DNA from: an uncultured Candidatus Actinomarina sp.
GTDB lineage: Bacteria; Actinomycetota; Acidimicrobiia; Actinomarinales; Actinomarinaceae
Direction: 5' to 3'
DNA: 64,000 bases
NCBI GenBank assembly: GCA_902593795.1
Contig: CACJJR010000002.1
Coordinates: 1 to 64,000, forward strand
The translations under genes and the position numbers were made by a program. This document shows positions 1 to 64,000 of this stretch, piece after piece (position 1 is the first letter of the stretch; each line of letters opens with the position of its first letter). Below the pieces are notes generated by a model that was not told the DNA's origin, searched no databases, and saw only the letters and a program-made list of their open reading frames with translations.

Positions 1-313
1 TTTTATAAAAACTTCAACAGGAAAATTGCCAATCGGATCATCTCGACAGGCATGCTACGTCATGCTTAAATCAGTACTAGATTATGAGACTATAACTGGA
101 GTAAAGGCAGGAATAAAAGTTGCTGGAGGTATAAGAGATTCAAAAGATGCTATTAAATACTTAGTGATGATTAATGAAGAAATGGGTTCAGATTGGTTAA
201 ATCCAAATCTATTTAGATTTGGTGCATCAAGTTTGCTTGATGATGTATTAAAACAAATTAAAAAACTCAAGACAGGCGCTTATCAAGCTAGTTATTATTT
301 TCCTAGAGGATGA
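1..313 (+). CDS. deoC: Deoxyribose-phosphate aldolase, 3' part (cut by window start)
   Basis: The last 103 or so codons of a class I aldolase that splits 2-deoxyribose 5-phosphate into acetaldehyde and glyceraldehyde 3-phosphate. The reading frame is open from base 2 and begins with FIKTSTGK, which carries the Schiff-base lysine of DeoC. It continues with the VKAGIKVAGGI strand that holds the second active-site lysine. The true start lies outside the window, so the internal TTG at 26 is not a start. Six bases separate it from an aldehyde dehydrogenase, which fits oxidation of the acetaldehyde or of the triose product. Confidence 0.93.
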   Translation, partial: FIKTSTGKLPIGSSRQACYVMLKSVLDYETITGVKAGIKVAGGIRDSKDAIKYLVMINEEMGSDWLNPNLFRFGASSLLDDVLKQIKKLKTGAYQASYYFPRG

Positions 314-319
314 TTAAAT

Positions 320-1759
320 ATGAATGATTGGGAATATTCAGAGTCTATTGAGTCAGCAGAGATTGTTTCTATAAAGAAAAAGTACACGAACTATATTGGT
401 GGAAAATTTTTAGAACCAAAGAGCAAAAAATATTTAAATACAATATCTCCATCTACTGAGAATTTATTAGCAAAAGTACCATTGTCTAACCAACAAGATG
501 TGAATAGTGCTGTAAACGCTGCAAGAATTGGCTTCGAGACATGGTCTAAAATATCACCAAGCCAACGGTCTAGATATTTATTTAAAATCGCAAGGTTGAT
601 TCAAGAAAGATCAAGAGAATTCGCCGTTTTAGAATCATTGGATGGGGGTAAACCAATTAAAGAATCGAGAGATTTTGACCTCCCACAGGTTGCAGCTAAT
701 TTTTTCTATTTTGCAGGATGGGCTGACAAGCTTGATTTGTCGTGGTCAACTAAGACTTTAAAACCATACGGGGTTGTTGGTCAGATTATCCCTTGGAATT
801 TTCCTCTACTAATGCTTGCTTGGAAAATAGCTCCTGCATTGGCAACAGGAAATACAGTTGTTTTAAAACCTGCTGAAAGTACTCCTTTGACAGCTTTGTT
901 ATTTGCTGAAATTTGTGAACAAGCCGGTCTTCCAGCAGGAGTTGTGAATATAGTGACTGGTGATGGCAGTACAGGGTCACTAATTGTAAATCATAAAGAC
1001 ATTAACAAAATTGCATTTACTGGTTCAACTCAAGTTGGAAAACTTATTCAAAAATCTTTAGCAGGAAGGGAAGTTGGTCTAACTTTAGAGCTTGGTGGTA
1101 AAGCAGCAAATATTGTATATGAAGATGCAGCTATTGATCAAGCGGTAGAAGGTGTTGTAAATGGAATATTTTTTAATCAAGGACATGTATGCTGCGCTGG
1201 TAGTAGATTACTTCTTCAAGAATCAATCCATGACCAATTTATATCTAAGCTAGAAAAAAGAATGCAATCTTTAAGAGTTGGAAATCCATTAGATAAAAAT
1301 ACCGATATTGGTGCTATAAATTCAAAAGAACAATTAGATAAAATAACCAATTTAGTAAATGAAGGTTTAGAAGATGGGGGAGAGCTATTTCAAACTCAAT
1401 GTGATTTACCTGGTAATGGTTTTTGGTTTAGGCCTACTTTATTTACGAATGTTCAACCTTCGTATTCAATTGCAAGGGAAGAGATATTTGGTCCTGTACT
1501 GACTACTTTAACTTTTAGAACACCTGAAGAAGCTGTAGAAATTGCAAATAATACAGAGTATGGTTTATCAGCTGGTGTTTGGACTGAAAAAGGTTCGAAA
1601 ATTTTATGGACAGCAGACAGACTTGACGCTGGTGTTGTATGGGCAAATACATTCAACAAATTTGATCCTTCTTCACCATTCGGTGGATATAAAGAATCAG
1701 GATTTGGCAGAGAGGGAGGCAGGCACGGTCTTCTTTCTTACTTAAAGGCATCATCATGA
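320..1759 (+). CDS. NAD(P)-dependent aldehyde dehydrogenase
   Basis: Full-length (479 aa) ALDH-superfamily enzyme oxidising an aldehyde to the acid. The visible motifs are PWN with Asn160 (oxyanion hole), VLKPAE with the cofactor-binding Lys183, ELGGK with the general base Glu257, and NQGHVCCAG with catalytic Cys291. The C-terminal EEIFGPV and GGYKESGFGRE motifs are also present. It follows deoC by 6 bases and overlaps the next ALDH-like gene by ATGA, so the three are probably one transcript. The substrate is not visible in the sequence; acetaldehyde from DeoC is the contextual guess. Confidence 0.93.
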   Translation: MNDWEYSESIESAEIVSIKKKYTNYIGGKFLEPKSKKYLNTISPSTENLLAKVPLSNQQDVNSAVNAARIGFETWSKISPSQRSRYLFKIARLIQERSREFAVLESLDGGKPIKESRDFDLPQVAANFFYFAGWADKLDLSWSTKTLKPYGVVGQIIPWNFPLLMLAWKIAPALATGNTVVLKPAESTPLTALLFAEICEQAGLPAGVVNIVTGDGSTGSLIVNHKDINKIAFTGSTQVGKLIQKSLAGREVGLTLELGGKAANIVYEDAAIDQAVEGVVNGIFFNQGHVCCAGSRLLLQESIHDQFISKLEKRMQSLRVGNPLDKNTDIGAINSKEQLDKITNLVNEGLEDGGELFQTQCDLPGNGFWFRPTLFTNVQPSYSIAREEIFGPVLTTLTFRTPEEAVEIANNTEYGLSAGVWTEKGSKILWTADRLDAGVVWANTFNKFDPSSPFGGYKESGFGREGGRHGLLSYLKASS

Positions 1760-2583
1760 TAGATATTAAAAAAACTTACAAAAACTATGTAGGCGGTAAA
1801 TATGTTCGTTCAGAATCTGGAAAAACATATACTAAGGAATTAAAAAATGAATATTATGAATTGCCTTTAACTTCAAAAAAAGACATAAGAGATGCTGTTA
1901 CATCATCTAAAGATGGGTATAAAAAATGGTCTTCAACAACTCCTTATTTAAGAATGCAGATTCTCTATCGTTTATCAGAGATGATTGAAGGAAATAAAGA
2001 AAGTTATGTTGACTTACTTATGGACCACGGGGTAACAAAACAAAAAGCAAACAAAGATATCGATGAATCGATACAAAATATAGTTTGGTTTGCTGGATTA
2101 GCTGATAAATGGGAACAATTAGCAGGTAATCTAAATCCTGTTTCAGAAGAATACTTCAATATTTCACATCAAAACCCTATTGGAGTTGTCTTTTCACTGA
2201 GCGGTTCTAATGTATCCTTAAATGAGTTACTAATGAGTATTCTCCCATCGTTAACAGTTGGTTGCTCAGTAATATCATATTCTGAAGAAAATAGTATTTT
2301 GGCACTGAAATTTGCAGAAGACATAAATAATTCTGATTTCCCATCTGGATCTTTGAATATACTTTCTGGAAAATTTGAAAAAATTCTTGATGACGTGAGT
2401 AAACATGTTGAAATAAATTTAGTGGCACTGCATAAAGAACTGGATAATGACGGATTAAAAGTTATAGAGGAAAATGCTTCAGAATCTGTTAAAAGAGTAT
2501 TTTCACAACCATCTACAGAAGGTTTATCATCTATTCTTCCTTACCTTGAAACTAAAACAGTCTGGCATCCAAAAGGCACATAA
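1756..2583 (+). CDS. Truncated ALDH-like protein lacking the catalytic half
   Basis: A 275-residue protein that aligns with the N-terminal cofactor-domain half of the preceding ALDH (YVGGKYV near the start, FAGLADKWEQLAG, then IGVVFSLSGSN where the active enzyme has a PWN motif). The cofactor-contacting VLKPAE becomes ISYSEE. There is no ELGGK and no catalytic cysteine region. The reading frame is clean and ends in a distinct WHPKG tail, so it does not look like fresh decay. Its start overlaps the full ALDH by 4 bases. From memory, actinobacterial deoC loci often carry such a short second ALDH. A structural or regulatory subunit is inference. Confidence 0.8.
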   Translation: MIDIKKTYKNYVGGKYVRSESGKTYTKELKNEYYELPLTSKKDIRDAVTSSKDGYKKWSSTTPYLRMQILYRLSEMIEGNKESYVDLLMDHGVTKQKANKDIDESIQNIVWFAGLADKWEQLAGNLNPVSEEYFNISHQNPIGVVFSLSGSNVSLNELLMSILPSLTVGCSVISYSEENSILALKFAEDINNSDFPSGSLNILSGKFEKILDDVSKHVEINLVALHKELDNDGLKVIEENASESVKRVFSQPSTEGLSSILPYLETKTVWHPKGT

Positions 2584-2630
2584 ACTGTCTTACTAACAAT
2601 TTATAGTTATATATATAACTCATACCCTGT

Positions 2631-2662
2631 ATTGGCTACTTTGATTAATCAAAGTAGCCAAT
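2631..2662. repeat. Perfect 32-base palindrome, probable terminator or operator
   Basis: Two 16-base arms (ATTGGCTACTTTGATT and its exact reverse complement) meet without a spacer in the gap between the ALDH-like gene and the thioesterase gene. As RNA it would form a strong hairpin at the end of the deoC-ALDH operon. Only a weak T-run follows (ATTTAAAG), so it is not a textbook rho-independent terminator. A dyad operator for the gene at 2684 is the alternative. Confidence 0.6.
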
Positions 2663-2683
2663 TTAAAGTAAAATAATTAAATT

Positions 2684-3085
2684 ATGAATGATAAAACTTG
2701 GGGAAACTTACCAATTCCCAATATATACATTGAACTTGAGGGCAACTTTATTGATTTTAATGAAGATGAAGAATCTCTTACCTGTGACTTTCCCGTTCTT
2801 TCAAAATTTTTCAACCCTATGGACACAACATTGGGAGGTATTCTAGATTCTTATATGGATTGTACTATGGGACCTTTGAGCTATTTGCTAGGCGAGATGG
2901 TAGTTACAAAAACTTTTACAGCAAAATATATAAGACCAGTCACTGGAGGTTATAAAAAAGTCACAGCTAAGGCCTGGAGAGATTCAGTGTCGGAAAAAGG
3001 TTCAATTTATAAAGCTGAACTATATCTCGACACAGGAGAATTAGCAGCAATATCAGAAGGCTTATTTGTAACTCCTAAAAACTAG
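2684..3085 (+). CDS. Hotdog-fold thioesterase (PaaI-like)
   Basis: 133 residues with the hotdog pattern of acyl-CoA thioesterases. An N-terminal strand region is followed by NPMDTTLGGILDSYMDC, which matches the PaaI-type HGG..ATLLD helix, and by KTFTAKYIRPV strands. The canonical His/Asn of the HGG motif is replaced (TLGGILD), so catalytic detail is uncertain. It probably hydrolyses an acyl-CoA, substrate unknown. It stands alone after the 32-base palindrome. Its TAG stop interlocks with the stop of the convergent EamA gene in the tetramer CTAG. Confidence 0.75.
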   Translation: MNDKTWGNLPIPNIYIELEGNFIDFNEDEESLTCDFPVLSKFFNPMDTTLGGILDSYMDCTMGPLSYLLGEMVVTKTFTAKYIRPVTGGYKKVTAKAWRDSVSEKGSIYKAELYLDTGELAAISEGLFVTPKN

Positions 3086-3936
3086 GTTTTTGTTTTTGAG
3101 AATTGAAATGCAGACATGATTACGGTGACAATTCCAATAAGTTGAATTATTTGAGTCGTTTCATTTAGAAAAATATACCCAAAGATCATAGAAAAAATAG
3201 GAATAATATATACAGTTATTGAACCAGCTATAGCGCCAACATCGTCAATTAGGTTATAAAAAGATAGAAACGCTATTCCACTGCTGCCAATACCTAACAA
3301 AAGCATTGGAAACAATGATATTTCATATGTTGGTAGCGTAAAACTACTGTTTAGAATTAATAGTATAAATGAAATTACTGTTGCATATCTTAGAGCAATT
3401 TTTAAGGTCTGAAGGGACCCATACTCTTTAATTAACGACTGTACGATATTGGCTGCAAAACCGTAGCTTATCGAGGCTAATAGAGCTAACAATGCTCCTA
3501 AATTTAAATCTTCAAATGCATTACTAAATCCAAACGAGACAAAATATATTCCAATAAATCCAGTTATTAAATATATAATTTGCTTTTTCAAAATTTTATC
3601 TTTAAAAACTAAAACTGCGATAAGGCTTATAAATATTGGAGTAGAACCGTTAATTAAACCTGCAAGACTGGAAGTAATTGTTTCTTCTGCTTTAGCAAAA
3701 AGATAAAAAGGAAATGACATCCATAAAAGACCTACTAACGCTAATTGAAAATGTTTATGAATTGGAAAGTTACTTTTTTTAAAATTTAATAAATTAATGA
3801 ATAACATACCAATAAGAATTCTGTAAAAAGAAATATTGTAAGCATTCAACTCTTCTAAAGCATATTTCATCATTAAAAAAGAAGAACCCCATAAAGAAGA
3901 GGTCAATAATATTTGTAGGTAGTTTTTAATTTGCAT
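3082..3936 (-). CDS. EamA/DMT-family permease
   Basis: A 284-residue integral membrane protein with about ten predicted transmembrane helices and the two-fold repeat of the drug/metabolite transporter superfamily. The N-terminal SLWGSSFLMMKYAL and the inner FYRILIGMLF motifs are typical of EamA. The second half starts near residue 145 with LGALLALLASISYG. It probably exports a small metabolite; the substrate cannot be inferred. The upstream leader contains a potentially folded RNA (3956-4022), so a riboswitch is conceivable. No clear Shine-Dalgarno sequence precedes the ATG. Confidence 0.88.
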   Translation of the reverse strand: MQIKNYLQILLTSSLWGSSFLMMKYALEELNAYNISFYRILIGMLFINLLNFKKSNFPIHKHFQLALVGLLWMSFPFYLFAKAEETITSSLAGLINGSTPIFISLIAVLVFKDKILKKQIIYLITGFIGIYFVSFGFSNAFEDLNLGALLALLASISYGFAANIVQSLIKEYGSLQTLKIALRYATVISFILLILNSSFTLPTYEISLFPMLLLGIGSSGIAFLSFYNLIDDVGAIAGSITVYIIPIFSMIFGYIFLNETTQIIQLIGIVTVIMSAFQFSKTKT

Positions 3937-3955
3937 TTTTACTTTTTTTAAACAA

Positions 3956-4022
3956 TAGAGTCACCATCCAACAGGGTAGAAGGATTAGTGTAGTGGTTCA
4001 AACTGACACAAAGATGACTCTA
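3956..4022. ncRNA. Candidate structured RNA (three-way junction) in the leader of the EamA gene
   Basis: A perfect 8-bp outer stem (TAGAGTCA at 3956-3963, TGACTCTA at 4015-4022) encloses two hairpins. One is ATCC/GGAT with a 12-base loop (3966-3985). The other is a 7-bp stem with one bulge and a 7-base loop (3988-4009). The segment is about 42% G+C in a much more AT-rich neighbourhood, as is common for folded RNAs in such genomes. Both neighbours are read from the minus strand, so it would sit in the 5' leader of the transporter gene. It matches no riboswitch class I recognise. It could also be a decayed tRNA or chance. Confidence 0.35.
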
Positions 4023-4046
4023 GAAATAGTATATAAATAATTTAAA

Positions 4047-4700
4047 TTATTGGTCAGTTAATAATACTGTTTTTTTTCTTAAGCCAATTAACTTATTTAC
4101 AGGAAGATTGTTTTCTTTTCCTATTTTTTTAATTACTTCTTTTTTATTTTCTCCTGTTACAAATAAATACAAATGCTCAATATCAGTTAATAGTTGATAG
4201 GTTGAGGTGATTCTCCATTTGGTAAGAATATTTACCTCGTTTTTAACAAAACCCTTTATGTTACTATCTACGGCACTGGTATTAGGAAATAATGATGCAA
4301 TATGACCATCATCGCCTACTCCCAGCACAGCAATATTGAATTTATTTATTTTATCAAGTACTTTATTTGTATAACTTTCTGCTGAAAAATGTGGGTCTTC
4401 ATTATAAATATATTCAATAACATCCAATTTTGTATCAGCAAATATTGAATTAATCATGTTTTGATTGGAGATATTCTCACTTGTATCTACATGTCTTTCA
4501 TCAACTGTCCAAAGGGAAATATTGCTATAGTCAAAAAATTTTTCGGCAAATAATTGATAAAAAAGTTGGGGGGTACTGCCACCTGACAGCCCAATACTAA
4601 TGTTCTCAGATCTACTGATTTGTTTACTGATTAGTTCAACAAGTAATTTAGAACACTCTTCGTGCGATTTTTCTTTAATGACTTCTAATGACTCTATCAT
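4047..4700 (-). CDS. pgl: 6-phosphogluconolactonase
   Basis: A 217-residue enzyme of the NagB/RpiA/Pgl fold that hydrolyses 6-phosphogluconolactone in the oxidative pentose phosphate pathway. GLSGGSTP near residue 38, WTVDERHV and GVGDDGHIASLFP (active-site Asp/His loop) are the family signatures. It is divergent from murA, with only 34 bases between the two start codons. No zwf or gnd is seen in this window. Length is slightly below the usual 230-260. Confidence 0.92.
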   Translation of the reverse strand: MIESLEVIKEKSHEECSKLLVELISKQISRSENISIGLSGGSTPQLFYQLFAEKFFDYSNISLWTVDERHVDTSENISNQNMINSIFADTKLDVIEYIYNEDPHFSAESYTNKVLDKINKFNIAVLGVGDDGHIASLFPNTSAVDSNIKGFVKNEVNILTKWRITSTYQLLTDIEHLYLFVTGENKKEVIKKIGKENNLPVNKLIGLRKKTVLLTDQ

Positions 4701-4734
4701 TGCTTTTCTTACATTTGTTTTTTAAGTAGTATCA

Positions 4735-5991
4735 ATGTTAGTGGAAAAAAGCATACAAATAATTGGCAGTAAAAAATTAAACGGCACCATTGAAGTTTCT
4801 GGTGCAAAAAATGCTGTGCTGAAACAAATGATATTGCCAATCTTATCAGAGGGAAAATACAAAATTGAAAATGTTCCGGACATCGCAGATGTTTACTATA
4901 TGCAAGAAGTGCTGAATGTTTTGGGGATAACTTCAGAGTTAACAAATAAGTCTTTAGTAATTGATTCCCCTTCAAATATTTCTGTAGAAGCACCTTATGA
5001 AGTAGTTCAAAAAATGAGAGCTTCGATTATTGTTCTAGGACCTTTGTTGGCCAGAAAAGGAGAAGCAAAAATCGCTTTTCCTGGTGGAGACCAACTTGGA
5101 CCAAGGCCTGTAAAAATGCATATAGAAGCACTAGAAAAAATGGGTGCTAATTTTGAATTAGATCATGGTGTTCTTATTGGGAAAACTGATGGATTAAAGG
5201 GTGTGGAAATTAATCTAACTTATGCCTCTGTTGGAGCAACAGAAAATACATTACTTGCTGCTGTTTTAGCTGATGGTACAACTATTATCGAAAATGCTGC
5301 TCGAGAACCTGAAATTGTAGATTTAGTCAAAATGTTAAAAAATATGGGCGCTCAAATTGAAGGCGAAGGGACCAGTGAAATTGTTATTCATGGAGTGGAC
5401 TCACTTAAAAGCACTAACCACAAAGTAATTGGTGATAGAGTTGTTACGGGTACCTATCTCGGAGCTTTTTTAGCTTCAGGAGGTGCTGGAATTATTAAAG
5501 GGATTAATCCTAATCACTTGCCAATGGAATTAAAAAAATTCCAAGAGATGGGTGCAGTATTGAATATTAGCGATGATTCGATAGCGATAGAGAGCTCCAA
5601 AGAAATTTCTTCAATTGAAATTTCAACTTTACCTTTTCCTGGAATAGCAACTGATTTACAACCAATTTTTGGTGCTTGCTTATTAAAAGCAAATGGAACT
5701 TCTATAATTACTGAAAATGTCTACGACCAAAGATTTCAGTGGATTCCTGAAGTACAAAGAATGGGTGCAGACATTCAAACAGGATGGCAACACGCAATGA
5801 TAAAGGGCGTTAACGAACTATCAGGAGCCCCTGTACATTCAACAGATATTAGAACAGGTGCAAGTTTAATAATTGCTGCATTACAAGCTGATGGAGAATC
5901 AATCATTACAGGAATAGATCATATAGAAAGAGGATATGAAAATATTGTTGATTTACTGAGTTCGGTTGGTTGCGAAATACAATATACTTAA
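4735..5991 (+). CDS. murA: UDP-N-acetylglucosamine 1-carboxyvinyltransferase with Asp at the Cys position
   Basis: First committed step of peptidoglycan synthesis, transferring enolpyruvate from PEP to UDP-GlcNAc in the cytoplasm. 418 residues with SGAKNAVLK (Lys/Asn of the active site), MRASIIVLGPLLAR and a C-terminal RGYENIVDLL segment. The catalytic loop reads PGGDQLGPRP: Asp119 occupies the place of Cys115 in E. coli, as in the mycobacterial enzyme. Known Asp-type MurA proteins are insensitive to fosfomycin. The ATG at 4735 is preferred, with a GTG two codons downstream possible. Four bases separate it from the Nfu-domain gene. Confidence 0.95.
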   Translation: MLVEKSIQIIGSKKLNGTIEVSGAKNAVLKQMILPILSEGKYKIENVPDIADVYYMQEVLNVLGITSELTNKSLVIDSPSNISVEAPYEVVQKMRASIIVLGPLLARKGEAKIAFPGGDQLGPRPVKMHIEALEKMGANFELDHGVLIGKTDGLKGVEINLTYASVGATENTLLAAVLADGTTIIENAAREPEIVDLVKMLKNMGAQIEGEGTSEIVIHGVDSLKSTNHKVIGDRVVTGTYLGAFLASGGAGIIKGINPNHLPMELKKFQEMGAVLNISDDSIAIESSKEISSIEISTLPFPGIATDLQPIFGACLLKANGTSIITENVYDQRFQWIPEVQRMGADIQTGWQHAMIKGVNELSGAPVHSTDIRTGASLIIAALQADGESIITGIDHIERGYENIVDLLSSVGCEIQYT

Positions 5992-5994
5992 AGT

Positions 5995-6267
5995 ATGGCA
6001 AATTTAAATTTACCTGAAGTAAAAGATAGAGACCCAAACATTGAGGTCGATCTAGATATTTTAAATGACACTATTGAATATATTAGGCCTGCAGTCCAAG
6101 CAGATGGCGGGGATATTAAGTTATCATCTGTAGAAAATGGAGTAGTAAATATTGAAATGTTAGGTGCTTGTCAAGGGTGCCCTATGTCAATTGCTACACT
6201 TAAAAGCGGAATAGAAAGAATATTAATGGATAAAGTTCCTGGAGTAGTAGAAGTTATTGCAACTTAA
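5995..6267 (+). CDS. Stand-alone NifU C-terminal (Nfu) domain protein
   Basis: A 90-residue single-domain protein of the NifU C-terminal family, which assembles or carries Fe-S clusters. It shows IRPAVQADGGDI and the cluster-binding CxxC in GACQGCPMS (Cys59 and Cys62), followed by LKSGIERIL. It sits 3 bases behind murA and so is probably cotranscribed with it. The family normally works downstream of a cysteine desulfurase, and one is encoded at 7359. Two other Nfu-family proteins occur in the window (23375 and 46938). Confidence 0.92.
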   Translation: MANLNLPEVKDRDPNIEVDLDILNDTIEYIRPAVQADGGDIKLSSVENGVVNIEMLGACQGCPMSIATLKSGIERILMDKVPGVVEVIAT

Positions 6268-6879
6268 TTAATTTGTTACTCTAGTTGAGTAAAAATTAAC
6301 GCCTCTCAAAATTCCTTTATCTACAACCGGCTCAATAACATATCTGACATTATTAATAGTTACTCCACCACCCATCTGAACTGGATTATCTACCTCGTCG
6401 TACAACCCAATTTTTGTTAATACTGACTCTCTATCTTCTTTATTAAGAGAATCATCAGACATTGCAATTATGATTAAAAAGAAAAGTCTTGTTCTTTGCG
6501 CAGTAAATTCATCATCTACTACTGGCGAAAAGAATTCGACACCTTCAACAATTTGATTTGATACTAAAACATTAAGAATAAAGTTTGATTGTGGATTTTC
6601 ACTAAGGCCAAATTGATAAAATAGTATATTTTGATCTGTAGATGTCCACTGAACTTCATCTGGATTAATTGAAAAGTATAAAAGAGTTTCTTCATCTTCT
6701 GAAATCTCGTTAACTAGTATGTTCCAATTTGCAACAAATTGAGTTGGATTTTCTCCTAACCCTTGCTCAAAAACTATCTCTACTCCAGTTGCAGAATTAT
6801 CTTCTTCTTCGTTTGTTTCTACCTCAGTTGTACAACTTGAAATTAATAATAAGATTAAAAAATAGTAAAATTTATTCAT
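6268..6879 (-). CDS. Predicted lipoprotein of unknown function
   Basis: 203 residues beginning with a lipoprotein signal (hydrophobic YYFLILLLISSC, Cys16 as the predicted lipidation site) and an acidic low-complexity linker (TEVETNEEEDN). The rest is a soluble extracellular domain with no motif I recognise. Its start overlaps the SRPBCC gene by 4 bases, so the two form an operon. Its stop codon abuts the stop of the convergent Nfu gene with no base between. Function unknown. Confidence 0.75.
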   Translation of the reverse strand: MNKFYYFLILLLISSCTTEVETNEEEDNSATGVEIVFEQGLGENPTQFVANWNILVNEISEDEETLLYFSINPDEVQWTSTDQNILFYQFGLSENPQSNFILNVLVSNQIVEGVEFFSPVVDDEFTAQRTRLFFLIIIAMSDDSLNKEDRESVLTKIGLYDEVDNPVQMGGGVTINNVRYVIEPVVDKGILRGVNFYSTRVTN

Positions 6880-7316
6880 TGTTCAATTATCTTTTTTAGA
6901 TTATTAAGATTTTTTTTCCAAATAGCTTTTAAAACTATACCACCAAAAAATTCGGCAAATGGACCACCAAGATAAAATGGTGCTTTTAATTCTTCAATCC
7001 AATCAAATTTAGTTGTATCCTCAGTATTCTTACTTAAATAGAAAGCACCTTCTCCAGTCACTATGCCTTCATGAACTACTCCAATACTTTTCATTTCGTC
7101 CCATGATGTTACGGTTATAATATCATTTAAAGATAATGGGCCAACTTTAGTTAAAACTTTCATTTTTGTGTCCATTCCGAACTTATTTTCTGAAAGAAAG
7201 TCAATTTTTGCAGCATCTTGCATCCAATTAACATGATTTTCCATAATTTTAACTTCATCCCAGACTTCATTTATTGGTCTATCAATAATTGTTGATACTT
7301 TAATTCTTTTACTCAT
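6876..7316 (-). CDS. SRPBCC-family (polyketide cyclase/START-like) protein
   Basis: 146 residues that read as a helix-grip ligand-binding fold. IDRPINEVWDEVKIMENHVNWM at the N terminus is the typical SRPBCC opening, and the C-terminal helix KAIWKKNLNNLKKIIEQ would cover the hydrophobic cavity. Members bind lipids or hydrophobic ligands, or act as cyclases; no ligand can be inferred. It is divergent from the cysteine desulfurase gene, with 42 bases between them, and translationally coupled to the lipoprotein downstream. Confidence 0.8.
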   Translation of the reverse strand: MSKRIKVSTIIDRPINEVWDEVKIMENHVNWMQDAAKIDFLSENKFGMDTKMKVLTKVGPLSLNDIITVTSWDEMKSIGVVHEGIVTGEGAFYLSKNTEDTTKFDWIEELKAPFYLGGPFAEFFGGIVLKAIWKKNLNNLKKIIEQ

Positions 7317-7344
7317 TGCTTGTTAAACAATATTAGTTCATAAG

Positions 7345-7350
7345 TAAAAT
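7345..7350 (+). promoter_or_regulatory. Possible -10 hexamer TAAAAT for the cysteine desulfurase gene
   Basis: TAAAAT lies 8 bases before the ATG at 7359 and no Shine-Dalgarno sequence is present, so transcription may begin at or next to the start codon. In such AT-rich DNA a chance match is quite possible. Confidence 0.35.
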
Positions 7351-7358
7351 AAATATAT

Positions 7359-8500
7359 ATGAATAAAAATGATTATATGTATTTGGACCATGCAGCAACT
7401 ACGCCAATGCGTGAAGTTGCTTTTGAAGCATACAAAAAAACTGAAATGGATGCATATGCTAATTCTTCAGGTGGACATGCTTTGTCTAGAAAAGCAAAAA
7501 ACATATTAGAAGAATCTAGAGAATTTATTTCTAGTTGTTTTGGAGCAGTACCAAATGAAATAACTTTTACGAGTGGAGGCACAGAGGCTGACAATTGGAT
7601 TATTAAAACTCCATTTGTTGACCAAGAAAAAAAATCTGAACTAACGACAACACAGATTGAACATGAAGCTGTTCTTGCATCTGCAGAAAATGTTGATAAA
7701 AAGGGATATAAAGTTAATTTTGTTTCATGTGATGAAGACGGTGTAACTAATATTGAAGAATTAAAGCAATCTATAAATACTAATACATTGATTGCTTCAG
7801 TTATGTATGCCAATAATGAAACTGGCGTCATACAACCTATTAAAGAAATATCACAATCAGTTAAAGATATTAATCCAAAAACTTTATTTCATTCAGATGT
7901 AGTTCAGGCTGTTGCATCAAACAAAATAGATTTCCATAGTTTAGGTATTGATAGTGCTGCTATTTCAGGTCACAAAATAGGAGGTCCGAAAGGAATAGGG
8001 ATTATGTTTTTAAAGACTGGCTACAAAATTCCAAGCCTTCTACATGGTGGTAAACAAGAGCTTGAAAGACGAGCTGGTACGGTAAATGTTTCAGGAGTAG
8101 CCGGATTAGCAGCTGCCTTAAAAGAACAGCAACAAAACTTAGAAGAAGAGACTAAATTAATTGAAAAAGAAAGAATAATTTTTGAATCAAAAATAAAAGA
8201 AGAATTTGATGTAAAAATTATTGGAGAAAATGTAAGAAGATTATGTCACATTTCAAATATACAATTTAGAGATATTAATTCTGAAACATTAATGGTTGCT
8301 TTAGATTTGAACGGTATGGGTGTTTCAAGAGGTTCAGCTTGTGCTAGTGGTGCACAGAAACCTTCTCATGTTTTAAAAGCAATGAATGTTGAAGATAGAG
8401 TTATAAATAATCATCTAAGATTTAGTTTTGGATGGAATATTGAAATAGGAGATGGTAGTAAATCTGCTGAAATTGTGAAAAATACAATTAAGGAAATAAT

Positions 8501-8504
<4 letters not shown>
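7359..8504 (+). CDS. iscS: Cysteine desulfurase (IscS/NifS class)
   Basis: PLP enzyme of 381 residues that removes sulfur from cysteine for Fe-S clusters and thiolated tRNA. MYLDHAATTPM starts the protein. The PLP lysine is in SGHKIGGPKG, and the active-site cysteine loop is RGSACASGAQKPSHVL. It overlaps mnmA by 4 bases (TTGA), which strongly suggests that it feeds persulfide sulfur to tRNA 2-thiolation. It may also serve the Nfu proteins in this window. NifS and IscS cannot be distinguished by eye, so the symbol reflects the mnmA linkage. Confidence 0.92.
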
Positions 8505-12033
<3,529 letters not shown>

Positions 12034-12077
12034 ACATTAAAATAATATCTAAGAAATAAAAAGAGACCAAAGCGAAA

Positions 12078-12884
12078 ATGAAAAAATTACAAGAAAAAAT
12101 TCAGAATATTGACTCTAGCAATATTACTGAAAGTGATATTGCAGTTATTGAATCAACAATTCAGGAACTTGATAATGGAACTATTAGGGTAGCTAGTTAT
12201 CAGGATGGAGAATGGGCTATAAATGAATGGGTGAGAGATGCAATTTTATTATTTTTCTCAGTGAGAAATTTAAAAGAAATTAATGCAAACGATTTAATTT
12301 ATTATGACAAGCTAGAACCTAAAAAGAATTATAAGGAATTGGGTATTAGAGTTGTCCCCCCGGGAGTAGTCAGATACGGAGCTTTTTGTGAACCGGGTGT
12401 TGTAGTGATGCCGGGCTTTGTAAATATTGGAGCATATGTGGGTTCAGGAACAATGGTTGATACATGGGCAACTGTAGGATCTTGTGCTCAAATTGGGAAA
12501 AATGTACATCTTTCTGGCGGAGTTGGTATTGGAGGAGTTTTAGAGCCTGCTGGAGCTATGCCCGTTGTTATTGAAGACGGAGCTTTCATTGGTTCACGAT
12601 CAATAATTGTTGAGGGTGTCAGAATAAAAAAAGGGGCTGTAATTGGAGCTAATGTTACTCTTACTGCTTCTACGCCAATAATTGATGTAACTGGCAAAGA
12701 ACCAGTTGAAGTTAAAGGCGTAGTTGAAGAAAATTCAGTTGTTATTCCTGGGACAAGACCAAAAGAGTTCCCTAGTGGCACATTCAATACACCATGTGCC
12801 TTAGTTATTGGAAAAAGAAAAGAATCCACTGATGAAAAAACATCACTTAATGATGCCTTAAGAACTTTTGGAGTTGAAGTTTGA
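12078..12884 (+). CDS. dapD: Tetrahydrodipicolinate N-succinyltransferase
   Basis: Lysine/diaminopimelate pathway enzyme succinylating tetrahydrodipicolinate. 268 residues with a left-handed beta-helix of hexapeptide repeats and the highly conserved stretch MVDTWATVGSCAQIGKNVH followed by LSGGVGIGGVLEP. Length and sequence match the proteobacterial-type DapD (about 274 aa), not the longer form I associate with mycobacteria. It is directly followed by dapE with a 4-base overlap, so the two succinylase-branch enzymes are coupled. Its product route supplies meso-DAP for the cell wall. Confidence 0.94.
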   Translation: MKKLQEKIQNIDSSNITESDIAVIESTIQELDNGTIRVASYQDGEWAINEWVRDAILLFFSVRNLKEINANDLIYYDKLEPKKNYKELGIRVVPPGVVRYGAFCEPGVVVMPGFVNIGAYVGSGTMVDTWATVGSCAQIGKNVHLSGGVGIGGVLEPAGAMPVVIEDGAFIGSRSIIVEGVRIKKGAVIGANVTLTASTPIIDVTGKEPVEVKGVVEENSVVIPGTRPKEFPSGTFNTPCALVIGKRKESTDEKTSLNDALRTFGVEV

Positions 12885-13927
12885 GTTTAGTTGACACTTT
12901 ATTAAAACTCATTTCAATTGAATCTGAGACTGGCAAAGAAGAAAAAATTTTAGATTTTATTAATCAATTCCTAATAGAAAATAATTTTAAAGGGGAAATA
13001 TTAAGAAGCAGTGGCGGGATAGTTGCTGTACCAAAAGAATCAACTAAAAAAATTGCACTCGTTGGTCATGTAGATACTGTACCAGTTGTGCCTAACCAAG
13101 AATACGATTTTGATAATGAGGACATTATTGGCGGAAGAGGCACAGTTGATATGAAAGGTGGTATCGCAATAATGCTGCACAGCCTAATTGAAAACCACTC
13201 TGAGATAATCGCTGTTTTTTATACTGCTGAAGAAAGTTCTTATGATGACAATGGATTAAATACAATTATGCCTGCTCTTTTAAATGATTTTGATCTAGAT
13301 TTCGCAATAATCCTAGAACCAACTGACAATGAAATACAACTTGGTTGTCTTGGAGCATTAAATGCAACATTAACATTGCATGGAAAAGCAGCACATTCAG
13401 CAAGGCCATGGGTTGGTGATAATCCTGTTTATAAAGTTAAAGAAGTTATCAAATTAGTTCAAGATAATGAAATCTTGGAATTAGATATCGATGGTTTAAA
13501 ATTTAAGCAAGTGATGTCAATCACAAAAATTTCTTCAGGTATTGCAAATAATGTTATTCCTGAAGATTTAAAACTTAATTTAAACTTTAGATATTCTCCA
13601 GAAATGAATGGCGAAGCAGCAAGTAATTATATACGTGATTTATTCTCTGACTATAGCGATGTAGAAATCATGAATACTTCTGATGGAGCAATGCCAAATA
13701 AGGAAGAGAGTCAAATCAGTAATTTTATTAAAAGAACAAGTGCGGTTGTACAGCCTAAACAAGCATGGACAGATATTGCACGATTTTATCAAAACAATAT
13801 ACCTTGCCTAAACTTTGGTCCAGGAGATCCCTTGTTAGCTCATGCTACTAACGAGCATATTAGTAAGAGACAGCTATTAGAATCATATGAATTACTTTCA
13901 AGCTACCTTAAGGAAGAAATTGAGTAA
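12881..13927 (+). CDS. dapE: Succinyl-diaminopimelate desuccinylase
   Basis: M20-family metallopeptidase of 348 residues that removes succinate from N-succinyl-LL-DAP. The metal site is visible as VGHVDTVP (His63), GRGTVDMKGG (Asp90, bridging) and YTAEESS (Glu117/Glu118). A central dimerisation domain starts near residue 165, with AAHSARPW carrying the conserved His. The TTG start overlaps the dapD stop as TTGA, and the 3' end overlaps gatC. The neighbouring dapD supports DapE over a carboxypeptidase or ArgE. Confidence 0.93.
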   Translation: MSLVDTLLKLISIESETGKEEKILDFINQFLIENNFKGEILRSSGGIVAVPKESTKKIALVGHVDTVPVVPNQEYDFDNEDIIGGRGTVDMKGGIAIMLHSLIENHSEIIAVFYTAEESSYDDNGLNTIMPALLNDFDLDFAIILEPTDNEIQLGCLGALNATLTLHGKAAHSARPWVGDNPVYKVKEVIKLVQDNEILELDIDGLKFKQVMSITKISSGIANNVIPEDLKLNLNFRYSPEMNGEAASNYIRDLFSDYSDVEIMNTSDGAMPNKEESQISNFIKRTSAVVQPKQAWTDIARFYQNNIPCLNFGPGDPLLAHATNEHISKRQLLESYELLSSYLKEEIE

Positions 13928-14210
13928 AGATTTTGACATAAAAAACATAGCAAAGCTTGCTTCGATAAATTTGTCTGAAGATGAGCAAAAAGAATTAGAT
14001 AATGATTTAAGTATCATCTTAGAACATGTGAAAGCGTTAAGTGATTTAAAGCTAGATACTGAGCAAAAAGAAATATTTATTCATCCATTAGAAAAAGAAT
14101 TAGAACTACAAGAGGATAAGCTTGTTGAATCATTAACTCATGAAGAGGCATTGAGTAATGCGCCTAAATCAAAAGATGGAAAATTTGTTGTCCCACCATC
14201 AATGGAATAA
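13920..14210 (+). CDS. gatC: Glu-tRNA(Gln) amidotransferase subunit C
   Basis: The small subunit that holds GatA and GatB together. The preferred start is the TTG at 13920: AAGGAAG lies just upstream at a suitable distance, the length then is 96 residues as usual, and the protein begins with the typical IAKLASINLSEDE helix. Reading from the earlier in-frame ATG at 13887 would add 11 residues inside dapE. The C terminus KFVVPPSM is the conserved GatC tail that contacts GatA. The start overlaps the dapE stop by 8 bases. Confidence 0.93.
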   Translation: MSKDFDIKNIAKLASINLSEDEQKELDNDLSIILEHVKALSDLKLDTEQKEIFIHPLEKELELQEDKLVESLTHEEALSNAPKSKDGKFVVPPSME

Positions 14211-14212
14211 AT

Positions 14213-15658
14213 ATGGATATAACAAATTTACCTATTCGAAAAATCAATACATTATTTAGTAAAAAAGAATTAAAGCCGTCAGAATTGTATTCTCAAATAT
14301 TTGATAATGCTGCAAATTCCGAAGCTTCTCTTCATGCACACTTGACTCTCTTTGAGGATGAAAACATTAAGAAAGCTAAAGAGTCAGATAGTAGGTTTGA
14401 CTCAGGTACAGCAGAAAGTTTATTAGATGGTATACCTATTGCTATAAAGGACAATATAAATATAAAAGGGTATAAAACTACGTGCTCTTCAAAAATGCTT
14501 TCAAATTATACCTCTCCTTACGATGCCACAGTTATCAAAAAATTAAAAGAAAGCCAAACACTGTTTACAGGCAAAACCAATTTAGATGAATTTGCTATGG
14601 GTTCTTCTACGGAAAACTCTGCATTTGGTCTCACTAGAAACCCATGGAATACTGACTTTGTTCCAGGCGGATCTTCTGGAGGTTCTGCTGCTTCCGTTGG
14701 AGCAAGGTCTTCTATAGCTGCACTAGGAAGTGATACTGGTGGCTCTATTCGACAACCTGCTTCTTTTTGTGGATTGGTTGGATTTAAACCAACTTATGGG
14801 ACAGTCTCTAGGTATGGACTAATAGCTTTTGCTTCTTCTCTTGATCAAATTGGGCCAATCACTAAAACTGTCGATGACTCTAGGATTATTTTTTCAGCTA
14901 TTTCAGGTGACGACCCTCGAGACGCTACTTCTATAGTTAACAATCAAGTAGATATCCCATCTGGTAAATCTGCCAAAATTGGTGTTATCAAAGAACTTAT
15001 GGAAGATGGAATATCGGATGAAGCGAAAAATGAAGTAAACAAAGTTACCGAAATTCTAAAATCAAATGGATATGAAGTCAAAGAAATATCAATTCCAATA
15101 ATCGAACTTGCAATAAGTATTTACTACCTTATAGCACCAGCAGAGTGTTCAGCTAATTTAGCAAGATTTGATGGTGTGAGATATGGATTAAGAGTTGATG
15201 GTAATACAAGTTATGAAATGATGGAAAATACTAGAGCTGAAGGATTTGGTAAAGAGGTAAAAAGAAGAATCCTTTTAGGGACGTATGCTCTTTCAGCTGG
15301 ATATTATGACGAATATTATGGGAAGGCTTTACAAGCTAGAAAAGAAATGATTGATGAGTTTACAAAAGCATTTGATGAAGTTGATTATTTAATATCACCA
15401 ACAACTCCAACACAGGCTTTTAAGGCAGGAGAAAAGACAAGCAATCCATTAGAAATGTACATGTCAGACTTATGCACAATACCTGCAAATTTAGCAGGAC
15501 TTCCAGCAATAAGTATTCCAACTGGGATTACCAACGAAAATCTACCTCTTGGAGTACAGGTTATGAGTAGAGCGCTTTCTGATCATTCACTTTTAAACTT
15601 CTCAGAAATTATTGAAAAAGAGATACAATTTAATCAACAACCAAAAGGATGGGTGTAA
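14213..15658 (+). CDS. gatA: Glu-tRNA(Gln) amidotransferase subunit A
   Basis: The glutaminase subunit of GatCAB, an amidase-signature enzyme of 481 residues. The Ser-cisSer-Lys triad is visible and numbered exactly as in the S. aureus protein: Lys79 (AIKDNI), Ser154 (PGGSSGGSA) and Ser178 (DTGGSIRQPA). It releases ammonia that is channelled to GatB. It follows gatC by 2 bases and ends within the start region of gatB. Its presence implies that Gln-tRNA is made by transamidation. Confidence 0.97.
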   Translation: MDITNLPIRKINTLFSKKELKPSELYSQIFDNAANSEASLHAHLTLFEDENIKKAKESDSRFDSGTAESLLDGIPIAIKDNINIKGYKTTCSSKMLSNYTSPYDATVIKKLKESQTLFTGKTNLDEFAMGSSTENSAFGLTRNPWNTDFVPGGSSGGSAASVGARSSIAALGSDTGGSIRQPASFCGLVGFKPTYGTVSRYGLIAFASSLDQIGPITKTVDDSRIIFSAISGDDPRDATSIVNNQVDIPSGKSAKIGVIKELMEDGISDEAKNEVNKVTEILKSNGYEVKEISIPIIELAISIYYLIAPAECSANLARFDGVRYGLRVDGNTSYEMMENTRAEGFGKEVKRRILLGTYALSAGYYDEYYGKALQARKEMIDEFTKAFDEVDYLISPTTPTQAFKAGEKTSNPLEMYMSDLCTIPANLAGLPAISIPTGITNENLPLGVQVMSRALSDHSLLNFSEIIEKEIQFNQQPKGWV

Positions 15659-17103
15659 TGTCATTACAGCCAACCATTGGAATAGAGACTCATATAGAGT
15701 TAAACACAAATACAAAAATGTTTTGTAGGTGTGGTGTTGTTGATACTGAAGATCCAAATGTAAGCTTATGCCCAACATGTCTTGGATTACCAGGAGCATT
15801 ACCCGTTCCGAATAAAAAAGCCATTGAAAGTATAACTCTTCTAGCATTAAGTACTGGTTGTGAAATAACAAGAAAAGGGATGTTTCATCGTAAAAATTAC
15901 TTTTATCCCGATTTACCAAAAAATTATCAAATATCTCAATTTGATTTACCAGTTGGTCTGAATGGCGAACTTGAAATTGTTATTGAAGAAAGTACTGATA
16001 ACATCCAAATTGAGAGAGTACATATGGAAGAAGATACGGGGAAATCTACACATAGTGGTTCAGGCAGAATTGAATCAGCAACAAGCACTGCGTTAGACTT
16101 TAATCGGTCGGGAGTTCCCTTAGTTGAAATTGTAACTAAGCCCGTTATCACTTCATCAAAACAAGCTGTTGCCTATATAGAGGAGTTAAGACAACTAGCT
16201 ATAGACTTAAATATTTCTGAAGGAAGATTAGAAAAGGGTAATTTAAGATTTGATGCAAATATTTCTGTAGCTCCGGAGGGCAGCAGTGAGTTAGGTACAA
16301 AAGTAGAAATTAAAAACATGAACTCCCTTCGTTCTTTAGAAAGAGCAATTGACTATGAAATAGAAAGACAAACAAAAGCTGTCGAGGATGGTGTTGAGAT
16401 TATACAAGAAACACGTCACTGGGATGAGAACAAAGAATTGACTAGCACAATGAGATCTAAGGAGGGAAGTGCAGATTATAGGTATTTTTCAGATCCTGAT
16501 TTGCCAAACATGTATTTAAGTGAAGACTTCATTAATCAAGTCAAATCTACAATGCCACAACTTCCAAAGAAACAAAGAGAAGAGCTTGTCGACACTGGTC
16601 TTAGCTTAAAACAAGCAAACATATTGAGTAAAAGTGATGTATGGATAAAAAGCTTATATTTTAAAGTACATAAACAAACAAAGGATTCAGAAGCATCATT
16701 TAATTGGATTACAGGTGAGCTTCAAGGTCAAATGAGAAAGTCTAATATTGAAAAGTTGCCAGATTGGTTTAGTTATGAGTATCTTTCTGAAATTATAGAA
16801 TTAATTAAGAACAGTAAGATATCTTTTACCTCTGCCAAAGTTATTCTATCTGAGTTATTAAACACAGACAGCACACCAAATGAGGTTGCTGAACAAAAGA
16901 ATCTTTTTCAAGAAAATGACACTGATAAGATATCAGAAATGATTGTTCAGATTTTAGAAGAAAATCAAGATGTAGTTGAGAGGATCAAGACAGGAGAAGA
17001 TAAATTAGTCGGATTTCTTGTAGGTCTAGTGATGAAGCAATCAAATGGATCGGTAAATCCAGGTATGGCCAAAGAGCTTCTTCTTAAAAAGATAGAAGAC
17101 TAA
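15658..17103 (+). CDS. gatB: Glu-tRNA(Gln) amidotransferase subunit B
   Basis: The kinase/transamidase subunit that activates Glu on tRNA-Gln and amidates it. 481 residues from the chosen ATG. PTIGIETHIELNT begins the cradle domain. CRCGVVDTEDPNVSLCPTC holds a four-cysteine zinc site near residues 22-41, and DFNRSGVPLVEIVT is conserved. The C-terminal tail domain contains MKQSNGSVNPGMA. The ATG at 15658 overlaps the gatA stop as TAATG with AAGGA ahead of it. An in-frame ATG three codons earlier is less likely. The 3' end overlaps pgpA by 20 bases. Confidence 0.96.
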   Translation: MSLQPTIGIETHIELNTNTKMFCRCGVVDTEDPNVSLCPTCLGLPGALPVPNKKAIESITLLALSTGCEITRKGMFHRKNYFYPDLPKNYQISQFDLPVGLNGELEIVIEESTDNIQIERVHMEEDTGKSTHSGSGRIESATSTALDFNRSGVPLVEIVTKPVITSSKQAVAYIEELRQLAIDLNISEGRLEKGNLRFDANISVAPEGSSELGTKVEIKNMNSLRSLERAIDYEIERQTKAVEDGVEIIQETRHWDENKELTSTMRSKEGSADYRYFSDPDLPNMYLSEDFINQVKSTMPQLPKKQREELVDTGLSLKQANILSKSDVWIKSLYFKVHKQTKDSEASFNWITGELQGQMRKSNIEKLPDWFSYEYLSEIIELIKNSKISFTSAKVILSELLNTDSTPNEVAEQKNLFQENDTDKISEMIVQILEENQDVVERIKTGEDKLVGFLVGLVMKQSNGSVNPGMAKELLLKKIED

Positions 17104-17545
17104 CTTGATTTACTATTGTCGCAGATAGGAAACCTAACAAGCCAGCGCCTAAATCATCATAAAGCACACCTAACTTTCCAGGATAATTTTCTAATTCTGC
17201 AACAAACTTTGGTTGTTTTAAAATATCGCTCGCTCTAAAAACTAGAAACCCCGCAATAAGAGGAAGTAATTTTGATGGAGACGCAAGAGAAACTAAACTC
17301 ATTCCAACAATTTCATCTAGGGTAATCCAACTAGGATCATCATTCGCAGCATTATCTTCAACACATAGAAAATAAATCAACAACAAGAAAAGAAAAACAA
17401 CAGATAGTTCAGCAATATTTAAATTCAGAAAATATATTAGAACTGAGAACAAGAAAGGAGCTAATGTGCCTCCTCCTTTTTTATCGCCAAAAATAATTTG
17501 CCAAGCTATCCCAACACCAAAACCTGATGCCATAAATCTTTTCAC
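17084..17545 (-). CDS. pgpA: Phosphatidylglycerophosphatase A family protein
   Basis: A 153-residue membrane protein that would dephosphorylate phosphatidylglycerol phosphate. The family motifs are DDPSWITLDEIVGM, with the conserved Asp/Glu cluster, and FRASDILKQP followed by GVLYDDLGAG. Hydrophobic segments lie around residues 30-57, 90-105 and 130-150. It lies convergent to gatB, overlapping its last 20 bases, so transcription of the two must collide or be separated within coding sequence. Confidence 0.88.
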   Translation of the reverse strand: MKRFMASGFGVGIAWQIIFGDKKGGGTLAPFLFSVLIYFLNLNIAELSVVFLFLLLIYFLCVEDNAANDDPSWITLDEIVGMSLVSLASPSKLLPLIAGFLVFRASDILKQPKFVAELENYPGKLGVLYDDLGAGLLGFLSATIVNQVSLLSF

Positions 17546-17607
17546 ATTTGAATAATAGTATTTTTTATAGCTTCAATGACAAAAAGGTGTATTATTTGTT
17601 ATTAATA

Positions 17608-18525
17608 ATGGAAAAATCAAAACTAATTTGGCTGAATGGTGAATTTGTAAATTGGGAAGATGCAACAGTGAGTGTTATGTCTCATACTTTGCATTATGGC
17701 ACTGGTGTTTTTGAGGGAATAAGAGCTAGGGATTGTGTAGGTGGCACCTCTATTTTTAGACTTAATGACCATGTTGATAGACTTTATGACTCTGCCAGTG
17801 CATATAACCTTGATATTCCATATGATAAGGAAGTTTTAACTCAAGCAATAAAAGACTCAGTGTATCTGAATGAACTTACGTCAGCATATATTAGGCCTCT
17901 AGTATTTTTTGGTGAGGGAGAGATGGGGTTATTACCAAACAATGTTCCAGTGAACGTTTCGATTGCAGCCTGGAGCTGGGGAGCATATCTTGGAGATGAT
18001 GCAGGTAATAATGGTGTGAAAGTTTGTATATCAAAATGGAAAAGAATTAGTCCAGAAAGCTTTATACCTACAGCAAAGGGTGTTGGTGGGTATATGAATT
18101 CAACTCTAGCAAAAATTGATGCCGTAAATAATGGATACGATGATGCAATCATGCTCGGAGACGGAAATGTTGTTGCTGAAGGGAGTGGTCAAAATTTGTT
18201 TTTAATTAAAGATAATAAAATTACAACACCCCCAATTGAAACAGGGGCACTCGGGGGCATTACAAGAAGAACAGTAATAGAAATAGCTAATAATTTAAAT
18301 TATGAAATTGCAGAGCAAAATATTACAAAAGAAGAATTACTTAATGCTGATGAATTGTTCTTTACCGGTACAGCTACAGAAGTTATAGGTGTTGTTTCAG
18401 TAGATGGAAAAGACATTGGAACAGGGTCACCTGGAAGTATTACAAATTCAATACGAAATAATTATTTAGAGATTGTTAATGGTAATGACCCTATTTCTGA
18501 AAACTATTTAACATTAGTTAAGTGA
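17608..18525 (+). CDS. ilvE: Branched-chain amino acid aminotransferase
   Basis: Class IV PLP transaminase for Val, Leu and Ile, 305 residues. IWLNGEFVNWEDATVSV and HYGTGVFEGIRA open the protein, the PLP lysine is Lys157 in PTAKGVGGYMNS, and EGSGQNLFLI lies near residue 193. The ATG at 17608 is chosen because homologues begin with this segment; an upstream in-frame TTG at 17548 would add 20 atypical residues. The gene is divergent from pgpA and overlaps the next gene by 4 bases (GTGA). Confidence 0.94.
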   Translation: MEKSKLIWLNGEFVNWEDATVSVMSHTLHYGTGVFEGIRARDCVGGTSIFRLNDHVDRLYDSASAYNLDIPYDKEVLTQAIKDSVYLNELTSAYIRPLVFFGEGEMGLLPNNVPVNVSIAAWSWGAYLGDDAGNNGVKVCISKWKRISPESFIPTAKGVGGYMNSTLAKIDAVNNGYDDAIMLGDGNVVAEGSGQNLFLIKDNKITTPPIETGALGGITRRTVIEIANNLNYEIAEQNITKEELLNADELFFTGTATEVIGVVSVDGKDIGTGSPGSITNSIRNNYLEIVNGNDPISENYLTLVK

Positions 18526-18956
18526 GCCAACAACCAAACTTAGAAGATTCAGATTATAAACTACAAACTTTGTCAGACTTGCCTGTACCTAGGTCACAGG
18601 GTAAAGAAGATAAAAACAGTAATTTAAAACATCCATATGATCAGGTGTTTTCAATTCCAAGCCCAGATAGTGGTTATGCTTTAAAGTTAATAAAAAAATA
18701 TGAACATTTCTGGAATTCACATCACAAAAAAAAGTTAATTTTAAAAATTATCTCTAATTTAGTTATCTATCAAGCATCTTTGGTTGGTAGAGGCCCTACT
18801 AAAAGTGACGTATTAAGAGTATTAAAAGTTTTGCAGATAACCGAAAACAACTTGGGATTGCTCAATAAAGAAAATCTCCAAATAGCAAGTAAAGAGACTA
18901 TAAAAGGACTTCATCTATCTGCATTATTTTCAAGTATTGACGTTGATAAAATATAA
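18522..18956 (+). CDS. Conserved-looking hypothetical protein behind ilvE
   Basis: 144 residues starting at a GTG that overlaps the ilvE stop. An unstructured N-terminal third (rich in Asp, Ser, Pro) is followed by a helical, Lys-rich region (KLIKKYEHFWNSHHKKKLILK) and a C-terminal helical part. There are no transmembrane segments, cysteines or catalytic motifs. I do not recognise the family. Coupling to ilvE and the FAH gene suggests only coexpression. Confidence 0.65.
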   Translation: MSQQPNLEDSDYKLQTLSDLPVPRSQGKEDKNSNLKHPYDQVFSIPSPDSGYALKLIKKYEHFWNSHHKKKLILKIISNLVIYQASLVGRGPTKSDVLRVLKVLQITENNLGLLNKENLQIASKETIKGLHLSALFSSIDVDKI

Positions 18957-18962
18957 AACTTT

Positions 18963-18968
18963 TACACT
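18963..18968 (+). promoter_or_regulatory. Possible -10 hexamer TACACT for a leaderless FAH-family mRNA
   Basis: TACACT lies exactly 6 bases before the ATG at 18975 in an 18-base gap with no Shine-Dalgarno sequence. That spacing would place transcription initiation at the A of the ATG. Confidence 0.4.
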
Positions 18969-18974
18969 TGTGTA

Positions 18975-19751
18975 ATGAAGATAGTTAGAGCTAAATTCGA
19001 AGGCGAAATCTTTTACGGAGAACTTACAGAAGAAGGGGTTATCCGTTACGAGGGTTCACCACTTGTTGTTTGGGAGGCTACAGAAGAAAAATATAGTCTT
19101 GATGAAATTCAGTTATTAGCACCTGTGCTACCAAGTAAAGTGACTGCTGTTGCTAAGAATTATGAAAAACATGCATTTGAGCTTGGAGTTCACGACTACA
19201 CCGCTCCGAACAACCCTGTATTCTTCAATAAACCCTCCACATCTGTAATTGGAACAGGTGAATCTATAATCTATCCACCAATTGGACAACATGTAGACCA
19301 TGAAGCTGAGTTGGCAATTGTCATTGGCAAGCTTAGTAAAAATCTGACCAGAGATAACTGGATGGATAGTGTTCTCGGATTTACTATTGCTAACGATCTT
19401 TCCGAAAGAGTCTTACAGGGACAAGATGGCACTTTTAATGGTAATTTTACAAGAGCAAAAAGTTTTGATACATTTTGCCCTTTAGGTCCAGTCATTCAGA
19501 CAAATTTTGATAAAAATCCAGAACTTTATATAAAGTGTTTTGTAAACGATGAATTGAAGCAAGACGGCAATACAAAAGATATGATTTTTAGTATTGGTGA
19601 AATATTAGAATTTGTTTCATCAATTATGACATTATTACCTGGAGATGTAGTTTTGACTGGGACCCCAGAGGGAGTATCAAAAGTGCATCCTGGTGATGAA
19701 ATAAAAATAGAAATTGAAACTATTGGCACTTTGGTAAATCAAGTTAAATAA
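18975..19751 (+). CDS. Fumarylacetoacetate hydrolase family protein
   Basis: 258 residues of the FAH fold, which hydrolyses or decarboxylates 2-oxo-alkenoate compounds with a divalent metal. The metal ligands are visible in HVDHEAELAIVIG (Glu-x-Glu) and IANDLSERVLQ (Asp). KSFDTFCPLGPVI and LLPGDVVLTGTPEGVS are the remaining signatures. An N-terminal domain of about 60 residues precedes the catalytic barrel. Many actinobacteria carry this type immediately before gltX, as here (1 base apart), but the physiological substrate is not evident. Confidence 0.9.
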   Translation: MKIVRAKFEGEIFYGELTEEGVIRYEGSPLVVWEATEEKYSLDEIQLLAPVLPSKVTAVAKNYEKHAFELGVHDYTAPNNPVFFNKPSTSVIGTGESIIYPPIGQHVDHEAELAIVIGKLSKNLTRDNWMDSVLGFTIANDLSERVLQGQDGTFNGNFTRAKSFDTFCPLGPVIQTNFDKNPELYIKCFVNDELKQDGNTKDMIFSIGEILEFVSSIMTLLPGDVVLTGTPEGVSKVHPGDEIKIEIETIGTLVNQVK

Positions 19752-19752
19752 C

Positions 19753-21069
19753 ATGAAATTAAGAATTGCACCATCGCCTACTGGTAGCCTTCATATCGGA
19801 AATGCAAGAACAGCACTTTTTAATTGGCTTTATGCAAAAGCCAACGGGGGAACTTTCGTTGTCAGAATTGATGATACAGATATGGAACGTAGTACTGAAG
19901 AGTATAAAAATAACATTTTAGAGAACCTGAGGTGGTTAGGTCTTGATTGGGATGAAGGTGTAGATGTTGGGGGAGAACATGGTGACTATAAACAATCATC
20001 AAGGTTTGAGAGATATAGAGATATTGCCCAACAGTTAGTAGAGAATAATTTTGCATACAAAGATGATGGAGCAATTAGGTTTAAAGTACCAGAAAATCAA
20101 ACCATAAATTTTAAAGATTTTGTCCGTGGAGACATGACTTTCGAATCCTCTGATGTAGAAGACTTTGTAATATTAAGATCGGATAATTCCCCAACATACC
20201 ATCTAGCATCAACAGTCGATGATGTAGATTATGGTATAACAATTATTGCGAGAGGAGAAGATATACTTTCTTCAACTCCAAAACATATTTTAATAATGGA
20301 AGCTTTAGGTGCTACTTTACCAAAATTTTGTCATTTACCCTTATTGTTTGGATCTGATGGTAAAAAATTAAGCAAAAGACATGGAGATACTTCCGTTGAA
20401 GCTTTTCGTGATAAAGGAATATTAAATGACGCAATGTTTAATTACCTGTGCTTACTTGGTTGGTCACCTGGAGACGATTTGGAACACTTTGATAGAGAAT
20501 TTGCAATTAGTAAATTTGATTTCAATAAAGTACTACCAAATTCCGCAATTTTTGATGAAAAAAAACTGCTTTGGCTGAATGGACAATATATAAGATCAAC
20601 ATCATTCGAAAAATTTTCAAATGACGCTTTAAGTCAGATAGGAAAAGACCTTAACAGAGAATTATTTAATGAAGAAACAGAACGATTAAATATAATACTT
20701 CCTTCTGTTCAAGAAAGAATCGAGACGATGAATGATTTATATGATCAAGTTTCTTTCTTACTCGATGAACCTTTTTTAGTTAATGATCAAGAATGGGAAT
20801 CAGTTAATTCAATTGAAGCCCAAAAATATTTAAATATTATAAGAAATAAATTTATTGAATTAGATGAATTTAACCTAGAAAATATTGAATCTCTAATGAG
20901 AAATGTTTTAGAAGAAGAGGAAATAAAAACTAAAGTTGGTTTCCAATCTACTCGTGTTGCGATTACTGGTACAAAAATTAGTCCTCCATTATTTGAATCA
21001 ATATTTGCACTTGGTAAAGAGACTTCCATTGCTAGATTGACAGAAAGTATTGAAAAATTAACAAACTAA
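19753..21069 (+). CDS. gltX: Glutamyl-tRNA synthetase, compact form
   Basis: Class I aminoacyl-tRNA synthetase, 438 residues, with the HIGH-type motif HIGN (14-17) and KLSKR (205-209). PSPTGSLHIGNARTALFNW is the family opening. The usual bacterial stretch of about 40 residues after position 100 (CxC ... RYDGRC region) is absent: AYKDDGAIRFKVPE runs straight through, which explains the short length. With gatCAB nearby it probably charges both tRNA-Glu and tRNA-Gln (inference). Three tRNAs, all of its substrate types, follow 32 bases downstream on the same strand. Confidence 0.95.
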   Translation: MKLRIAPSPTGSLHIGNARTALFNWLYAKANGGTFVVRIDDTDMERSTEEYKNNILENLRWLGLDWDEGVDVGGEHGDYKQSSRFERYRDIAQQLVENNFAYKDDGAIRFKVPENQTINFKDFVRGDMTFESSDVEDFVILRSDNSPTYHLASTVDDVDYGITIIARGEDILSSTPKHILIMEALGATLPKFCHLPLLFGSDGKKLSKRHGDTSVEAFRDKGILNDAMFNYLCLLGWSPGDDLEHFDREFAISKFDFNKVLPNSAIFDEKKLLWLNGQYIRSTSFEKFSNDALSQIGKDLNRELFNEETERLNIILPSVQERIETMNDLYDQVSFLLDEPFLVNDQEWESVNSIEAQKYLNIIRNKFIELDEFNLENIESLMRNVLEEEEIKTKVGFQSTRVAITGTKISPPLFESIFALGKETSIARLTESIEKLTN

Positions 21070-21101
21070 TAATCAAAATACTTTATTCTTAATATTTATA
21101 C

Positions 21102-21174
21102 GGCCCCGTCGTCCAGAGGCCTAGGACGCTTGGTTTTCAACCCAGAAACGCCGGTTCGAATCCGGTCGGGGCTG
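21102..21174 (+). tRNA. tRNA-Glu (anticodon UUC)
   Basis: 73-base cloverleaf without encoded CCA. The acceptor GGCCCCG pairs with CGGGGCT (terminal G-U), the D-arm is GTCCAGAGGCCTAGGAC, the anticodon loop is TTTTCAA (TTC), the T-loop is TTCGAAT and the discriminator is G. The anticodon stem CTTGG/CCCAG has a U-C mismatch at the middle pair (29-41). It decodes GAA/GAG and is a substrate for the nearby MnmA product. It lies directly behind gltX. Confidence 0.95.
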
Positions 21175-21181
21175 CTATCTT

Positions 21182-21253
21182 TCGGGGATGGTGTAATTGG
21201 CAACACAATGGGTTCTGGTCCCATCGTTGAGGGTTCAAGTCCTTCTCCCCGAG
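21182..21253 (+). tRNA. tRNA-Gln (anticodon CUG)
   Basis: 72-base cloverleaf. The acceptor TCGGGGA pairs with TCCCCGA, the anticodon stem is ATGGG/CCCAT, the loop TTCTGGT gives CTG, the T-loop is TTCAAGT and the discriminator is G. CCA is not encoded. It decodes CAG. A UUG isoacceptor for CAA must exist elsewhere. It lies between two tRNA-Glu genes, which fits charging by a shared GltX and conversion by GatCAB. Confidence 0.95.
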
Positions 21254-21257
21254 CAGA

Positions 21258-21330
21258 GGCCCCGTCGTCCAGAGGCCTAGGACGCTGCCCTCTCAAGGCA
21301 GAAACGCCGGTTCAAATCCGGTCGGGGCTG
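21258..21330 (+). tRNA. tRNA-Glu (anticodon CUC)
   Basis: 73-base cloverleaf nearly identical to the gene at 21102 outside the anticodon arm. The acceptor is GGCCCCG/CGGGGCT, the anticodon stem CTGCC/GGCAG is fully paired, the loop CTCTCAA gives CTC, and the T-loop is TTCAAAT. It decodes GAG. Only four bases separate it from tRNA-Gln, so the three tRNAs are surely one transcript. Its last base abuts the stop codon of the convergent cofC gene. Confidence 0.95.
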
Positions 21331-21936
21331 CTAAGCATTTAGCTTTCTAAACCATCTTGGTTGGTTTTGTATAAATTTTTTATAATCTTCTTCATCATCA
21401 AGTTCAAAAGTAAATTCAGTACTAAAAATCTGTTTATAAGCATATTTCTTATCTATTAGAAATTCAATATGTTTATTAAAACTATTTTTTCCAAAAAGAA
21501 ATTTGTTAAAACTTAAAGTTCCAGCAATAAACGGAGTTCCATTATCTTTACTTTGTGCAATTATTATTTCATTTTCATTTATTTCTGCACTAATTGTATT
21601 TGCAAAATGTTTTGTCATATACGGTAAATCTGCGTGGCAAATAATCCATCCATCATAATTACTAAATAATTTTGAAAATTCAATTACTTCTTTGTTTAAA
21701 CCAGAAGAGTTAGATTTAAAAATTTTAACATTTAAATTCTTTGCTAAAATTTCTACTTCATTATCTGTTGATATTAAATATGTTTCATGGTCATTATTCT
21801 TGAAAGACTGAACAATATTTCGTATTAATTCTTTCTGAGTATGGATTCTTTCCTCTTGTGTGAGAATTTCAGACAATCTAGACATAGGGTTTTCAAGGTT
21901 TTTTATTGGAATTCCTATGATTTTTTTTCTATTCAT
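21331..21936 (-). CDS. cofC: 2-phospholactate guanylyltransferase-like protein (F420 biosynthesis)
   Basis: 201 residues of the nucleotidyltransferase fold. The opening IGIPIKNLENPMSRLSEIL matches the P-loop-like start of CofC/FbiD (VPVK...KSRL), and ICHADLPYMT is the metal/nucleotide-binding Asp motif. In actinobacteria this enzyme makes the phosphoenolpyruvyl or lactyl guanosine diphosphate precursor of coenzyme F420. An F420-type PPOX protein is encoded at 54829, which supports use of the cofactor. Homology is fairly remote, so MobA-like function remains possible. Confidence 0.72.
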   Translation of the reverse strand: MNRKKIIGIPIKNLENPMSRLSEILTQEERIHTQKELIRNIVQSFKNNDHETYLISTDNEVEILAKNLNVKIFKSNSSGLNKEVIEFSKLFSNYDGWIICHADLPYMTKHFANTISAEINENEIIIAQSKDNGTPFIAGTLSFNKFLFGKNSFNKHIEFLIDKKYAYKQIFSTEFTFELDDEEDYKKFIQNQPRWFRKLNA

Positions 21937-21980
21937 ATACTTAAATTTGTTATACCATGCTATTAAAGTATTTAATCAAT

Positions 21981-23375
21981 ATGGATAGAAAAACAAAAAT
22001 AATTGCAACTGTAGGGCCAAGCCTTTCAAGTAAAGCCAAAATTAATAGCATTATAGATTCTGGCGTAAATGTGCTCAGAATCAATTTCTCTCACGGAACA
22101 CTAGAAGATCATGAAAATGTAATTAAATGGGCACGCAACTCCAAAAAACCAGTTGCAGTAATGCAAGACATTCAAGGACCCAAAATAAGAACTGGAAAAT
22201 CTTCTGACAATACCATCTTAGAAAAAAGTAAAAATGTAGATTTAACTAATACGGCTATAGAGTCGAATAAAGAGACAGTGTTTATTGACTATGACCATTT
22301 ATTAAGAGATGTAAACGTTGAAGATAGGGTATTCATTGATGATGGTCAGATAGTTTTAAAAATAGTAAAAAAGAAAAAAGATAAATTAACTGCACTAGTT
22401 CTTATAGGGGGAGAGCTTAGAGACAATCAAGGTGTTGCGTTTCCAGACTCAAACCTTTCTGTCTCAGCAATAACTGAAAAAGACAAAGAACATCTTGAGT
22501 TTGGCACAAAACACGATGTAGATTTTGTTGCTGTTTCATTCGTCAGGAACGCTAGTGATATAAAGACAGTAAGAGATCTAGTACCTAATGATATTAAAGT
22601 AATTGCAAAAATCGAATTAAAAGCTGCATTAGACAACATCGCAGAAATTTTAGATGTAGCCGATGGAGTAATGGTAGCTAGGGGAGATTTAGGAGTTCAA
22701 CTTCCATTGGAGCAAGTACCATTTGTACAAAAACAAATATTAGATGCTGCAAACAAAAAAGGTAAGATATCGATAACAGCAACTGAGATGTTGCAGTCGA
22801 TGAAATCTTCATACAGACCGACAAGAGCCGAAGTTACTGATATTACCAATGCAATACTGGAAGGTTCAGATGCCGTAATGTTATCTGCTGAAACATCTAT
22901 AGGAGATAATCCAAATAGAGTTGTGGAGGTTATGTCATTAATTTGTAAAGAAACTGATTCGAAGAATGACACTTCTTCACTTCTATCAAAGGAGAATACT
23001 TCCGAAGACTCAACAGCTACACTTGCAAGAGCAGCAGTCCAAGTAGCAAACGAAATACAAGCAAAAGCCATTGTTGCTTTTACTGAAACTGGTAGAACTC
23101 CGTTATTAATTTCAAACTTTAGACCTCAAGCAGAGATTATTACATTTTCAACTAAGAAAAAAACTTTGAATCAAATGAATTTACTTTGGGGTGTAGTCCA
23201 ATATCCAATGGAACGAAAGGAGCATTTTTCAGAGATGTTGAAATCAGCGAATGACTTCTTAATTACTGAAAAAAAATACAATAAAGATGATAAAGTAGTT
23301 GTTGTTGCTGGAACACCACCAAATGTTGAGGCTGCTACGAATTTGATAAGAGTACTTAAAATTGGAGAACTGTAA
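21981..23375 (+). CDS. pyk: Pyruvate kinase
   Basis: Last step of glycolysis, PEP + ADP to pyruvate + ATP. 464 residues from the ATG at 21981. KIIATVGPSL opens the barrel, INFSHGT supplies the substrate Arg/Asn region, and VMVARGDLGVQ and TATEMLQSM are the active-site motifs. The C-terminal allosteric domain begins near residue 340. An in-frame ATG at 21957 would add eight residues and is less typical. It is divergent from cofC. The stop overlaps the next ATG as TAATG. Confidence 0.95.
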   Translation: MDRKTKIIATVGPSLSSKAKINSIIDSGVNVLRINFSHGTLEDHENVIKWARNSKKPVAVMQDIQGPKIRTGKSSDNTILEKSKNVDLTNTAIESNKETVFIDYDHLLRDVNVEDRVFIDDGQIVLKIVKKKKDKLTALVLIGGELRDNQGVAFPDSNLSVSAITEKDKEHLEFGTKHDVDFVAVSFVRNASDIKTVRDLVPNDIKVIAKIELKAALDNIAEILDVADGVMVARGDLGVQLPLEQVPFVQKQILDAANKKGKISITATEMLQSMKSSYRPTRAEVTDITNAILEGSDAVMLSAETSIGDNPNRVVEVMSLICKETDSKNDTSSLLSKENTSEDSTATLARAAVQVANEIQAKAIVAFTETGRTPLLISNFRPQAEIITFSTKKKTLNQMNLLWGVVQYPMERKEHFSEMLKSANDFLITEKKYNKDDKVVVVAGTPPNVEAATNLIRVLKIGEL

Positions 23376-23674
23376 TGGGTCAACTTATTGAGGTTAAAAC
23401 TACAAAGCTGAATAAAACAATAATTTTCGATCTTAATAGATCTGTTTCAGGTCAGGAAGGCATGACGTTTCATAACATTTCTGAAGCCTCATTAATCCCT
23501 GATGTAAGTGGACAACTAGCTCTTAAATTGTTTCAAGAGACCAATGACGTAGACACTATTTTTATTCAATCAAATGTTGTTACAGTAAATTTTAATAGAA
23601 ATCTGGGTTCTGATATATCTGAAGTAGAAAAAACAATAGAAAACTTTTTTGTTTTTTATGGTGAGGAAGAATGA
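23375..23674 (+). CDS. Stand-alone Nfu N-terminal-like domain protein
   Basis: 99 residues resembling the Nfu_N domain that normally precedes the cluster-binding domain in Nfu scaffolds. The matching pattern is IPDVSGQLALKLFQ (loop and helix), then a VDTIFIQSNVVTVNF strand pair, then a final helix ending EKTIENFFVFYG. No cysteine is present. Overlaps on both sides (TAATG with pyk, 4 bases with the epimerase gene) indicate an operon. Assignment rests on pattern similarity and is moderate. Confidence 0.6.
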   Translation: MGQLIEVKTTKLNKTIIFDLNRSVSGQEGMTFHNISEASLIPDVSGQLALKLFQETNDVDTIFIQSNVVTVNFNRNLGSDISEVEKTIENFFVFYGEEE

Positions 23675-24609
23675 AAGTTGGAGTAACTGGAGCATCTGGT
23701 TTTATTGGAAGACATTTAGTCAGTGCCTTGAGTGAATCTGAACATGAAGTATTCAAATTTGTAAGAAGAGAGCCAAAAGGTGATAATGAAATTTACTGGA
23801 AACCATCTAAACAGGAAATTGATCAAGAAAAATTTGAAAGTTTAGACGCAATTATTCATCTTGCTGGAGAAAGCATTGCACCAAAAGACATTCTCGGTTT
23901 TTTACCTCTAGCTGGAGGTAGGTGGAGTAAAGAAAGAAAATCCAGAATTTACTGGTCTAGAAAGTGGGCATCAGAAACTTTTATAAAGGCATTTAAATCT
24001 TCAGAAAATCACCCGAAAGTTTTTATAACTGCCTCCGGCAACGATGTATATGGAGACCATGGTGATGAAGTTGTTACAGAAGAAACTCCTTACAACAGGG
24101 GTCAATACTTACAATTAGTTGTTGAAGAAGCATGGGAAGGACCCTTAGATGAAATACAAAAATTAGGTGTCAGAATTGTTAAGTGTCGAGCGGGCATTGT
24201 TTTAGGCAGGGGAAATGTTGCAACACAAATTTTTACTTTAATTTCTAAATTGAACCTCTCTGGGCCAATTGGTAAAGGAGATCAATACTTTTCTTGGATT
24301 TCTGTAGGAGATCTTGTATCAGCTTATATTTTTTGTTTAGAAAATTCAAATGTCTACGGGCCTGTAAACTGCACAGCACCAGAGCCATTACAACAAAAAG
24401 AATTTGCAAGAATAATTGCAAAAATCATGAACAAGAAGTATTTTGCACCCCCATTACCACCAGTAATTATGAGATTAGCTGTTGGATGGGAATTAGGTGA
24501 ACAGCTAGGATTAAATAGTATAAGGGCAATTCCAAAAAAATTGCTAAAAGAAGGATTTGAATTTCAAAATACTACATTGGAAACTATGAAAGAAGAATTT
24601 ACAAAATGA
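23671..24609 (+). CDS. TIGR01777-type NAD-dependent epimerase/dehydratase (SDR39U1-like)
   Basis: 312-residue atypical extended SDR. It has GVTGASGFIGRHLV at the N terminus for NAD(P) binding, IIHLAGESIA near residue 70, TASGNDVYGDHG in the catalytic region, and the family-specific C terminus with PPLPPVIMRLAVG and GFEFQ. Homologues are often mislabelled cell-division inhibitor SulA; the real substrate is unknown. It is translationally coupled to the genes before and after it. Confidence 0.88.
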   Translation: MKVGVTGASGFIGRHLVSALSESEHEVFKFVRREPKGDNEIYWKPSKQEIDQEKFESLDAIIHLAGESIAPKDILGFLPLAGGRWSKERKSRIYWSRKWASETFIKAFKSSENHPKVFITASGNDVYGDHGDEVVTEETPYNRGQYLQLVVEEAWEGPLDEIQKLGVRIVKCRAGIVLGRGNVATQIFTLISKLNLSGPIGKGDQYFSWISVGDLVSAYIFCLENSNVYGPVNCTAPEPLQQKEFARIIAKIMNKKYFAPPLPPVIMRLAVGWELGEQLGLNSIRAIPKKLLKEGFEFQNTTLETMKEEFTK

Positions 24610-24950
24610 GTAGTTATGAAGACAGAATGGCAGAGAAATATAATTTTCTTAAAAAAGACGAGTCAGAAAATAATGTTCAAAAAGAGGAAGTCAGCTCTGA
24701 AGATAAAATTACAAATGATGTAGTTCCTGATGAAAACCAAGAAAAAGATAGCCTTTTGGTTCCACTGGATGCATGGAATACTGTATTGAATCAATTAGGT
24801 AATTTACATGAATCAAGTCAGTTAATGGCAGAAGCAAGAGAAAGAGCAGCTAAAGCTGAAGCCGAAGCGGATTTCCTTAGAGAAAAACTTAAAAATACAA
24901 GACAACAATTAGATGATGCACAGAAGAAAAAAAGGTTTTTCTTCTTTTAA
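24606..24950 (+). CDS. Small acidic coiled-coil protein, function unknown
   Basis: 114 residues: an acidic disordered N-terminal half, then LVPLDAWNTVLNQLGNLHE followed by a heptad-rich helix (ARERAAKAEAEADFLREKL) and a basic tail that ends in KKKRFFFF. The DAWN..LGNLHE plus coiled-coil block resembles a C-terminal module I have seen in actinobacterial proteins with DNA-binding N termini; here no such domain is present. The aromatic tetrad could be a membrane or protein docking tail. It overlaps the upstream gene by 4 bases, and its stop interlocks with the convergent MFS gene. Confidence 0.65.
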   Translation: MSSYEDRMAEKYNFLKKDESENNVQKEEVSSEDKITNDVVPDENQEKDSLLVPLDAWNTVLNQLGNLHESSQLMAEARERAAKAEAEADFLREKLKNTRQQLDDAQKKKRFFFF

Positions 24951-26161
24951 TTTCTAACGTTATCAGAAACCCCATGAATTATGTAGTAGGAGATAGCTAG
25001 AAGTAAAATTAAAGATCCCATAGCAACATTCCTCCCCAAATCTAAGCTATTTACTATCAAGCCCCATAAAATTGGTCCTAGAATAGTTGCAAATCTTCCA
25101 ACAGTTGAATAAAGGCCATAGAATTCTCCGAGATGTTTTTCAGGTGAAAGTCTTGTCATAAAAACTCTATCAACTGCAAAAATGCCACCAATATTGAAAC
25201 CACCTAAAACACCGGTAACATATATTAACCACAATTGGTTAAACTCTGTGGCGATTATCGCAAGTGAGAGTGAAATCATCCAACAAGTAATACTTATTAA
25301 TATTAATTTTCTTGGACCGTATAAATCTGCTGCTTTTCCAAAAATATAACCACCTATTATGGAAACAACAATAGCAAGTGCCAATATACTTTGACTATCT
25401 GCTGGGGTTAAGCCAACTTCTTCAACTAAGTAAACAGCTAATAAGCCACTTATAAGAGTATTAATCGCATCTGCATAAAAAAATCTTCCAACTAAAAATC
25501 TAGTAAGACCTTCATACTGTCTAGAGTGTTTCCATGAATTTATCACAATACTTAATGAATTTAGAATATTTATTTTTATTTTTTTATCTGTAGTTATCCT
25601 CTCTTCAATAAAGAAAAATGCAGGTAAAGAAAAGAGCAAAAACAAAATCGCAACTGATTTAAAAATTTCAATATAGCTATAACCCATATTTTGTAATAGT
25701 GTTGCTACACCAAATCCAATCAGTGACCCGGTATATCCAAAAGCAACACCAAGACCAGATATCTTTCCTCTATTTTCTTCATTACTAACTGATACAAGCA
25801 GCGCATCATAGACTACAGAGCCTAAGTTAAATCCAATTAATGAAAATATGAATAACAATACAGATGTCTCAACTGAGAATGTTCCAAGTAAAAAAGTAGA
25901 AATAATACAAATAAGAGTCATGAGGAGAAGAATTTTCTTTTTCCCTTGTGAACTGTCTGATTTTCTTCCTATCCATGGTCCTAAGATTGCCACAATTACC
26001 ATAGCTGTAGAGGTTGCAAGGCCTAATTGTTGATCAGTCCACCCTTTTTCACTCACTAACCAAACAGAAAAATATAAGCCAGGAATAATAAATGCATATA
26101 CTGTATTTGCTAAATCGAATAAGAGCCAAGAAAAAAGACTTTTTTTATTTACTTCATTCAT
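24947..26161 (-). CDS. MFS transporter, UMF1/Atg22-like (copy 1)
   Basis: 404 residues with about 12 transmembrane segments. The N-terminal FSWLLFDLANTVYAFIIPGLYFSVW is the signature of the UMF1/Atg22-like branch, and a cytoplasmic loop around residues 190-210 separates the two halves. Family members have been linked to amino-acid or drug efflux, but the substrate here is unknown. It overlaps the end of the aminotransferase gene at 26154 by 8 bases, so the pair is cotranscribed, which makes an amino-acid-related substrate possible (inference). Confidence 0.85.
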   Translation of the reverse strand: MNEVNKKSLFSWLLFDLANTVYAFIIPGLYFSVWLVSEKGWTDQQLGLATSTAMVIVAILGPWIGRKSDSSQGKKKILLLMTLICIISTFLLGTFSVETSVLLFIFSLIGFNLGSVVYDALLVSVSNEENRGKISGLGVAFGYTGSLIGFGVATLLQNMGYSYIEIFKSVAILFLLFSLPAFFFIEERITTDKKIKINILNSLSIVINSWKHSRQYEGLTRFLVGRFFYADAINTLISGLLAVYLVEEVGLTPADSQSILALAIVVSIIGGYIFGKAADLYGPRKLILISITCWMISLSLAIIATEFNQLWLIYVTGVLGGFNIGGIFAVDRVFMTRLSPEKHLGEFYGLYSTVGRFATILGPILWGLIVNSLDLGRNVAMGSLILLLAISYYIIHGVSDNVRN

Positions 26162-27341
26162 TTAAATTATCTATAGCTTCATTTAGACGACTTAGTCCAG
26201 TATTAAGATCTTCATCGCTTAAAGCATATGATAATCTCATAAACCCAGGACTTCCAAAAACTTCTCCTGGAACAAATGCTATAAAATAATTTTCAAGAAG
26301 CCAGTCACACAACTCTTCTGATGAATTTATTCCATTATTTCCTGAGCAGTAATGACTAACATCTACAAATAAATAAAAAGCGCCCGTACTATCAACTACA
26401 TCTAAATTTGAAATTGAATTAATTTTTTCCGTAGCAAATAAACGCCTTCGATTGAATGCAATTTTCATTTCATTTGTTACATTTAGACCGTTTAAAAGTG
26501 CAGATTCAGCAGCTAATTGCGATACATTTGAGACATTAGATGTAGCTTGTGATTGTATTTTTTTTCCTAACCCAATGACTTTGTCATTACCAATTAACCA
26601 ACCTACGCGCCAACCAGTCATTGAGTAAGCTTTAGATACACCATTTACAATAATTGTATTCTTTAATTCAGGATCATAAATAGCTGGTGATGGAGATGTC
26701 TCACCTTCGTATACCAAATGCTCGTAAAGCTCGTCAGAAAGAATCCATAAATCATTTTTGAAAACCCACTCATAGATTTCTTCAGCTTCTTCTTTTGTGT
26801 AAACAACACCTGTTGGATTTGATGGAGAGCACCAAACTAACATTTTTGTATTACTATTTTTTGCATTTTCTAAAAGATCTACAGTAACTTTAAAATTATT
26901 ATCTTTTTCAGTTTCAATGAATACGGGATTACCACCGGCTATTTTTACTGCTTCAGGATATGTAGTCCAGTAAGGAGCTGGTATTAATACTTCATCACCG
27001 TCATCTAGTATCGATAGGAATGCAGTAAGTATTGATTGTTTTCCACCATTTGAAACAATTACATTATTAGGTTTGATTTCAAAACCAGAGTATTCTTTTG
27101 AAGTTTTTGCAATTATCTCTCTAAGAGATTCAAGTCCGGCTGCAGGTGAATATTTGTGATTTTTAGGATCAGAAGCAGCATTTATTGCAGCGTTTACCAC
27201 GTGGTCGGGTGAAGGGAAGTCAGGCTCTCCTGCTCCAAACCCAATTACAGGTTTGCCTTGGGATTTTAACTCTCTAGATTTATTGGAAATAGCCATAGTT
27301 CCAGAAGGTTTTATTAATTTATCTAATTTAGAAATATCCAT
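26154..27341 (-). CDS. Aspartate-type aminotransferase (class I)
   Basis: 395-residue fold-type I PLP transaminase of the AspC/PatA subgroup. It has GFGAGEPDFPSPDHV near residue 34, WCSPSNPTG, the PLP lysine in NGVSKAYSMTGWRVGW and the C-terminal MRLSYALS with the carboxylate-binding Arg. It probably interconverts aspartate and oxaloacetate; aromatic or prephenate activity cannot be excluded. The start is taken at the ATG two codons after an in-frame TTG. The downstream MFS gene overlaps by 8 bases. Confidence 0.92.
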   Translation of the reverse strand: MDISKLDKLIKPSGTMAISNKSRELKSQGKPVIGFGAGEPDFPSPDHVVNAAINAASDPKNHKYSPAAGLESLREIIAKTSKEYSGFEIKPNNVIVSNGGKQSILTAFLSILDDGDEVLIPAPYWTTYPEAVKIAGGNPVFIETEKDNNFKVTVDLLENAKNSNTKMLVWCSPSNPTGVVYTKEEAEEIYEWVFKNDLWILSDELYEHLVYEGETSPSPAIYDPELKNTIIVNGVSKAYSMTGWRVGWLIGNDKVIGLGKKIQSQATSNVSNVSQLAAESALLNGLNVTNEMKIAFNRRRLFATEKINSISNLDVVDSTGAFYLFVDVSHYCSGNNGINSSEELCDWLLENYFIAFVPGEVFGSPGFMRLSYALSDEDLNTGLSRLNEAIDNLNE

Positions 27342-27390
27342 AACCAAACTATATTAATAAAGTTATCTATTAAATATGTTTCATAAATAT

Positions 27391-27396
27391 TAAACT
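27391..27396 (+). promoter_or_regulatory. Possible -10 hexamer TAAACT for a leaderless folD mRNA
   Basis: TAAACT ends 7 bases before the folD ATG at 27404 and no Shine-Dalgarno sequence lies between, which is the spacing expected if transcription starts at the start codon. Confidence 0.4.
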
Positions 27397-27403
27397 AGTA
27401 AAA

Positions 27404-28243
27404 ATGGAACAAATACTATACGGTGCTCCTGTAGCAGAACAACTTGATAAAATAAGTGAAAATATATTTCGTGAGTACACTAATAACGACAAAAAACCAC
27501 ATTTAACAGCTATTACAGTTGGTGAAAACCCAGCTTCATTATTATATGTTTCACGTAAACAAGAAAAGGCAATAAAACTGGGTGTTGAGTTTAACTGGAT
27601 AAAACTAGATGCTGAAACTACTCAAAATAAATTAGATGAAGTAATTTCTGCTGAAGCAAAAGTTACTGATGGTATAATTATTCAGCTACCGCTTCCTAAT
27701 CATTTAAATCCTGAAGAAGCAATCAACTGCATTCCACATGAAGTAGATGTTGATGGTCTTACTTCATACAATCTGGGCAGCTTGTTTTCAGGAACATATA
27801 AATTAATCCCAGCTACCTCTTTAGCTGTTTTAGAATTATTAAACTTTTACAAAATTAAAACAGAAGATAAAAATATAGTAATTGCAGGCAGATCAAGACT
27901 TGTCTCAGCCCCCTTAGCAAAGATTTTGTCTTCCAAAAGCTATAATGGGAATGTTTCTGTAATTCACAGCAAGACATCAAATCAAAAATTATTTACAAAA
28001 CAAGCAGATATTTTTATTTCTGCAATTGGCACAGCTAAAATATACGACCATTCTTTTTTTAAAGAGGGTTCAACAATAATTGATATTGGCATTTCTTCAG
28101 TGGATGGCAAAACATATGGCGATATAGATACTGATAAAATAGGAGATCTTGTCAGCTATAGATCACCTTTTCCTGGTGGAGTTGGACCAATAACTGTATC
28201 AGCTTTGTTTTTTAATTTATCAAGACTAGTTAATTCTAACTAG
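27404..28243 (+). CDS. folD: Methylenetetrahydrofolate dehydrogenase/cyclohydrolase
   Basis: Bifunctional C1-folate enzyme of 279 residues. Visible motifs are PASLLYVSRKQEKA with the catalytic lysine (YxxxK), IIQLPLPNHLN, DVDGLT, VIAGRSRLVSAPLA for NADP and the C-terminal PFPGGVGPITVS. It supplies 10-formyl-THF for purines and 5,10-methylene-THF. GRSRLVSAP departs slightly from the common GRSxIVGxP. It is convergent with the MFS gene at 28236, overlapping by 8 bases. Confidence 0.95.
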   Translation: MEQILYGAPVAEQLDKISENIFREYTNNDKKPHLTAITVGENPASLLYVSRKQEKAIKLGVEFNWIKLDAETTQNKLDEVISAEAKVTDGIIIQLPLPNHLNPEEAINCIPHEVDVDGLTSYNLGSLFSGTYKLIPATSLAVLELLNFYKIKTEDKNIVIAGRSRLVSAPLAKILSSKSYNGNVSVIHSKTSNQKLFTKQADIFISAIGTAKIYDHSFFKEGSTIIDIGISSVDGKTYGDIDTDKIGDLVSYRSPFPGGVGPITVSALFFNLSRLVNSN

Positions 28244-29540
28244 CTGCCCATTCCTCTTCGCTTATTCTTTTATCCATATCAACTGTTCTTAAAAGAAGTG
28301 CACCGATTAAGAAAAAAGACGTAATCACGGGAAGTGAAAGTCTTGGATTGCCAGTTGAAGCACTGACGTAGGCATAAATTAGTGGACCCCATATGGCAGA
28401 AAATCTAGAGAGGACTGAAAAGAATCCCATGAACTCTCCTTCAGCACCCTTAGGCAACATAGCAGCATAAACGCTTCTACTTACTGATTGAAGTCCACCC
28501 ATACCCATCGCAGTGACGATACCCATTACAATAACTGGGATTAATTGTTTTTCTGGAACAAAGTAAGCAGCATTTCCGACCAAGAACAACAAAAACATTG
28601 TGTAATACAATACATTTTTTTGTCCTATTTTTGTTGCAAGCCTGCCTGCCAATTTTGCACCAAAGTAGGCGACAAATTGGACAACTAAAAATACAATAAG
28701 TACTTGAGTTTGATCTAAAAGTAATACCTCCGTAAAAAATGCTGCCGACATATTAATTAATGTTTGTAAACCATCCCAGAAAAAGATGTATGCGACTAAA
28801 AAATACATTAAGAAAGGAAATTTCCTTATTTTTTTCAAAGTTTTGAAATTCCTACTGTAAGCACTTGCTAAAGAGCTATTTCCAGAATCTGATTTCGTTT
28901 CAACAATATTCATTCTAGAAAAGCTAAATACTGAGAATATAAACCACCATAAACCAGCAAGAGAAATTGCAATCCTTGATGCTAATGCAGTATCTATTCC
29001 AAGAAGATCAGGACCAAAAAGAATTATTACAAAAGACATTATTAGTTGTGTCCCACCACCTAAGTATCCAAGAGCATACCCTCTTGCAGAAACGGCATCA
29101 ATAGTATCATCAGTTGTTATATCTTTTAGAACGCTATCGTAAAAAACATTTGATCCTGTTGCACCAAACTGAGCTAAGAAGTAAATGACTAAAGTAAATA
29201 TAACATCACCGGATGTCGCAAAATAAAATGAAGATGCAAATACAGCACCTCCATAAGCAAAAACTTTAAAGAATTTCATTCTGTTGCCAGACATATCACC
29301 AATTGCACCAATTGTTGGCATTATTAAGAAAAATATAAACAAAGCTGAACCAATAGCAAATCCCCAAACTTCAGCACCTGTATATATGCTTCCCCTAAAT
29401 TCAAAGCCCTCTTCAGGTACAACAACGCTTACAAAGTAGACTGGTAATACTGCTCCTAATGTAGTTGTTTCATAAGCTGATTTGGCCCAGTCATACATAG
29501 ACCATCCAAATATCGTCCTTTTGTTATTTTTTTCGTTCAT
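28236..29540 (-). CDS. MFS transporter, UMF1/Atg22-like (copy 2)
   Basis: 434-residue, roughly 12-helix transporter opening with IFGWSMYDWAKSAYETTTLGAVLPVYF, the defining N terminus of the UMF1 family. A charged cytoplasmic loop lies near residues 210-235. It is the second member of this family within 5 kb, though the two are clearly divergent in sequence. The start codon is preceded by a strong purine-rich site (AAGGGGGAT), unlike most genes here. It is divergent from ychF. Substrate unknown. Confidence 0.87.
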   Translation of the reverse strand: MNEKNNKRTIFGWSMYDWAKSAYETTTLGAVLPVYFVSVVVPEEGFEFRGSIYTGAEVWGFAIGSALFIFFLIMPTIGAIGDMSGNRMKFFKVFAYGGAVFASSFYFATSGDVIFTLVIYFLAQFGATGSNVFYDSVLKDITTDDTIDAVSARGYALGYLGGGTQLIMSFVIILFGPDLLGIDTALASRIAISLAGLWWFIFSVFSFSRMNIVETKSDSGNSSLASAYSRNFKTLKKIRKFPFLMYFLVAYIFFWDGLQTLINMSAAFFTEVLLLDQTQVLIVFLVVQFVAYFGAKLAGRLATKIGQKNVLYYTMFLLFLVGNAAYFVPEKQLIPVIVMGIVTAMGMGGLQSVSRSVYAAMLPKGAEGEFMGFFSVLSRFSAIWGPLIYAYVSASTGNPRLSLPVITSFFLIGALLLRTVDMDKRISEEEWAAS

Positions 29541-29653
29541 AATCCCCCTTAACTAAAACTTTAATCAAAATAATCGTCCAATGAGGTTTAGAAATGTAAA
29601 TTTAAATGATTTCAACACTATATTTAATATGTCTTTAGATAATAAGGAAATTT

Positions 29654-30745
29654 ATGGGGTTTAATTGTGGGATAGTGGGATTGCCAAATGTAGGTAAATC
29701 CACATTGTTTAATGCTTTAACAGAAGCTGAAATTGAATCTGAAAATTACCCATTTTGCACCATTGAGCCTAACGTAGGCATAGTTCCAATTAATGATTCT
29801 CGTTTAGATAAGTTGGCTGAAATCGTTAATCCACAAAAAATCATTCCCACAACAATGGAATTTGTGGATATTGCCGGTCTAGTTGAGGGTGCTTCTAAAG
29901 GCGAGGGCCTAGGAAATCAGTTTTTAACAAACATACGTGAAACAGATGCAATCGTCCATGTAGTTAGAGCATTTGAAAATGAAGATATTGTACATGTATC
30001 AGGTAAAGTTTCTCCTATTGATGACATAGAAGTTATTAATACAGAGTTAGTTTTAGCAGATTTGAGCATTGTTGAAAAACTGTATCAGAAAGCAATAAAA
30101 AGCACTAAAGCAGGTCAAAAAGAAGGCTTACCGCTAAGAGAATTACTAGAAAAAATCCTTCCAATTCTTGAAGAGGGGGAATGTCTTAGAACAGTTTCAT
30201 TTAACAATGAAGAGCAGAAGTTACTAAAAGGATTTCAACTACTAACAAACAAACCTGTTTTATATGTTGCCAATGTTAACGAGAGCGGTTTTGAAAACAA
30301 TCCTCATTTGGAATTGATTAATGAATTTGCTAAAAATGAAGATTCTGAAGTTGTTGCTATATGTGCTGAATTAGAAGCTGAAATATCAACACTACCAATA
30401 GAAGAAAAAAAGGAATTTTTATCAGACATTGGTCAAGCTGAGTCTGGTCTTGATAGAGTTATCAAAGCAGGATATAAACTGCTAGGATTACAGACTTACT
30501 TTACAGCAGGAGAAAAAGAAGTAAGAGCTTGGACAATCAATATTGGTGATCAAGCCCCAAGAGCTGCAGGCAAGATTCATACCGATTTTGAAAAGGGCTT
30601 TATTAGAGCAGAAACAATTGCATTTAAAGACTTTGTAGAAAATGGTGGTGAAAAAGGTGCAAAAGAAGCAGGTAAACTTAGATCAGAAGGTAAAGATTAT
30701 ATTATTAATGATGGTGATGTTATACACTTCTTATTTAGCGTTTAG
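29654..30745 (+). CDS. ychF: Redox-regulated ATPase/GTPase YchF (Obg family)
   Basis: 363-residue P-loop protein. [12 protein letters not shown] is the Walker A motif, [13 protein letters not shown] is switch I, and [19 protein letters not shown] covers G3/switch II. NVNE stands in for the G4 motif (NKxD), typical of the ATP-preferring YchF. A coiled-coil insertion and a C-terminal TGS domain ([14 protein letters not shown]) follow. It binds ribosomes and is implicated in translation and stress control. AAGGAAAT precedes the ATG. Confidence 0.96.
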
Positions 30746-30856
30746 CTAATAAAACCTATAGTTCTAGTAGTTATTACTTTAATTTAGATGATTTATTTAA
30801 ATAATATTTACAAAGTAGTTCTTTAACTAAAATGAATATATAGGATAATAAAGCTC

Positions 30857-32260
30857 GTGAAAGTAATTATTGTAGGCGCACACGGAGAGGCAAAAGAGCT
30901 AATTAATAGAATTAGTTCTGGTTGGTCAATTTCCGTTGTTGATTTAGATCAAGAAAAATTACGAAATTTCTCAACAAAAAGACAAATTGAAAAAATACAA
31001 GGAGATGCAACATCTTCTTTAGTTTTAAAAAAGGCTGGTTTAGAAAGTACGACGGCTGTTATAACACTCACTTTAAGCGATGAAGTAAATTTAGAAGTTT
31101 TAAAAATTGCAAAGCAAAATGAGATTATTAGATTGTCATCTGTAATAAATGATGATTCAAATACCGATATGTATAAAAATCTTGGAGTTGAAGTTGTAGA
31201 GCCAGACATCCTCCTTGCAAGAAGGTTTGAACATATTTTAGAACCGAGAAGAGTTGTATCCCAGGCATTTGCAGGTGGTAGAGCTGAAGCAATTGAAATT
31301 GAGATTAGTTCCGACAGTCCTGTTCGAGGAAAAAAATTGCGTGAAATAGGATCGGATTACTATATTGTTGGAGCACTACTTAGAAAAGGTAAGGTTATAA
31401 TTCCGCATGGTGACACAGAGATTGAAACTGGAGACCTTGTCACAATTGTTTTACAATCTGGCGCATTTGCAAATGTAATAAATCTTTTTTCTGGTTCAGA
31501 ATCAAGATTTCCATTAGAGTTTGGAAAAAATATACTTGTAGTACTTGAAAAAGAAGACAATCTTAAAAATTTATCTGAATCTGAGTTTTACACAAGGAAC
31601 ACAAAAGCTGTATCTTTGCTGGTATTAACAAGAGAGGATTTGTTCGAAAATAATCTTGAATCAACTGATGAGACATTTAAAGCAATTCTAAAAGATCAAG
31701 AGTTTGAGATGCATCTAAAGAATAAGTTATCTAATAAAGATATTGAAAACTTGGTTGCTGATTCTTCAATAGGAACAATCTTCTATCCAATTGAAGATGG
31801 AGTGTCAAAATCTAAAATTAAATCATTAATTAATATTTCAAATAAATTAAAAACGCCCATACTTTTTTCAAAGTCAACATATCCATATAAGACTATTGGC
31901 ATATTGATAAATAATGATTTTGGAGAGAGTACATCGAACTCTATAGCTTTTGATTTAGCAGCTTCATTATCTGCTTCATTGACAGCGGTAAATGTTTCTC
32001 AACCAAAATTTTTACAGTCTGAAGAATCATCAAAGTTATCAGATTCAATTGAAAAATTACAAGATTTGGCATTATCTCATGAAGTTCAACTAGATTTAGA
32101 CAATCAAGAAGGAAATGAAGCAAAGATTTTTTCTGACTTATCTACTAATTTTGATCTCTCAATAATTGGTAGTGGAATGAACAAGTCATGGCAAAGTAGA
32201 AAAACTATTGAATACATAACTAATAATTCAAAATCTTCTGTTTTGTATATTCCAAGTTAA
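30857..32260 (+). CDS. RCK (TrkA-type) regulator fused to tandem USP-like domains
   Basis: 467 residues. RCK_N Rossmann domain at 1-120 (VIIVGAHGEAKELI; VVDLD as the acidic ligand position), RCK_C at about 140-215, then two universal-stress-protein-like domains (about 222-340 and 345-467; the last ends SIIGSGMNKSW...SVLYIPS). Such proteins gate K+ or cation transport in response to nucleotides. It lies 2 bases ahead of a cation/proton antiporter gene that has no RCK domain of its own, so it is probably the soluble regulatory subunit. The start is a GTG; no strong ribosome site. Confidence 0.82.
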   Translation: MKVIIVGAHGEAKELINRISSGWSISVVDLDQEKLRNFSTKRQIEKIQGDATSSLVLKKAGLESTTAVITLTLSDEVNLEVLKIAKQNEIIRLSSVINDDSNTDMYKNLGVEVVEPDILLARRFEHILEPRRVVSQAFAGGRAEAIEIEISSDSPVRGKKLREIGSDYYIVGALLRKGKVIIPHGDTEIETGDLVTIVLQSGAFANVINLFSGSESRFPLEFGKNILVVLEKEDNLKNLSESEFYTRNTKAVSLLVLTREDLFENNLESTDETFKAILKDQEFEMHLKNKLSNKDIENLVADSSIGTIFYPIEDGVSKSKIKSLINISNKLKTPILFSKSTYPYKTIGILINNDFGESTSNSIAFDLAASLSASLTAVNVSQPKFLQSEESSKLSDSIEKLQDLALSHEVQLDLDNQEGNEAKIFSDLSTNFDLSIIGSGMNKSWQSRKTIEYITNNSKSSVLYIPS

Positions 32261-32262
32261 AA

Positions 32263-33411
32263 ATGGAAGAATTTGAAGCAGTATCGTTAGTTATAATCTC
32301 TTTAGGCGCCTTTGTTTTACCGCTAGTTGGGCAGAGAATTAAAATACCTGGAATTGTTCTTGAAATTGCTTATGGTATTACTGTAGGACCAATATTAGGT
32401 TGGGTAGATTCTTCTGAATTTATTTCAGGTTTAGCAATTCTTGGATTTCTATTGTTAATGTTTCTTTCAGGATTTGAAATTGAATTAGATACTTTTAGAG
32501 AAAAAGGTCTCAGAACTTTAGCATTACCGATGTCAATTTATCTTTTAACAGTAGTTACTTCTTTTTACCTGATTTCTAGTTTGGGTTATCCGATCTTTCT
32601 AGCATTGGTGCTGTGTACAACAAGTGTAGATATCGTAATTACTATTCTTAGGAGTGATGGGACTATAAAAACAAAATATGGTCAAACATTATTTATGGTT
32701 GCTCTACTTGCAGATATTTTAACTTTGCTAGCGGCAACCGTGTATGCTTCCTTTATAAATGCTGGTGGATTGTCTATATCAAATCTTAATGTAGTACTTT
32801 ATTTCATAGTTGTAATAATGTTACTTCGTATTTTAAGAAGAGTTGCATGGTGGAATCCACAGTTATTTTCAAGAATGTTTGATGGTAATGACCCAGATGA
32901 ACTTGGTATCAGAAGTTCAATTGCGCTAATGTTGGTTCTTGTAGGCGTATCAGTATTTTTTGATATTGAACCAATACTAGGAGCATTTTTAGCTGGAACA
33001 ATTTTTGCCTTCACATTTTCTAATAGGGGAACTCTTGAAAGTAGCCTCAAAGGATTTTCATATGGCTTCCTTATACCTATATTCTTCATAAATATTGGGT
33101 TAAATTATGACATAAGTGTATTTACAGAAACGCAGTTTTTTGTTGAAGTTGGTTATTTATTCTTGATTGCAGTTGGAGTGAAATTTATTCCAGCACTGTT
33201 ACTTGTGTTCTCAAAAATTAAATTTAGAGATATGCTTGCAGGTGGATTTCTACTTTCTGCAAGATTTAGTTTAATTATCGCCATGGCTGAAATAGGTGTA
33301 CACCTTGATTTAATATCTAAAGAATTAGAACAACAAATAATATTACTTGCAGTAATTACAGCAACTTTCTCTCCTATATTTTTTAGATTGGTAAGAACAA
33401 AGACAAGTTAG
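32263..33411 (+). CDS. Cation:proton antiporter (CPA2-like)
   Basis: 382-residue membrane protein with about 11-12 helices of the Na+/H+ exchanger fold. IPGIVLEIAYGITVGPILG near residue 27 and the repeated FLLLMFLSGFEIELD segment are typical of CPA2 (KefB/NapA-like) proteins. A long C-terminal regulatory domain is absent; the preceding RCK-USP gene may supply it in trans. It would couple K+ or Na+ movement to protons and serve pH or osmotic balance. It is followed by the DUF368 gene after 3 bases. Confidence 0.87.
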   Translation: MEEFEAVSLVIISLGAFVLPLVGQRIKIPGIVLEIAYGITVGPILGWVDSSEFISGLAILGFLLLMFLSGFEIELDTFREKGLRTLALPMSIYLLTVVTSFYLISSLGYPIFLALVLCTTSVDIVITILRSDGTIKTKYGQTLFMVALLADILTLLAATVYASFINAGGLSISNLNVVLYFIVVIMLLRILRRVAWWNPQLFSRMFDGNDPDELGIRSSIALMLVLVGVSVFFDIEPILGAFLAGTIFAFTFSNRGTLESSLKGFSYGFLIPIFFINIGLNYDISVFTETQFFVEVGYLFLIAVGVKFIPALLLVFSKIKFRDMLAGGFLLSARFSLIIAMAEIGVHLDLISKELEQQIILLAVITATFSPIFFRLVRTKTS

Positions 33412-33414
33412 TTT

Positions 33415-34317
33415 ATGAAATTTAAAATTGATTTATATATCAAGGGTGTATTTATGGGAATTGCTGAAATAATTCCTGGAGTCTCTGGTGGAACAATTGC
33501 ATTCATAACAGGTATATATGAAGAATTAATTGACTCAATAAAATCAGTGAATGCAAGATCAATTAAACTTCTTATAAATCTCAAATTATCTTTATTCTGG
33601 AAACACATAAACGGTACATTTTTATTAACTTTGCTTTTGGGAATGCTGACATCTATTTTGGCCTTATCTAGGATTATTGTCTTTCTTATAGATGAGCACC
33701 CTTTTAAGATATGGGGATTCTTTTTTGGATTAATAATTGCATCTGCAATTGTTATATTTTATCAGATAGAAACAGTAAGTGTTAGAGTATTTATTGCCTC
33801 AACGGTTGGTCTAATTGTTGCTTCTTATATTGCTTTGGAAGCACCTTCTACTACTCCAAATACAAATTTGTTTATCTTTCTTTCCGGAGCAATTGCAATT
33901 TCAGCTCTGATATTACCTGGAATTAGTGGATCTTTTATTCTTGTATTTCTCTCCAAATATGAATTTATTTTAAATTCTTTAAATAATTTTGATGTAGCTG
34001 TTATTTCTATATTTATTAGTGGATGTGTCGTCGGCTTAGTTACTTTTAGTAGAGTTTTTTCATATCTTTTTAAAAAATATAATGACATAGTAGTAAGTAT
34101 CCTTATAGGTTTTCTTCTTGGGTCTTTGTTTAAGATATGGCCGTTTTATAAAGTGCTAGAGTATGATGCCTATAATGAGCCTATCTACACAAATCCCGTT
34201 TTGCCATCATCAGGACAAGAAAACGAGTTATTGTACTTTATAGTTTTTTCTATTATTGGGTTCATATCTATGTGGGTATTAGAAAAGAAATTTATAGGTT
34301 TAAATAAAGAAATTTAG
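33415..34317 (+). CDS. DUF368 family protein, polyprenyl-phosphate transporter (PopT-like)
   Basis: 300-residue membrane protein with the duplicated DUF368 signature: GIAEIIPGVSGGTIAF near residue 17 and ALILPGISGSFILV near residue 163, each at a re-entrant or helix start. DUF368 proteins have been identified as undecaprenyl-phosphate translocases that return the lipid carrier across the membrane for cell-wall synthesis. About eight helices are expected. It follows the antiporter gene by 3 bases, so the two are coexpressed. Confidence 0.85.
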   Translation: MKFKIDLYIKGVFMGIAEIIPGVSGGTIAFITGIYEELIDSIKSVNARSIKLLINLKLSLFWKHINGTFLLTLLLGMLTSILALSRIIVFLIDEHPFKIWGFFFGLIIASAIVIFYQIETVSVRVFIASTVGLIVASYIALEAPSTTPNTNLFIFLSGAIAISALILPGISGSFILVFLSKYEFILNSLNNFDVAVISIFISGCVVGLVTFSRVFSYLFKKYNDIVVSILIGFLLGSLFKIWPFYKVLEYDAYNEPIYTNPVLPSSGQENELLYFIVFSIIGFISMWVLEKKFIGLNKEI

Positions 34318-34322
34318 ACTAT

Positions 34323-34328
34323 TAAAAT
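34323..34328 (+). promoter_or_regulatory. Possible -10 hexamer TAAAAT ahead of tatA
   Basis: TAAAAT ends 6 bases before the tatA ATG, the spacing for a leaderless mRNA. tatA may also simply be read through from the DUF368 gene 17 bases upstream. Confidence 0.35.
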
Positions 34329-34334
34329 GATGTT

Positions 34335-34472
34335 ATGAGATTAGGATTACCAGAACTTTTAATAATTTTAACAATACTGCTTCTACTTTTTGGGGCAAAA
34401 AGGCTACCAGGCTTAGCTAAATCATTAGGAAAATCTACAAAAGAATTCAAATCTGCACTTGAAGAAGAATAA
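34335..34472 (+). CDS. tatA: Sec-independent translocase TatA, very short
   Basis: 45 residues: RLGLPELLIILTILLLLFG (membrane helix), the hinge AKRLPGLAKSLGKSTKEFK (amphipathic helix) and an acidic tail EEE. The LPEL and FGAKRLP-LAKSLG motifs are diagnostic of TatA/TatE. It forms the pore-like oligomer of the twin-arginine export system in the plasma membrane. It is shorter than the usual 60-90 residues because the C-terminal tail is nearly absent. It is two bases ahead of the cytochrome gene. Confidence 0.9.
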   Translation: MRLGLPELLIILTILLLLFGAKRLPGLAKSLGKSTKEFKSALEEE

Positions 34473-34474
34473 TA

Positions 34475-34762
34475 ATGAAAAAAGTTTCTTTATTGTTTCT
34501 TTTTTTATTTATTGCATGTGGAGCTCAGGAAACCTCTGAACTAACTACTGGTGAGGAAATTTATACTGCAAGGTGTTCAGCATGTCATCAAGCTGATTTT
34601 TCAGGTAGAGCTGGTCCAAGTTTAAAAATGGCTGATGTTTTAGAAATGCCTGATTCATATTGGCTTCAAACTATTTTGAATGGAAAAGGGTCTATGCCAG
34701 CAGTAAGGATTACAGAAGAACAAGCACAGCTAGTAATTGATTATGTTAAAGAAAGTAATTAG
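34475..34762 (+). CDS. Lipid-anchored c-type cytochrome
   Basis: 95 residues with a lipoprotein signal (LLFLFLFIACG, Cys15) and a single mono-haem domain. The haem site is CSACH (Cys34, Cys37, His38), and Met in GKGSMPAV is the likely sixth ligand. Class I cytochrome c on the outer face of the membrane, probably an electron carrier. It immediately follows tatA. The stop codon interlocks with the stop of the convergent malQ as TTAG. Confidence 0.92.
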   Translation: MKKVSLLFLFLFIACGAQETSELTTGEEIYTARCSACHQADFSGRAGPSLKMADVLEMPDSYWLQTILNGKGSMPAVRITEEQAQLVIDYVKESN

Positions 34763-36234
34763 GCTCTTTTAGTAGATTCGTTAAGCTTTTTTAAATCTTT
34801 TTTAATATTCTCAAGAATATCTAAATCTTCTAGTCTCCAAATCCAATTTTTCTCTGATGTTCCGGGGATATTAAATCTGGCTTCTTTGCCAAGCTCAAGT
34901 AAGTCTTGGATAGTTGTTACTGCTAATTGACAAGGTGACTCCCACACAAGAGATATAAAGTTCCAAACATCAGATTCGTATAAAGAAGAATTATTTTTCT
35001 TATATTGATTAAAAAATTCAATTTGAATATCATCAACTTCATTTAACCATTGTTTAATTGTTGGACTGTCATGAGTACCTGTATAAGCAGCAATATTAAA
35101 ACCCCACTCTTTTGGATGAATTTCATTATGTTCAGTGTCATTAGGTATTCTCTGCTGAAGGACTTTCATTCCTGGAATATTAAAATTATTTAAAATGTCT
35201 TCAGTTTCTTTTAAGACAACACCAAGATCTTCAGCAAGTAATTTATTAAAGTTAATTGATTCAGAAACAACATCAAAAAATGTTTTCCATGGACCCTTTC
35301 TCCAATGGCCATTTAATGCAGGTTCATTTGCAGGAATAGCCCAAAATTGAAAGAAACCAACAAAATGATCAATTCGTAAATAGTCATAATTTTTTAAATT
35401 ATATTCTAATTTTTCAATCCAGTATTTATACCCTTCTTCTTTATGATTATCCCATTTATATAGTGCTGTATTCCAAATCTGTCCTTCTACTGTAAAGTCA
35501 TCGGGAACAGCACCTGATACGAAACTCATTTCATTATTATCATCCAAATCAAAAAGATTTTGATTTAACCATACATCAGCAGAATTATGATTCACATAAA
35601 TAGGTATGTCACCAAGGATTTTTACATTTTTACTGTTTGCATATGATTTAAGTTTTTGCCATTGATTATCGAATTCGTACTGTAAGTATATGTTTTTTGT
35701 AAATGTGCTTCGGAATTTATTAAAGACTTCCTCAAAGAGCTCTTCTGAATAATATTGATATTTTTTTGACCATGTATTCCACGATCCTTCAAAATTTTCA
35801 CTCAAAGTTAGGAATGTAATGTGTTGTTTCTTTAAATCATTATCAATATAGTCTTCATATTTTGATTCATTGATATTGACTCTTTCAAAAATTTTATTGT
35901 ATAAATTATTCTTATTTTCATAAACTAATTTATAGTCAACTTTGTCAGAGTTATTTATTTTTATTTCATCCAATTCTTTATCAGTAAAAATTTTGTTATC
36001 TAATTGATCAAGTGAAATAATATATGTATTCCCGAGAATAGATGACTTGCTTGAATAAGGAGAATATTCAATATTGTCAGTAATACCTAATGGTAATACC
36101 TGCCAAACTTGAGTTTTAGACTCCCTTAGTAAATCAACAAACTTATAGCTTTCTTTACCTAAATCTCCAATCCCATAATCACTAGGTAGTGAAGTTGGAT
36201 GTAAAATTAATCCACTAGTTTTATCTATATCCAT
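34759..36234 (-). CDS. malQ: 4-alpha-glucanotransferase (amylomaltase)
   Basis: GH77 enzyme of 491 residues from the preferred ATG at 36234; an ATG 12 codons upstream is also in frame. SGLILHPTSLPSDYGIGDLG, WQVLPLGITD, GDIPIYVNHNSADVW, YDYLRIDHFVGF (nucleophile Asp), LAEDLGVV (acid/base Glu) and YTGTHDSPT match the family motifs in order. It transfers glucan segments and releases glucose from malto-oligosaccharides in the cytoplasm. It is divergent from the amylase-family gene, forming a malto-oligosaccharide cluster with the ABC genes. Confidence 0.95.
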   Translation of the reverse strand: MDIDKTSGLILHPTSLPSDYGIGDLGKESYKFVDLLRESKTQVWQVLPLGITDNIEYSPYSSKSSILGNTYIISLDQLDNKIFTDKELDEIKINNSDKVDYKLVYENKNNLYNKIFERVNINESKYEDYIDNDLKKQHITFLTLSENFEGSWNTWSKKYQYYSEELFEEVFNKFRSTFTKNIYLQYEFDNQWQKLKSYANSKNVKILGDIPIYVNHNSADVWLNQNLFDLDDNNEMSFVSGAVPDDFTVEGQIWNTALYKWDNHKEEGYKYWIEKLEYNLKNYDYLRIDHFVGFFQFWAIPANEPALNGHWRKGPWKTFFDVVSESINFNKLLAEDLGVVLKETEDILNNFNIPGMKVLQQRIPNDTEHNEIHPKEWGFNIAAYTGTHDSPTIKQWLNEVDDIQIEFFNQYKKNNSSLYESDVWNFISLVWESPCQLAVTTIQDLLELGKEARFNIPGTSEKNWIWRLEDLDILENIKKDLKKLNESTKRA

Positions 36235-36272
36235 ATGTTTCAAATATAGAGTACATAATGAAAAATTCATAG

Positions 36273-36278
36273 TAAATT
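36273..36278 (+). promoter_or_regulatory. Possible -10 hexamer TAAATT for the amylase-family gene
   Basis: TAAATT lies 6 bases before the ATG at 36285 with no Shine-Dalgarno sequence. It sits within the 50-base divergent gap to malQ. Confidence 0.35.
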
Positions 36279-36284
36279 AAATTT

Positions 36285-38216
36285 ATGGTTGAAGAGCACA
36301 GTCCTGAATTTGTTGATGCTGGAGAAAAGCAAAAAATTGATTTTTTCGATGGAGATGTACATCTTGGTCATTATGATTTTCGTTTTGATTTTAATGACAA
36401 AAAACACTTTTCAATTTCAAGAGACGGAACAGGTAGAGTAAGAGTTCATTCTCAAAAAAATATTTCAAAACTTTGGATACTTTTGGAAGATGAAGATTTT
36501 AGGCCAATAGAATTAAGAAAATATGCTGAGACAGACAGATTTATATTTTGGGGGACTCAGATACAATTTAGATCCTCAATAGCTAAATTTAGTTTTGCAG
36601 CTTCTACAGACGATCAATTAAATTTATATCTGGGTACAAGTGGTATTGCAAATTTTATATCTCCCTCAGAAAAATGGATATATGATAGTTCTTCTTTTCA
36701 AAGACACACAATACCTGACTGGGTATATGGAGGAGTTATGTATCAGGTATTTCCTGAAAGATTTGCTAACGGTGATAGTTCTATTAATCCACCAAATACA
36801 GTTGATTGGGGCTCAACGCCCACCAGATTGGATTTTCAGGGAGGTGATCTATACGGTGTAATACAAAATCTCGACCATATCGAATCTTTGGGTGTAAATA
36901 TTGTTTATTTAAATCCTATATTTCTTTCTTCCAGTACACATAAATATGATTCTTGGGACCATTTTAAAGTTGAACCAACATTAGGAGGTGATGATGCTTT
37001 AAAGGAACTTATTAAAGAATGTCACAACAGGGATATGAAAATAATACTGGACTGCTCTTTAAACCACGTTCATCCAAGACATTTTGGATTTCAAGATATT
37101 ATCAAAAATGGTGAAAAATCCAAATATAGAGATTGGTTTACAGTATTTGATTATCCAGTCAGATTTATCCACAGACCGCATCTTTATTCAAACACCTACA
37201 AAGTTGGATGGGATGGAAATGAAAGTGAATACAAAAGGTATTTAGAGAAAACTTTCCAGGAAACAAAGGTTCCAGTAGAAATAAGAGATGATGATGGACC
37301 TATCGTAGAGCCAACCTTCAAAGCATGGTGGGGAGTACCGGATATGCCAAAAGTTAATTTTAAAAATAAAGATGCTAGACAATGGGCATTAGATGTTACA
37401 AAGTATTGGATTGAGAATTTTGATATTGATGGTTGGAGAATGGATGTAGCAAAAGAATTAGATTTTTCCTTTTGGAAAGATTTCAGAGATATTGCCTATG
37501 GTACAAAAGAAGATGTTTTACTTATTTCTGAAATCTTTGGAGACACCTCACAATGGCTTCAGGGAGATAGATTCGATGGAACTATGAATTACTCATTCAG
37601 AGAAACCATGACAGACTATTTTGCAACTAAAAGAATTAACGACAAAGAATTTGCTGATTCTTTAGCAAATTTGTATTCCATGTATTCATTTGAAGCTCTT
37701 TCCTCATGTCAAAATCTGCTTAGTTCGCATGATGTAAAAAGATTCTTAAATCGTTCTGGCAATAATGAAGATAGTATTTTAGGCGCAATATTTTTACAAA
37801 CAACATTTCCAGGGATAGCTGGAATTTATTATGGTGATGAAGTTGGATTAGGCGGAGCTGATGACCCGTTTAATAGAGAACCTTTTCCTTGGAATGATCA
37901 ATCATCTTGGAATAAAACAATTCTTGAATTTACTAAAACCATGATGCATATTAAAAAATCAAATCCAATATTTAAATACGGAAGATTTGAATTGTTAGAT
38001 TATATGGAGGATGTTGTAATTTTTCGAAGAATTTTACAAGATGAGTCATTAATTTGTGTTGTGAATCGTGATAGGTTAACAAAGGATATAAATATATCTT
38101 CAAATGCACACACTATTGATATTTTATACGGCAATTGTGAAGCAAATTTAGAAGATGGCTTTGTCAAAATTACTAAAAATAGTGGAGATATTGGAATAAT
38201 TATCCACGAAAAATAG
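36285..38216 (+). CDS. GH13 alpha-amylase family enzyme (cyclomaltodextrinase/neopullulanase type)
   Basis: 643 residues without signal peptide, hence cytoplasmic. An N-terminal beta domain (about 1-130, CBM34-like) precedes the barrel, which begins with GVMYQVFPERFANGD. The catalytic residues are Asp387 (GWRMDV), Glu416 (LISEIFGD) and Asp483 (SSHDVKRF); the first conserved His region is LDCSLNHVHP. The Ile/Val-type YQVFPERF opening and the N-terminal domain favour a cyclomaltodextrinase-like enzyme degrading imported oligosaccharides. It is followed by a terminator and the binding-protein gene. Confidence 0.92.
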   Translation: MVEEHSPEFVDAGEKQKIDFFDGDVHLGHYDFRFDFNDKKHFSISRDGTGRVRVHSQKNISKLWILLEDEDFRPIELRKYAETDRFIFWGTQIQFRSSIAKFSFAASTDDQLNLYLGTSGIANFISPSEKWIYDSSSFQRHTIPDWVYGGVMYQVFPERFANGDSSINPPNTVDWGSTPTRLDFQGGDLYGVIQNLDHIESLGVNIVYLNPIFLSSSTHKYDSWDHFKVEPTLGGDDALKELIKECHNRDMKIILDCSLNHVHPRHFGFQDIIKNGEKSKYRDWFTVFDYPVRFIHRPHLYSNTYKVGWDGNESEYKRYLEKTFQETKVPVEIRDDDGPIVEPTFKAWWGVPDMPKVNFKNKDARQWALDVTKYWIENFDIDGWRMDVAKELDFSFWKDFRDIAYGTKEDVLLISEIFGDTSQWLQGDRFDGTMNYSFRETMTDYFATKRINDKEFADSLANLYSMYSFEALSSCQNLLSSHDVKRFLNRSGNNEDSILGAIFLQTTFPGIAGIYYGDEVGLGGADDPFNREPFPWNDQSSWNKTILEFTKTMMHIKKSNPIFKYGRFELLDYMEDVVIFRRILQDESLICVVNRDRLTKDINISSNAHTIDILYGNCEANLEDGFVKITKNSGDIGIIIHEK

Positions 38217-38218
38217 AA

Positions 38219-38244
38219 CTTGTGCATTAGTGCAAAGTTTTTTT
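38219..38244 (+). terminator. Probable rho-independent terminator after the amylase-family gene
   Basis: CTT(G)TGCA and TGCAAAG form a 7-bp stem with one bulged G and a TTAG loop, followed at once by a run of seven T. It separates the amylase gene from the ABC transporter operon. Confidence 0.6.
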
Positions 38245-38305
38245 CATTTAAGTAGAAAAAATTCTAATTACACATTAGATTGTCATAGACATTCTTAATG
38301 AGTGA

Positions 38306-38317
38306 ATATACGTATAT
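38306..38317. promoter_or_regulatory. 12-base palindrome upstream of the binding-protein gene
   Basis: ATATACGTATAT is a perfect palindrome 14 bases before the start codon at 38332. A TTGTCA element at 38280-38285 could serve as -35. The palindrome lies where an operator for sugar control might act; alternating TA sequence makes chance possible. Confidence 0.3.
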
Positions 38318-38331
38318 ACGAAAGGGAGTAT

Positions 38332-39624
38332 ATGAAAACTAATAAATTACGGTTTATTGTATTTTTATTGATGCTTTCTTTAGTGGCCGCGGCTTGTGGT
38401 GGAGATGCTGCAGATGATGCAACAGAAGCACCAGAAACTACAGAGGCACCTAAAGAAACATTAGCTGCTCCAGCAACCACAGCACCACCACCAGAAGTAA
38501 TAGTGGTATGGGCTGAAGAAAAAGTTGCAACTGCCTTAGATCCATTAGTTGGTGCATATGAAGCTGCCGCTGGTGTTGACGTAGAGGTTGTTGTTTATGA
38601 CTTTGGTGCAATAAGAACAGACGTTCAAACTGCTGGTCCAGCAGGTGAAGGTCCAGACGTATTCTTAGGAGCACATGACTGGGTTGGAGAATTAGCAGCA
38701 AACGGTGTAGTTTCACCACTAGATTTAGGTTCTGTAGCATCAGACTTATTTGACGTAGGTGTAACAGCATTTAGCTATGGTGGAGAAGTCTACGGATTTC
38801 CTTACGCAACAGAAGCTATTGCAATGTTTTATAATGCAGATTTAGTCGGCGGTGTTCCCTCAACATGGGAAGACGTGAAAGCAGAATGTGATGATGCTGG
38901 TACTGAACTCTGTGTTGGAACACCTTCAAATGACGCTTATCATAACCACCCATTTGTAGCATCAGCTGGCGGATATGTTTTTGCTTCCGCAGGAGGCTTT
39001 GATGCATCAGATGTTGGTTTAGATAATGCTGGAGCAATTGCTTCTGCTGAATATCTTGATGGACTTGTGAAAAATGGAACAGTTTATTCTGCTGATTATG
39101 GTGGAGCTATGTCTAATTTCCAAGAAGGTCGTGCATTATATTGGATGACTGGTCCATGGGCTAGAGGAGATGCTAGTGCAGTAAATTATGGTGTTGGATT
39201 AATTCCACAATTTGATGGTAATGCAGCAACTCCATTTGTTGGAGTTAGAGGTGCAATGGTTTCATCATTTAGTGACAAGCAAGTATTAGCACAAAGCTTT
39301 ATCCTTGACTTTTTTGCTACTGTTGAAGTACAACAAGCAATGTATGAATCAGATCCTAGGCTTCCAGCAACAAAATCACTATTTGCTGTAGTTGAAGCTG
39401 CAGATCCAATTGCAGCTGTATTTGCAGAGAGTGCTTCAAATGGTATTCCAATGCCTAATATTCCAGAAATGGGAAGTGTATGGGGACCAATGGCTGACGC
39501 TTTAAATGTTATTAGAGAGCAAGCATACGGCACTAATGAAGAGACTGGCGTTACGATAAGCAATGCAACTGATGCTATGAAATTAGCAGCAGAACAAGTT
39601 CGTAATGCAATTGCAGGCGGTTAA
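38332..39624 (+). CDS. ABC transporter substrate-binding lipoprotein, maltose/maltodextrin type
   Basis: 430 residues from the ATG at 38332, which has AAAGGGAG just upstream; an earlier in-frame GTG is rejected. The lipoprotein signal LLMLSLVAAAC (lipidated Cys near residue 20) is followed by a Thr/Pro/Glu-rich linker. A family 1 solute-binding domain then begins with VIVVWAEEK. The pattern GEGPDVFLGAHDWVGELA and YGFPYATEAIAMFYN matches MalE-like proteins. Linkage to malQ and a cyclomaltodextrinase-like enzyme supports malto-oligosaccharides. Its coding sequence is visibly richer in Ala, Gly and G+C than its neighbours, as in a highly expressed gene. Confidence 0.92.
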   Translation: MKTNKLRFIVFLLMLSLVAAACGGDAADDATEAPETTEAPKETLAAPATTAPPPEVIVVWAEEKVATALDPLVGAYEAAAGVDVEVVVYDFGAIRTDVQTAGPAGEGPDVFLGAHDWVGELAANGVVSPLDLGSVASDLFDVGVTAFSYGGEVYGFPYATEAIAMFYNADLVGGVPSTWEDVKAECDDAGTELCVGTPSNDAYHNHPFVASAGGYVFASAGGFDASDVGLDNAGAIASAEYLDGLVKNGTVYSADYGGAMSNFQEGRALYWMTGPWARGDASAVNYGVGLIPQFDGNAATPFVGVRGAMVSSFSDKQVLAQSFILDFFATVEVQQAMYESDPRLPATKSLFAVVEAADPIAAVFAESASNGIPMPNIPEMGSVWGPMADALNVIREQAYGTNEETGVTISNATDAMKLAAEQVRNAIAGG

Positions 39625-39642
39625 TTTTAATTAATCTATATT

Positions 39643-39674
39643 AAATTGGGGCTCTGTTGAGCCCCAATTTTTTT
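39643..39674 (+). terminator. Strong hairpin-plus-T-run between binding protein and permease genes
   Basis: A 12-bp stem AAATTGGGGCTC/GAGCCCCAATTT with a TGTT loop, running into further T residues. It is a textbook rho-independent terminator. It would let the binding protein be made in excess over the permeases by partial read-through, as commonly seen in sugar ABC operons. Confidence 0.85.
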
Positions 39675-39690
39675 AGTGATATATTTAAGT

Positions 39691-41277
39691 ATGACTGTAT
39701 CTAAAATTTTCAGATATTCTTTCTTAGCAATTATTAATTCACTAATTGTTTATGCAATACCTCTCACCTTAACTTATGAATCCTGGTTTCTTCTTTCATT
39801 AATTATTGTCATAGGAATTTTAATTAATATTGTATATTTTTCTGATAGGTTTCTTCCTATGAAGTGGATTCTTCCTGGGATGATTTTTATGATTTCTTTT
39901 GTTGTTTTTCCGGCTTTATACAATTCATATGTTTCTTTCACTAATTGGTCTACTGGTCATATACTCACTAAAACTCAAGCTATTAATATTTTAGAAGATA
40001 GGGTTTACACTCCTGAAAATCAAAAAGGTATAGAATTTGATATGTTTATACTTCAAGATTCTAATTTAGATTTTTATTATGTAGCTAATCTTGATTCAAA
40101 CAATATATTATTTGGTAAAGCGGTTTCAGATGATGAAATATTTACAACTTCTTATGCTAATCATGAGCCTTCATTATTTGTTAATAATGAATTTATTACA
40201 CCTGATGGATATTATTTACTTTCTGGAAAAGAACAAATAGCTAATTCGACAACACTACAAGACCTTTCTTTAATTATTGATGAAAGCACAAGAGTTCAAC
40301 TGTATAAAATTTCAGTTTTTGGCGCCTCATCAGGTAGGCTTTCTTCAACTTCCCAACTTTATACGTATGACGACCTCAACGATGTAATGATAAATAATGC
40401 AGATAATTTATCATGTCCTGTAGTAAAAGATAATTTTGTATGTGACGGAAAAGAAATTGAACCAGGGTGGCGAGTTTTTGTTGGTGGTGAGAATTACAGA
40501 AAATTATTTTCTAGTCAACGAATTAGAGGACCTCTAGGAGTAGTTACAAAATGGACTTTCCAGTTTGCATTTTTAAGTGTACTCCTTTGTTTTGTTGTAG
40601 GTTTATTTCTCAGCATGATATTAAATAAAGATGGTTTAAAGTTTAAAAGAATATATAGGGCTATATTTATTCTGCCTTATGCAATCCCTGCTTTTGTATC
40701 TGTCCTTGTTTGGAAGGGTCTTTTGAATCCGGATTATGGATTGATAAATAGTTGGCTTGGCCCACTTTATGAGATATTTGATATTGAACCAATTAAGTGG
40801 CTTACAACTAAAGAAAGTGCTCGATCAGCTGTACTACTTGTTAACACTTGGCTTGGTTTTCCTTATATGTTTTTAATAACAACGGGCGCATTACAGTCAA
40901 TACCAAAAGAGTTAATTGAAGCAGCAAAAGTAGATGGTGCATCAGGTTTACAATCATTTTGGAGAATAACATTTCCTCTATTGATGGTTTCTATTTCGCC
41001 ATTACTTATCGGTTCATTTGCATTTAATTTCAACAACTTTACTTTAATTTTTCTTCTCACAGGTGGAGGGCCTCCAATTATTGGGAGTGATGTAGCTGTT
41101 GGGTGGACGGATATTTTAATTTCTTTTACTTATAAACTTGCAATTTCAGGTGGAAGAGGAAATTTATTTGGATTAGCTTCTAGCGTTACAATAATTATCT
41201 TTTTTATTGTCCTTGTAATATCTGCAATTTCATTTAGATATACAAAAAGATTAGAAAGGATTTATGGAAACATATAA
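39691..41277 (+). CDS. Maltose-type ABC transporter permease (MalF-like)
   Basis: 528 residues from the ATG at 39691. Two to three N-terminal helices are followed by a large extracytoplasmic loop of about 180 residues (roughly 85-275), like the MalF P2 domain. The binding-protein-dependent transport domain follows, with the EAA loop EAAKVDGASGLQSFWRITFPLL near residue 405. It forms the heterodimeric channel with the next gene product. The large loop supports the MalF rather than UgpA-like assignment. The 3' end overlaps malG by 14 bases. Confidence 0.92.
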   Translation: MTVSKIFRYSFLAIINSLIVYAIPLTLTYESWFLLSLIIVIGILINIVYFSDRFLPMKWILPGMIFMISFVVFPALYNSYVSFTNWSTGHILTKTQAINILEDRVYTPENQKGIEFDMFILQDSNLDFYYVANLDSNNILFGKAVSDDEIFTTSYANHEPSLFVNNEFITPDGYYLLSGKEQIANSTTLQDLSLIIDESTRVQLYKISVFGASSGRLSSTSQLYTYDDLNDVMINNADNLSCPVVKDNFVCDGKEIEPGWRVFVGGENYRKLFSSQRIRGPLGVVTKWTFQFAFLSVLLCFVVGLFLSMILNKDGLKFKRIYRAIFILPYAIPAFVSVLVWKGLLNPDYGLINSWLGPLYEIFDIEPIKWLTTKESARSAVLLVNTWLGFPYMFLITTGALQSIPKELIEAAKVDGASGLQSFWRITFPLLMVSISPLLIGSFAFNFNNFTLIFLLTGGGPPIIGSDVAVGWTDILISFTYKLAISGGRGNLFGLASSVTIIIFFIVLVISAISFRYTKRLERIYGNI

Positions 41278-42130
41278 ATTATTTAATTGGTTCAAAGAAT
41301 ATGGATGGAGACACCTATTTGCATTATTGTTTGTTACTTTTGCAATATACCCAATTCTTTTTGTTGCTACTAACTCAGTCGCAGATTTTGCAAATTTAAC
41401 AAATTCAAAATTAATTCCAGATGGATTTACATTAAAACATTATAAATTGCTTTCATCTAATCCACTTGTCCCATATTACAAGTGGCTTTTCAACACCTAT
41501 AAAGTTGCAATTATTGCTGCTTTCTTTAATGTTTTTCTAGGAACTTTAGCTGCATTTGCATTTTCTAGGCTTCAATTCAGAGGCAGGAGAGCAAGTTTGC
41601 TTACACTTGTAATAGTTCAAATGTTTCCTTCTTTTTTAGCTTTCGTTGCTATCTATTTATTATTTTTTCAAATAAGCGATGTTGCACCAATAATGGGACT
41701 AGGCACTCATTTTGGATTAATACTTGTATATCTAGGCGGATCCATCGGCTTTAATTCTTGGTTGATTAAAGGCTTTATGGATACAATTTCTCCGTCTTTA
41801 GATGAAGCAGCTAAAGTCGATGGTGCTACAGAATATCAAATTTTTTCAAAAATTATTGCTCCTTTAGCAAGACCAATTTTAGTTGTTATATTTGTTATTA
41901 CATTTATAGGAATTTACTCCGACTATATCCTCGCTGCAATATTTTTGAAAGATAAAAATCTATGGACTGTTGCAGTAGGAATAAATACAGTTTTCGTTGA
42001 TGATTTTAATGCAGACTGGGGTGTCATTGCTGCTTCATCAGTTATAGCTGCAACACCAATAGCAGCTTTATTTGTTTTCTTTCAAAAGCAAATAACTGGA
42101 GGATTAACTGCAGGCTCAGTCAAGGGATAA
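41264..42130 (+). CDS. Maltose-type ABC transporter permease (MalG-like)
   Basis: 288 residues with six helices and the EAA loop DEAAKVDGATEYQIFSKIIAPL near residue 187. It partners the MalF-like permease. The C terminus ITGGLTAGSVKG matches the conserved MalG tail that reaches into the ATPase dimer. No MalK/MsmX ATPase is encoded in the window, so a shared ATPase elsewhere must energise it. Confidence 0.92.
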   Translation: METYKLFNWFKEYGWRHLFALLFVTFAIYPILFVATNSVADFANLTNSKLIPDGFTLKHYKLLSSNPLVPYYKWLFNTYKVAIIAAFFNVFLGTLAAFAFSRLQFRGRRASLLTLVIVQMFPSFLAFVAIYLLFFQISDVAPIMGLGTHFGLILVYLGGSIGFNSWLIKGFMDTISPSLDEAAKVDGATEYQIFSKIIAPLARPILVVIFVITFIGIYSDYILAAIFLKDKNLWTVAVGINTVFVDDFNADWGVIAASSVIAATPIAALFVFFQKQITGGLTAGSVKG

Positions 42131-42133
42131 ATC

Positions 42134-42147
42134 CTATTAATTAATAG
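42134..42147. promoter_or_regulatory. 14-base AT palindrome ahead of the acyl-CoA synthetase gene
   Basis: CTATTAATTAATAG is perfectly palindromic and lies 53 bases before the TTG start at 42200, where an operator would be expected. Being almost pure A/T it may be coincidence. Confidence 0.25.
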
Positions 42148-42189
42148 CTGATTACGATTATTTAAATTAAAATTAAATAATAGTTTATT

Positions 42190-42194
42190 GGAGG
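42190..42194 (+). promoter_or_regulatory. Ribosome binding site GGAGG that fixes the fadD start
   Basis: GGAGG ends 5 bases before the TTG at 42200. It is one of the few strong Shine-Dalgarno sites in the window and rules out the in-frame TTG at 42188, which would start within it. Confidence 0.75.
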
Positions 42195-42199
42195 AAATT

Positions 42200-44125
42200 T
42201 TGTCAAAATTACATGAATATTTGAGTTCGCAAGAAAATTTAATTACAGCCTCAGTTGAAGGAAAAACATTATTAGATTTTATAGATAGAAATGCAGATGA
42301 ATATCCGGATTACCCAGCATTAAACACACCAGCTAACAGTGAGTATTCTGCATGGGACTCAATTTCTTGGTCGGAATATAGAGATGTATCAAAAAATTTT
42401 GCAGCAGGTCTAATGTCATTAGGATTGGGTCCTGGGGATACTGCATTTATCATGTCTAATAATACGAAAGAGCACAATATTGCAGACTTAGGAATAGTCT
42501 ACTGTGGAGCTACTCCATCTACTTTATATAAACAATTAAAATCTTCTCAAATTGAATATGTAGCAAACCTTATGGAAGCAAAAGTTGCAATCGTAGGTGA
42601 TTTGGAATTATTCGCTGAGGTAAATGCTGCTAAAGCAGACTGTCCGAACCTTCAAGCTATAGTTTTAGTAAATGGTTATGAAGAAAACAAAGATTTAGAT
42701 TATGTTCATAGCTATCACAACCTAATTGAAAAAGGTAAAGAAATTAATTCAGATGATGGTTCAAAGCTAAATGCAGCTATTGAGACAGTCACTCCTGAAT
42801 CATTAGCGTGTTTAATATTTACATCAGGAACAACTGGTAAACCAAAAGGCGTAATGATTACACATAATAATGTTTTATGGACTATTGAAAGCTTGTTTGG
42901 CCAAATGATTCCTGCAAGTAATTTTCCAAGAATTGTTTCATATTTACCGATGGCTCATATTGCTGCGAGAGCTGGAGACCATTACCAAGCTATATACAGA
43001 GTAGGTCAAATATTTCCAGTACCAGTATTAGAGGATATGAGAGACGCACTACCTAGCATTAAGCCTTCAGTATTTTTAGCTGTTCCAAGAGTTTGGGAAA
43101 GATTCAAGGGAGGATTGCAAGCAAGAATTGAAGAAAATCCAAAAAAAGACTTAATTGATAAAGCAATAAAAAATGGTTTAGAAAAAGTTGATTATGAACA
43201 AAGGGGAGAAAAAGTTCCTCTGGGTGTAAAGATTAAAGATGCAGTATTTGCAAAATTAGTTTTCTCAAAGTTCAAAGAAGGACTTGGAATAATGGATACA
43301 GAATATTTTGTTACTGCTGCAGCACCAATGAATCAAGATGTACACAGATGGTTTCATGCTATCGGTATTGATATTACAGAAATATATGGAATGACTGAAG
43401 ATACAGGTCCAGCAACAATAGGTGTTCCTGGAAATGCTGCCGAAGCTTTTGAAAAAAAATTGAAAGTCGACGGTCTTAATATTCCAAGTGTTCTTAATCC
43501 TATTGGTAAAGTTGGAATACCAATTCCTGGTACAGAAGTCAAAGTATTAGAAGATGGCGAATTGTGTATTAAAGGTAAGCATGTAGCTCAGGGATACTAC
43601 AAATCGGAGGAGCAAACAAAAGAGACATTTGATACAGATGGTTGGTTACATACCGGAGATCTTGCACAGATTGATGATGAGGGCTTTGTTAAAATTATTG
43701 GACGTAAAAAAGAGATTCTAATTACATCTGCTGGAAAAAATATTGCACCAGTTGAGATTGAAGATCTTGTTAAGCCACATCCTTTAATTGGACAAGTGTG
43801 CGTTGTTGGTGATGGTAAGAAATTCTTATCAGCACTTATAGTTCTTGATGGAGATGGTGGTGCCGAGACATGGGCAGCTGAAAATGATATTGAGTATTCT
43901 ATAAAAGATATGGCTAAAAATGAAAAAGTCATTCAAGCAATTCAACAACAAGTAGACAAGGCAAATTCTCAAGTTGCTAATGTACAAGGTATTAAGAAAT
44001 TTGTTCTTTTAGAAAATGAATGGACTGACTCAAGTGGTGAGTTGACTCCAACATTAAAACTAAAAAGAAATGTTATTGCAGAGATGTATAATGATGAAAT
44101 TGAATCTATGTATGAGGATGTCTAA
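42200..44125 (+). CDS. fadD: Long-chain acyl-CoA synthetase (AMP-forming)
   Basis: 641-residue ANL-superfamily enzyme that activates a carboxylic acid to its CoA ester. The AMP-binding P-loop is IFTSGTTGKPKGV near residue 215, ITEIYGMTE is the adenine motif, GWLHTGDLA carries the ribose-binding Asp, and GRKKEILITSAGKNIAP leads into the C-terminal domain. The bubblegum/long-chain type domain order is suggested by length. It is followed at 2 bases by the SDR and then the acyl-CoA dehydrogenase, a fatty-acid or hydroxy-acid degradation operon. Confidence 0.93.
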   Translation: MSKLHEYLSSQENLITASVEGKTLLDFIDRNADEYPDYPALNTPANSEYSAWDSISWSEYRDVSKNFAAGLMSLGLGPGDTAFIMSNNTKEHNIADLGIVYCGATPSTLYKQLKSSQIEYVANLMEAKVAIVGDLELFAEVNAAKADCPNLQAIVLVNGYEENKDLDYVHSYHNLIEKGKEINSDDGSKLNAAIETVTPESLACLIFTSGTTGKPKGVMITHNNVLWTIESLFGQMIPASNFPRIVSYLPMAHIAARAGDHYQAIYRVGQIFPVPVLEDMRDALPSIKPSVFLAVPRVWERFKGGLQARIEENPKKDLIDKAIKNGLEKVDYEQRGEKVPLGVKIKDAVFAKLVFSKFKEGLGIMDTEYFVTAAAPMNQDVHRWFHAIGIDITEIYGMTEDTGPATIGVPGNAAEAFEKKLKVDGLNIPSVLNPIGKVGIPIPGTEVKVLEDGELCIKGKHVAQGYYKSEEQTKETFDTDGWLHTGDLAQIDDEGFVKIIGRKKEILITSAGKNIAPVEIEDLVKPHPLIGQVCVVGDGKKFLSALIVLDGDGGAETWAAENDIEYSIKDMAKNEKVIQAIQQQVDKANSQVANVQGIKKFVLLENEWTDSSGELTPTLKLKRNVIAEMYNDEIESMYEDV

Positions 44126-44127
44126 AT

Positions 44128-45033
44128 ATGAGTGATATTAATTTTGAAAATAAAACTGTTGTTGTAACAGGTGCTGGTAATGGATTAGGAAAAGCATATG
44201 CAATGGAATTTGCAAAAAGAGGTGCAAATGTTGTTGTAAATGATATCGGCGGCTCAGTTGATGGAGCTGGTTCAGAAAATGCTCCAGCTGATATCGTTGT
44301 TGAAGAGATTAAATCTAATGGAGGAAGCGCATTTGCAAATTATGATTCAGTTGCCACTAAGGAAGGTGGACAGTCAATTATAGATACAGCATTAAATGAA
44401 TTTGGTTCAATTCATTCTGTAGTAAATAATGCTGGAATTCTAAGAGATAAAAGTTTTGCAAAAATGGAAGAAGAAGATTTTAATGCAATTATAGATGTAC
44501 ATTTAAAAGGTACATTTTTTGTATGCCAACCAGCATTTATCCAAATGAAGGAACAAGGTTTTGGGAGATTTGTAAATGTATCATCTCCATCTGGTCTTTT
44601 TGGTAATTTTGGTCAATTAAATTATGGCGCAGCAAAAATGGGAATTGTCGGTCTTACAAATGTATTAGCAATTGAAGGTATGAAGTACAATATAAAAGCT
44701 AACGCCATAGCTCCTAATGCAGCTACAAGAATGACTGAAACTTTATTTGGTGAAGATATGTCAAAAATGCTAACTGTAGATAATATTACTCCGTTAGTTG
44801 TTTACTTAGCATCGGAACAATGTGAGATAACTCATGAAATATTTACAGCAGGCGGTGGTAGATTTTCAAGAGTTGGTATATCAACTGATGTTGGGTATTT
44901 TAATCCAAATGCTTCGGCTGAAGACATTCTTAATAATATTGATGAAGTAAGAGATTTATCAAATTCAATCTATCCAACAAGTTTGGCTGATGAGCTACCA
45001 TTATTTAATGAAGCAATGAAAAAAGGAATGTAA
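44128..45033 (+). CDS. Short-chain dehydrogenase (17beta-HSD4/multifunctional-protein type)
   Basis: 301-residue SDR. VVVTGAGNGLGKAYAMEFAKRG is the NAD-binding turn, VVVNDIGG and VNNAGILRD follow, and the catalytic Ser (NVSSPSG), Tyr and Lys (NYGAAKMG) are in place. The N terminus and the DGAGSENAPAD insertion resemble the dehydrogenase part of peroxisomal multifunctional enzyme type 2, which oxidises 3-hydroxyacyl-CoA. The position between an acyl-CoA synthetase and an acyl-CoA dehydrogenase agrees. Confidence 0.88.
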   Translation: MSDINFENKTVVVTGAGNGLGKAYAMEFAKRGANVVVNDIGGSVDGAGSENAPADIVVEEIKSNGGSAFANYDSVATKEGGQSIIDTALNEFGSIHSVVNNAGILRDKSFAKMEEEDFNAIIDVHLKGTFFVCQPAFIQMKEQGFGRFVNVSSPSGLFGNFGQLNYGAAKMGIVGLTNVLAIEGMKYNIKANAIAPNAATRMTETLFGEDMSKMLTVDNITPLVVYLASEQCEITHEIFTAGGGRFSRVGISTDVGYFNPNASAEDILNNIDEVRDLSNSIYPTSLADELPLFNEAMKKGM

Positions 45034-45036
45034 AGA

Positions 45037-46254
45037 TTGGTTAATTCAGTAGCAGACATAAGTAATCCAGAACTCTTAGTACTTGAAAAATTAGATGAAC
45101 TTGTATCTTTTAGAGAAGAAAACCAAGATATTAGAGAATTTTGGGGTAAACAATTTGATTTAGGCTTAGCTTGGATACAATTTCCTGAAGGAGCGGGTGG
45201 ATTAGGTCTTAATCCAAAATATCAACTTTTAATAACTGAGAGACTAAGAAATGAAGGGATATCTCAGCAAAATAGAATAGCAAACATACTTGGAATTGGT
45301 ATGGGTGCTCCGACAATAGTTGAATATGGCACACCTGAACAAATTCAAACATACCTTAAACCAATGTTCACTACCGAAGAAATTTGGTGTCAACTATTTT
45401 CAGAACCCGGTTCAGGTTCTGATTTAGCAAGCTTATCAACAAAAGCCATAGATGATGGAGATGGTTATATTGTAAACGGACAAAAAGTTTGGACTACACT
45501 TGGACATTTAGCTAAGTGGGGTCTAATCGTAACTCGAACTGACCCTAGTGTTCCAAAGCACAGGGGATTAACATTTTTTATTGTAGATATGGAATCGGAA
45601 GGTGTAGACGTTAGGCCTTTACGACAAATTACTGGTGAGGCTGAGTTTAATGAAGTTTATTTTACTGATGTAAAGATTCCAAAAGAAAACATTCTTGGCT
45701 CGCTAGGAGAAGGATGGAGAGTTTCACTTGCGATATTGATGAATGAAAGAGTTGCAATTGGTGGCAATGTTCGCGAAAGAGGGAGTGGCGCTCCTGGACA
45801 TCTTGTTCAACTGTGGAAAGATAATGAACTAAATGATCCTGTTTCGAGAGATAAATTGATAAAACTATGGATAGAACAAGAAGCAGTAAGATTAACAAAT
45901 GTTAGAGCATTTGAAAACAGAGAAAAAGGAACTCCTGGTCCAGAAGGCTCTACAAGTAAGCTATATGAAGCTGAAATTAACAAAGCTTCCTATGAGTTTG
46001 GAATGGAAATGCTTGGTAACGATGGATTACTTTTTCCTAGAGGATATGCACTTACACAACCAGAATTAAATTTTGAAAATGAAACTTTCGGTTTTACTGA
46101 TACTCAAAGTCTTTTCTTAAGATCTAGAGCAAACTCTATTGAAGGTGGAACCTCTGAAATAATGAGAAATATCATTGCAGAGAGGGTTTTAGGATTACCT
46201 AGCGAACCTAAACTTGACAAAGATAAAGCATGGAAAGATATTCCAAGATCTTAA
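45037..46254 (+). CDS. Acyl-CoA dehydrogenase (FadE type)
   Basis: 405-residue flavoenzyme introducing a 2,3 double bond into acyl-CoA. WCQLFSEPGSGSDLA is the FAD/substrate motif, GQKVWTTLGHLAKWG follows, and SIEGGTSEIMRNIIAERVLGLP is the C-terminal signature, with Glu in the usual catalytic region. The start is a TTG 3 bases behind the SDR stop. Electrons would pass to ETF, not encoded here. The stop interlocks with that of the thiamine pyrophosphokinase-like gene (TTAA). Confidence 0.92.
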   Translation: MVNSVADISNPELLVLEKLDELVSFREENQDIREFWGKQFDLGLAWIQFPEGAGGLGLNPKYQLLITERLRNEGISQQNRIANILGIGMGAPTIVEYGTPEQIQTYLKPMFTTEEIWCQLFSEPGSGSDLASLSTKAIDDGDGYIVNGQKVWTTLGHLAKWGLIVTRTDPSVPKHRGLTFFIVDMESEGVDVRPLRQITGEAEFNEVYFTDVKIPKENILGSLGEGWRVSLAILMNERVAIGGNVRERGSGAPGHLVQLWKDNELNDPVSRDKLIKLWIEQEAVRLTNVRAFENREKGTPGPEGSTSKLYEAEINKASYEFGMEMLGNDGLLFPRGYALTQPELNFENETFGFTDTQSLFLRSRANSIEGGTSEIMRNIIAERVLGLPSEPKLDKDKAWKDIPRS

Positions 46255-46865
46255 TAAATTAGACTAAATAATCCATCTTCGCAATTTATTGAAACGGTTT
46301 CACTTTTTGATAAATTTCTTAGTGTTTTTGAACTACCAGCTTTTATATCTTCTTGATTTATTTCCCATTCAGCACCTAAAATATTTAATGATTTTAAATC
46401 TGTAATTGGAATGATGCTAAAGTTCGAACCTTTTTCAATTTCAATGGTTATATTTTTTCTAAATAAGATTGTTTTTTCTTGATAAAACCATGTTAAATTT
46501 TCAGCGTATTCGAAATTCGTTACTAACGAAAAGATTGAAAACAAATGGTCAACCTCGCCTTCTTCACCGCCTATTAAAAATATATTCTTCTCACTAGGTT
46601 TTTCTATACTATCTAGAGAAAGTTCAAAGTCAGTCTTGTCTTTATTTACTTCATAATGTACAAAATTTATATTCATACTTTTGATTCTTTCCAGCAATAA
46701 CGTATCAATAGAATCTAGATCGCCTAAAACAACATCAGGATTTATTGATCTATCAAATAGATGTTTAGTTCCACCGTCAACACCTATAATTTCAGTAAAT
46801 TCTATATTTTTTAAATTTTGATTAGTTGAGCAATTCCCGCTTAAGGAGATAAGTATGTTTTTCAT
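46251..46865 (-). CDS. Thiamine pyrophosphokinase-like protein
   Basis: 204 residues matching the two-domain thiamine pyrophosphokinase: GVDGGTKHLF, VLGDLDSID (metal-binding Asp cluster), DKTDFELSL and GGEEGEVDH in the catalytic part, followed by a beta-sandwich C-terminal domain. It makes thiamine diphosphate from thiamine and ATP. It is a single gene with an unrelated neighbourhood, so a salvage role is likely but not shown. Confidence 0.87.
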   Translation of the reverse strand: MKNILISLSGNCSTNQNLKNIEFTEIIGVDGGTKHLFDRSINPDVVLGDLDSIDTLLLERIKSMNINFVHYEVNKDKTDFELSLDSIEKPSEKNIFLIGGEEGEVDHLFSIFSLVTNFEYAENLTWFYQEKTILFRKNITIEIEKGSNFSIIPITDLKSLNILGAEWEINQEDIKAGSSKTLRNLSKSETVSINCEDGLFSLIY

Positions 46866-46902
46866 ATACTTTAATTATATATCTTTAGTTTAATTTAATA
46901 AT

Positions 46903-46930
46903 TTCTCACATATCTCAAATGAGTTAAAAT
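46903..46930 (+). promoter_or_regulatory. Candidate promoter of the NfuA-like gene, leaderless
   Basis: TTCTCA (46903-46908), a 16-base spacer and TAAAAT (46925-46930). The hexamer ends 7 bases before the ATG at 46938, so the transcript would begin at or next to the start codon. No Shine-Dalgarno sequence is present. It is the best-formed promoter candidate in the window. Confidence 0.5.
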
Positions 46931-46937
46931 AGAACTT

Positions 46938-47564
46938 ATGAATGAAGAATTTAAATTTAATATTGGCGATGAAGCGGTTAAAACGATAATTGATTTACGT
47001 GATCAGGAGCCTGGAGAAAAAGAATATGCTCTTTTCCTTCAAATTGATGGTGTGCATGGTAATCAATTTACATACGACTTAAGTTTTCTAGATATCAATC
47101 AAGCAAGATCTGATGACAAAAGAGTAGATTTTGGTGAATTACCAGTCATTATTGCTTCAAAAGATGTTGAAAAGTTTGATGGAGCAAGTCTAGATATGTC
47201 TGAAGACCCAGATGCGCCAGGACTTACAATGGACAATCCCAATACCCCTAGTCCTGCAATGATTGGTAATCCTGCTGATCTTCCTGAATTGAAAGGTGAA
47301 TTGGCAGAAAAAGTACAAGCTGTTTTAGAAACTCAGATAAATCCTGCTATTGCATCACACGGTGGTGCTGCCACACTTATTGGTGTAGAGGGTAATGATA
47401 TTTACTTAAGACTTGGTGGTGGTTGCCAGGGATGTGGCATGGCACAAGTTACATTAACTCAGGGTATTGAAGCTTCTTTGCGTGAAGCTGTTCCAGAAAT
47501 AGGTAATATTATTGATGCAACGGACCATGCTGCTGGTGATAATCCATATTTTGCATCTCACTAA
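46938..47564 (+). CDS. NfuA-like Fe-S carrier protein
   Basis: 208 residues in two domains. The N-terminal (1-95) resembles an A-type (HesB) carrier fold but lacks the cysteines. The C-terminal Nfu domain has INPAIASHGGAA and the cluster-binding CxxC in GGGCQGCGMAQVTLTQG (near residue 160). This architecture delivers 4Fe-4S clusters to client enzymes. A potential client is the dehydratase-like protein encoded 1 kb away on the other strand. Its stop interlocks with the convergent oxidoreductase gene as CTAA. Confidence 0.9.
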   Translation: MNEEFKFNIGDEAVKTIIDLRDQEPGEKEYALFLQIDGVHGNQFTYDLSFLDINQARSDDKRVDFGELPVIIASKDVEKFDGASLDMSEDPDAPGLTMDNPNTPSPAMIGNPADLPELKGELAEKVQAVLETQINPAIASHGGAATLIGVEGNDIYLRLGGGCQGCGMAQVTLTQGIEASLREAVPEIGNIIDATDHAAGDNPYFASH

Positions 47565-48532
47565 ATACTAATAACAGTTTTACCTATATTTTTTCTAGTT
47601 AAAAAATTCTCTAGTGCAACAGATGTTTCTTCTAATTTATAACTATTTTTTGGAACAATTTTTAATTTATGATTTTCGATAAACGAAATAAGTTCTTGAA
47701 AATCTTCAGCTGTTTCATTCGGGGCAGTATTTGTCCATCGTCCCCACCAAACTCCTACGATTGAAACCCCCTTAACTAAAGTCAGGTTAAGAGATATTTT
47801 AGGAATGGAACCATTAGCAAATCCAATTACAAGTAGTCTTCCATTAAAAGCTGTAGCTCTTAAAGCTTGTTCTGTAGTTTCACCTCCAACTGGATCAATA
47901 ACAATATCAACGCCCTTTCCACTGGTTAATTCTTTTACCGTTTCTTTTAGGTCAACCTGATCATATCTAACTATTTCATCTGCTCCTAAACTTTTTACAT
48001 AATCAGCTTTTTCTTTTGACCCAACTGCACAGATAGAATTTAACCCCATAACTTTAGCTAATTGAATTGTTGACGTTCCGATCCCTCCAGATGCCCCAAG
48101 TACTAAAAGAGTTTCTCCACTCTTAGCATTAGCTCTTCTTTTCAGAGCATAGTACGAAGTTCCATAATTAATGGGAAGGCTTGCACCAGCTAGTGAATCA
48201 AAGGTATTTTTTACTGGTATAACTAAGTTTTCATTTACAGCTACATATTCAGCAAAGCCACCAACAGGAGGTATCCCAATTACTTTTGTACCAATAGGAA
48301 TATTTACTTTTTTTCCTACTTCTTCTACAAAACCACATACTTCATTACCAGGCGTGAAAGGTGGATCCATGACAATTTGATACTTACCTTGAACTAAAAG
48401 AGCATCTGGGAAATTTACTCCTGCTGCTTCAACTTTAATTAAGACTTCATTTTCAGCAATTTTGGGTTTTTCTATCTCTTGAATTTCTAAAAGATTTGGC
48501 TCACCTAACTTTGTACATACAACAGCTTTCAT
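47561..48532 (-). CDS. NADPH:quinone oxidoreductase-like zinc-less MDR enzyme
   Basis: 323 residues of the medium-chain dehydrogenase family, quinone-reductase branch. GVNFPDALLVQGKYQ, PFTPGNEVCGFVEEVG, then the nucleotide-binding LGASGGIGTSTIQLAK near residue 147. No zinc-ligand pattern is visible. The ATG at 48532 is chosen over an in-frame TTG two codons upstream that overlaps the previous stop. As last gene of the reverse acyl-CoA block it could act as an enoyl-CoA or quinone reductase. Confidence 0.88.
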   Translation of the reverse strand: MKAVVCTKLGEPNLLEIQEIEKPKIAENEVLIKVEAAGVNFPDALLVQGKYQIVMDPPFTPGNEVCGFVEEVGKKVNIPIGTKVIGIPPVGGFAEYVAVNENLVIPVKNTFDSLAGASLPINYGTSYYALKRRANAKSGETLLVLGASGGIGTSTIQLAKVMGLNSICAVGSKEKADYVKSLGADEIVRYDQVDLKETVKELTSGKGVDIVIDPVGGETTEQALRATAFNGRLLVIGFANGSIPKISLNLTLVKGVSIVGVWWGRWTNTAPNETAEDFQELISFIENHKLKIVPKNSYKLEETSVALENFLTRKNIGKTVISI

Positions 48533-48534
48533 AT

Positions 48535-49986
48535 TCAATCTCTATCCTTAATGCCTGAAAGTTTTTTAGCAAAATCTTTCTTTTCTTCAATGTCAACTTT
48601 TCTTCTGATCTGAACTCTTTGTGCTTGTGGGGACCCTGCTCCGTGAAGTGACTCAGTAAGATACGCAACTGCATTTCTGCCAAGTGTCATATTTTCAATA
48701 AGTCTTAATATTTTAACCCTATCTTCTGAATTTATATCTTTTTTACCTTTTAGGTATTTCTTTAAGTCTTCAGACATACTTCCTTCATTAAAATCAATAC
48801 CCGAAGGCATAGATCCAACAAGCCCTCCTGCTAAATCTTGTGCAAGCCTTCCTATTTCATAAGTTTCTTTTGTAACGTGTTGTTTACAAACATTTGCTAA
48901 TAAATCATCATTAATAAAGTTTCCAGACTTTGTTTTTGTGCCTTGAAGGGATGAAGCAATACCTGTTGCGTAAATAGTTTCATTAAGTTTATTCATTTCT
49001 ACTAATTTATCTTTTATGTGAGATGCTTCTTCTACACCATTATATTCAGCAATTGTTGCAGCAGCTCCTATCAACACATCACCTACGCCTGATTTGCATA
49101 CATAAGATCTTCTATGATATGTTGTGAATCTTTCCACAAGCATTGATGAAAATTCAAACTCCCCATTCATAAATATATATTTATTTGGTATGAAAACATT
49201 ATCAAAAATAACCATTGCTTCTTGGCCTGCAAAATATTTATTTCCAACATCATACTCTCCAGGTTCCATACTCCTTGTATCACAAGATTGTCTTCCGTAT
49301 ATGTATGTAATTCCATCTGCGTCAACAGGAATAGCACCTACAATTGCATAATCTTTATCTTTATCTGATAATCTTAAAGTTGGCATTACAACCATCCAAT
49401 GAGAGTTTATACATCCAGTCTGATGTGCTTTAGCACCCTTTACATACACACCTTCTTCAGTTCTTTTAATAATTCTTAAATAAACATCTTCATCTTCTTG
49501 CTCATGAGGTAATTTTGATCTGTCTCCTTTGACATCTGTCATTGCTCCGCCTATTACAAGATTGTCTTTATGCATTTCTGTAAGAAAGTTAGTAAAATTT
49601 TTGTGATAATTAGTATTGTGTTTTTCATCAACTTCGTAAGTTATAGAATGCAAAGCATTAAATGCATCCATACCTACACATCTTTGAAAACAGGTTCCAG
49701 TTAATTGTCCAAGCTTTCTTTGCATTTTATTTTGCATAAATAAATCTTCACTATTTTCAGCTATATGTAAAAATCTATTTATTTTTTCACCAGTGTATGG
49801 TGATGTTACTGAAGCCAATTCCGGCTCTCTTACAGCAAGTTCGTAAGTTTCGGCCATCGCCTCTATACTTGGCTTTATGATGGGGTTTTCTAGAGGTTCT
49901 TTTACTAACTCACCCATAAGATAAATTTTTAAATTTCTATTTTTAATTGAACTTAAATAACTGTCTCTATCGGTGATTTTATTCAT
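48535..49986 (-). CDS. 4-hydroxybutyryl-CoA dehydratase-like flavoprotein (4-hydroxyphenylacetate 3-hydroxylase family)
   Basis: 483 residues from the ATG at 49986. The family includes HpaB monooxygenases and the radical FAD/4Fe-4S 4-hydroxybutyryl-CoA dehydratase/vinylacetyl-CoA isomerase. Cluster ligands of the latter are present: Cys99 and Cys103 (CFQRC), at exactly the positions of the Clostridium aminobutyricum enzyme, and His291 plus Cys297 in YHRRSYVCK (the published ligands are His292 and Cys299). ESLHGAGSPQAQR near residue 447 matches the active-site Glu region. HpaB enzymes are not expected to carry such cysteines. Neighbours are thiolase, MaoC and kinase genes. Product: crotonyl-CoA, if true. 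Confidence 0.8.
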   Translation of the reverse strand: MNKITDRDSYLSSIKNRNLKIYLMGELVKEPLENPIIKPSIEAMAETYELAVREPELASVTSPYTGEKINRFLHIAENSEDLFMQNKMQRKLGQLTGTCFQRCVGMDAFNALHSITYEVDEKHNTNYHKNFTNFLTEMHKDNLVIGGAMTDVKGDRSKLPHEQEDEDVYLRIIKRTEEGVYVKGAKAHQTGCINSHWMVVMPTLRLSDKDKDYAIVGAIPVDADGITYIYGRQSCDTRSMEPGEYDVGNKYFAGQEAMVIFDNVFIPNKYIFMNGEFEFSSMLVERFTTYHRRSYVCKSGVGDVLIGAAATIAEYNGVEEASHIKDKLVEMNKLNETIYATGIASSLQGTKTKSGNFINDDLLANVCKQHVTKETYEIGRLAQDLAGGLVGSMPSGIDFNEGSMSEDLKKYLKGKKDINSEDRVKILRLIENMTLGRNAVAYLTESLHGAGSPQAQRVQIRRKVDIEEKKDFAKKLSGIKDRD

Positions 49987-49991
49987 ATACA

Positions 49992-49997
49992 ATTATA
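49992..49997 (-). promoter_or_regulatory. Consensus -10 TATAAT for a leaderless dehydratase mRNA
   Basis: On the minus strand TATAAT lies 5 bases before the ATG at 49986. It falls in the 51-base gap after the thiolase gene, implying that the dehydratase and oxidoreductase genes have their own promoter. It also favours the ATG over the in-frame TTG at 49992, which falls inside the hexamer region. Confidence 0.5.
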
Positions 49998-50037
49998 CGT
50001 TTAGATTCTGATGCAGGTCTTTTAAATAATTGTTAAT

Positions 50038-51216
50038 TTATATAACTTCAAACAAGCCTGCTGCACCCATTCCACCGCCAACACACATTGTAACAACAAC
50101 ATATTTAGCACCTCTTCTTTTGCCTTCCATAAGTGCATGCATCGTCATTCTTGCACCAGTCATTCCATATGGGTGGCCTATAGATATTGATCCACCATTA
50201 ACATTATAAATTTCATTATCAATGCCTAGGTGATCTCTACAATACAAAGCCTGAACTGCAAATGCTTCATTTAATTCCCAAAGGCCTATGTCATCAATAC
50301 TTAAGTTGTACTTATCAAGTAATTTTGGAACTGCATATATAGGCCCAATTCCCATTTCTTCAGGAGCTAAACCTGCAACTGCCATTCCTCTGTAATAACC
50401 AAGGGGAGTGAGGCCTTTATTTTCTGCGACTTTTGATTCCATAACAACTACAGATGCAGATCCATCGGATAATTGAGAAGCATTTCCTGCTGTAATGAAC
50501 TTACCTTCTCCATAAACTGGAACTAAAGAGGTAAGACCTTCTAAGTTAGTTTCTGGTCTATTTCCCTCATCTTTTTCTAAAGTAACTTCTTGCTCAGAAA
50601 CTTCACCTGTTTCTTTATCTTTAACTAATTTTGAAGTTGTAGTTGATATGATTTCATCTTTATAGACATTTGCTTCTTGAGCTGCCGCAGTTCTTTGTTG
50701 ACTTTGTAAAGAATATTCATCTTGACTTTCTCTAGTTACATTATATTTTTCAGCAACTAGATCTGCAGTTTCAATCATGGGCATATAAGCATGTTGAGCA
50801 TGTGAAGTAACATTTGGATCGATTTCTACTCTAAACTCCGCAGTTTGTACAAGTGATATTGATTCTACACCACCTGCTACAACGATATCCATATTATCTG
50901 TAATGACTTGTTTAGATGCAGTAGCAATTGCCATCATCCCTGAAGAGCATTGCCTGTCTATTGTCATTCCAGGAACATTATCTGGTAATCCAGCTGCAAT
51001 TCCAGACAATCTACCTATATTGATAGCTTGAGAACCCTGCTGCTGTGCGCACCCCATAACAACATCTTCGACTTCTTTGGGATCTATTCCAGCTCTATCT
51101 ACAGCTTCTTTAATTGAATAAGAAGCTAGTGTTGGAGCGGCAGTTTTGTTGTAAGCGCCCCTATAAGCCTTGCCAATAGGTGTTCTTGCTGCTGATACAA
51201 TTACTGCTTCTCTCAT
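50038..51216 (-). CDS. Acetyl-CoA acyltransferase (thiolase)
   Basis: 392-residue thiolase cleaving 3-ketoacyl-CoA with CoA. Nucleophile Cys90 in [10 protein letters not shown], His348 in [16 protein letters not shown] and Cys378 in CVGGGMG form the active site. The degradative type is likely from context. A strong AGGAGAT precedes its ATG. It follows the MaoC gene by 15 bases in the reverse-strand operon led by the APH-family kinase. Confidence 0.95.
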
Positions 51217-51231
51217 AAATATCTCCTCTTC

Positions 51232-51693
51232 TTATTCGTTTACGACATATAAAGTTAAAGCTTCAACAACTGCTGCAGGCTTTTCTTTACCCTCAATTTC
51301 AACAGTTACTGTAAACTTAACTAACCATCTTCCATTTTTTTTGTAATTAACTTCTGATAGAACAAAACGACCTCTTATTTTACTGTTTACTGGAACAGCT
51401 TCCATAAACCTTACTTTATCTGCTCCATAATTAATTGCCATTTGTAGGCCATCAGGCATAAAGCCATTCTGTGCGGACATATATGACAAAAGGCTTAATG
51501 TTAAAAATCCATGAGCTATAGTTGTTCCCCAAGGTGTTGCTTTTGCCATTTCTGGATCAACATGTATAAATTGATGATCATCTGTTGCATCTGCAAATTG
51601 ATTAATCCTCTCTTGAGTTATTTCAATCCAATCAGTGACTCCAGTTTCTTGGCCTAAATAATTTTCAAATTCACTTGCTGGAATAACTTTCAC
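51232..51693 (-). CDS. MaoC-family enoyl-CoA hydratase/dehydratase
   Basis: 153-residue single hotdog protein. The hydratase-2 motif is DDHQFIHVDPE (catalytic Asp and His) followed by PWGTTIAHGFLTLSLL. It hydrates trans-2-enoyl-CoA, giving the 3R product in characterised members. The start is a GTG with AAGGAGAT ahead, overlapping the kinase gene by 4 bases. It could hydrate crotonyl-CoA formed by the neighbouring dehydratase-like protein. Confidence 0.9.
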   Translation of the reverse strand: MKVIPASEFENYLGQETGVTDWIEITQERINQFADATDDHQFIHVDPEMAKATPWGTTIAHGFLTLSLLSYMSAQNGFMPDGLQMAINYGADKVRFMEAVPVNSKIRGRFVLSEVNYKKNGRWLVKFTVTVEIEGKEKPAAVVEALTLYVVNE

Positions 51694-52706
51694 AATATCT
51701 CCTTAAGTAGATTTTTAGTTGAAGCTTTTTTTGCGAAGTTTAATGTACTTTCCCCAAATGCTTCAACATCTTTCTTATCAACATTACCATAATAACCCAA
51801 TGAATACCTAACAAATACACCCTCCATTATCATTGCATGTTTCCAAAATGAAAGTCTTACATAAAACTCGATTTCGTCAAGATTAAGCTCAGATTTGCTT
51901 TGATACATAGTTAAGATGTTTTCTCTACTTGGAAAACCGTCACTTAATGAAGGTGAGTAAATAAACGGAGTATTCTTTTCGTTTTTATCTGCCCAAGAAG
52001 CAATAACTGTACCTAAGTCTGCTAGTGGGTCTCCTAAAGTACAAAGTTCCCAATCAACAACTGCTGCTACAGAATTATTATTTATCCTTACATTATCTAA
52101 TCTATAATCACCATGAACAATGCTCACTTTTTGCTGAGATGGCATATTGTCAAAAAGTAAATTTGTAGCAACATCTAAATCACTTATATCTCTTACCTTC
52201 TGAGCATTAAATTGTTTACTCCATCTATTTAATTGCCTTTCAACGTAGTTTTCATGCTTTCCTAAATCGTTTAAACCTGACTTTTCTACATCAAAAAAAT
52301 GAAGCTCGGCAAGAGTTGATATAAATGATTCAGTAATCTTTTCTTTCTCTAAGTCAGAGTATTTTTCAGCAATAAGATTGTCAGCGATTGTTTCACCTTC
52401 AATATACTCCATAATGTAAAAGTCGTCATCACAAATCAACCTATCAACACATAAAAGAATAGGTTTTGGAACTTTCAAATTGTTTTTACTCAATTCAGTA
52501 ATGATTTTAAATTCTCTTTGCATATTATGAGCAGACTCAAGTTTATTTCCAAAAGGAGGTCTTCTTAAGACAAATACTTTTGAATCATCAAAAATTTTAT
52601 AAGTGATATTTGATCTGCCTACTTTAAATTGTTCATATTCAAATTCATAATTTAAATATGTATTTGAAGAGATATAATCTCTTATTTTTTCATCAAAAAA
52701 ATCCAT
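51690..52706 (-). CDS. APH-family kinase, LvaA/ACAD10-11 kinase-domain type
   Basis: 338 residues of the aminoglycoside-phosphotransferase fold. VFVLRRPPFG near residue 45, IMEYIEGETI, catalytic HGDYRLDN (198-205) and VVDWELCTLGDPLADLG (metal Asp218) are intact. This subfamily sits next to, or is fused with, ACAD11-type dehydrogenases. LvaA of Pseudomonas phosphorylates 4-hydroxyvaleryl-CoA. The gene is divergent from exactly such a dehydrogenase (52765). A role as 4-hydroxyacyl-CoA kinase is inference from family and context; antibiotic resistance is unlikely. A minus-strand TAAGAT at 52715-52720 lies 8 bases before the ATG. Confidence 0.85.
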   Translation of the reverse strand: MDFFDEKIRDYISSNTYLNYEFEYEQFKVGRSNITYKIFDDSKVFVLRRPPFGNKLESAHNMQREFKIITELSKNNLKVPKPILLCVDRLICDDDFYIMEYIEGETIADNLIAEKYSDLEKEKITESFISTLAELHFFDVEKSGLNDLGKHENYVERQLNRWSKQFNAQKVRDISDLDVATNLLFDNMPSQQKVSIVHGDYRLDNVRINNNSVAAVVDWELCTLGDPLADLGTVIASWADKNEKNTPFIYSPSLSDGFPSRENILTMYQSKSELNLDEIEFYVRLSFWKHAMIMEGVFVRYSLGYYGNVDKKDVEAFGESTLNFAKKASTKNLLKEIL

Positions 52707-52752
52707 TAACAAATATCTTATGAATTAATTCTCTTGGACTCAAGTTAATTGA

Positions 52753-52758
52753 TAGAAT
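52753..52758 (+). promoter_or_regulatory. Possible -10 hexamer TAGAAT for the ACAD11-like gene
   Basis: TAGAAT ends 6 bases before the ATG at 52765 with no Shine-Dalgarno sequence, fitting leaderless transcription. It lies within the 58-base divergent promoter region shared with the kinase gene. Confidence 0.4.
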
Positions 52759-52764
52759 AAAACA

Positions 52765-53970
52765 ATGGATTTTAATTATTCTGATAAATCTTTAGAGCTT
52801 CAGGAAAAGCTTCGAAAATTTTTTGATGAATATATTTTTCCTAATGAAGAAGCATATGAAAAAGCTATTGTTGATTCGGGAGATCCTCTTCATATTCCTG
52901 TCATATTAGATGAGTTAAAACAAAAAGCAAAAGAACAAAATTTATGGAATTTATTTTTACCTGATAGTGAATATGGTGCAGGTTTAACAAATGTTGAGTA
53001 TGCACCTTTAGCTGAAATTACAGGACAGACTTGGTGGGCTCCAGAAGTATTTAACTGTTCTGCACCCGATACTGGCAATATGGAAATTCTTGCAGACTTT
53101 GGAACACCTGAACAAAAAGAACAATGGTTGAGGCCATTACTTGATGGTGAAATTCGTTCTTGTTTTGCAATGACGGAACCTAATGTAGCCTCATCTGATG
53201 CAACTAATATTTCAAGCTCTATAGTTTCTGATGGTGAGAATTATGTTATTAATGGAAGAAAATGGTGGACTTCAAATGCAATAAATCCCCGGGCAAAAAT
53301 TTGCATTTTTATGGGTATAACTAATCCAGAAAACCCTCCCTATACAAGACAAAGTCAAGTACTCGTTCCAATGGATTCAGAAGGAATTACTATAGTACGG
53401 CCAATGCACGTTTACGGATATGATGATGGTTACACTGGTCACCCTGAACTTAAATTTGAAAATGTAATTGTTCCAAAAGCAAACATTATAGGAGGAGAAG
53501 GGATGGGTTTTAAAATTGCTCAGGCAAGATTGGGCCCTGGAAGAATACACCATTGCATGAGAACTATTGGAATGGCTGAAAGAGCTTTAGAGCTGATGAT
53601 TAAGAGAACTATGTCTAGAGAAACTTTTGGCACAAAAATTTCTGATCATGGGGTAGTTCAAGATTGGATAGCAAGGTCAAGAATAAAAATTGAAGAAGCA
53701 AGATTATTAACTTTAAAAACAGCCTGGCTAATTGATAATGTAGGAAAAGAACAAGCAAAAATTGAAATATCAGCAATAAAAGTTGGAGTCATTGAAGCTG
53801 CGTCATATGTAATAGATAAGGCTATACAAGCACATGGAGCAATGGGACTTTCACAAGACACACCACTTGCAAGAATGGCCGCAGGCGCAAGGACACTTAG
53901 AATTGCTGATGGTCCAGATGAAGTTCATCTTAGATCAATTGCAAGAAGAGAAATAAATAAGCATTCATGA
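52765..53970 (+). CDS. ACAD11/LvaC-like acyl-CoA dehydrogenase
   Basis: 401-residue acyl-CoA dehydrogenase fold. APEVFNCSAPDTGNMEIL (92-109), FAMTEPNVASSDATNI (134-149) and GRKWWTSNA are hallmarks of the ACAD10/11 branch. At the C terminus the usual (Y/E)EGT catalytic region reads RIADGPDEVH, so Asp382 takes the place of the common Glu base. Members act on 4-phosphorylated acyl-CoA, eliminating phosphate to give enoyl-CoA. The divergent kinase gene and the overlapping 3-hydroxyacyl-CoA dehydrogenase gene fit this pathway. Ordinary dehydrogenase activity remains possible. Confidence 0.88.
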   Translation: MDFNYSDKSLELQEKLRKFFDEYIFPNEEAYEKAIVDSGDPLHIPVILDELKQKAKEQNLWNLFLPDSEYGAGLTNVEYAPLAEITGQTWWAPEVFNCSAPDTGNMEILADFGTPEQKEQWLRPLLDGEIRSCFAMTEPNVASSDATNISSSIVSDGENYVINGRKWWTSNAINPRAKICIFMGITNPENPPYTRQSQVLVPMDSEGITIVRPMHVYGYDDGYTGHPELKFENVIVPKANIIGGEGMGFKIAQARLGPGRIHHCMRTIGMAERALELMIKRTMSRETFGTKISDHGVVQDWIARSRIKIEEARLLTLKTAWLIDNVGKEQAKIEISAIKVGVIEAASYVIDKAIQAHGAMGLSQDTPLARMAAGARTLRIADGPDEVHLRSIARREINKHS

Positions 53971-54827
53971 ATGAAAAAATAGCAGTTATAGGCGGTGGAC
54001 AAATGGGAAGCCAAATTGCTGCGTTAGCAGCTATGGCTGGATATGAAACTAGTCTCTATGATGAGAATGAAGAAAACTTAGAATATAGATATAAATTTGT
54101 TGAAGAAAATATAAAAAACTTAATAGATAAAAAAATATATTCAGAAGATAAATTAGATGCCTATAAAAAGAATTTAGAACTTAAATTTACACTTGAAGAA
54201 GTAATTCATGAAAAGTCATTTGTAATAGAAGCTGTTGTTGAGAAATTTGATGTAAAACTTGAAATTTTCAAGAAGATTTCAAGTTTGATGAATGATGAAG
54301 TTGTTATGGCTACTAACAGTTCATTCATTCAAGCTTCTGAATTGTCTATACACTGCAACCATCCTGAGAGATTTATAAATATGCACTTTTTCTATCCTCC
54401 TATAAGAATGGATTTGGTTGAAATTTCATACCCTGAGAATGTCTCAAAAGTTATTTTAGAACGAACTAAAAATGTGAGTAAAAATATGGGTAGGTCCGTT
54501 GTTGTACTAAAAAAAGAAACTCCTGGTTTTATTGTCAACAGAATGCTTGCTGCATTAGTTGATGAAGCATACGAGCTCTATGATGAGGGAATTGCAGATT
54601 TTGAAGATATAGATATTGCAATAAAAAAAGGCTTAAATCATCCACTGGGTCCATTTGAATTATCAGATTACTCAGGACTAGATATTCACTATTATGCAAA
54701 ATTAAAAAAGTTTAAAGAATCAGGAAGCTCAGAGGATAAACCTAAAAAGTTTTTGGAAGAAAAAGTATTAAATGGAGATCTGGGTGTGAAAACTGGAAAA
54801 GGTTTCTATGAATACAAGAAAGATTAG
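53967..54827 (+). CDS. 3-hydroxyacyl-CoA dehydrogenase
   Basis: 286 residues with an N-terminal NAD Rossmann domain (AVIGGGQMGSQIAALAA) and a C-terminal helical domain. The catalytic His is in NMHFFYPPIRMDLVE and the conserved Asn is in PGFIVNRMLAAL. It is a monofunctional FadB2/PaaH-like enzyme, probably acting on short-chain 3-hydroxyacyl-CoA such as 3-hydroxybutyryl-CoA. It overlaps the ACAD11-like gene by 4 bases. Residues FFYPP replace the usual FFNPP, a small departure near the active site. Confidence 0.92.
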   Translation: MNEKIAVIGGGQMGSQIAALAAMAGYETSLYDENEENLEYRYKFVEENIKNLIDKKIYSEDKLDAYKKNLELKFTLEEVIHEKSFVIEAVVEKFDVKLEIFKKISSLMNDEVVMATNSSFIQASELSIHCNHPERFINMHFFYPPIRMDLVEISYPENVSKVILERTKNVSKNMGRSVVVLKKETPGFIVNRMLAALVDEAYELYDEGIADFEDIDIAIKKGLNHPLGPFELSDYSGLDIHYYAKLKKFKESGSSEDKPKKFLEEKVLNGDLGVKTGKGFYEYKKD

Positions 54828-54828
54828 A

Positions 54829-55239
54829 TTACTGAAAATCTTCATCCTTCAAATTAAATAGTACTTCTTTATTTGGTTTAACAATTAAGACTACTCTCTC
54901 TGTTTGAATTGGGAAGGGGTAGAGCTTATCCCAATACTTTTTTGATAATTTATCTATATTTTCTCTAGCCTCTTGACCCGTGATTTCACCAATTACTTCG
55001 CCTCTTATTTCTACAAATTTAAATGGATCGTCATGCTTCCATATCATGACTGTAACTCTTGGATCTTTTAAAACATTTTTGTATTTGAATCTGTGAATTT
55101 CAGTATTAATTAGAATATTCTCACCATCTGTGTCAACCCACATAACATGTGTTTGAGGAACTCCATCCTTAAACAAAGTTGTTAAAGCAGCATAGTTAGG
55201 ACCAGATGCCATTTGTATAGTTTTATTGTCTAGCTTCAT
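54829..55239 (-). CDS. PPOX-class, probably F420-dependent oxidoreductase
   Basis: 136 residues of the split beta-barrel flavin/deazaflavin fold. YAALTTLFKDGVPQTHVMWVD and NTEIHRFKYKNVLKDPRVTVMIW are characteristic of actinobacterial PPOX-class F420-dependent enzymes. It probably reduces an unknown substrate with F420H2; FMN use cannot be excluded by eye. A CofC-like F420 biosynthesis gene occurs at 21331. It is convergent with the 3-hydroxyacyl-CoA dehydrogenase gene, with one base between the stops. Confidence 0.87.
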   Translation of the reverse strand: MKLDNKTIQMASGPNYAALTTLFKDGVPQTHVMWVDTDGENILINTEIHRFKYKNVLKDPRVTVMIWKHDDPFKFVEIRGEVIGEITGQEARENIDKLSKKYWDKLYPFPIQTERVVLIVKPNKEVLFNLKDEDFQ

Positions 55240-55256
55240 CTGTTAAATTATAGTTT

Positions 55257-55721
55257 ATGAAAGTTGTTTTGCAGAGAGTAAAAAATGCATATGTAAAAGT
55301 TGATTCAAAAATTGTATCAGAAATCAATAACGGCTTATTACTTCTTTGGGGAATTGAAGAATTAGATACAGAAGTTGAAAGTGAAATATTAATAAATAAA
55401 ATTTTAAATTTCAGAATTTTTGCTGACGAGAACTTAAAAATGAATGAATCGATAATCGATATTTCAGGAGAAGTACTGATTGTAAGTCAATTTACTCTTG
55501 CTGGTAAATTTTTAAAAGGTAATAGACCCTCATTTGTAAATGCTAAAGATCCTAAAATAGCAGAAGATATGATAACCAATATTGTTAATGAGTTTTCGAA
55601 ATATTTAACAATTAAAACTGGAAGCTTTGGTGCAATGATGGACGTTGGTTTAGTGAATGATGGACCAGCTACTTTTGTATTAACTGCTAGAAATGGAAAA
55701 TTAGTAGATCAAGCAGACTGA
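55257..55721 (+). CDS. dtd: D-aminoacyl-tRNA deacylase
   Basis: 154-residue proofreading enzyme that hydrolyses D-aminoacyl-tRNA and mischarged glycyl-tRNA. It opens with MKVVLQRVKNAYVKVD. The active-site motifs SQFTLAGKFLKGNRPSF and GSFGAMMDVGLVNDGPATF are present; the second matches the Gly-cisPro-like region of the family (NDGPxT). It is divergent from the PPOX gene and convergent with the Rad52-like gene, overlapping it by 13 bases. Confidence 0.95.
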   Translation: MKVVLQRVKNAYVKVDSKIVSEINNGLLLLWGIEELDTEVESEILINKILNFRIFADENLKMNESIIDISGEVLIVSQFTLAGKFLKGNRPSFVNAKDPKIAEDMITNIVNEFSKYLTIKTGSFGAMMDVGLVNDGPATFVLTARNGKLVDQAD

Positions 55722-56137
55722 AGATTTGCTTTTTTCTTCATACCTTTTTTATCAAGCTGTTTGTCAAGATAGTATTCATCACCAGCCCACAAATGAAGAC
55801 CCAGGCCTAGTTTCATGGCACATCTTTTAAATGCATCTGATTCAGCGTGTTTTGCATTACTTCCATCATTTTTTTGATCATGTTCAACATCTCCGATCGA
55901 TGTTACAGTAACTAGCTTTCCATCAACCTCTACAGTCAATTTCCCGAAACACCCAACAACTGATCCACTTTTTTCTTGCCTAATTAATTCCACAACTTCC
56001 CAGTCAAAAGGGCCACAAACTTCTAAAAGTCTTTGAGTAATAACAGGGTGGGGGACATAATTTCCAAATTTTCCTTTGGGTGCTTTTTTGATCCACTCTA
56101 TAGGAAATTTTCTCGATAATTCATACAATTGTTTCAT
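55709..56137 (-). CDS. Rad52/22-like single-strand annealing protein
   Basis: 142 residues that resemble the conserved core of Rad52-type annealing proteins. YVPHPVITQRLLEVCGPFDWE forms the first helix/strand, and a beta-sheet with GKLTVEVDGKLVTVTSIGD follows. The segment KHAESDAFKRCAMKLGLGLHLW (96-117) corresponds to the Rad52 helix with A-(T/S)-D-A-(F/L)-KR. Such proteins anneal complementary ssDNA and are common in phages. No other phage genes flank it. It ends a three-gene reverse operon with two unknown genes. Confidence 0.75.
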   Translation of the reverse strand: MKQLYELSRKFPIEWIKKAPKGKFGNYVPHPVITQRLLEVCGPFDWEVVELIRQEKSGSVVGCFGKLTVEVDGKLVTVTSIGDVEHDQKNDGSNAKHAESDAFKRCAMKLGLGLHLWAGDEYYLDKQLDKKGMKKKANLQSA

Positions 56138-56655
56138 TTTCTTCTCTCCATTTCTTGCAAATCTTTAGCCCAAACTGGCGCAGTGTCGTTACTTGATTTA
56201 ATAACTTGTAATTTTGGCTCTTCATCCCATATCTTTTCTATAAAAGTATCTCTTGCTAATTGTTTATCCATACCTTTTTTTTCTGCAACAGCATCTAAAC
56301 CTCTTAATTTAGGAACAAAACTATTACCGCACAATGCAACTAAATTTTCAATATCGTCATCAGATAACTTTTTGCTAGTTGCCCATTCAAGCAAACGCTT
56401 TAAGTCAATAGTCTTAGACTTATAACTTTTGGAATAATTAAATACTGTATCAGAGATTTTTATTGCACCATTTTCTTTAACGTCATGTGCAATTTTATTA
56501 TCAACAAACCTATTAATTTTATAAGTACTGTCTTTTGCTTCTAGAGAAACTCCTCTTGCAACGAATAGTTCTTTTGGCTCTTCAATGCTTTGAAGTTTAG
56601 TATTTTCAAGAACTTGCTCACCACTCTTAGCAATATCCCATATTAGATCTTTCAT
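56134..56655 (-). CDS. Unknown protein coupled to the Rad52-like gene
   Basis: 173 residues, soluble, Lys/Asp/Glu-rich. An N-terminal segment LIWDIAKSGEQVLENTKLQ precedes KELFVARGVSLEAKD, then a helical middle (LKRLLEWATSKKLSDDDIENLVALCG) and a C-terminal PVWAKDLQEMERR. No family is recognised. The start is well supported by AGGAG upstream. It overlaps the annealing-protein gene by 4 bases, so a role with ssDNA annealing (loader, nuclease partner or inhibitor) is a reasonable but untested inference. Confidence 0.7.
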   Translation of the reverse strand: MKDLIWDIAKSGEQVLENTKLQSIEEPKELFVARGVSLEAKDSTYKINRFVDNKIAHDVKENGAIKISDTVFNYSKSYKSKTIDLKRLLEWATSKKLSDDDIENLVALCGNSFVPKLRGLDAVAEKKGMDKQLARDTFIEKIWDEEPKLQVIKSSNDTAPVWAKDLQEMERRK

Positions 56656-56670
56656 TTTAACTCCTATAAA

Positions 56671-56787
56671 TTATGCAGCTTCATCATATATTCTATGACA
56701 ATTACACCTGTCATTATGGTCAGAGCAAATAAAATTTGCTTTCATTCCAGATTTTTCTAATAATTTAAGTATTTCTTTTTCTTTCAT
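56671..56787 (-). CDS. Small Cys/His-rich protein leading the Rad52-like operon
   Basis: A 38-residue reading frame starting at an ATG at 56787 and ending 15 bases before the next gene of the operon. After a lysine-rich helix (KEKEILKLLEKSGMK) comes ICSDHNDRCNCHRIYDE, with Cys21, His24, Cys28, Cys30 and His31, a spacing that could hold zinc. No Shine-Dalgarno sequence is visible. Its place directly ahead of the coupled pair supports a real gene. Function unknown. Confidence 0.5.
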   Translation of the reverse strand: MKEKEILKLLEKSGMKANFICSDHNDRCNCHRIYDEAA

Positions 56788-56867
56788 ATTTAGTAATCTA
56801 CAAATTCAGTGTGACAAAAAAATCAAAATAACAGTCTTTCTAGCAAAAACCTATATATGATGAGCAT

Positions 56868-58133
56868 GTGATAGTTGAAAACAACCTCTTTGACTCACAT
56901 ATGTATAAAGAAGTCATCAGACAGTATGATGAGGTCTCTGATTTAATCAATCTTGATTCCAATATTAGGGAAAGGCTTAAGCTACCTCAAAGATCTTTAG
57001 TAGTTACATTTCCATTTAGAAGAGATGAATATGACGAAGTAGAAACTGTTATGGGCTACAGGGTACAGCATGTTTTATCTATGGGGCCTACAAAAGGTGG
57101 TATTAGATACGCACCTGATGTAAATTTAGGTGAAGTAACTGCCTTAGCGATATTGATGTCATGGAAGTCTGCAATTGTAGGATTGCCTTATGGTGGTGCT
57201 AAAGGTGGTGTAGCCATAGACCCTAACCCATTAACTAGATCAGAAAAACAAAGAGTTACCAGAAGATATACAGCAGAATTATTACCAATTATTGGAGTAG
57301 ACAAAGACATTCCTGCTCCAGATCTTGGAACTGATGAGCAAACCATGGCGTGGATAATGGATACATATAGCAACTTTGTTGGCTCCCCTCAACCTGGCAT
57401 AGTAACTGGAAAGCCGGTGTCTATTGGTGGATCAATAACCAGAAGAGAATCTACAGGAAGAGGAGCAGTGGCTGTAGGAAATGCAGCTATGGAAAAAATT
57501 GGCAAAAGCTATAAAGACTCTAGAGTTGTAATTCAGGGGTTTGGAAATGTTGCAAGATACGCAGCATTAGATTCTTATGAAAGAGGAGCTAAGGTTATTG
57601 CAATTAATGATCTTGGTGGAGCAGTTATAAATAAAGACGGTCTCAATATTCCGGAGCTTTTTAAGCATATTGCCAAAAACCCTTCTGTTAAAGGCTTTCC
57701 AGGTGGAGAAGATTATGATGGAGAGATACTTGAAGTAGAATGTGATGTTTTAATTCCTGCAGCTATTGGAGGAGTTATAACATCCAATAATGCAGATAAA
57801 ATTAAAGCAAATGTAATTATTGAAGGAGCAAACTCTCCCACAACTGTAAATGCCGATAAAATCTTGAGAGAAAATGATGTGATGATTGTTCCAGATATTT
57901 TAGCTAATGCTGGAGGAATTACTGCTAGCTATTTTGAATGGGTACAAAATACGCAAAATTACTTATGGAAAGAAACCGAGTTATACGAAAAGCTACTTGA
58001 TGTAATGATTACTTCATTTGAAGAAGTTTGGACTATTTCACAAAAACAAAATTGTGATTTGCGAACTGCTGCACTTATAAAAGGTATTAGAAGAGTTGCA
58101 GCGGCAAAATTAACTAGAGGCTTGTTCCCTTAG
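56868..58133 (+). CDS. gdh: Glutamate dehydrogenase (Glu/Leu/Phe/Val family)
   Basis: 421 residues. GPTKGGIRYAPDVNLGEV, with the substrate lysine, MSWKSAIVGLPYGGAKGGV and PAPDLGTDEQTMAWI are the catalytic-domain motifs. VIQGFGNVARYAA is the NAD(P)-binding motif. It interconverts 2-oxoglutarate and glutamate, linking carbon and nitrogen. The start is a GTG at 56868. It is divergent from the Rad52-like operon and convergent with the nuclease gene at 58110, overlapping by 24 bases. Confidence 0.94.
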   Translation: MIVENNLFDSHMYKEVIRQYDEVSDLINLDSNIRERLKLPQRSLVVTFPFRRDEYDEVETVMGYRVQHVLSMGPTKGGIRYAPDVNLGEVTALAILMSWKSAIVGLPYGGAKGGVAIDPNPLTRSEKQRVTRRYTAELLPIIGVDKDIPAPDLGTDEQTMAWIMDTYSNFVGSPQPGIVTGKPVSIGGSITRRESTGRGAVAVGNAAMEKIGKSYKDSRVVIQGFGNVARYAALDSYERGAKVIAINDLGGAVINKDGLNIPELFKHIAKNPSVKGFPGGEDYDGEILEVECDVLIPAAIGGVITSNNADKIKANVIIEGANSPTTVNADKILRENDVMIVPDILANAGGITASYFEWVQNTQNYLWKETELYEKLLDVMITSFEEVWTISQKQNCDLRTAALIKGIRRVAAAKLTRGLFP

Positions 58134-59093
58134 AAGCTTTTCAATTTCGGATTGAATATCATTTTTTTGATTTTCAAGCTCACCGATTTTATTTTGTATT
58201 TCATTTCTATCTTTGCTTCCAATAGGACTCTCTTTCGGTATATCTTTATCATCTTTAAACATGTCTAGTGCTTCAACTTCTTCTTGTAAATCTGAAATAG
58301 TTTCATTAATAACCCTTAATTCTTCAGTACTTGGGGCGTTTTTATTAAACACTGGACAAATAGGTTTATAGTAACACCAGTCACATAAGTTATTTTTGAC
58401 AGCAGGGAAATCATTATTTTCATATGCTTTTTTTATATTTTCCCAAATTTCAATAATTTCATTTTTTGCATCTATTAAATCTTGTTCGGTAATTTTTAAT
58501 GTATGAATTGTAGAGTTTTTTAGATAAATTAATTTAAGTTCAGCAGGCATTTCACCAAGTTCATCTTTAATTAACATGGCATACAATTTAAGAGCAAAAA
58601 ATCTAGGTTCTTTATATTTTGCCATTGGAGCTTTACCACTTTTATAATCAACAATGATGAGTTCACCCTTTTGATTTCTGTCCATTCTGTCAAGTATTCC
58701 CCTTAAATTCAAATCATCAATTGATCCTCTCACCCAACGTTCTCGCTCTAATGGGTCAAAACTTGTAGGGTCTTCTATAGACATATAGTTGTTTAATAAT
58801 TTAAGCCCATCGACACCCCACTCTCTTTCCTCATCAACACTAGAAAAAAGATTATGGTGTTCGTCTGTACCTCTTACTTTTGTCCATGCATCACGAAATA
58901 GATTATGAAGCTTCTCAGTATTTCTTTCTTCTTTTGGCAAGTCGAATAAATCTTCTAATGCCTGATGAACAGTTGTTCCTTTAGCCTGTACTTCATTGGT
59001 AGGTTCTTTTAATTTATCAACATTTGAAAATTTGAATTGTTTTGGACACGTTTTAAATTGCGATGCTCTTGAGGGAGATAAATTTTTAATCAT
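58110..59093 (-). CDS. RecB/Cas4-like PD-(D/E)XK nuclease with Fe-S cysteines
   Basis: 327 residues. SPSRASQFKTCPKQFKF with Cys16, GTTVHQALEDL with His43, GILDRMD with Asp135, IIVDYKSGK with Asp149 and Lys151, and CDWCYYKPIC with Cys237, Cys240 and Cys246 build a complete Cas4/AddB-type iron-sulfur nuclease. A C-terminal coiled coil (about 260-327) follows. No cas genes or helicase are adjacent. Actinobacterial homologues are usually annotated RecB-family exonuclease. It is about 2 kb from the Rad52-like gene, so a repair partnership is conceivable. Confidence 0.9.
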   Translation of the reverse strand: MIKNLSPSRASQFKTCPKQFKFSNVDKLKEPTNEVQAKGTTVHQALEDLFDLPKEERNTEKLHNLFRDAWTKVRGTDEHHNLFSSVDEEREWGVDGLKLLNNYMSIEDPTSFDPLERERWVRGSIDDLNLRGILDRMDRNQKGELIIVDYKSGKAPMAKYKEPRFFALKLYAMLIKDELGEMPAELKLIYLKNSTIHTLKITEQDLIDAKNEIIEIWENIKKAYENNDFPAVKNNLCDWCYYKPICPVFNKNAPSTEELRVINETISDLQEEVEALDMFKDDKDIPKESPIGSKDRNEIQNKIGELENQKNDIQSEIEKLLREQASS

Positions 59094-59139
59094 AAGTAAA
59101 TTATATCTATATTAATTGCAATATTTGTAAAATGTAATT

Positions 59140-59253
59140 GTGAACAGCTTTATAAAAATCTTACAATTAATTGGAATAATTACTTTTATTTTATATTTTG
59201 TTGCTGGCATATTGTACAGTTCATTTAGTTGGTTTAATTTTCTTTTTAATTAA
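59140..59253 (+). CDS. Possible 37-residue single-pass membrane protein
   Basis: A GTG-started frame in the 198-base gap before ino1: VNSFIKILQLIGIITFILYF... The hydrophobic helix covers about residues 6-26 and an aromatic C terminus ends FSWFNFLFN. There is no ribosome site and the composition is the kind AT-rich noise can give, so coding status is uncertain. If real it is a small bitopic membrane protein. The rest of the gap shows nothing else. Confidence 0.35.
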   Translation: MNSFIKILQLIGIITFILYFVAGILYSSFSWFNFLFN

Positions 59254-59290
59254 CCCTTCAAGTATTTATATAACTCACTGTTGCTAAGGT

Positions 59291-60373
59291 ATGGAAATGG
59301 AAAATAAAAATATCAAAGTTGCAATTTTAGGTGTTGGTAATTGTGCTAGTTCTTTTGTGCAAGGTGTTGAGTACTACAGCAATTCTGACAATGAAGATGG
59401 GCTAATATCTGATGTAATTGGCGGTTATAAAGTTTCTGATATAGAAATTGTTGCAGCTTATGATATTAACGAATCAAAAGTTGGTAAAGATTTAAGTGAA
59501 GCTATATTTGCTGAGCCTAATAATACATTGAAGTTTTCAGAAGTTCCAAGCACTGGGGTTATTGTGGAGCCGGGTGTTGTTAAAGATGGAGTTGGTAAAT
59601 TCGTAAAAGATATTATAAAAACATCACCTGATTCAAAGAATTTTGAAGATTCACTAAAAAAATCTGGAGCAGAAATTTTAATAAATTTACTACCAGTCGG
59701 TTCAGACGATGCGGTCAAGTTCTATGCTCAAGCTGCTATCAACTCTGATGTCGGATTTATAAACTGTATACCAGTATTTATCGCTCGAGACGATGAATGG
59801 TATCAAAAATTTAAAGATGCATCTGTTCCACTTATCGGAGACGATATTAAAAGTCAAGTAGGAGCAACTATTGTTCATAGAGCTTTAGCTCAATTGTTTT
59901 CAGACAGAGGAGTCAAGCTTGAGCATACTTACCAATTGAATGTTGGTGGAAATATGGACTTTTTAAATATGTTAGAGGAAGACAGACTAGAAACCAAAAG
60001 AACCAGCAAAACTTCTTCAGTTACATCTGTTGCAAATAAAGGCTCAGGAATTTCACCAGATAATGTAAGAATTGGTCCATCTGATTATGTAAAGTGGCTT
60101 GAGGATCGAAAGAAAGCATTTATTAGGCTTGAAGGCAAAGCTTTTGGGGGAGCTCCACTAAATATAGAAGTTCAACTAGAAGTTTGGGACTCTCCAAATA
60201 GTGCTGGTGTCACTATTGATGCTGTTAGGTATATGAAATATTTTAATGAAAAAAATGATTTAGATTCATTAGATCTTGTTTCTGCATGGTTAATGAAAGC
60301 ACCGTTTAAATCAGTAAAAGATGGTGACGTATTAACAACACTACATAAACTTACACACGTCGAAAGTGACTAG
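59291..60373 (+). CDS. ino1: myo-Inositol-3-phosphate synthase
   Basis: 360 residues of the actinobacterial/archaeal short-type enzyme that cyclises glucose 6-phosphate to inositol 3-phosphate with NAD. VAILGVGNCASSFVQGVEYY starts the Rossmann domain. LLPVGSDDAVKFYAQAAI, GDDIKSQVGATIVHRALAQL and LNVGGNMDFLNM cover NAD- and substrate-binding. In actinobacteria the product feeds phosphatidylinositol and mycothiol. The stop interlocks with the convergent aminotransferase gene in CTAG. Confidence 0.95.
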   Translation: MEMENKNIKVAILGVGNCASSFVQGVEYYSNSDNEDGLISDVIGGYKVSDIEIVAAYDINESKVGKDLSEAIFAEPNNTLKFSEVPSTGVIVEPGVVKDGVGKFVKDIIKTSPDSKNFEDSLKKSGAEILINLLPVGSDDAVKFYAQAAINSDVGFINCIPVFIARDDEWYQKFKDASVPLIGDDIKSQVGATIVHRALAQLFSDRGVKLEHTYQLNVGGNMDFLNMLEEDRLETKRTSKTSSVTSVANKGSGISPDNVRIGPSDYVKWLEDRKKAFIRLEGKAFGGAPLNIEVQLEVWDSPNSAGVTIDAVRYMKYFNEKNDLDSLDLVSAWLMKAPFKSVKDGDVLTTLHKLTHVESD

Positions 60374-61632
60374 TTTAAAGAGTTTTTAAATATTTCTAGT
60401 GCCTCTTCTACTTGGTTTATAGGTGTTGTTAATGGACCCATAAACCTAATAACGTTTCCATTTTCACCACAAGAAACAAGTAAAAGTCCATTATCTTTAC
60501 ATTTAGAAATGATTTGCATTGTTTTATCTTTGTCTGGAGAATTTAAATCTTTACCTTTTACAATTTCAACACCTATCATTGGCCCATAGCCTCTTACGTC
60601 ACCAATAAAATCATATTCCTTTAGCATATTGAGTAATTGACTATTCATTATTTCTGATTGTTTGCTAGCATTTTCTAAAATATTCTCATTATCAAAGGCT
60701 TCCAACACGCCTAGAGCTGCAGCACATGAAACAGGTGACGCACCAAAGGTGCTTCCAATACCTGCATCATGTATTGAATCCATAATTTCTGATTTTCCTA
60801 AAACTGCAGCTAGTGGAAACCCACCCGCTATTCCTTTGGCTAGGGTAACGATATCTGGTACAACATTAACAGTTTCTGCTCCAAACATATTTCCAGTACG
60901 TCCAAAGCCTGTTTGCACTTCGTCAAAAATTAATAAAATATTTTTCTCATCACATATTTCTCTTAAACTTTGAAGAAAATAACTCGAAGCAGGAATATAT
61001 CCACCTTCTCCGAGCTGCACTTCAACTATCATTGCTGCTGTATCATTTGGATCAAGTGTGGTATTAAATAATTCTTTTACACTTTCCAATGCTTGGTCAT
61101 CAGAGACATCTCGATAGGCATAAGGGTAAGAAGCATGTTTTACGAATTCTGGGAATGGCCCAAATCCTTCTTTGTATGGTTTATCTTTACCAGTCAGACC
61201 CATTGCAAGATATGTTCTACCGTGAAAACCTCCCTTAAATGAAAGTATTCCTTTTTTGTTAGTAAAGTATCTAGCTATTTTGACCGCATTTTCAACTGCT
61301 TCAGCACCACTATTCACCATAAAAGTTTTTGTATCAGAATTTATAGGGTATCTTTTATTTAATTCCTCAGAAAGCTTTACTGCATTTTCATGTGGTGCAA
61401 ATGCAAAGCATGAATGTGAAAAATCATCAAGTTGGACTTTAACCCTTTCAATTACTGTAGGATGCAAATGACCCGTGTTCAAAACAGCGTACCCACCAAC
61501 ATAATCCAAGAAACGTTTACCTTCAGAGTCCCAAATTTCTGCGTTTCTACCTTTAACAATATAATTTTCCAAAGAACTATACCACGCACTAGGAACGTTA
61601 GATGCTATTTTATCGTTTTCGATATAAACCAT
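60370..61632 (-). CDS. Class III aminotransferase, 4-aminobutyrate type
   Basis: 420-residue PLP enzyme. VNSGAEAVENAVKIAR, FKGGFHGRTYLAMGLTG, LLIFDEVQTGFGRTG and TLAKGIAGGFPLAA (PLP lysine) are the GabT-type motifs, followed by GSTFGASPVSCAAALGVL. It most likely converts 4-aminobutyrate and 2-oxoglutarate to succinic semialdehyde and glutamate; ornithine or acetylornithine activity is possible. Reduction of the semialdehyde would give 4-hydroxybutyrate, the precursor of the dehydratase-like enzyme's substrate 11 kb away (inference). Confidence 0.88.
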   Translation of the reverse strand: MVYIENDKIASNVPSAWYSSLENYIVKGRNAEIWDSEGKRFLDYVGGYAVLNTGHLHPTVIERVKVQLDDFSHSCFAFAPHENAVKLSEELNKRYPINSDTKTFMVNSGAEAVENAVKIARYFTNKKGILSFKGGFHGRTYLAMGLTGKDKPYKEGFGPFPEFVKHASYPYAYRDVSDDQALESVKELFNTTLDPNDTAAMIVEVQLGEGGYIPASSYFLQSLREICDEKNILLIFDEVQTGFGRTGNMFGAETVNVVPDIVTLAKGIAGGFPLAAVLGKSEIMDSIHDAGIGSTFGASPVSCAAALGVLEAFDNENILENASKQSEIMNSQLLNMLKEYDFIGDVRGYGPMIGVEIVKGKDLNSPDKDKTMQIISKCKDNGLLLVSCGENGNVIRFMGPLTTPINQVEEALEIFKNSLN

Positions 61633-61681
61633 TAAGTTTCACTGTAACTGATTAATTATTAATACTCAATTTTGTAACCAC

Positions 61682-61687
61682 TAAAAT
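61682..61687 (+). promoter_or_regulatory. Possible -10 hexamer TAAAAT for the membrane protein-hydrolase-MurF operon
   Basis: TAAAAT ends 6 bases before the ATG at 61694, with no Shine-Dalgarno sequence; the same arrangement occurs ahead of tatA. Confidence 0.4.
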
Positions 61688-61693
61688 GAATTT

Positions 61694-62062
61694 ATGGAAT
61701 TTTATTTTTTAGAATTACCTTCATATATAAGTTTGGCTGTATGCGGGGCTATAGGGTTAGTTTTATTGATAATACATTTTGGAAAGTATGAAGTAAGTAT
61801 TAAATTAACAAACAATTTAATTATTTTCTCACTTTCATCAGTACTACTGCAAGTCCTTGTAGTTGTATATTTTTCACAAAATAATGAAATCGGTTCTTTT
61901 AGTCTTTTTTATAATATTGTAAATTTATTCGTGTTGACATTTTTATATATATATAGAAATGAGATGAAATTGAATTATTATCTTTATTGGTCATTTGCAT
62001 TATTCTTTTTAATGGGCATGGAAATTAGAGCAATTCAAACATTAGGTTTAGGACTTAATTAA
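61694..62062 (+). CDS. Small four-helix membrane protein, unknown
   Basis: 122 residues with about four transmembrane segments (roughly 9-28, 40-60, 68-87 and 97-115). No catalytic motif is visible. It overlaps the next start codon (TAATGG), so it is cotranscribed with an alpha/beta hydrolase and a membrane-bound Mur ligase-like protein. The operon suggests an envelope role, but none can be assigned. Confidence 0.7.
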   Translation: MEFYFLELPSYISLAVCGAIGLVLLIIHFGKYEVSIKLTNNLIIFSLSSVLLQVLVVVYFSQNNEIGSFSLFYNIVNLFVLTFLYIYRNEMKLNYYLYWSFALFFLMGMEIRAIQTLGLGLN

Positions 62063-62769
62063 TGGCATATAGAGTTCTAAATGATGATTTGACATATGCA
62101 AATATGAATACGGACCTACCTAAAGTTTGTTTTTTACATGGATGGGGAGGAAGTGGTAAAGATTTCAGTAAAATTGATTCTAATTTTGAATATATTACAT
62201 TTGATTTACCAGGATTCGGCAAATCAGTACCCTTTCAAATTAGTTTCTCACCAAAACAATATGCAGAATATCTGAATAAATTAATCCCTGATTCGGTTGA
62301 AATTATTGTTGGACATTCATTTGGTGGAAGAGTTGCAGTTCACTTATCTCAATTAAAAGAATATAAAAAACTTGTAATAATTGCTGCGCCTCTCATAAGA
62401 AGTAAAAAAACTAATAATAGTTTTTCTATTTACAAAGTATTTAAATTTTTAAATAGAATCAATCTAATTAGTGATGTTTTTCTTGATGAAATGAAAAATA
62501 AATATGGATCAGAAGATTATAAAAAAGCAAATAAAGTTTTAAAGGATACATTAGTTATGGCAGTTAATGATGATTTATCAACTATTCTTCCAAATATAAA
62601 TACTAAAGTTAATTTAATTTATGGTGAAGATGATTTAGTTGTTCCCATCAGAGTAGGTATCGACTCAAGTAGTATAATTCCTGATTCTGAATTAACGATA
62701 ATTCCTGATGAAGGTCACAATATGCTAAGAAGTAGTTCTGAAAAAATTATTGAGATAATCAAAAAATGA
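62062..62769 (+). CDS. Alpha/beta-hydrolase
   Basis: 235 residues. The oxyanion segment is FLHGWGGSGKDF, the nucleophile elbow is GHSFGGRVAVHL, the acid is in YGEDDLVVP and the catalytic His is in PDEGHNML. A short cap region lies around residues 110-175. It is probably an esterase or acyl-hydrolase of unknown substrate. It overlaps the MurF-like gene by 4 bases (ATGA), which hints at cell-envelope precursor metabolism. Confidence 0.88.
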   Translation: MAYRVLNDDLTYANMNTDLPKVCFLHGWGGSGKDFSKIDSNFEYITFDLPGFGKSVPFQISFSPKQYAEYLNKLIPDSVEIIVGHSFGGRVAVHLSQLKEYKKLVIIAAPLIRSKKTNNSFSIYKVFKFLNRINLISDVFLDEMKNKYGSEDYKKANKVLKDTLVMAVNDDLSTILPNINTKVNLIYGEDDLVVPIRVGIDSSSIIPDSELTIIPDEGHNMLRSSSEKIIEIIKK

Positions 62770-64000
62770 ATTTAATTTATATCGTTGTTATATTTTTGCT
62801 CACCTTGAGCTCATGTATTAGTTCTGTTCGATGGGGTAGAGTTGCACAAAGAGAGCATTACATACCCGGATATGTCACAAAGTTTTATTTTAGATGGGTT
62901 AGATTAGTTCCATTTAATAATCTTTATTTCTTCTTTTGTTTAGTTTTGATGTTTTCAAGCTTATGGTCACCTTTTCCAGCAATAATATTAGCTGTAATCA
63001 CTCTATTTACTCCTGTGGGTTTAAATTTCCAATATAGAACCACAAAAGTAAATATGACGCAAAGACTAAAAAGGTTAAATCTGACTTACTATTTGTTAAT
63101 AATTATTGTTTCTTTTGTTTCGATATATATGGATCTTGGTTATTTTTTGGCAATGTTAGCTAATCTATTCTCCTTCTATGTTTATGATCAATCTCTTAGA
63201 ATTACTAAAGGGTATGAAAAGAACACATCACAAAAATTTATTGATGACGCAGAGAATGAATTAAAAAATTTTCAAGGACCTATTGTTGCTATTACTGGAT
63301 CATACTCTAAAACTACAACTAAAAATATTTTGTCTCAAATTTTATCCCAAAAAAATAAAACTTTTGTGACACCCGAAAGTTTTAATAATCGCCTTGGTAT
63401 AGCAAAGGCAATTAATGAAAATTTAAAACGTGATGATGAAATTGCAATTGTAGAAATGGGAACTTATGGATTCGGTGAAATTAGAGAAATGTGTTCATGG
63501 GTCAGGCCTCACATATCTGTTATTACTGGAATTGCTCCTGTTCATTTAGAAAGAATGAAAACTCTTGAAAATATTCTTGATGCTAAATCTGAAATAGTTG
63601 ACCTTACTGGATCTGTTGTAATCAATGGAGACGATGAGCTGCTGCTTAACCAAGCAAGACTTTGGACCGCACAAAAAATGGTTATAGATTGTTCAACTAC
63701 TTCGGAAAGAGCTGCTGTATATGTGGATTATGAAAATGGAATTCATAAGGTTTACATAGGTGGTGAGTTTATTGGAAACATAAATGCACCAAAAATATTA
63801 CAATTGTCTATTTCTTTGTCAGTAGGGGTAATGGTGTCTCTTGAAATGGATGTTAAAACTTATATTGAAAAAATTGATGCTTTAGAAAAAACTGATCACC
63901 GACAAACTATTATTCAAGGAACTATGGGACAAACTATCATTGATAATTCGTTTAATTCTAATCCAGTTTCTTGCATTTCTTCACTTGAAGTACTTGATGA
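62766..64000 (+). CDS. Membrane-anchored MurF-like Mur ligase (cut by window end)
   Basis: The first 411 codons of a longer protein. Residues 1-145 hold several membrane segments (about 3-16, 53-85 and 107-137), with VAQREHYIPGYVTKF between the first and second. A Mur-ligase central domain follows from residue 172. The ATP loop reads TGSYSKTTTK (177-186), with Ser181 where a Gly normally precedes the Lys. NNRLGIAKAINENL, EMGTYGFGEI and the MurF-like DNSFNSNPVSC support a D-Ala-D-Ala-adding type ligase. Similar anchored forms probably occur in other actinobacteria. The true MurF may be this or another gene. Confidence 0.82.
   Translation, partial: MNLIYIVVIFLLTLSSCISSVRWGRVAQREHYIPGYVTKFYFRWVRLVPFNNLYFFFCLVLMFSSLWSPFPAIILAVITLFTPVGLNFQYRTTKVNMTQRLKRLNLTYYLLIIIVSFVSIYMDLGYFLAMLANLFSFYVYDQSLRITKGYEKNTSQKFIDDAENELKNFQGPIVAITGSYSKTTTKNILSQILSQKNKTFVTPESFNNRLGIAKAINENLKRDDEIAIVEMGTYGFGEIREMCSWVRPHISVITGIAPVHLERMKTLENILDAKSEIVDLTGSVVINGDDELLLNQARLWTAQKMVIDCSTTSERAAVYVDYENGIHKVYIGGEFIGNINAPKILQLSISLSVGVMVSLEMDVKTYIEKIDALEKTDHRQTIIQGTMGQTIIDNSFNSNPVSCISSLEVLD

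Follow-up and report, generated by a model that had tools for sequence, protein, structure and literature searches.

The described 4-hydroxybutyryl-CoA dehydratases (4HBDs) act on 4-hydroxybutyryl-CoA, and the presence of 4HBD genes is used to mark archaeal 3HP/4HB carbon fixation. To our knowledge, no 4HBD occurs in the lva operon of Pseudomonas putida, a locus for 4-hydroxyvalerate in which the kinase (LvaA) and the ACAD11-type acyl-CoA dehydrogenase (ACAD; LvaC) are encoded by separate genes. Both LvaA/LvaC and the mammalian ACAD10/ACAD11, each one fused protein, have been reported to act on C5 and longer 4-hydroxyacyl-CoAs (PMC12440821, PMC11342911); the main text of these two papers, on which the comparison with LvaA/LvaC is based, reports no assays of 4-hydroxybutyryl-CoA. 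Each of these enzyme families is already known, but the joint clustering of a 4HBD with a kinase/ACAD11 pair, of which no description was found in the literature searched, is new relative to that literature.

The window, the 64,000-nucleotide stretch of DNA analysed here, derives from Candidatus Actinomarina (genome of 1.07 Mb, 33% GC, 89% complete) and contains a divergent operon pair, kinase-MaoC-thiolase-(4HBD)-QOR on the minus strand versus ACAD11-3HCDH on the plus strand. The two operons together place MaoC, thiolase and 3-hydroxyacyl-CoA dehydrogenase (3HCDH) genes beside the kinase, the ACAD11-like gene and 4HBD:

42188-44125, plus strand: AMP-forming acyl-CoA ligase, FadD11-like, in the neighbouring FadD-SDR-ACAD operon
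47561-48538, minus strand: QOR, a PIG3-type NAD(P)H quinone oxidoreductase-like MDR protein (TIGR02824, 243 bits, under the cut-off)
48535-49992, minus strand: predicted 4HBD, 4-hydroxybutyryl-CoA dehydratase/vinylacetyl-CoA delta-isomerase (PDB search, residues, tree)
50038-51216, minus strand: thiolase, acetyl-CoA C-acyltransferase (TIGR01930, 419 bits, over the cut-off)
51232-51693, minus strand: MaoC-like enoyl-CoA hydratase (PF01575, 95 bits)
51690-52712, minus strand: APH-fold kinase of the LvaA/ACAD11 kinase-domain type (PF01636), first gene of its operon
52713-52764, no strand: shared divergent intergenic region (sequence comparison, 38 genus loci)
52765-53970, plus strand: ACAD11/LvaC-type atypical acyl-CoA dehydrogenase, putative 4-phosphoacyl-CoA eliminase (8v3u match)
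53967-54827, plus strand: 3HCDH (PF02737/PF00725), overlapping the ACAD11-like gene by 4 bp

The 4HBD-like, APH kinase, ACAD11-like, MaoC, 3HCDH and thiolase genes all lie where a first-pass annotation had placed them. The kinase and ACAD genes, described there as facing each other, do so only in the head-to-head sense: they are divergent, with 52 bp between them (52-60 bp across the 38 genus loci compared). The acyl-CoA ligase counted into the same locus exists, but at 42188-44125, beyond the range 47561-54827 assigned to the island; the genome encodes three AMP-binding proteins, this one being the nearest, and none of them lies inside the two-operon cluster.

The protein encoded at 48535-49992 is, as predicted from residues, tree and bit scores, a 4-hydroxybutyryl-CoA dehydratase. 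A PDB search returned 6vjr (734 bits), 1u8v (556 bits) and HpaB at about 90 bits. In the alignment, the [4Fe-4S] ligands C99, C103, H292 and C299 correspond to C101, C105, H293 and C299 of the window protein, and the equivalents of T190, E257, Y296, K300 and E455, the catalytic residues of the Clostridium aminobutyricum enzyme, are all identical. The tree places the protein inside the 4HBD clade and distant from HpaB, with Nitrosopumilus-type and aerobic bacterial 4HBDs as its nearest kin; the genome has no second PF03241 protein. The HpaB monooxygenase identity, the candidate against which the dehydratase call was to be checked in a tree, was rejected on bit scores, tree and residues. Compared with 1u8v, of the C. 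aminobutyricum type, the window 4HBD shows 53% identity with common Fe-S ligands and catalytic residues; 6vjr, its best structural match, groups with Nitrosopumilus and shares the one-residue shorter HRRSYVCK loop. Unlike either, the window 4HBD is found within the beta-oxidation operon of a heterotroph, beside a kinase/ACAD11 pair.

The second chemistry is also encoded. The ACAD query matched ACAD11 (8v3u, 431 bits) and the ACAD11-like 4hr3 (406 bits) in the PDB, with ordinary ACADs at 140 bits or less, and the window protein is 52% identical to mouse ACAD11. It conserves R255-LGPGRIH-H263-C-M-R266 and Asp382, equivalent to mouse R626, H634-C-M-R637 and Asp753, a motif of diagnostic meaning (PMC12440821); the ordinary ACAD at 45037-46254 aligns with gaps opposite HCM. 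The APH query matched 9o56, an 'aminoglycoside phosphotransferase' (168 bits), and, at 151 bits and 34% identity, the kinase domain of ACAD11; the window kinase displays HGD(202)YRLDN(207) and DWEL, where D202 and N207 correspond to the catalytic Asp220 and Asn225 of HGDxxxxN. The predicted folds are settled by these matches to solved structures. The earlier proposal that one cluster combines both chemistries, the two known means of removing a 4-hydroxyl, is borne out at the level of coding capacity, with the diagnostic residues intact in all three enzymes.

The window proteins have R626, HCMR, the catalytic Asp and the kinase HGDxxxxN in common with mammalian ACAD10/ACAD11 (PMC12440821, PMC11342911), with the difference that Actinomarina encodes two divergent genes and no HAD domain. 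In the lva operon, too, a single locus encodes the kinase and the ACAD11-type protein by distinct genes, with the same diagnostic ACAD motif and an outlet into beta-oxidation; kinase/ACAD adjacency is likewise found here, divergently and across 52 bp. Besides these similarities, the lva operon contains a dedicated ligase, LvaE, whereas the Actinomarina operons contain neither a ligase nor an LvaB-like small gene, and the downstream genes also differ.

The surrounding genes argue against a dedicated 4-hydroxy-acid island, as first proposed, because the only clear degradative thiolase (50038-51216; the remaining PF00108 hits are weak and cover only part of the domain) and the only full-length 3HCDH (53967-54827) found in the 89%-complete genome are located here, with two crotonases elsewhere. 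Genes for the proposed complete path to acetyl-CoA are present, but the path is not secured, since (R)-specificity is the usual case for MaoC hydratases and (S)-specificity for 3HCDH dehydrogenases.

Linkage in close relatives, the first check suggested for the island, is conserved: every Actinomarina locus whose region is complete has the same gene order. Within the genus, synteny extends over the full ~20 kb, and linkage there is therefore weak evidence by itself. 4HBD is cleanly missing between QOR and thiolase, with every other gene kept, in five species genomes (G014, G016, G037, G038, G040) at four separate points of the concatenated tree, and is reduced to a 40-codon remnant in a sixth (G015). 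On this pattern, 4HBD is predicted to have been lost independently, as a dispensable accessory to a kinase/ACAD11 core, and the 4HBD-minus species provide a natural comparison set.

The reading that we favour, at a probability of roughly 60%, is a short-chain beta-oxidation locus equipped with two means of processing acyl-CoAs in which a 4-hydroxyl group obstructs breakdown. In this locus, kinase and ACAD11 form the core, 4HBD is accessory, and, we infer, the substrates are divided between them. The kinase would phosphorylate the 4-hydroxyl of 4-hydroxyacyl-CoAs, mainly secondary alcohols of C5 and longer, for which hydroxy fatty acids, gamma-lactones or oxylipins would be the sources, and the ACAD11-type flavoprotein would then eliminate the phosphate, leaving 2-enoyl-CoA. 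4HBD, the accessory enzyme, would convert 4-hydroxybutyryl-CoA, a primary alcohol that could stem, for example, from omega-hydroxy acids or from 4-hydroxybutyrate in free form, into crotonyl-CoA by radical dehydration. Both products would enter the common hydratase, 3-hydroxyacyl-CoA dehydrogenase and thiolase, one of the three general AMP-forming ligases having supplied the CoA esters. Actinomarina has one of the smallest genomes among free-living marine heterotrophs, and this reading offers it a candidate catabolic role that is testable.

The same losses bear on two other roles for 4HBD. Redundancy on a single 4-hydroxyacyl-CoA, in which a robust kinase route that costs ATP stands behind a dehydratase that needs no ATP but is sensitive to oxygen, would agree with a common end product, 2-enoyl-CoA, and with several lineages that dispense with 4HBD and keep the kinase; we consider it improbable, as the described 4HBDs act on 4-hydroxybutyryl-CoA whereas ACAD10/11 and LvaA/LvaC are reported to act on C5 and longer substrates. 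Far less credible still is that 4HBD works as a 3-enoyl-CoA (vinylacetyl-CoA) delta-isomerase on beta,gamma-unsaturated compounds released by ACAD11: the isomerase activity belongs to the family, and 6vjr is named for it, but ACAD10/11 give 2-enoyl-CoA unaided and the 4HBD-minus species retain the kinase/ACAD11 route.

Outside the genus, no clustering was found in other Acidimicrobiia, where ACAD11 is present, sometimes with 4HBD, but apart. Two of these genomes (G111, G254) carry both on one contig, 8-13 kb apart with unrelated genes between and no ACAD11-type kinase near either. In a profile search of 112 non-Actinomarina loci, only L122 and L124 had such a kinase near 4HBD or ACAD11. Marine Flavobacteriaceae (Bacteroidota) display an operon, SDR-SDR-SDR-MaoC-ECH-ACAD11-4HBD-kinase-ACAD-ACAD, with core genes 0-17 bp apart. 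This cluster (L122, L124, L190) resembles the Actinomarina gene set in its contiguous ACAD11, 4HBD and kinase, accompanied by MaoC, but has all its genes on one strand, where three SDRs, two additional ACADs and, in L124, a crotonase belong to the operon, and contains neither thiolase nor 3HCDH. Its 4HBD falls in a different subclade of the tree from that of the window, and its ACAD11 and kinase are only ~44% and ~33% identical to those of the window; the clusters of the two groups were therefore assembled separately. Across the wider family to which the Bacteroidota genome belongs, 4HBD occurs in 3 of 301 genomes, the G364 copy standing alone. The combination, for which the first-pass annotation knew of no described counterpart, is accordingly not unique, an independent version existing in these marine bacteria.

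Separate assembly also weighs on a further alternative, that a streamlined genome merely packs acyl-CoA genes around its single thiolase, with both routes yielding enoyl-CoA but sharing neither a substrate nor a regulon. The sole full thiolase and 3HCDH found, the independent comings and goings of 4HBD and the lack of clustering in other Acidimicrobiia all fit such packing; contiguity of 4HBD, kinase and ACAD11 in an unrelated phylum does not, and we regard packing as unlikely, albeit the strongest of the competing accounts. More tentatively, and with somewhat less than even odds, the two-tool module, phosphorylation-elimination for secondary 4-hydroxyls and radical dehydration for primary ones, may have arisen separately in marine Actinomycetota and Bacteroidota, reflecting that 4-hydroxy and omega-hydroxy acids form an abundant but overlooked pool in sea water.

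Aerobic bacterial and thaumarchaeal 4HBD copies lie close together in one clade of the tree. 4HBD genes also occur in heterotrophic surface-ocean bacteria, a warning against reading them solely as a sign of archaeal 3HP/4HB carbon fixation. Half of that cycle, or catabolism of GABA or 4-hydroxybutyrate alone, is a very improbable function here. Proximity to the Nitrosopumilus enzyme would suit it, as would the aminotransferase gene (60370-61632) noticed earlier 11 kb from the cluster, which is GABA-T-like, scoring best against 4-aminobutyrate transaminases; yet it falls under every curated cut-off, and its link to the locus, part of the general ~20-kb synteny, is unsupported. Moreover, the only strong aldehyde dehydrogenase in the genome is not a clear SSADH, and several lineages have lost 4HBD.

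QOR, the last gene of the minus-strand operon, overlaps 4HBD by 4 bp and is retained in the genomes without 4HBD. In three alphaproteobacterial loci (L167, L168, L173), a QOR of 33-35% identity follows 4HBD.

The region at 47561-54827, in a host genome of 1.07 Mb with 33% GC, comprises two divergent operons, one of five genes on the minus strand and one of two genes on the plus strand, with 4-bp overlaps between several adjacent genes. The dehydratase-like flavoprotein, the kinase and the ACAD11-like dehydrogenase that the first-pass annotation placed in a single locus are all found here:

47561-48538, minus strand, quinone oxidoreductase-like gene (QOR)
48535-49992, minus strand, 4-hydroxybutyryl-CoA dehydratase (4HBD)
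50038-51216, minus strand, thiolase
51232-51693, minus strand, MaoC hydratase
51690-52712, minus strand, APH-fold kinase
52765-53970, plus strand, ACAD11-like acyl-CoA dehydrogenase
53967-54827, plus strand, 3-hydroxyacyl-CoA dehydrogenase (3HCDH)

The Pfam and NCBIfam name for the protein encoded at 48535-49992 is HpaB, with NCBIfam scores far under the HpaB cut-offs. Comparison with solved structures gives 734 bits for the 4HBD 6vjr and 556 bits for the 4HBD 1u8v, against ca. 90 bits for HpaB, and all nine residues checked are preserved, including the Fe-S ligands C99, C103, H292, and C299, together with T190, E257, Y296, K300, and E455. In a tree of 71 proteins, the enzyme falls in the 4HBD clade, as the first-pass annotation required, grouping with aerobic bacterial and thaumarchaeal 4HBDs and far from HpaB; structure-match scores, preserved residues and tree position thus rule out an HpaB identity. 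The same tree separates it from the other Acidimicrobiia 4HBDs, a position that suggests the acquisition of the Actinomarina gene by horizontal transfer.

The second chemistry is encoded beside the 4HBD, as judged from the diagnostic motifs of both proteins. The ACAD11-like protein shows 52% identity to mouse ACAD11 and contains RLGPGRIHHCMR and the catalytic Asp, residues reported to be specific to ACAD10/11/LvaC and required for phosphate elimination (PMC12440821; the PDB chain index corresponds to the numbering of that paper minus one, with the same motif letters). In the kinase, which matches the corresponding domain of ACAD11, the HGDxxxxN and DWEL motifs are present. The starts of the two genes are separated by 52 bp in the window, and this spacing ranges from 52 to 60 bp across the 38 genus loci that were compared. 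In the literature searched, which covered few subscription journals, no paper describes the combination of 4HBD with the kinase and ACAD11-like enzyme, in line with the earlier statement that no described system is known to join both chemistries in one cluster; the novelty is therefore a new arrangement of known enzymes.

No clear degradative thiolase other than that at 50038-51216, and no full-length 3HCDH other than that at 53967-54827, was found in the genome, which encodes four ACADs, three AMP-binding ligases, and two crotonases; at a genome completeness of 89%, gene absences are provisional. On this basis, the preferred interpretation is that the locus is the β-oxidation locus of the cell with 4-hydroxyl handling added to it, and not the dedicated 4-hydroxy-acid catabolic island originally proposed. 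Within this β-oxidation locus, a secondary 4-hydroxyl would be removed by phosphorylation and elimination, catalyzed by the kinase and the ACAD11-like enzyme, and 4-hydroxybutyryl-CoA would be handled by dehydration through the 4HBD. Described 4HBDs act on a C4 substrate. The substrates reported for ACAD10/11 are C5-C10 (PMC12440821, PMC11342911), and the division of labour between the two routes is inferred from this difference in chain length. MaoC hydratases are usually (R)-specific and 3HCDH enzymes (S)-specific, a stereochemical mismatch that makes a single path through both doubtful; the SDR of the neighbouring FadD-SDR-ACAD operon could be the partner of MaoC in place of 3HCDH.

Within the genus, 4HBD is present in 36 of 42 genomes, once as a 42-residue fragment and once as a contig-edge piece. 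The linkage sought in close relatives is observed, with an identical gene order in every genus locus where the region is complete; this order alone is weak evidence because the surrounding 20 kb is also syntenic. More informative are five genomes (G014, G016, G037, G038, and G040) in which the locus is contiguous and 4HBD is the only missing gene, with a QOR-thiolase spacing of ca. 24-143 bp and no detectable 4HBD remnant between the two genes; these genomes fall at four places on the concatenated tree. In addition, G015 preserves a 40-codon N-terminal start of 4HBD (L065:4007-4126) between intact QOR and thiolase genes, a remnant to be taken with caution because its contig breaks off within the kinase gene into unrelated genes and appears rearranged, possibly through misassembly. 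The kinase/ACAD11 module thus persists without 4HBD. A sixth genome without 4HBD, G027, also lacks a visible partner gene and is uninformative at 63% completeness. In three genus loci (L052-L054), the QOR, 4HBD, and thiolase genes are 79-89% identical to those of the window, compared to 92-96% for ACAD11, and the tree places their 4HBD with a different lineage, which indicates that the QOR-4HBD-thiolase segment has probably recombined within the genus.

ACAD11-type genes are frequent among the 345 Acidimicrobiia genomes. Outside the genus, 20 genomes contain clear 4HBDs, next to five more divergent matches; none of these non-Actinomarina Acidimicrobiia clusters 4HBD with an ACAD11-type gene or kinase. 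When 84,980 species, each represented by a single genome, were scanned for 4HBD, 75 of the best 80 loci lay outside Actinomarina. Two of the 75, both from Bacteroidota, carry MaoC, ACAD11 (with the HCMR motif), 4HBD, and kinase in one operon, a minimum frequency because the listing stops at the best 80 4HBD loci; ACAD11, 4HBD, and kinase are spaced 0-17 bp apart. A third example, the marine Flavobacteriaceae locus L190, comes from a close relative. Sequence distances and the tree show that the Bacteroidota clusters and the Actinomarina cluster arose by separate assembly. The 4HBD-QOR pairing also recurs, since a QOR-like gene with 33-35% identity directly follows 4HBD in three Alphaproteobacteria loci (L167, L168, and L173).

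Elsewhere, some Actinomarina species contain an extra ATP-grasp-like gene (L195:3452-4633) between the thiamine pyrophosphokinase and NfuA-like genes, absent from the window. At 320-2583 of the window, an aldehyde dehydrogenase gene is followed, with a 4-bp overlap, by a shorter aldehyde-dehydrogenase-like gene, the 275-residue product of which is possibly a non-catalytic partner.
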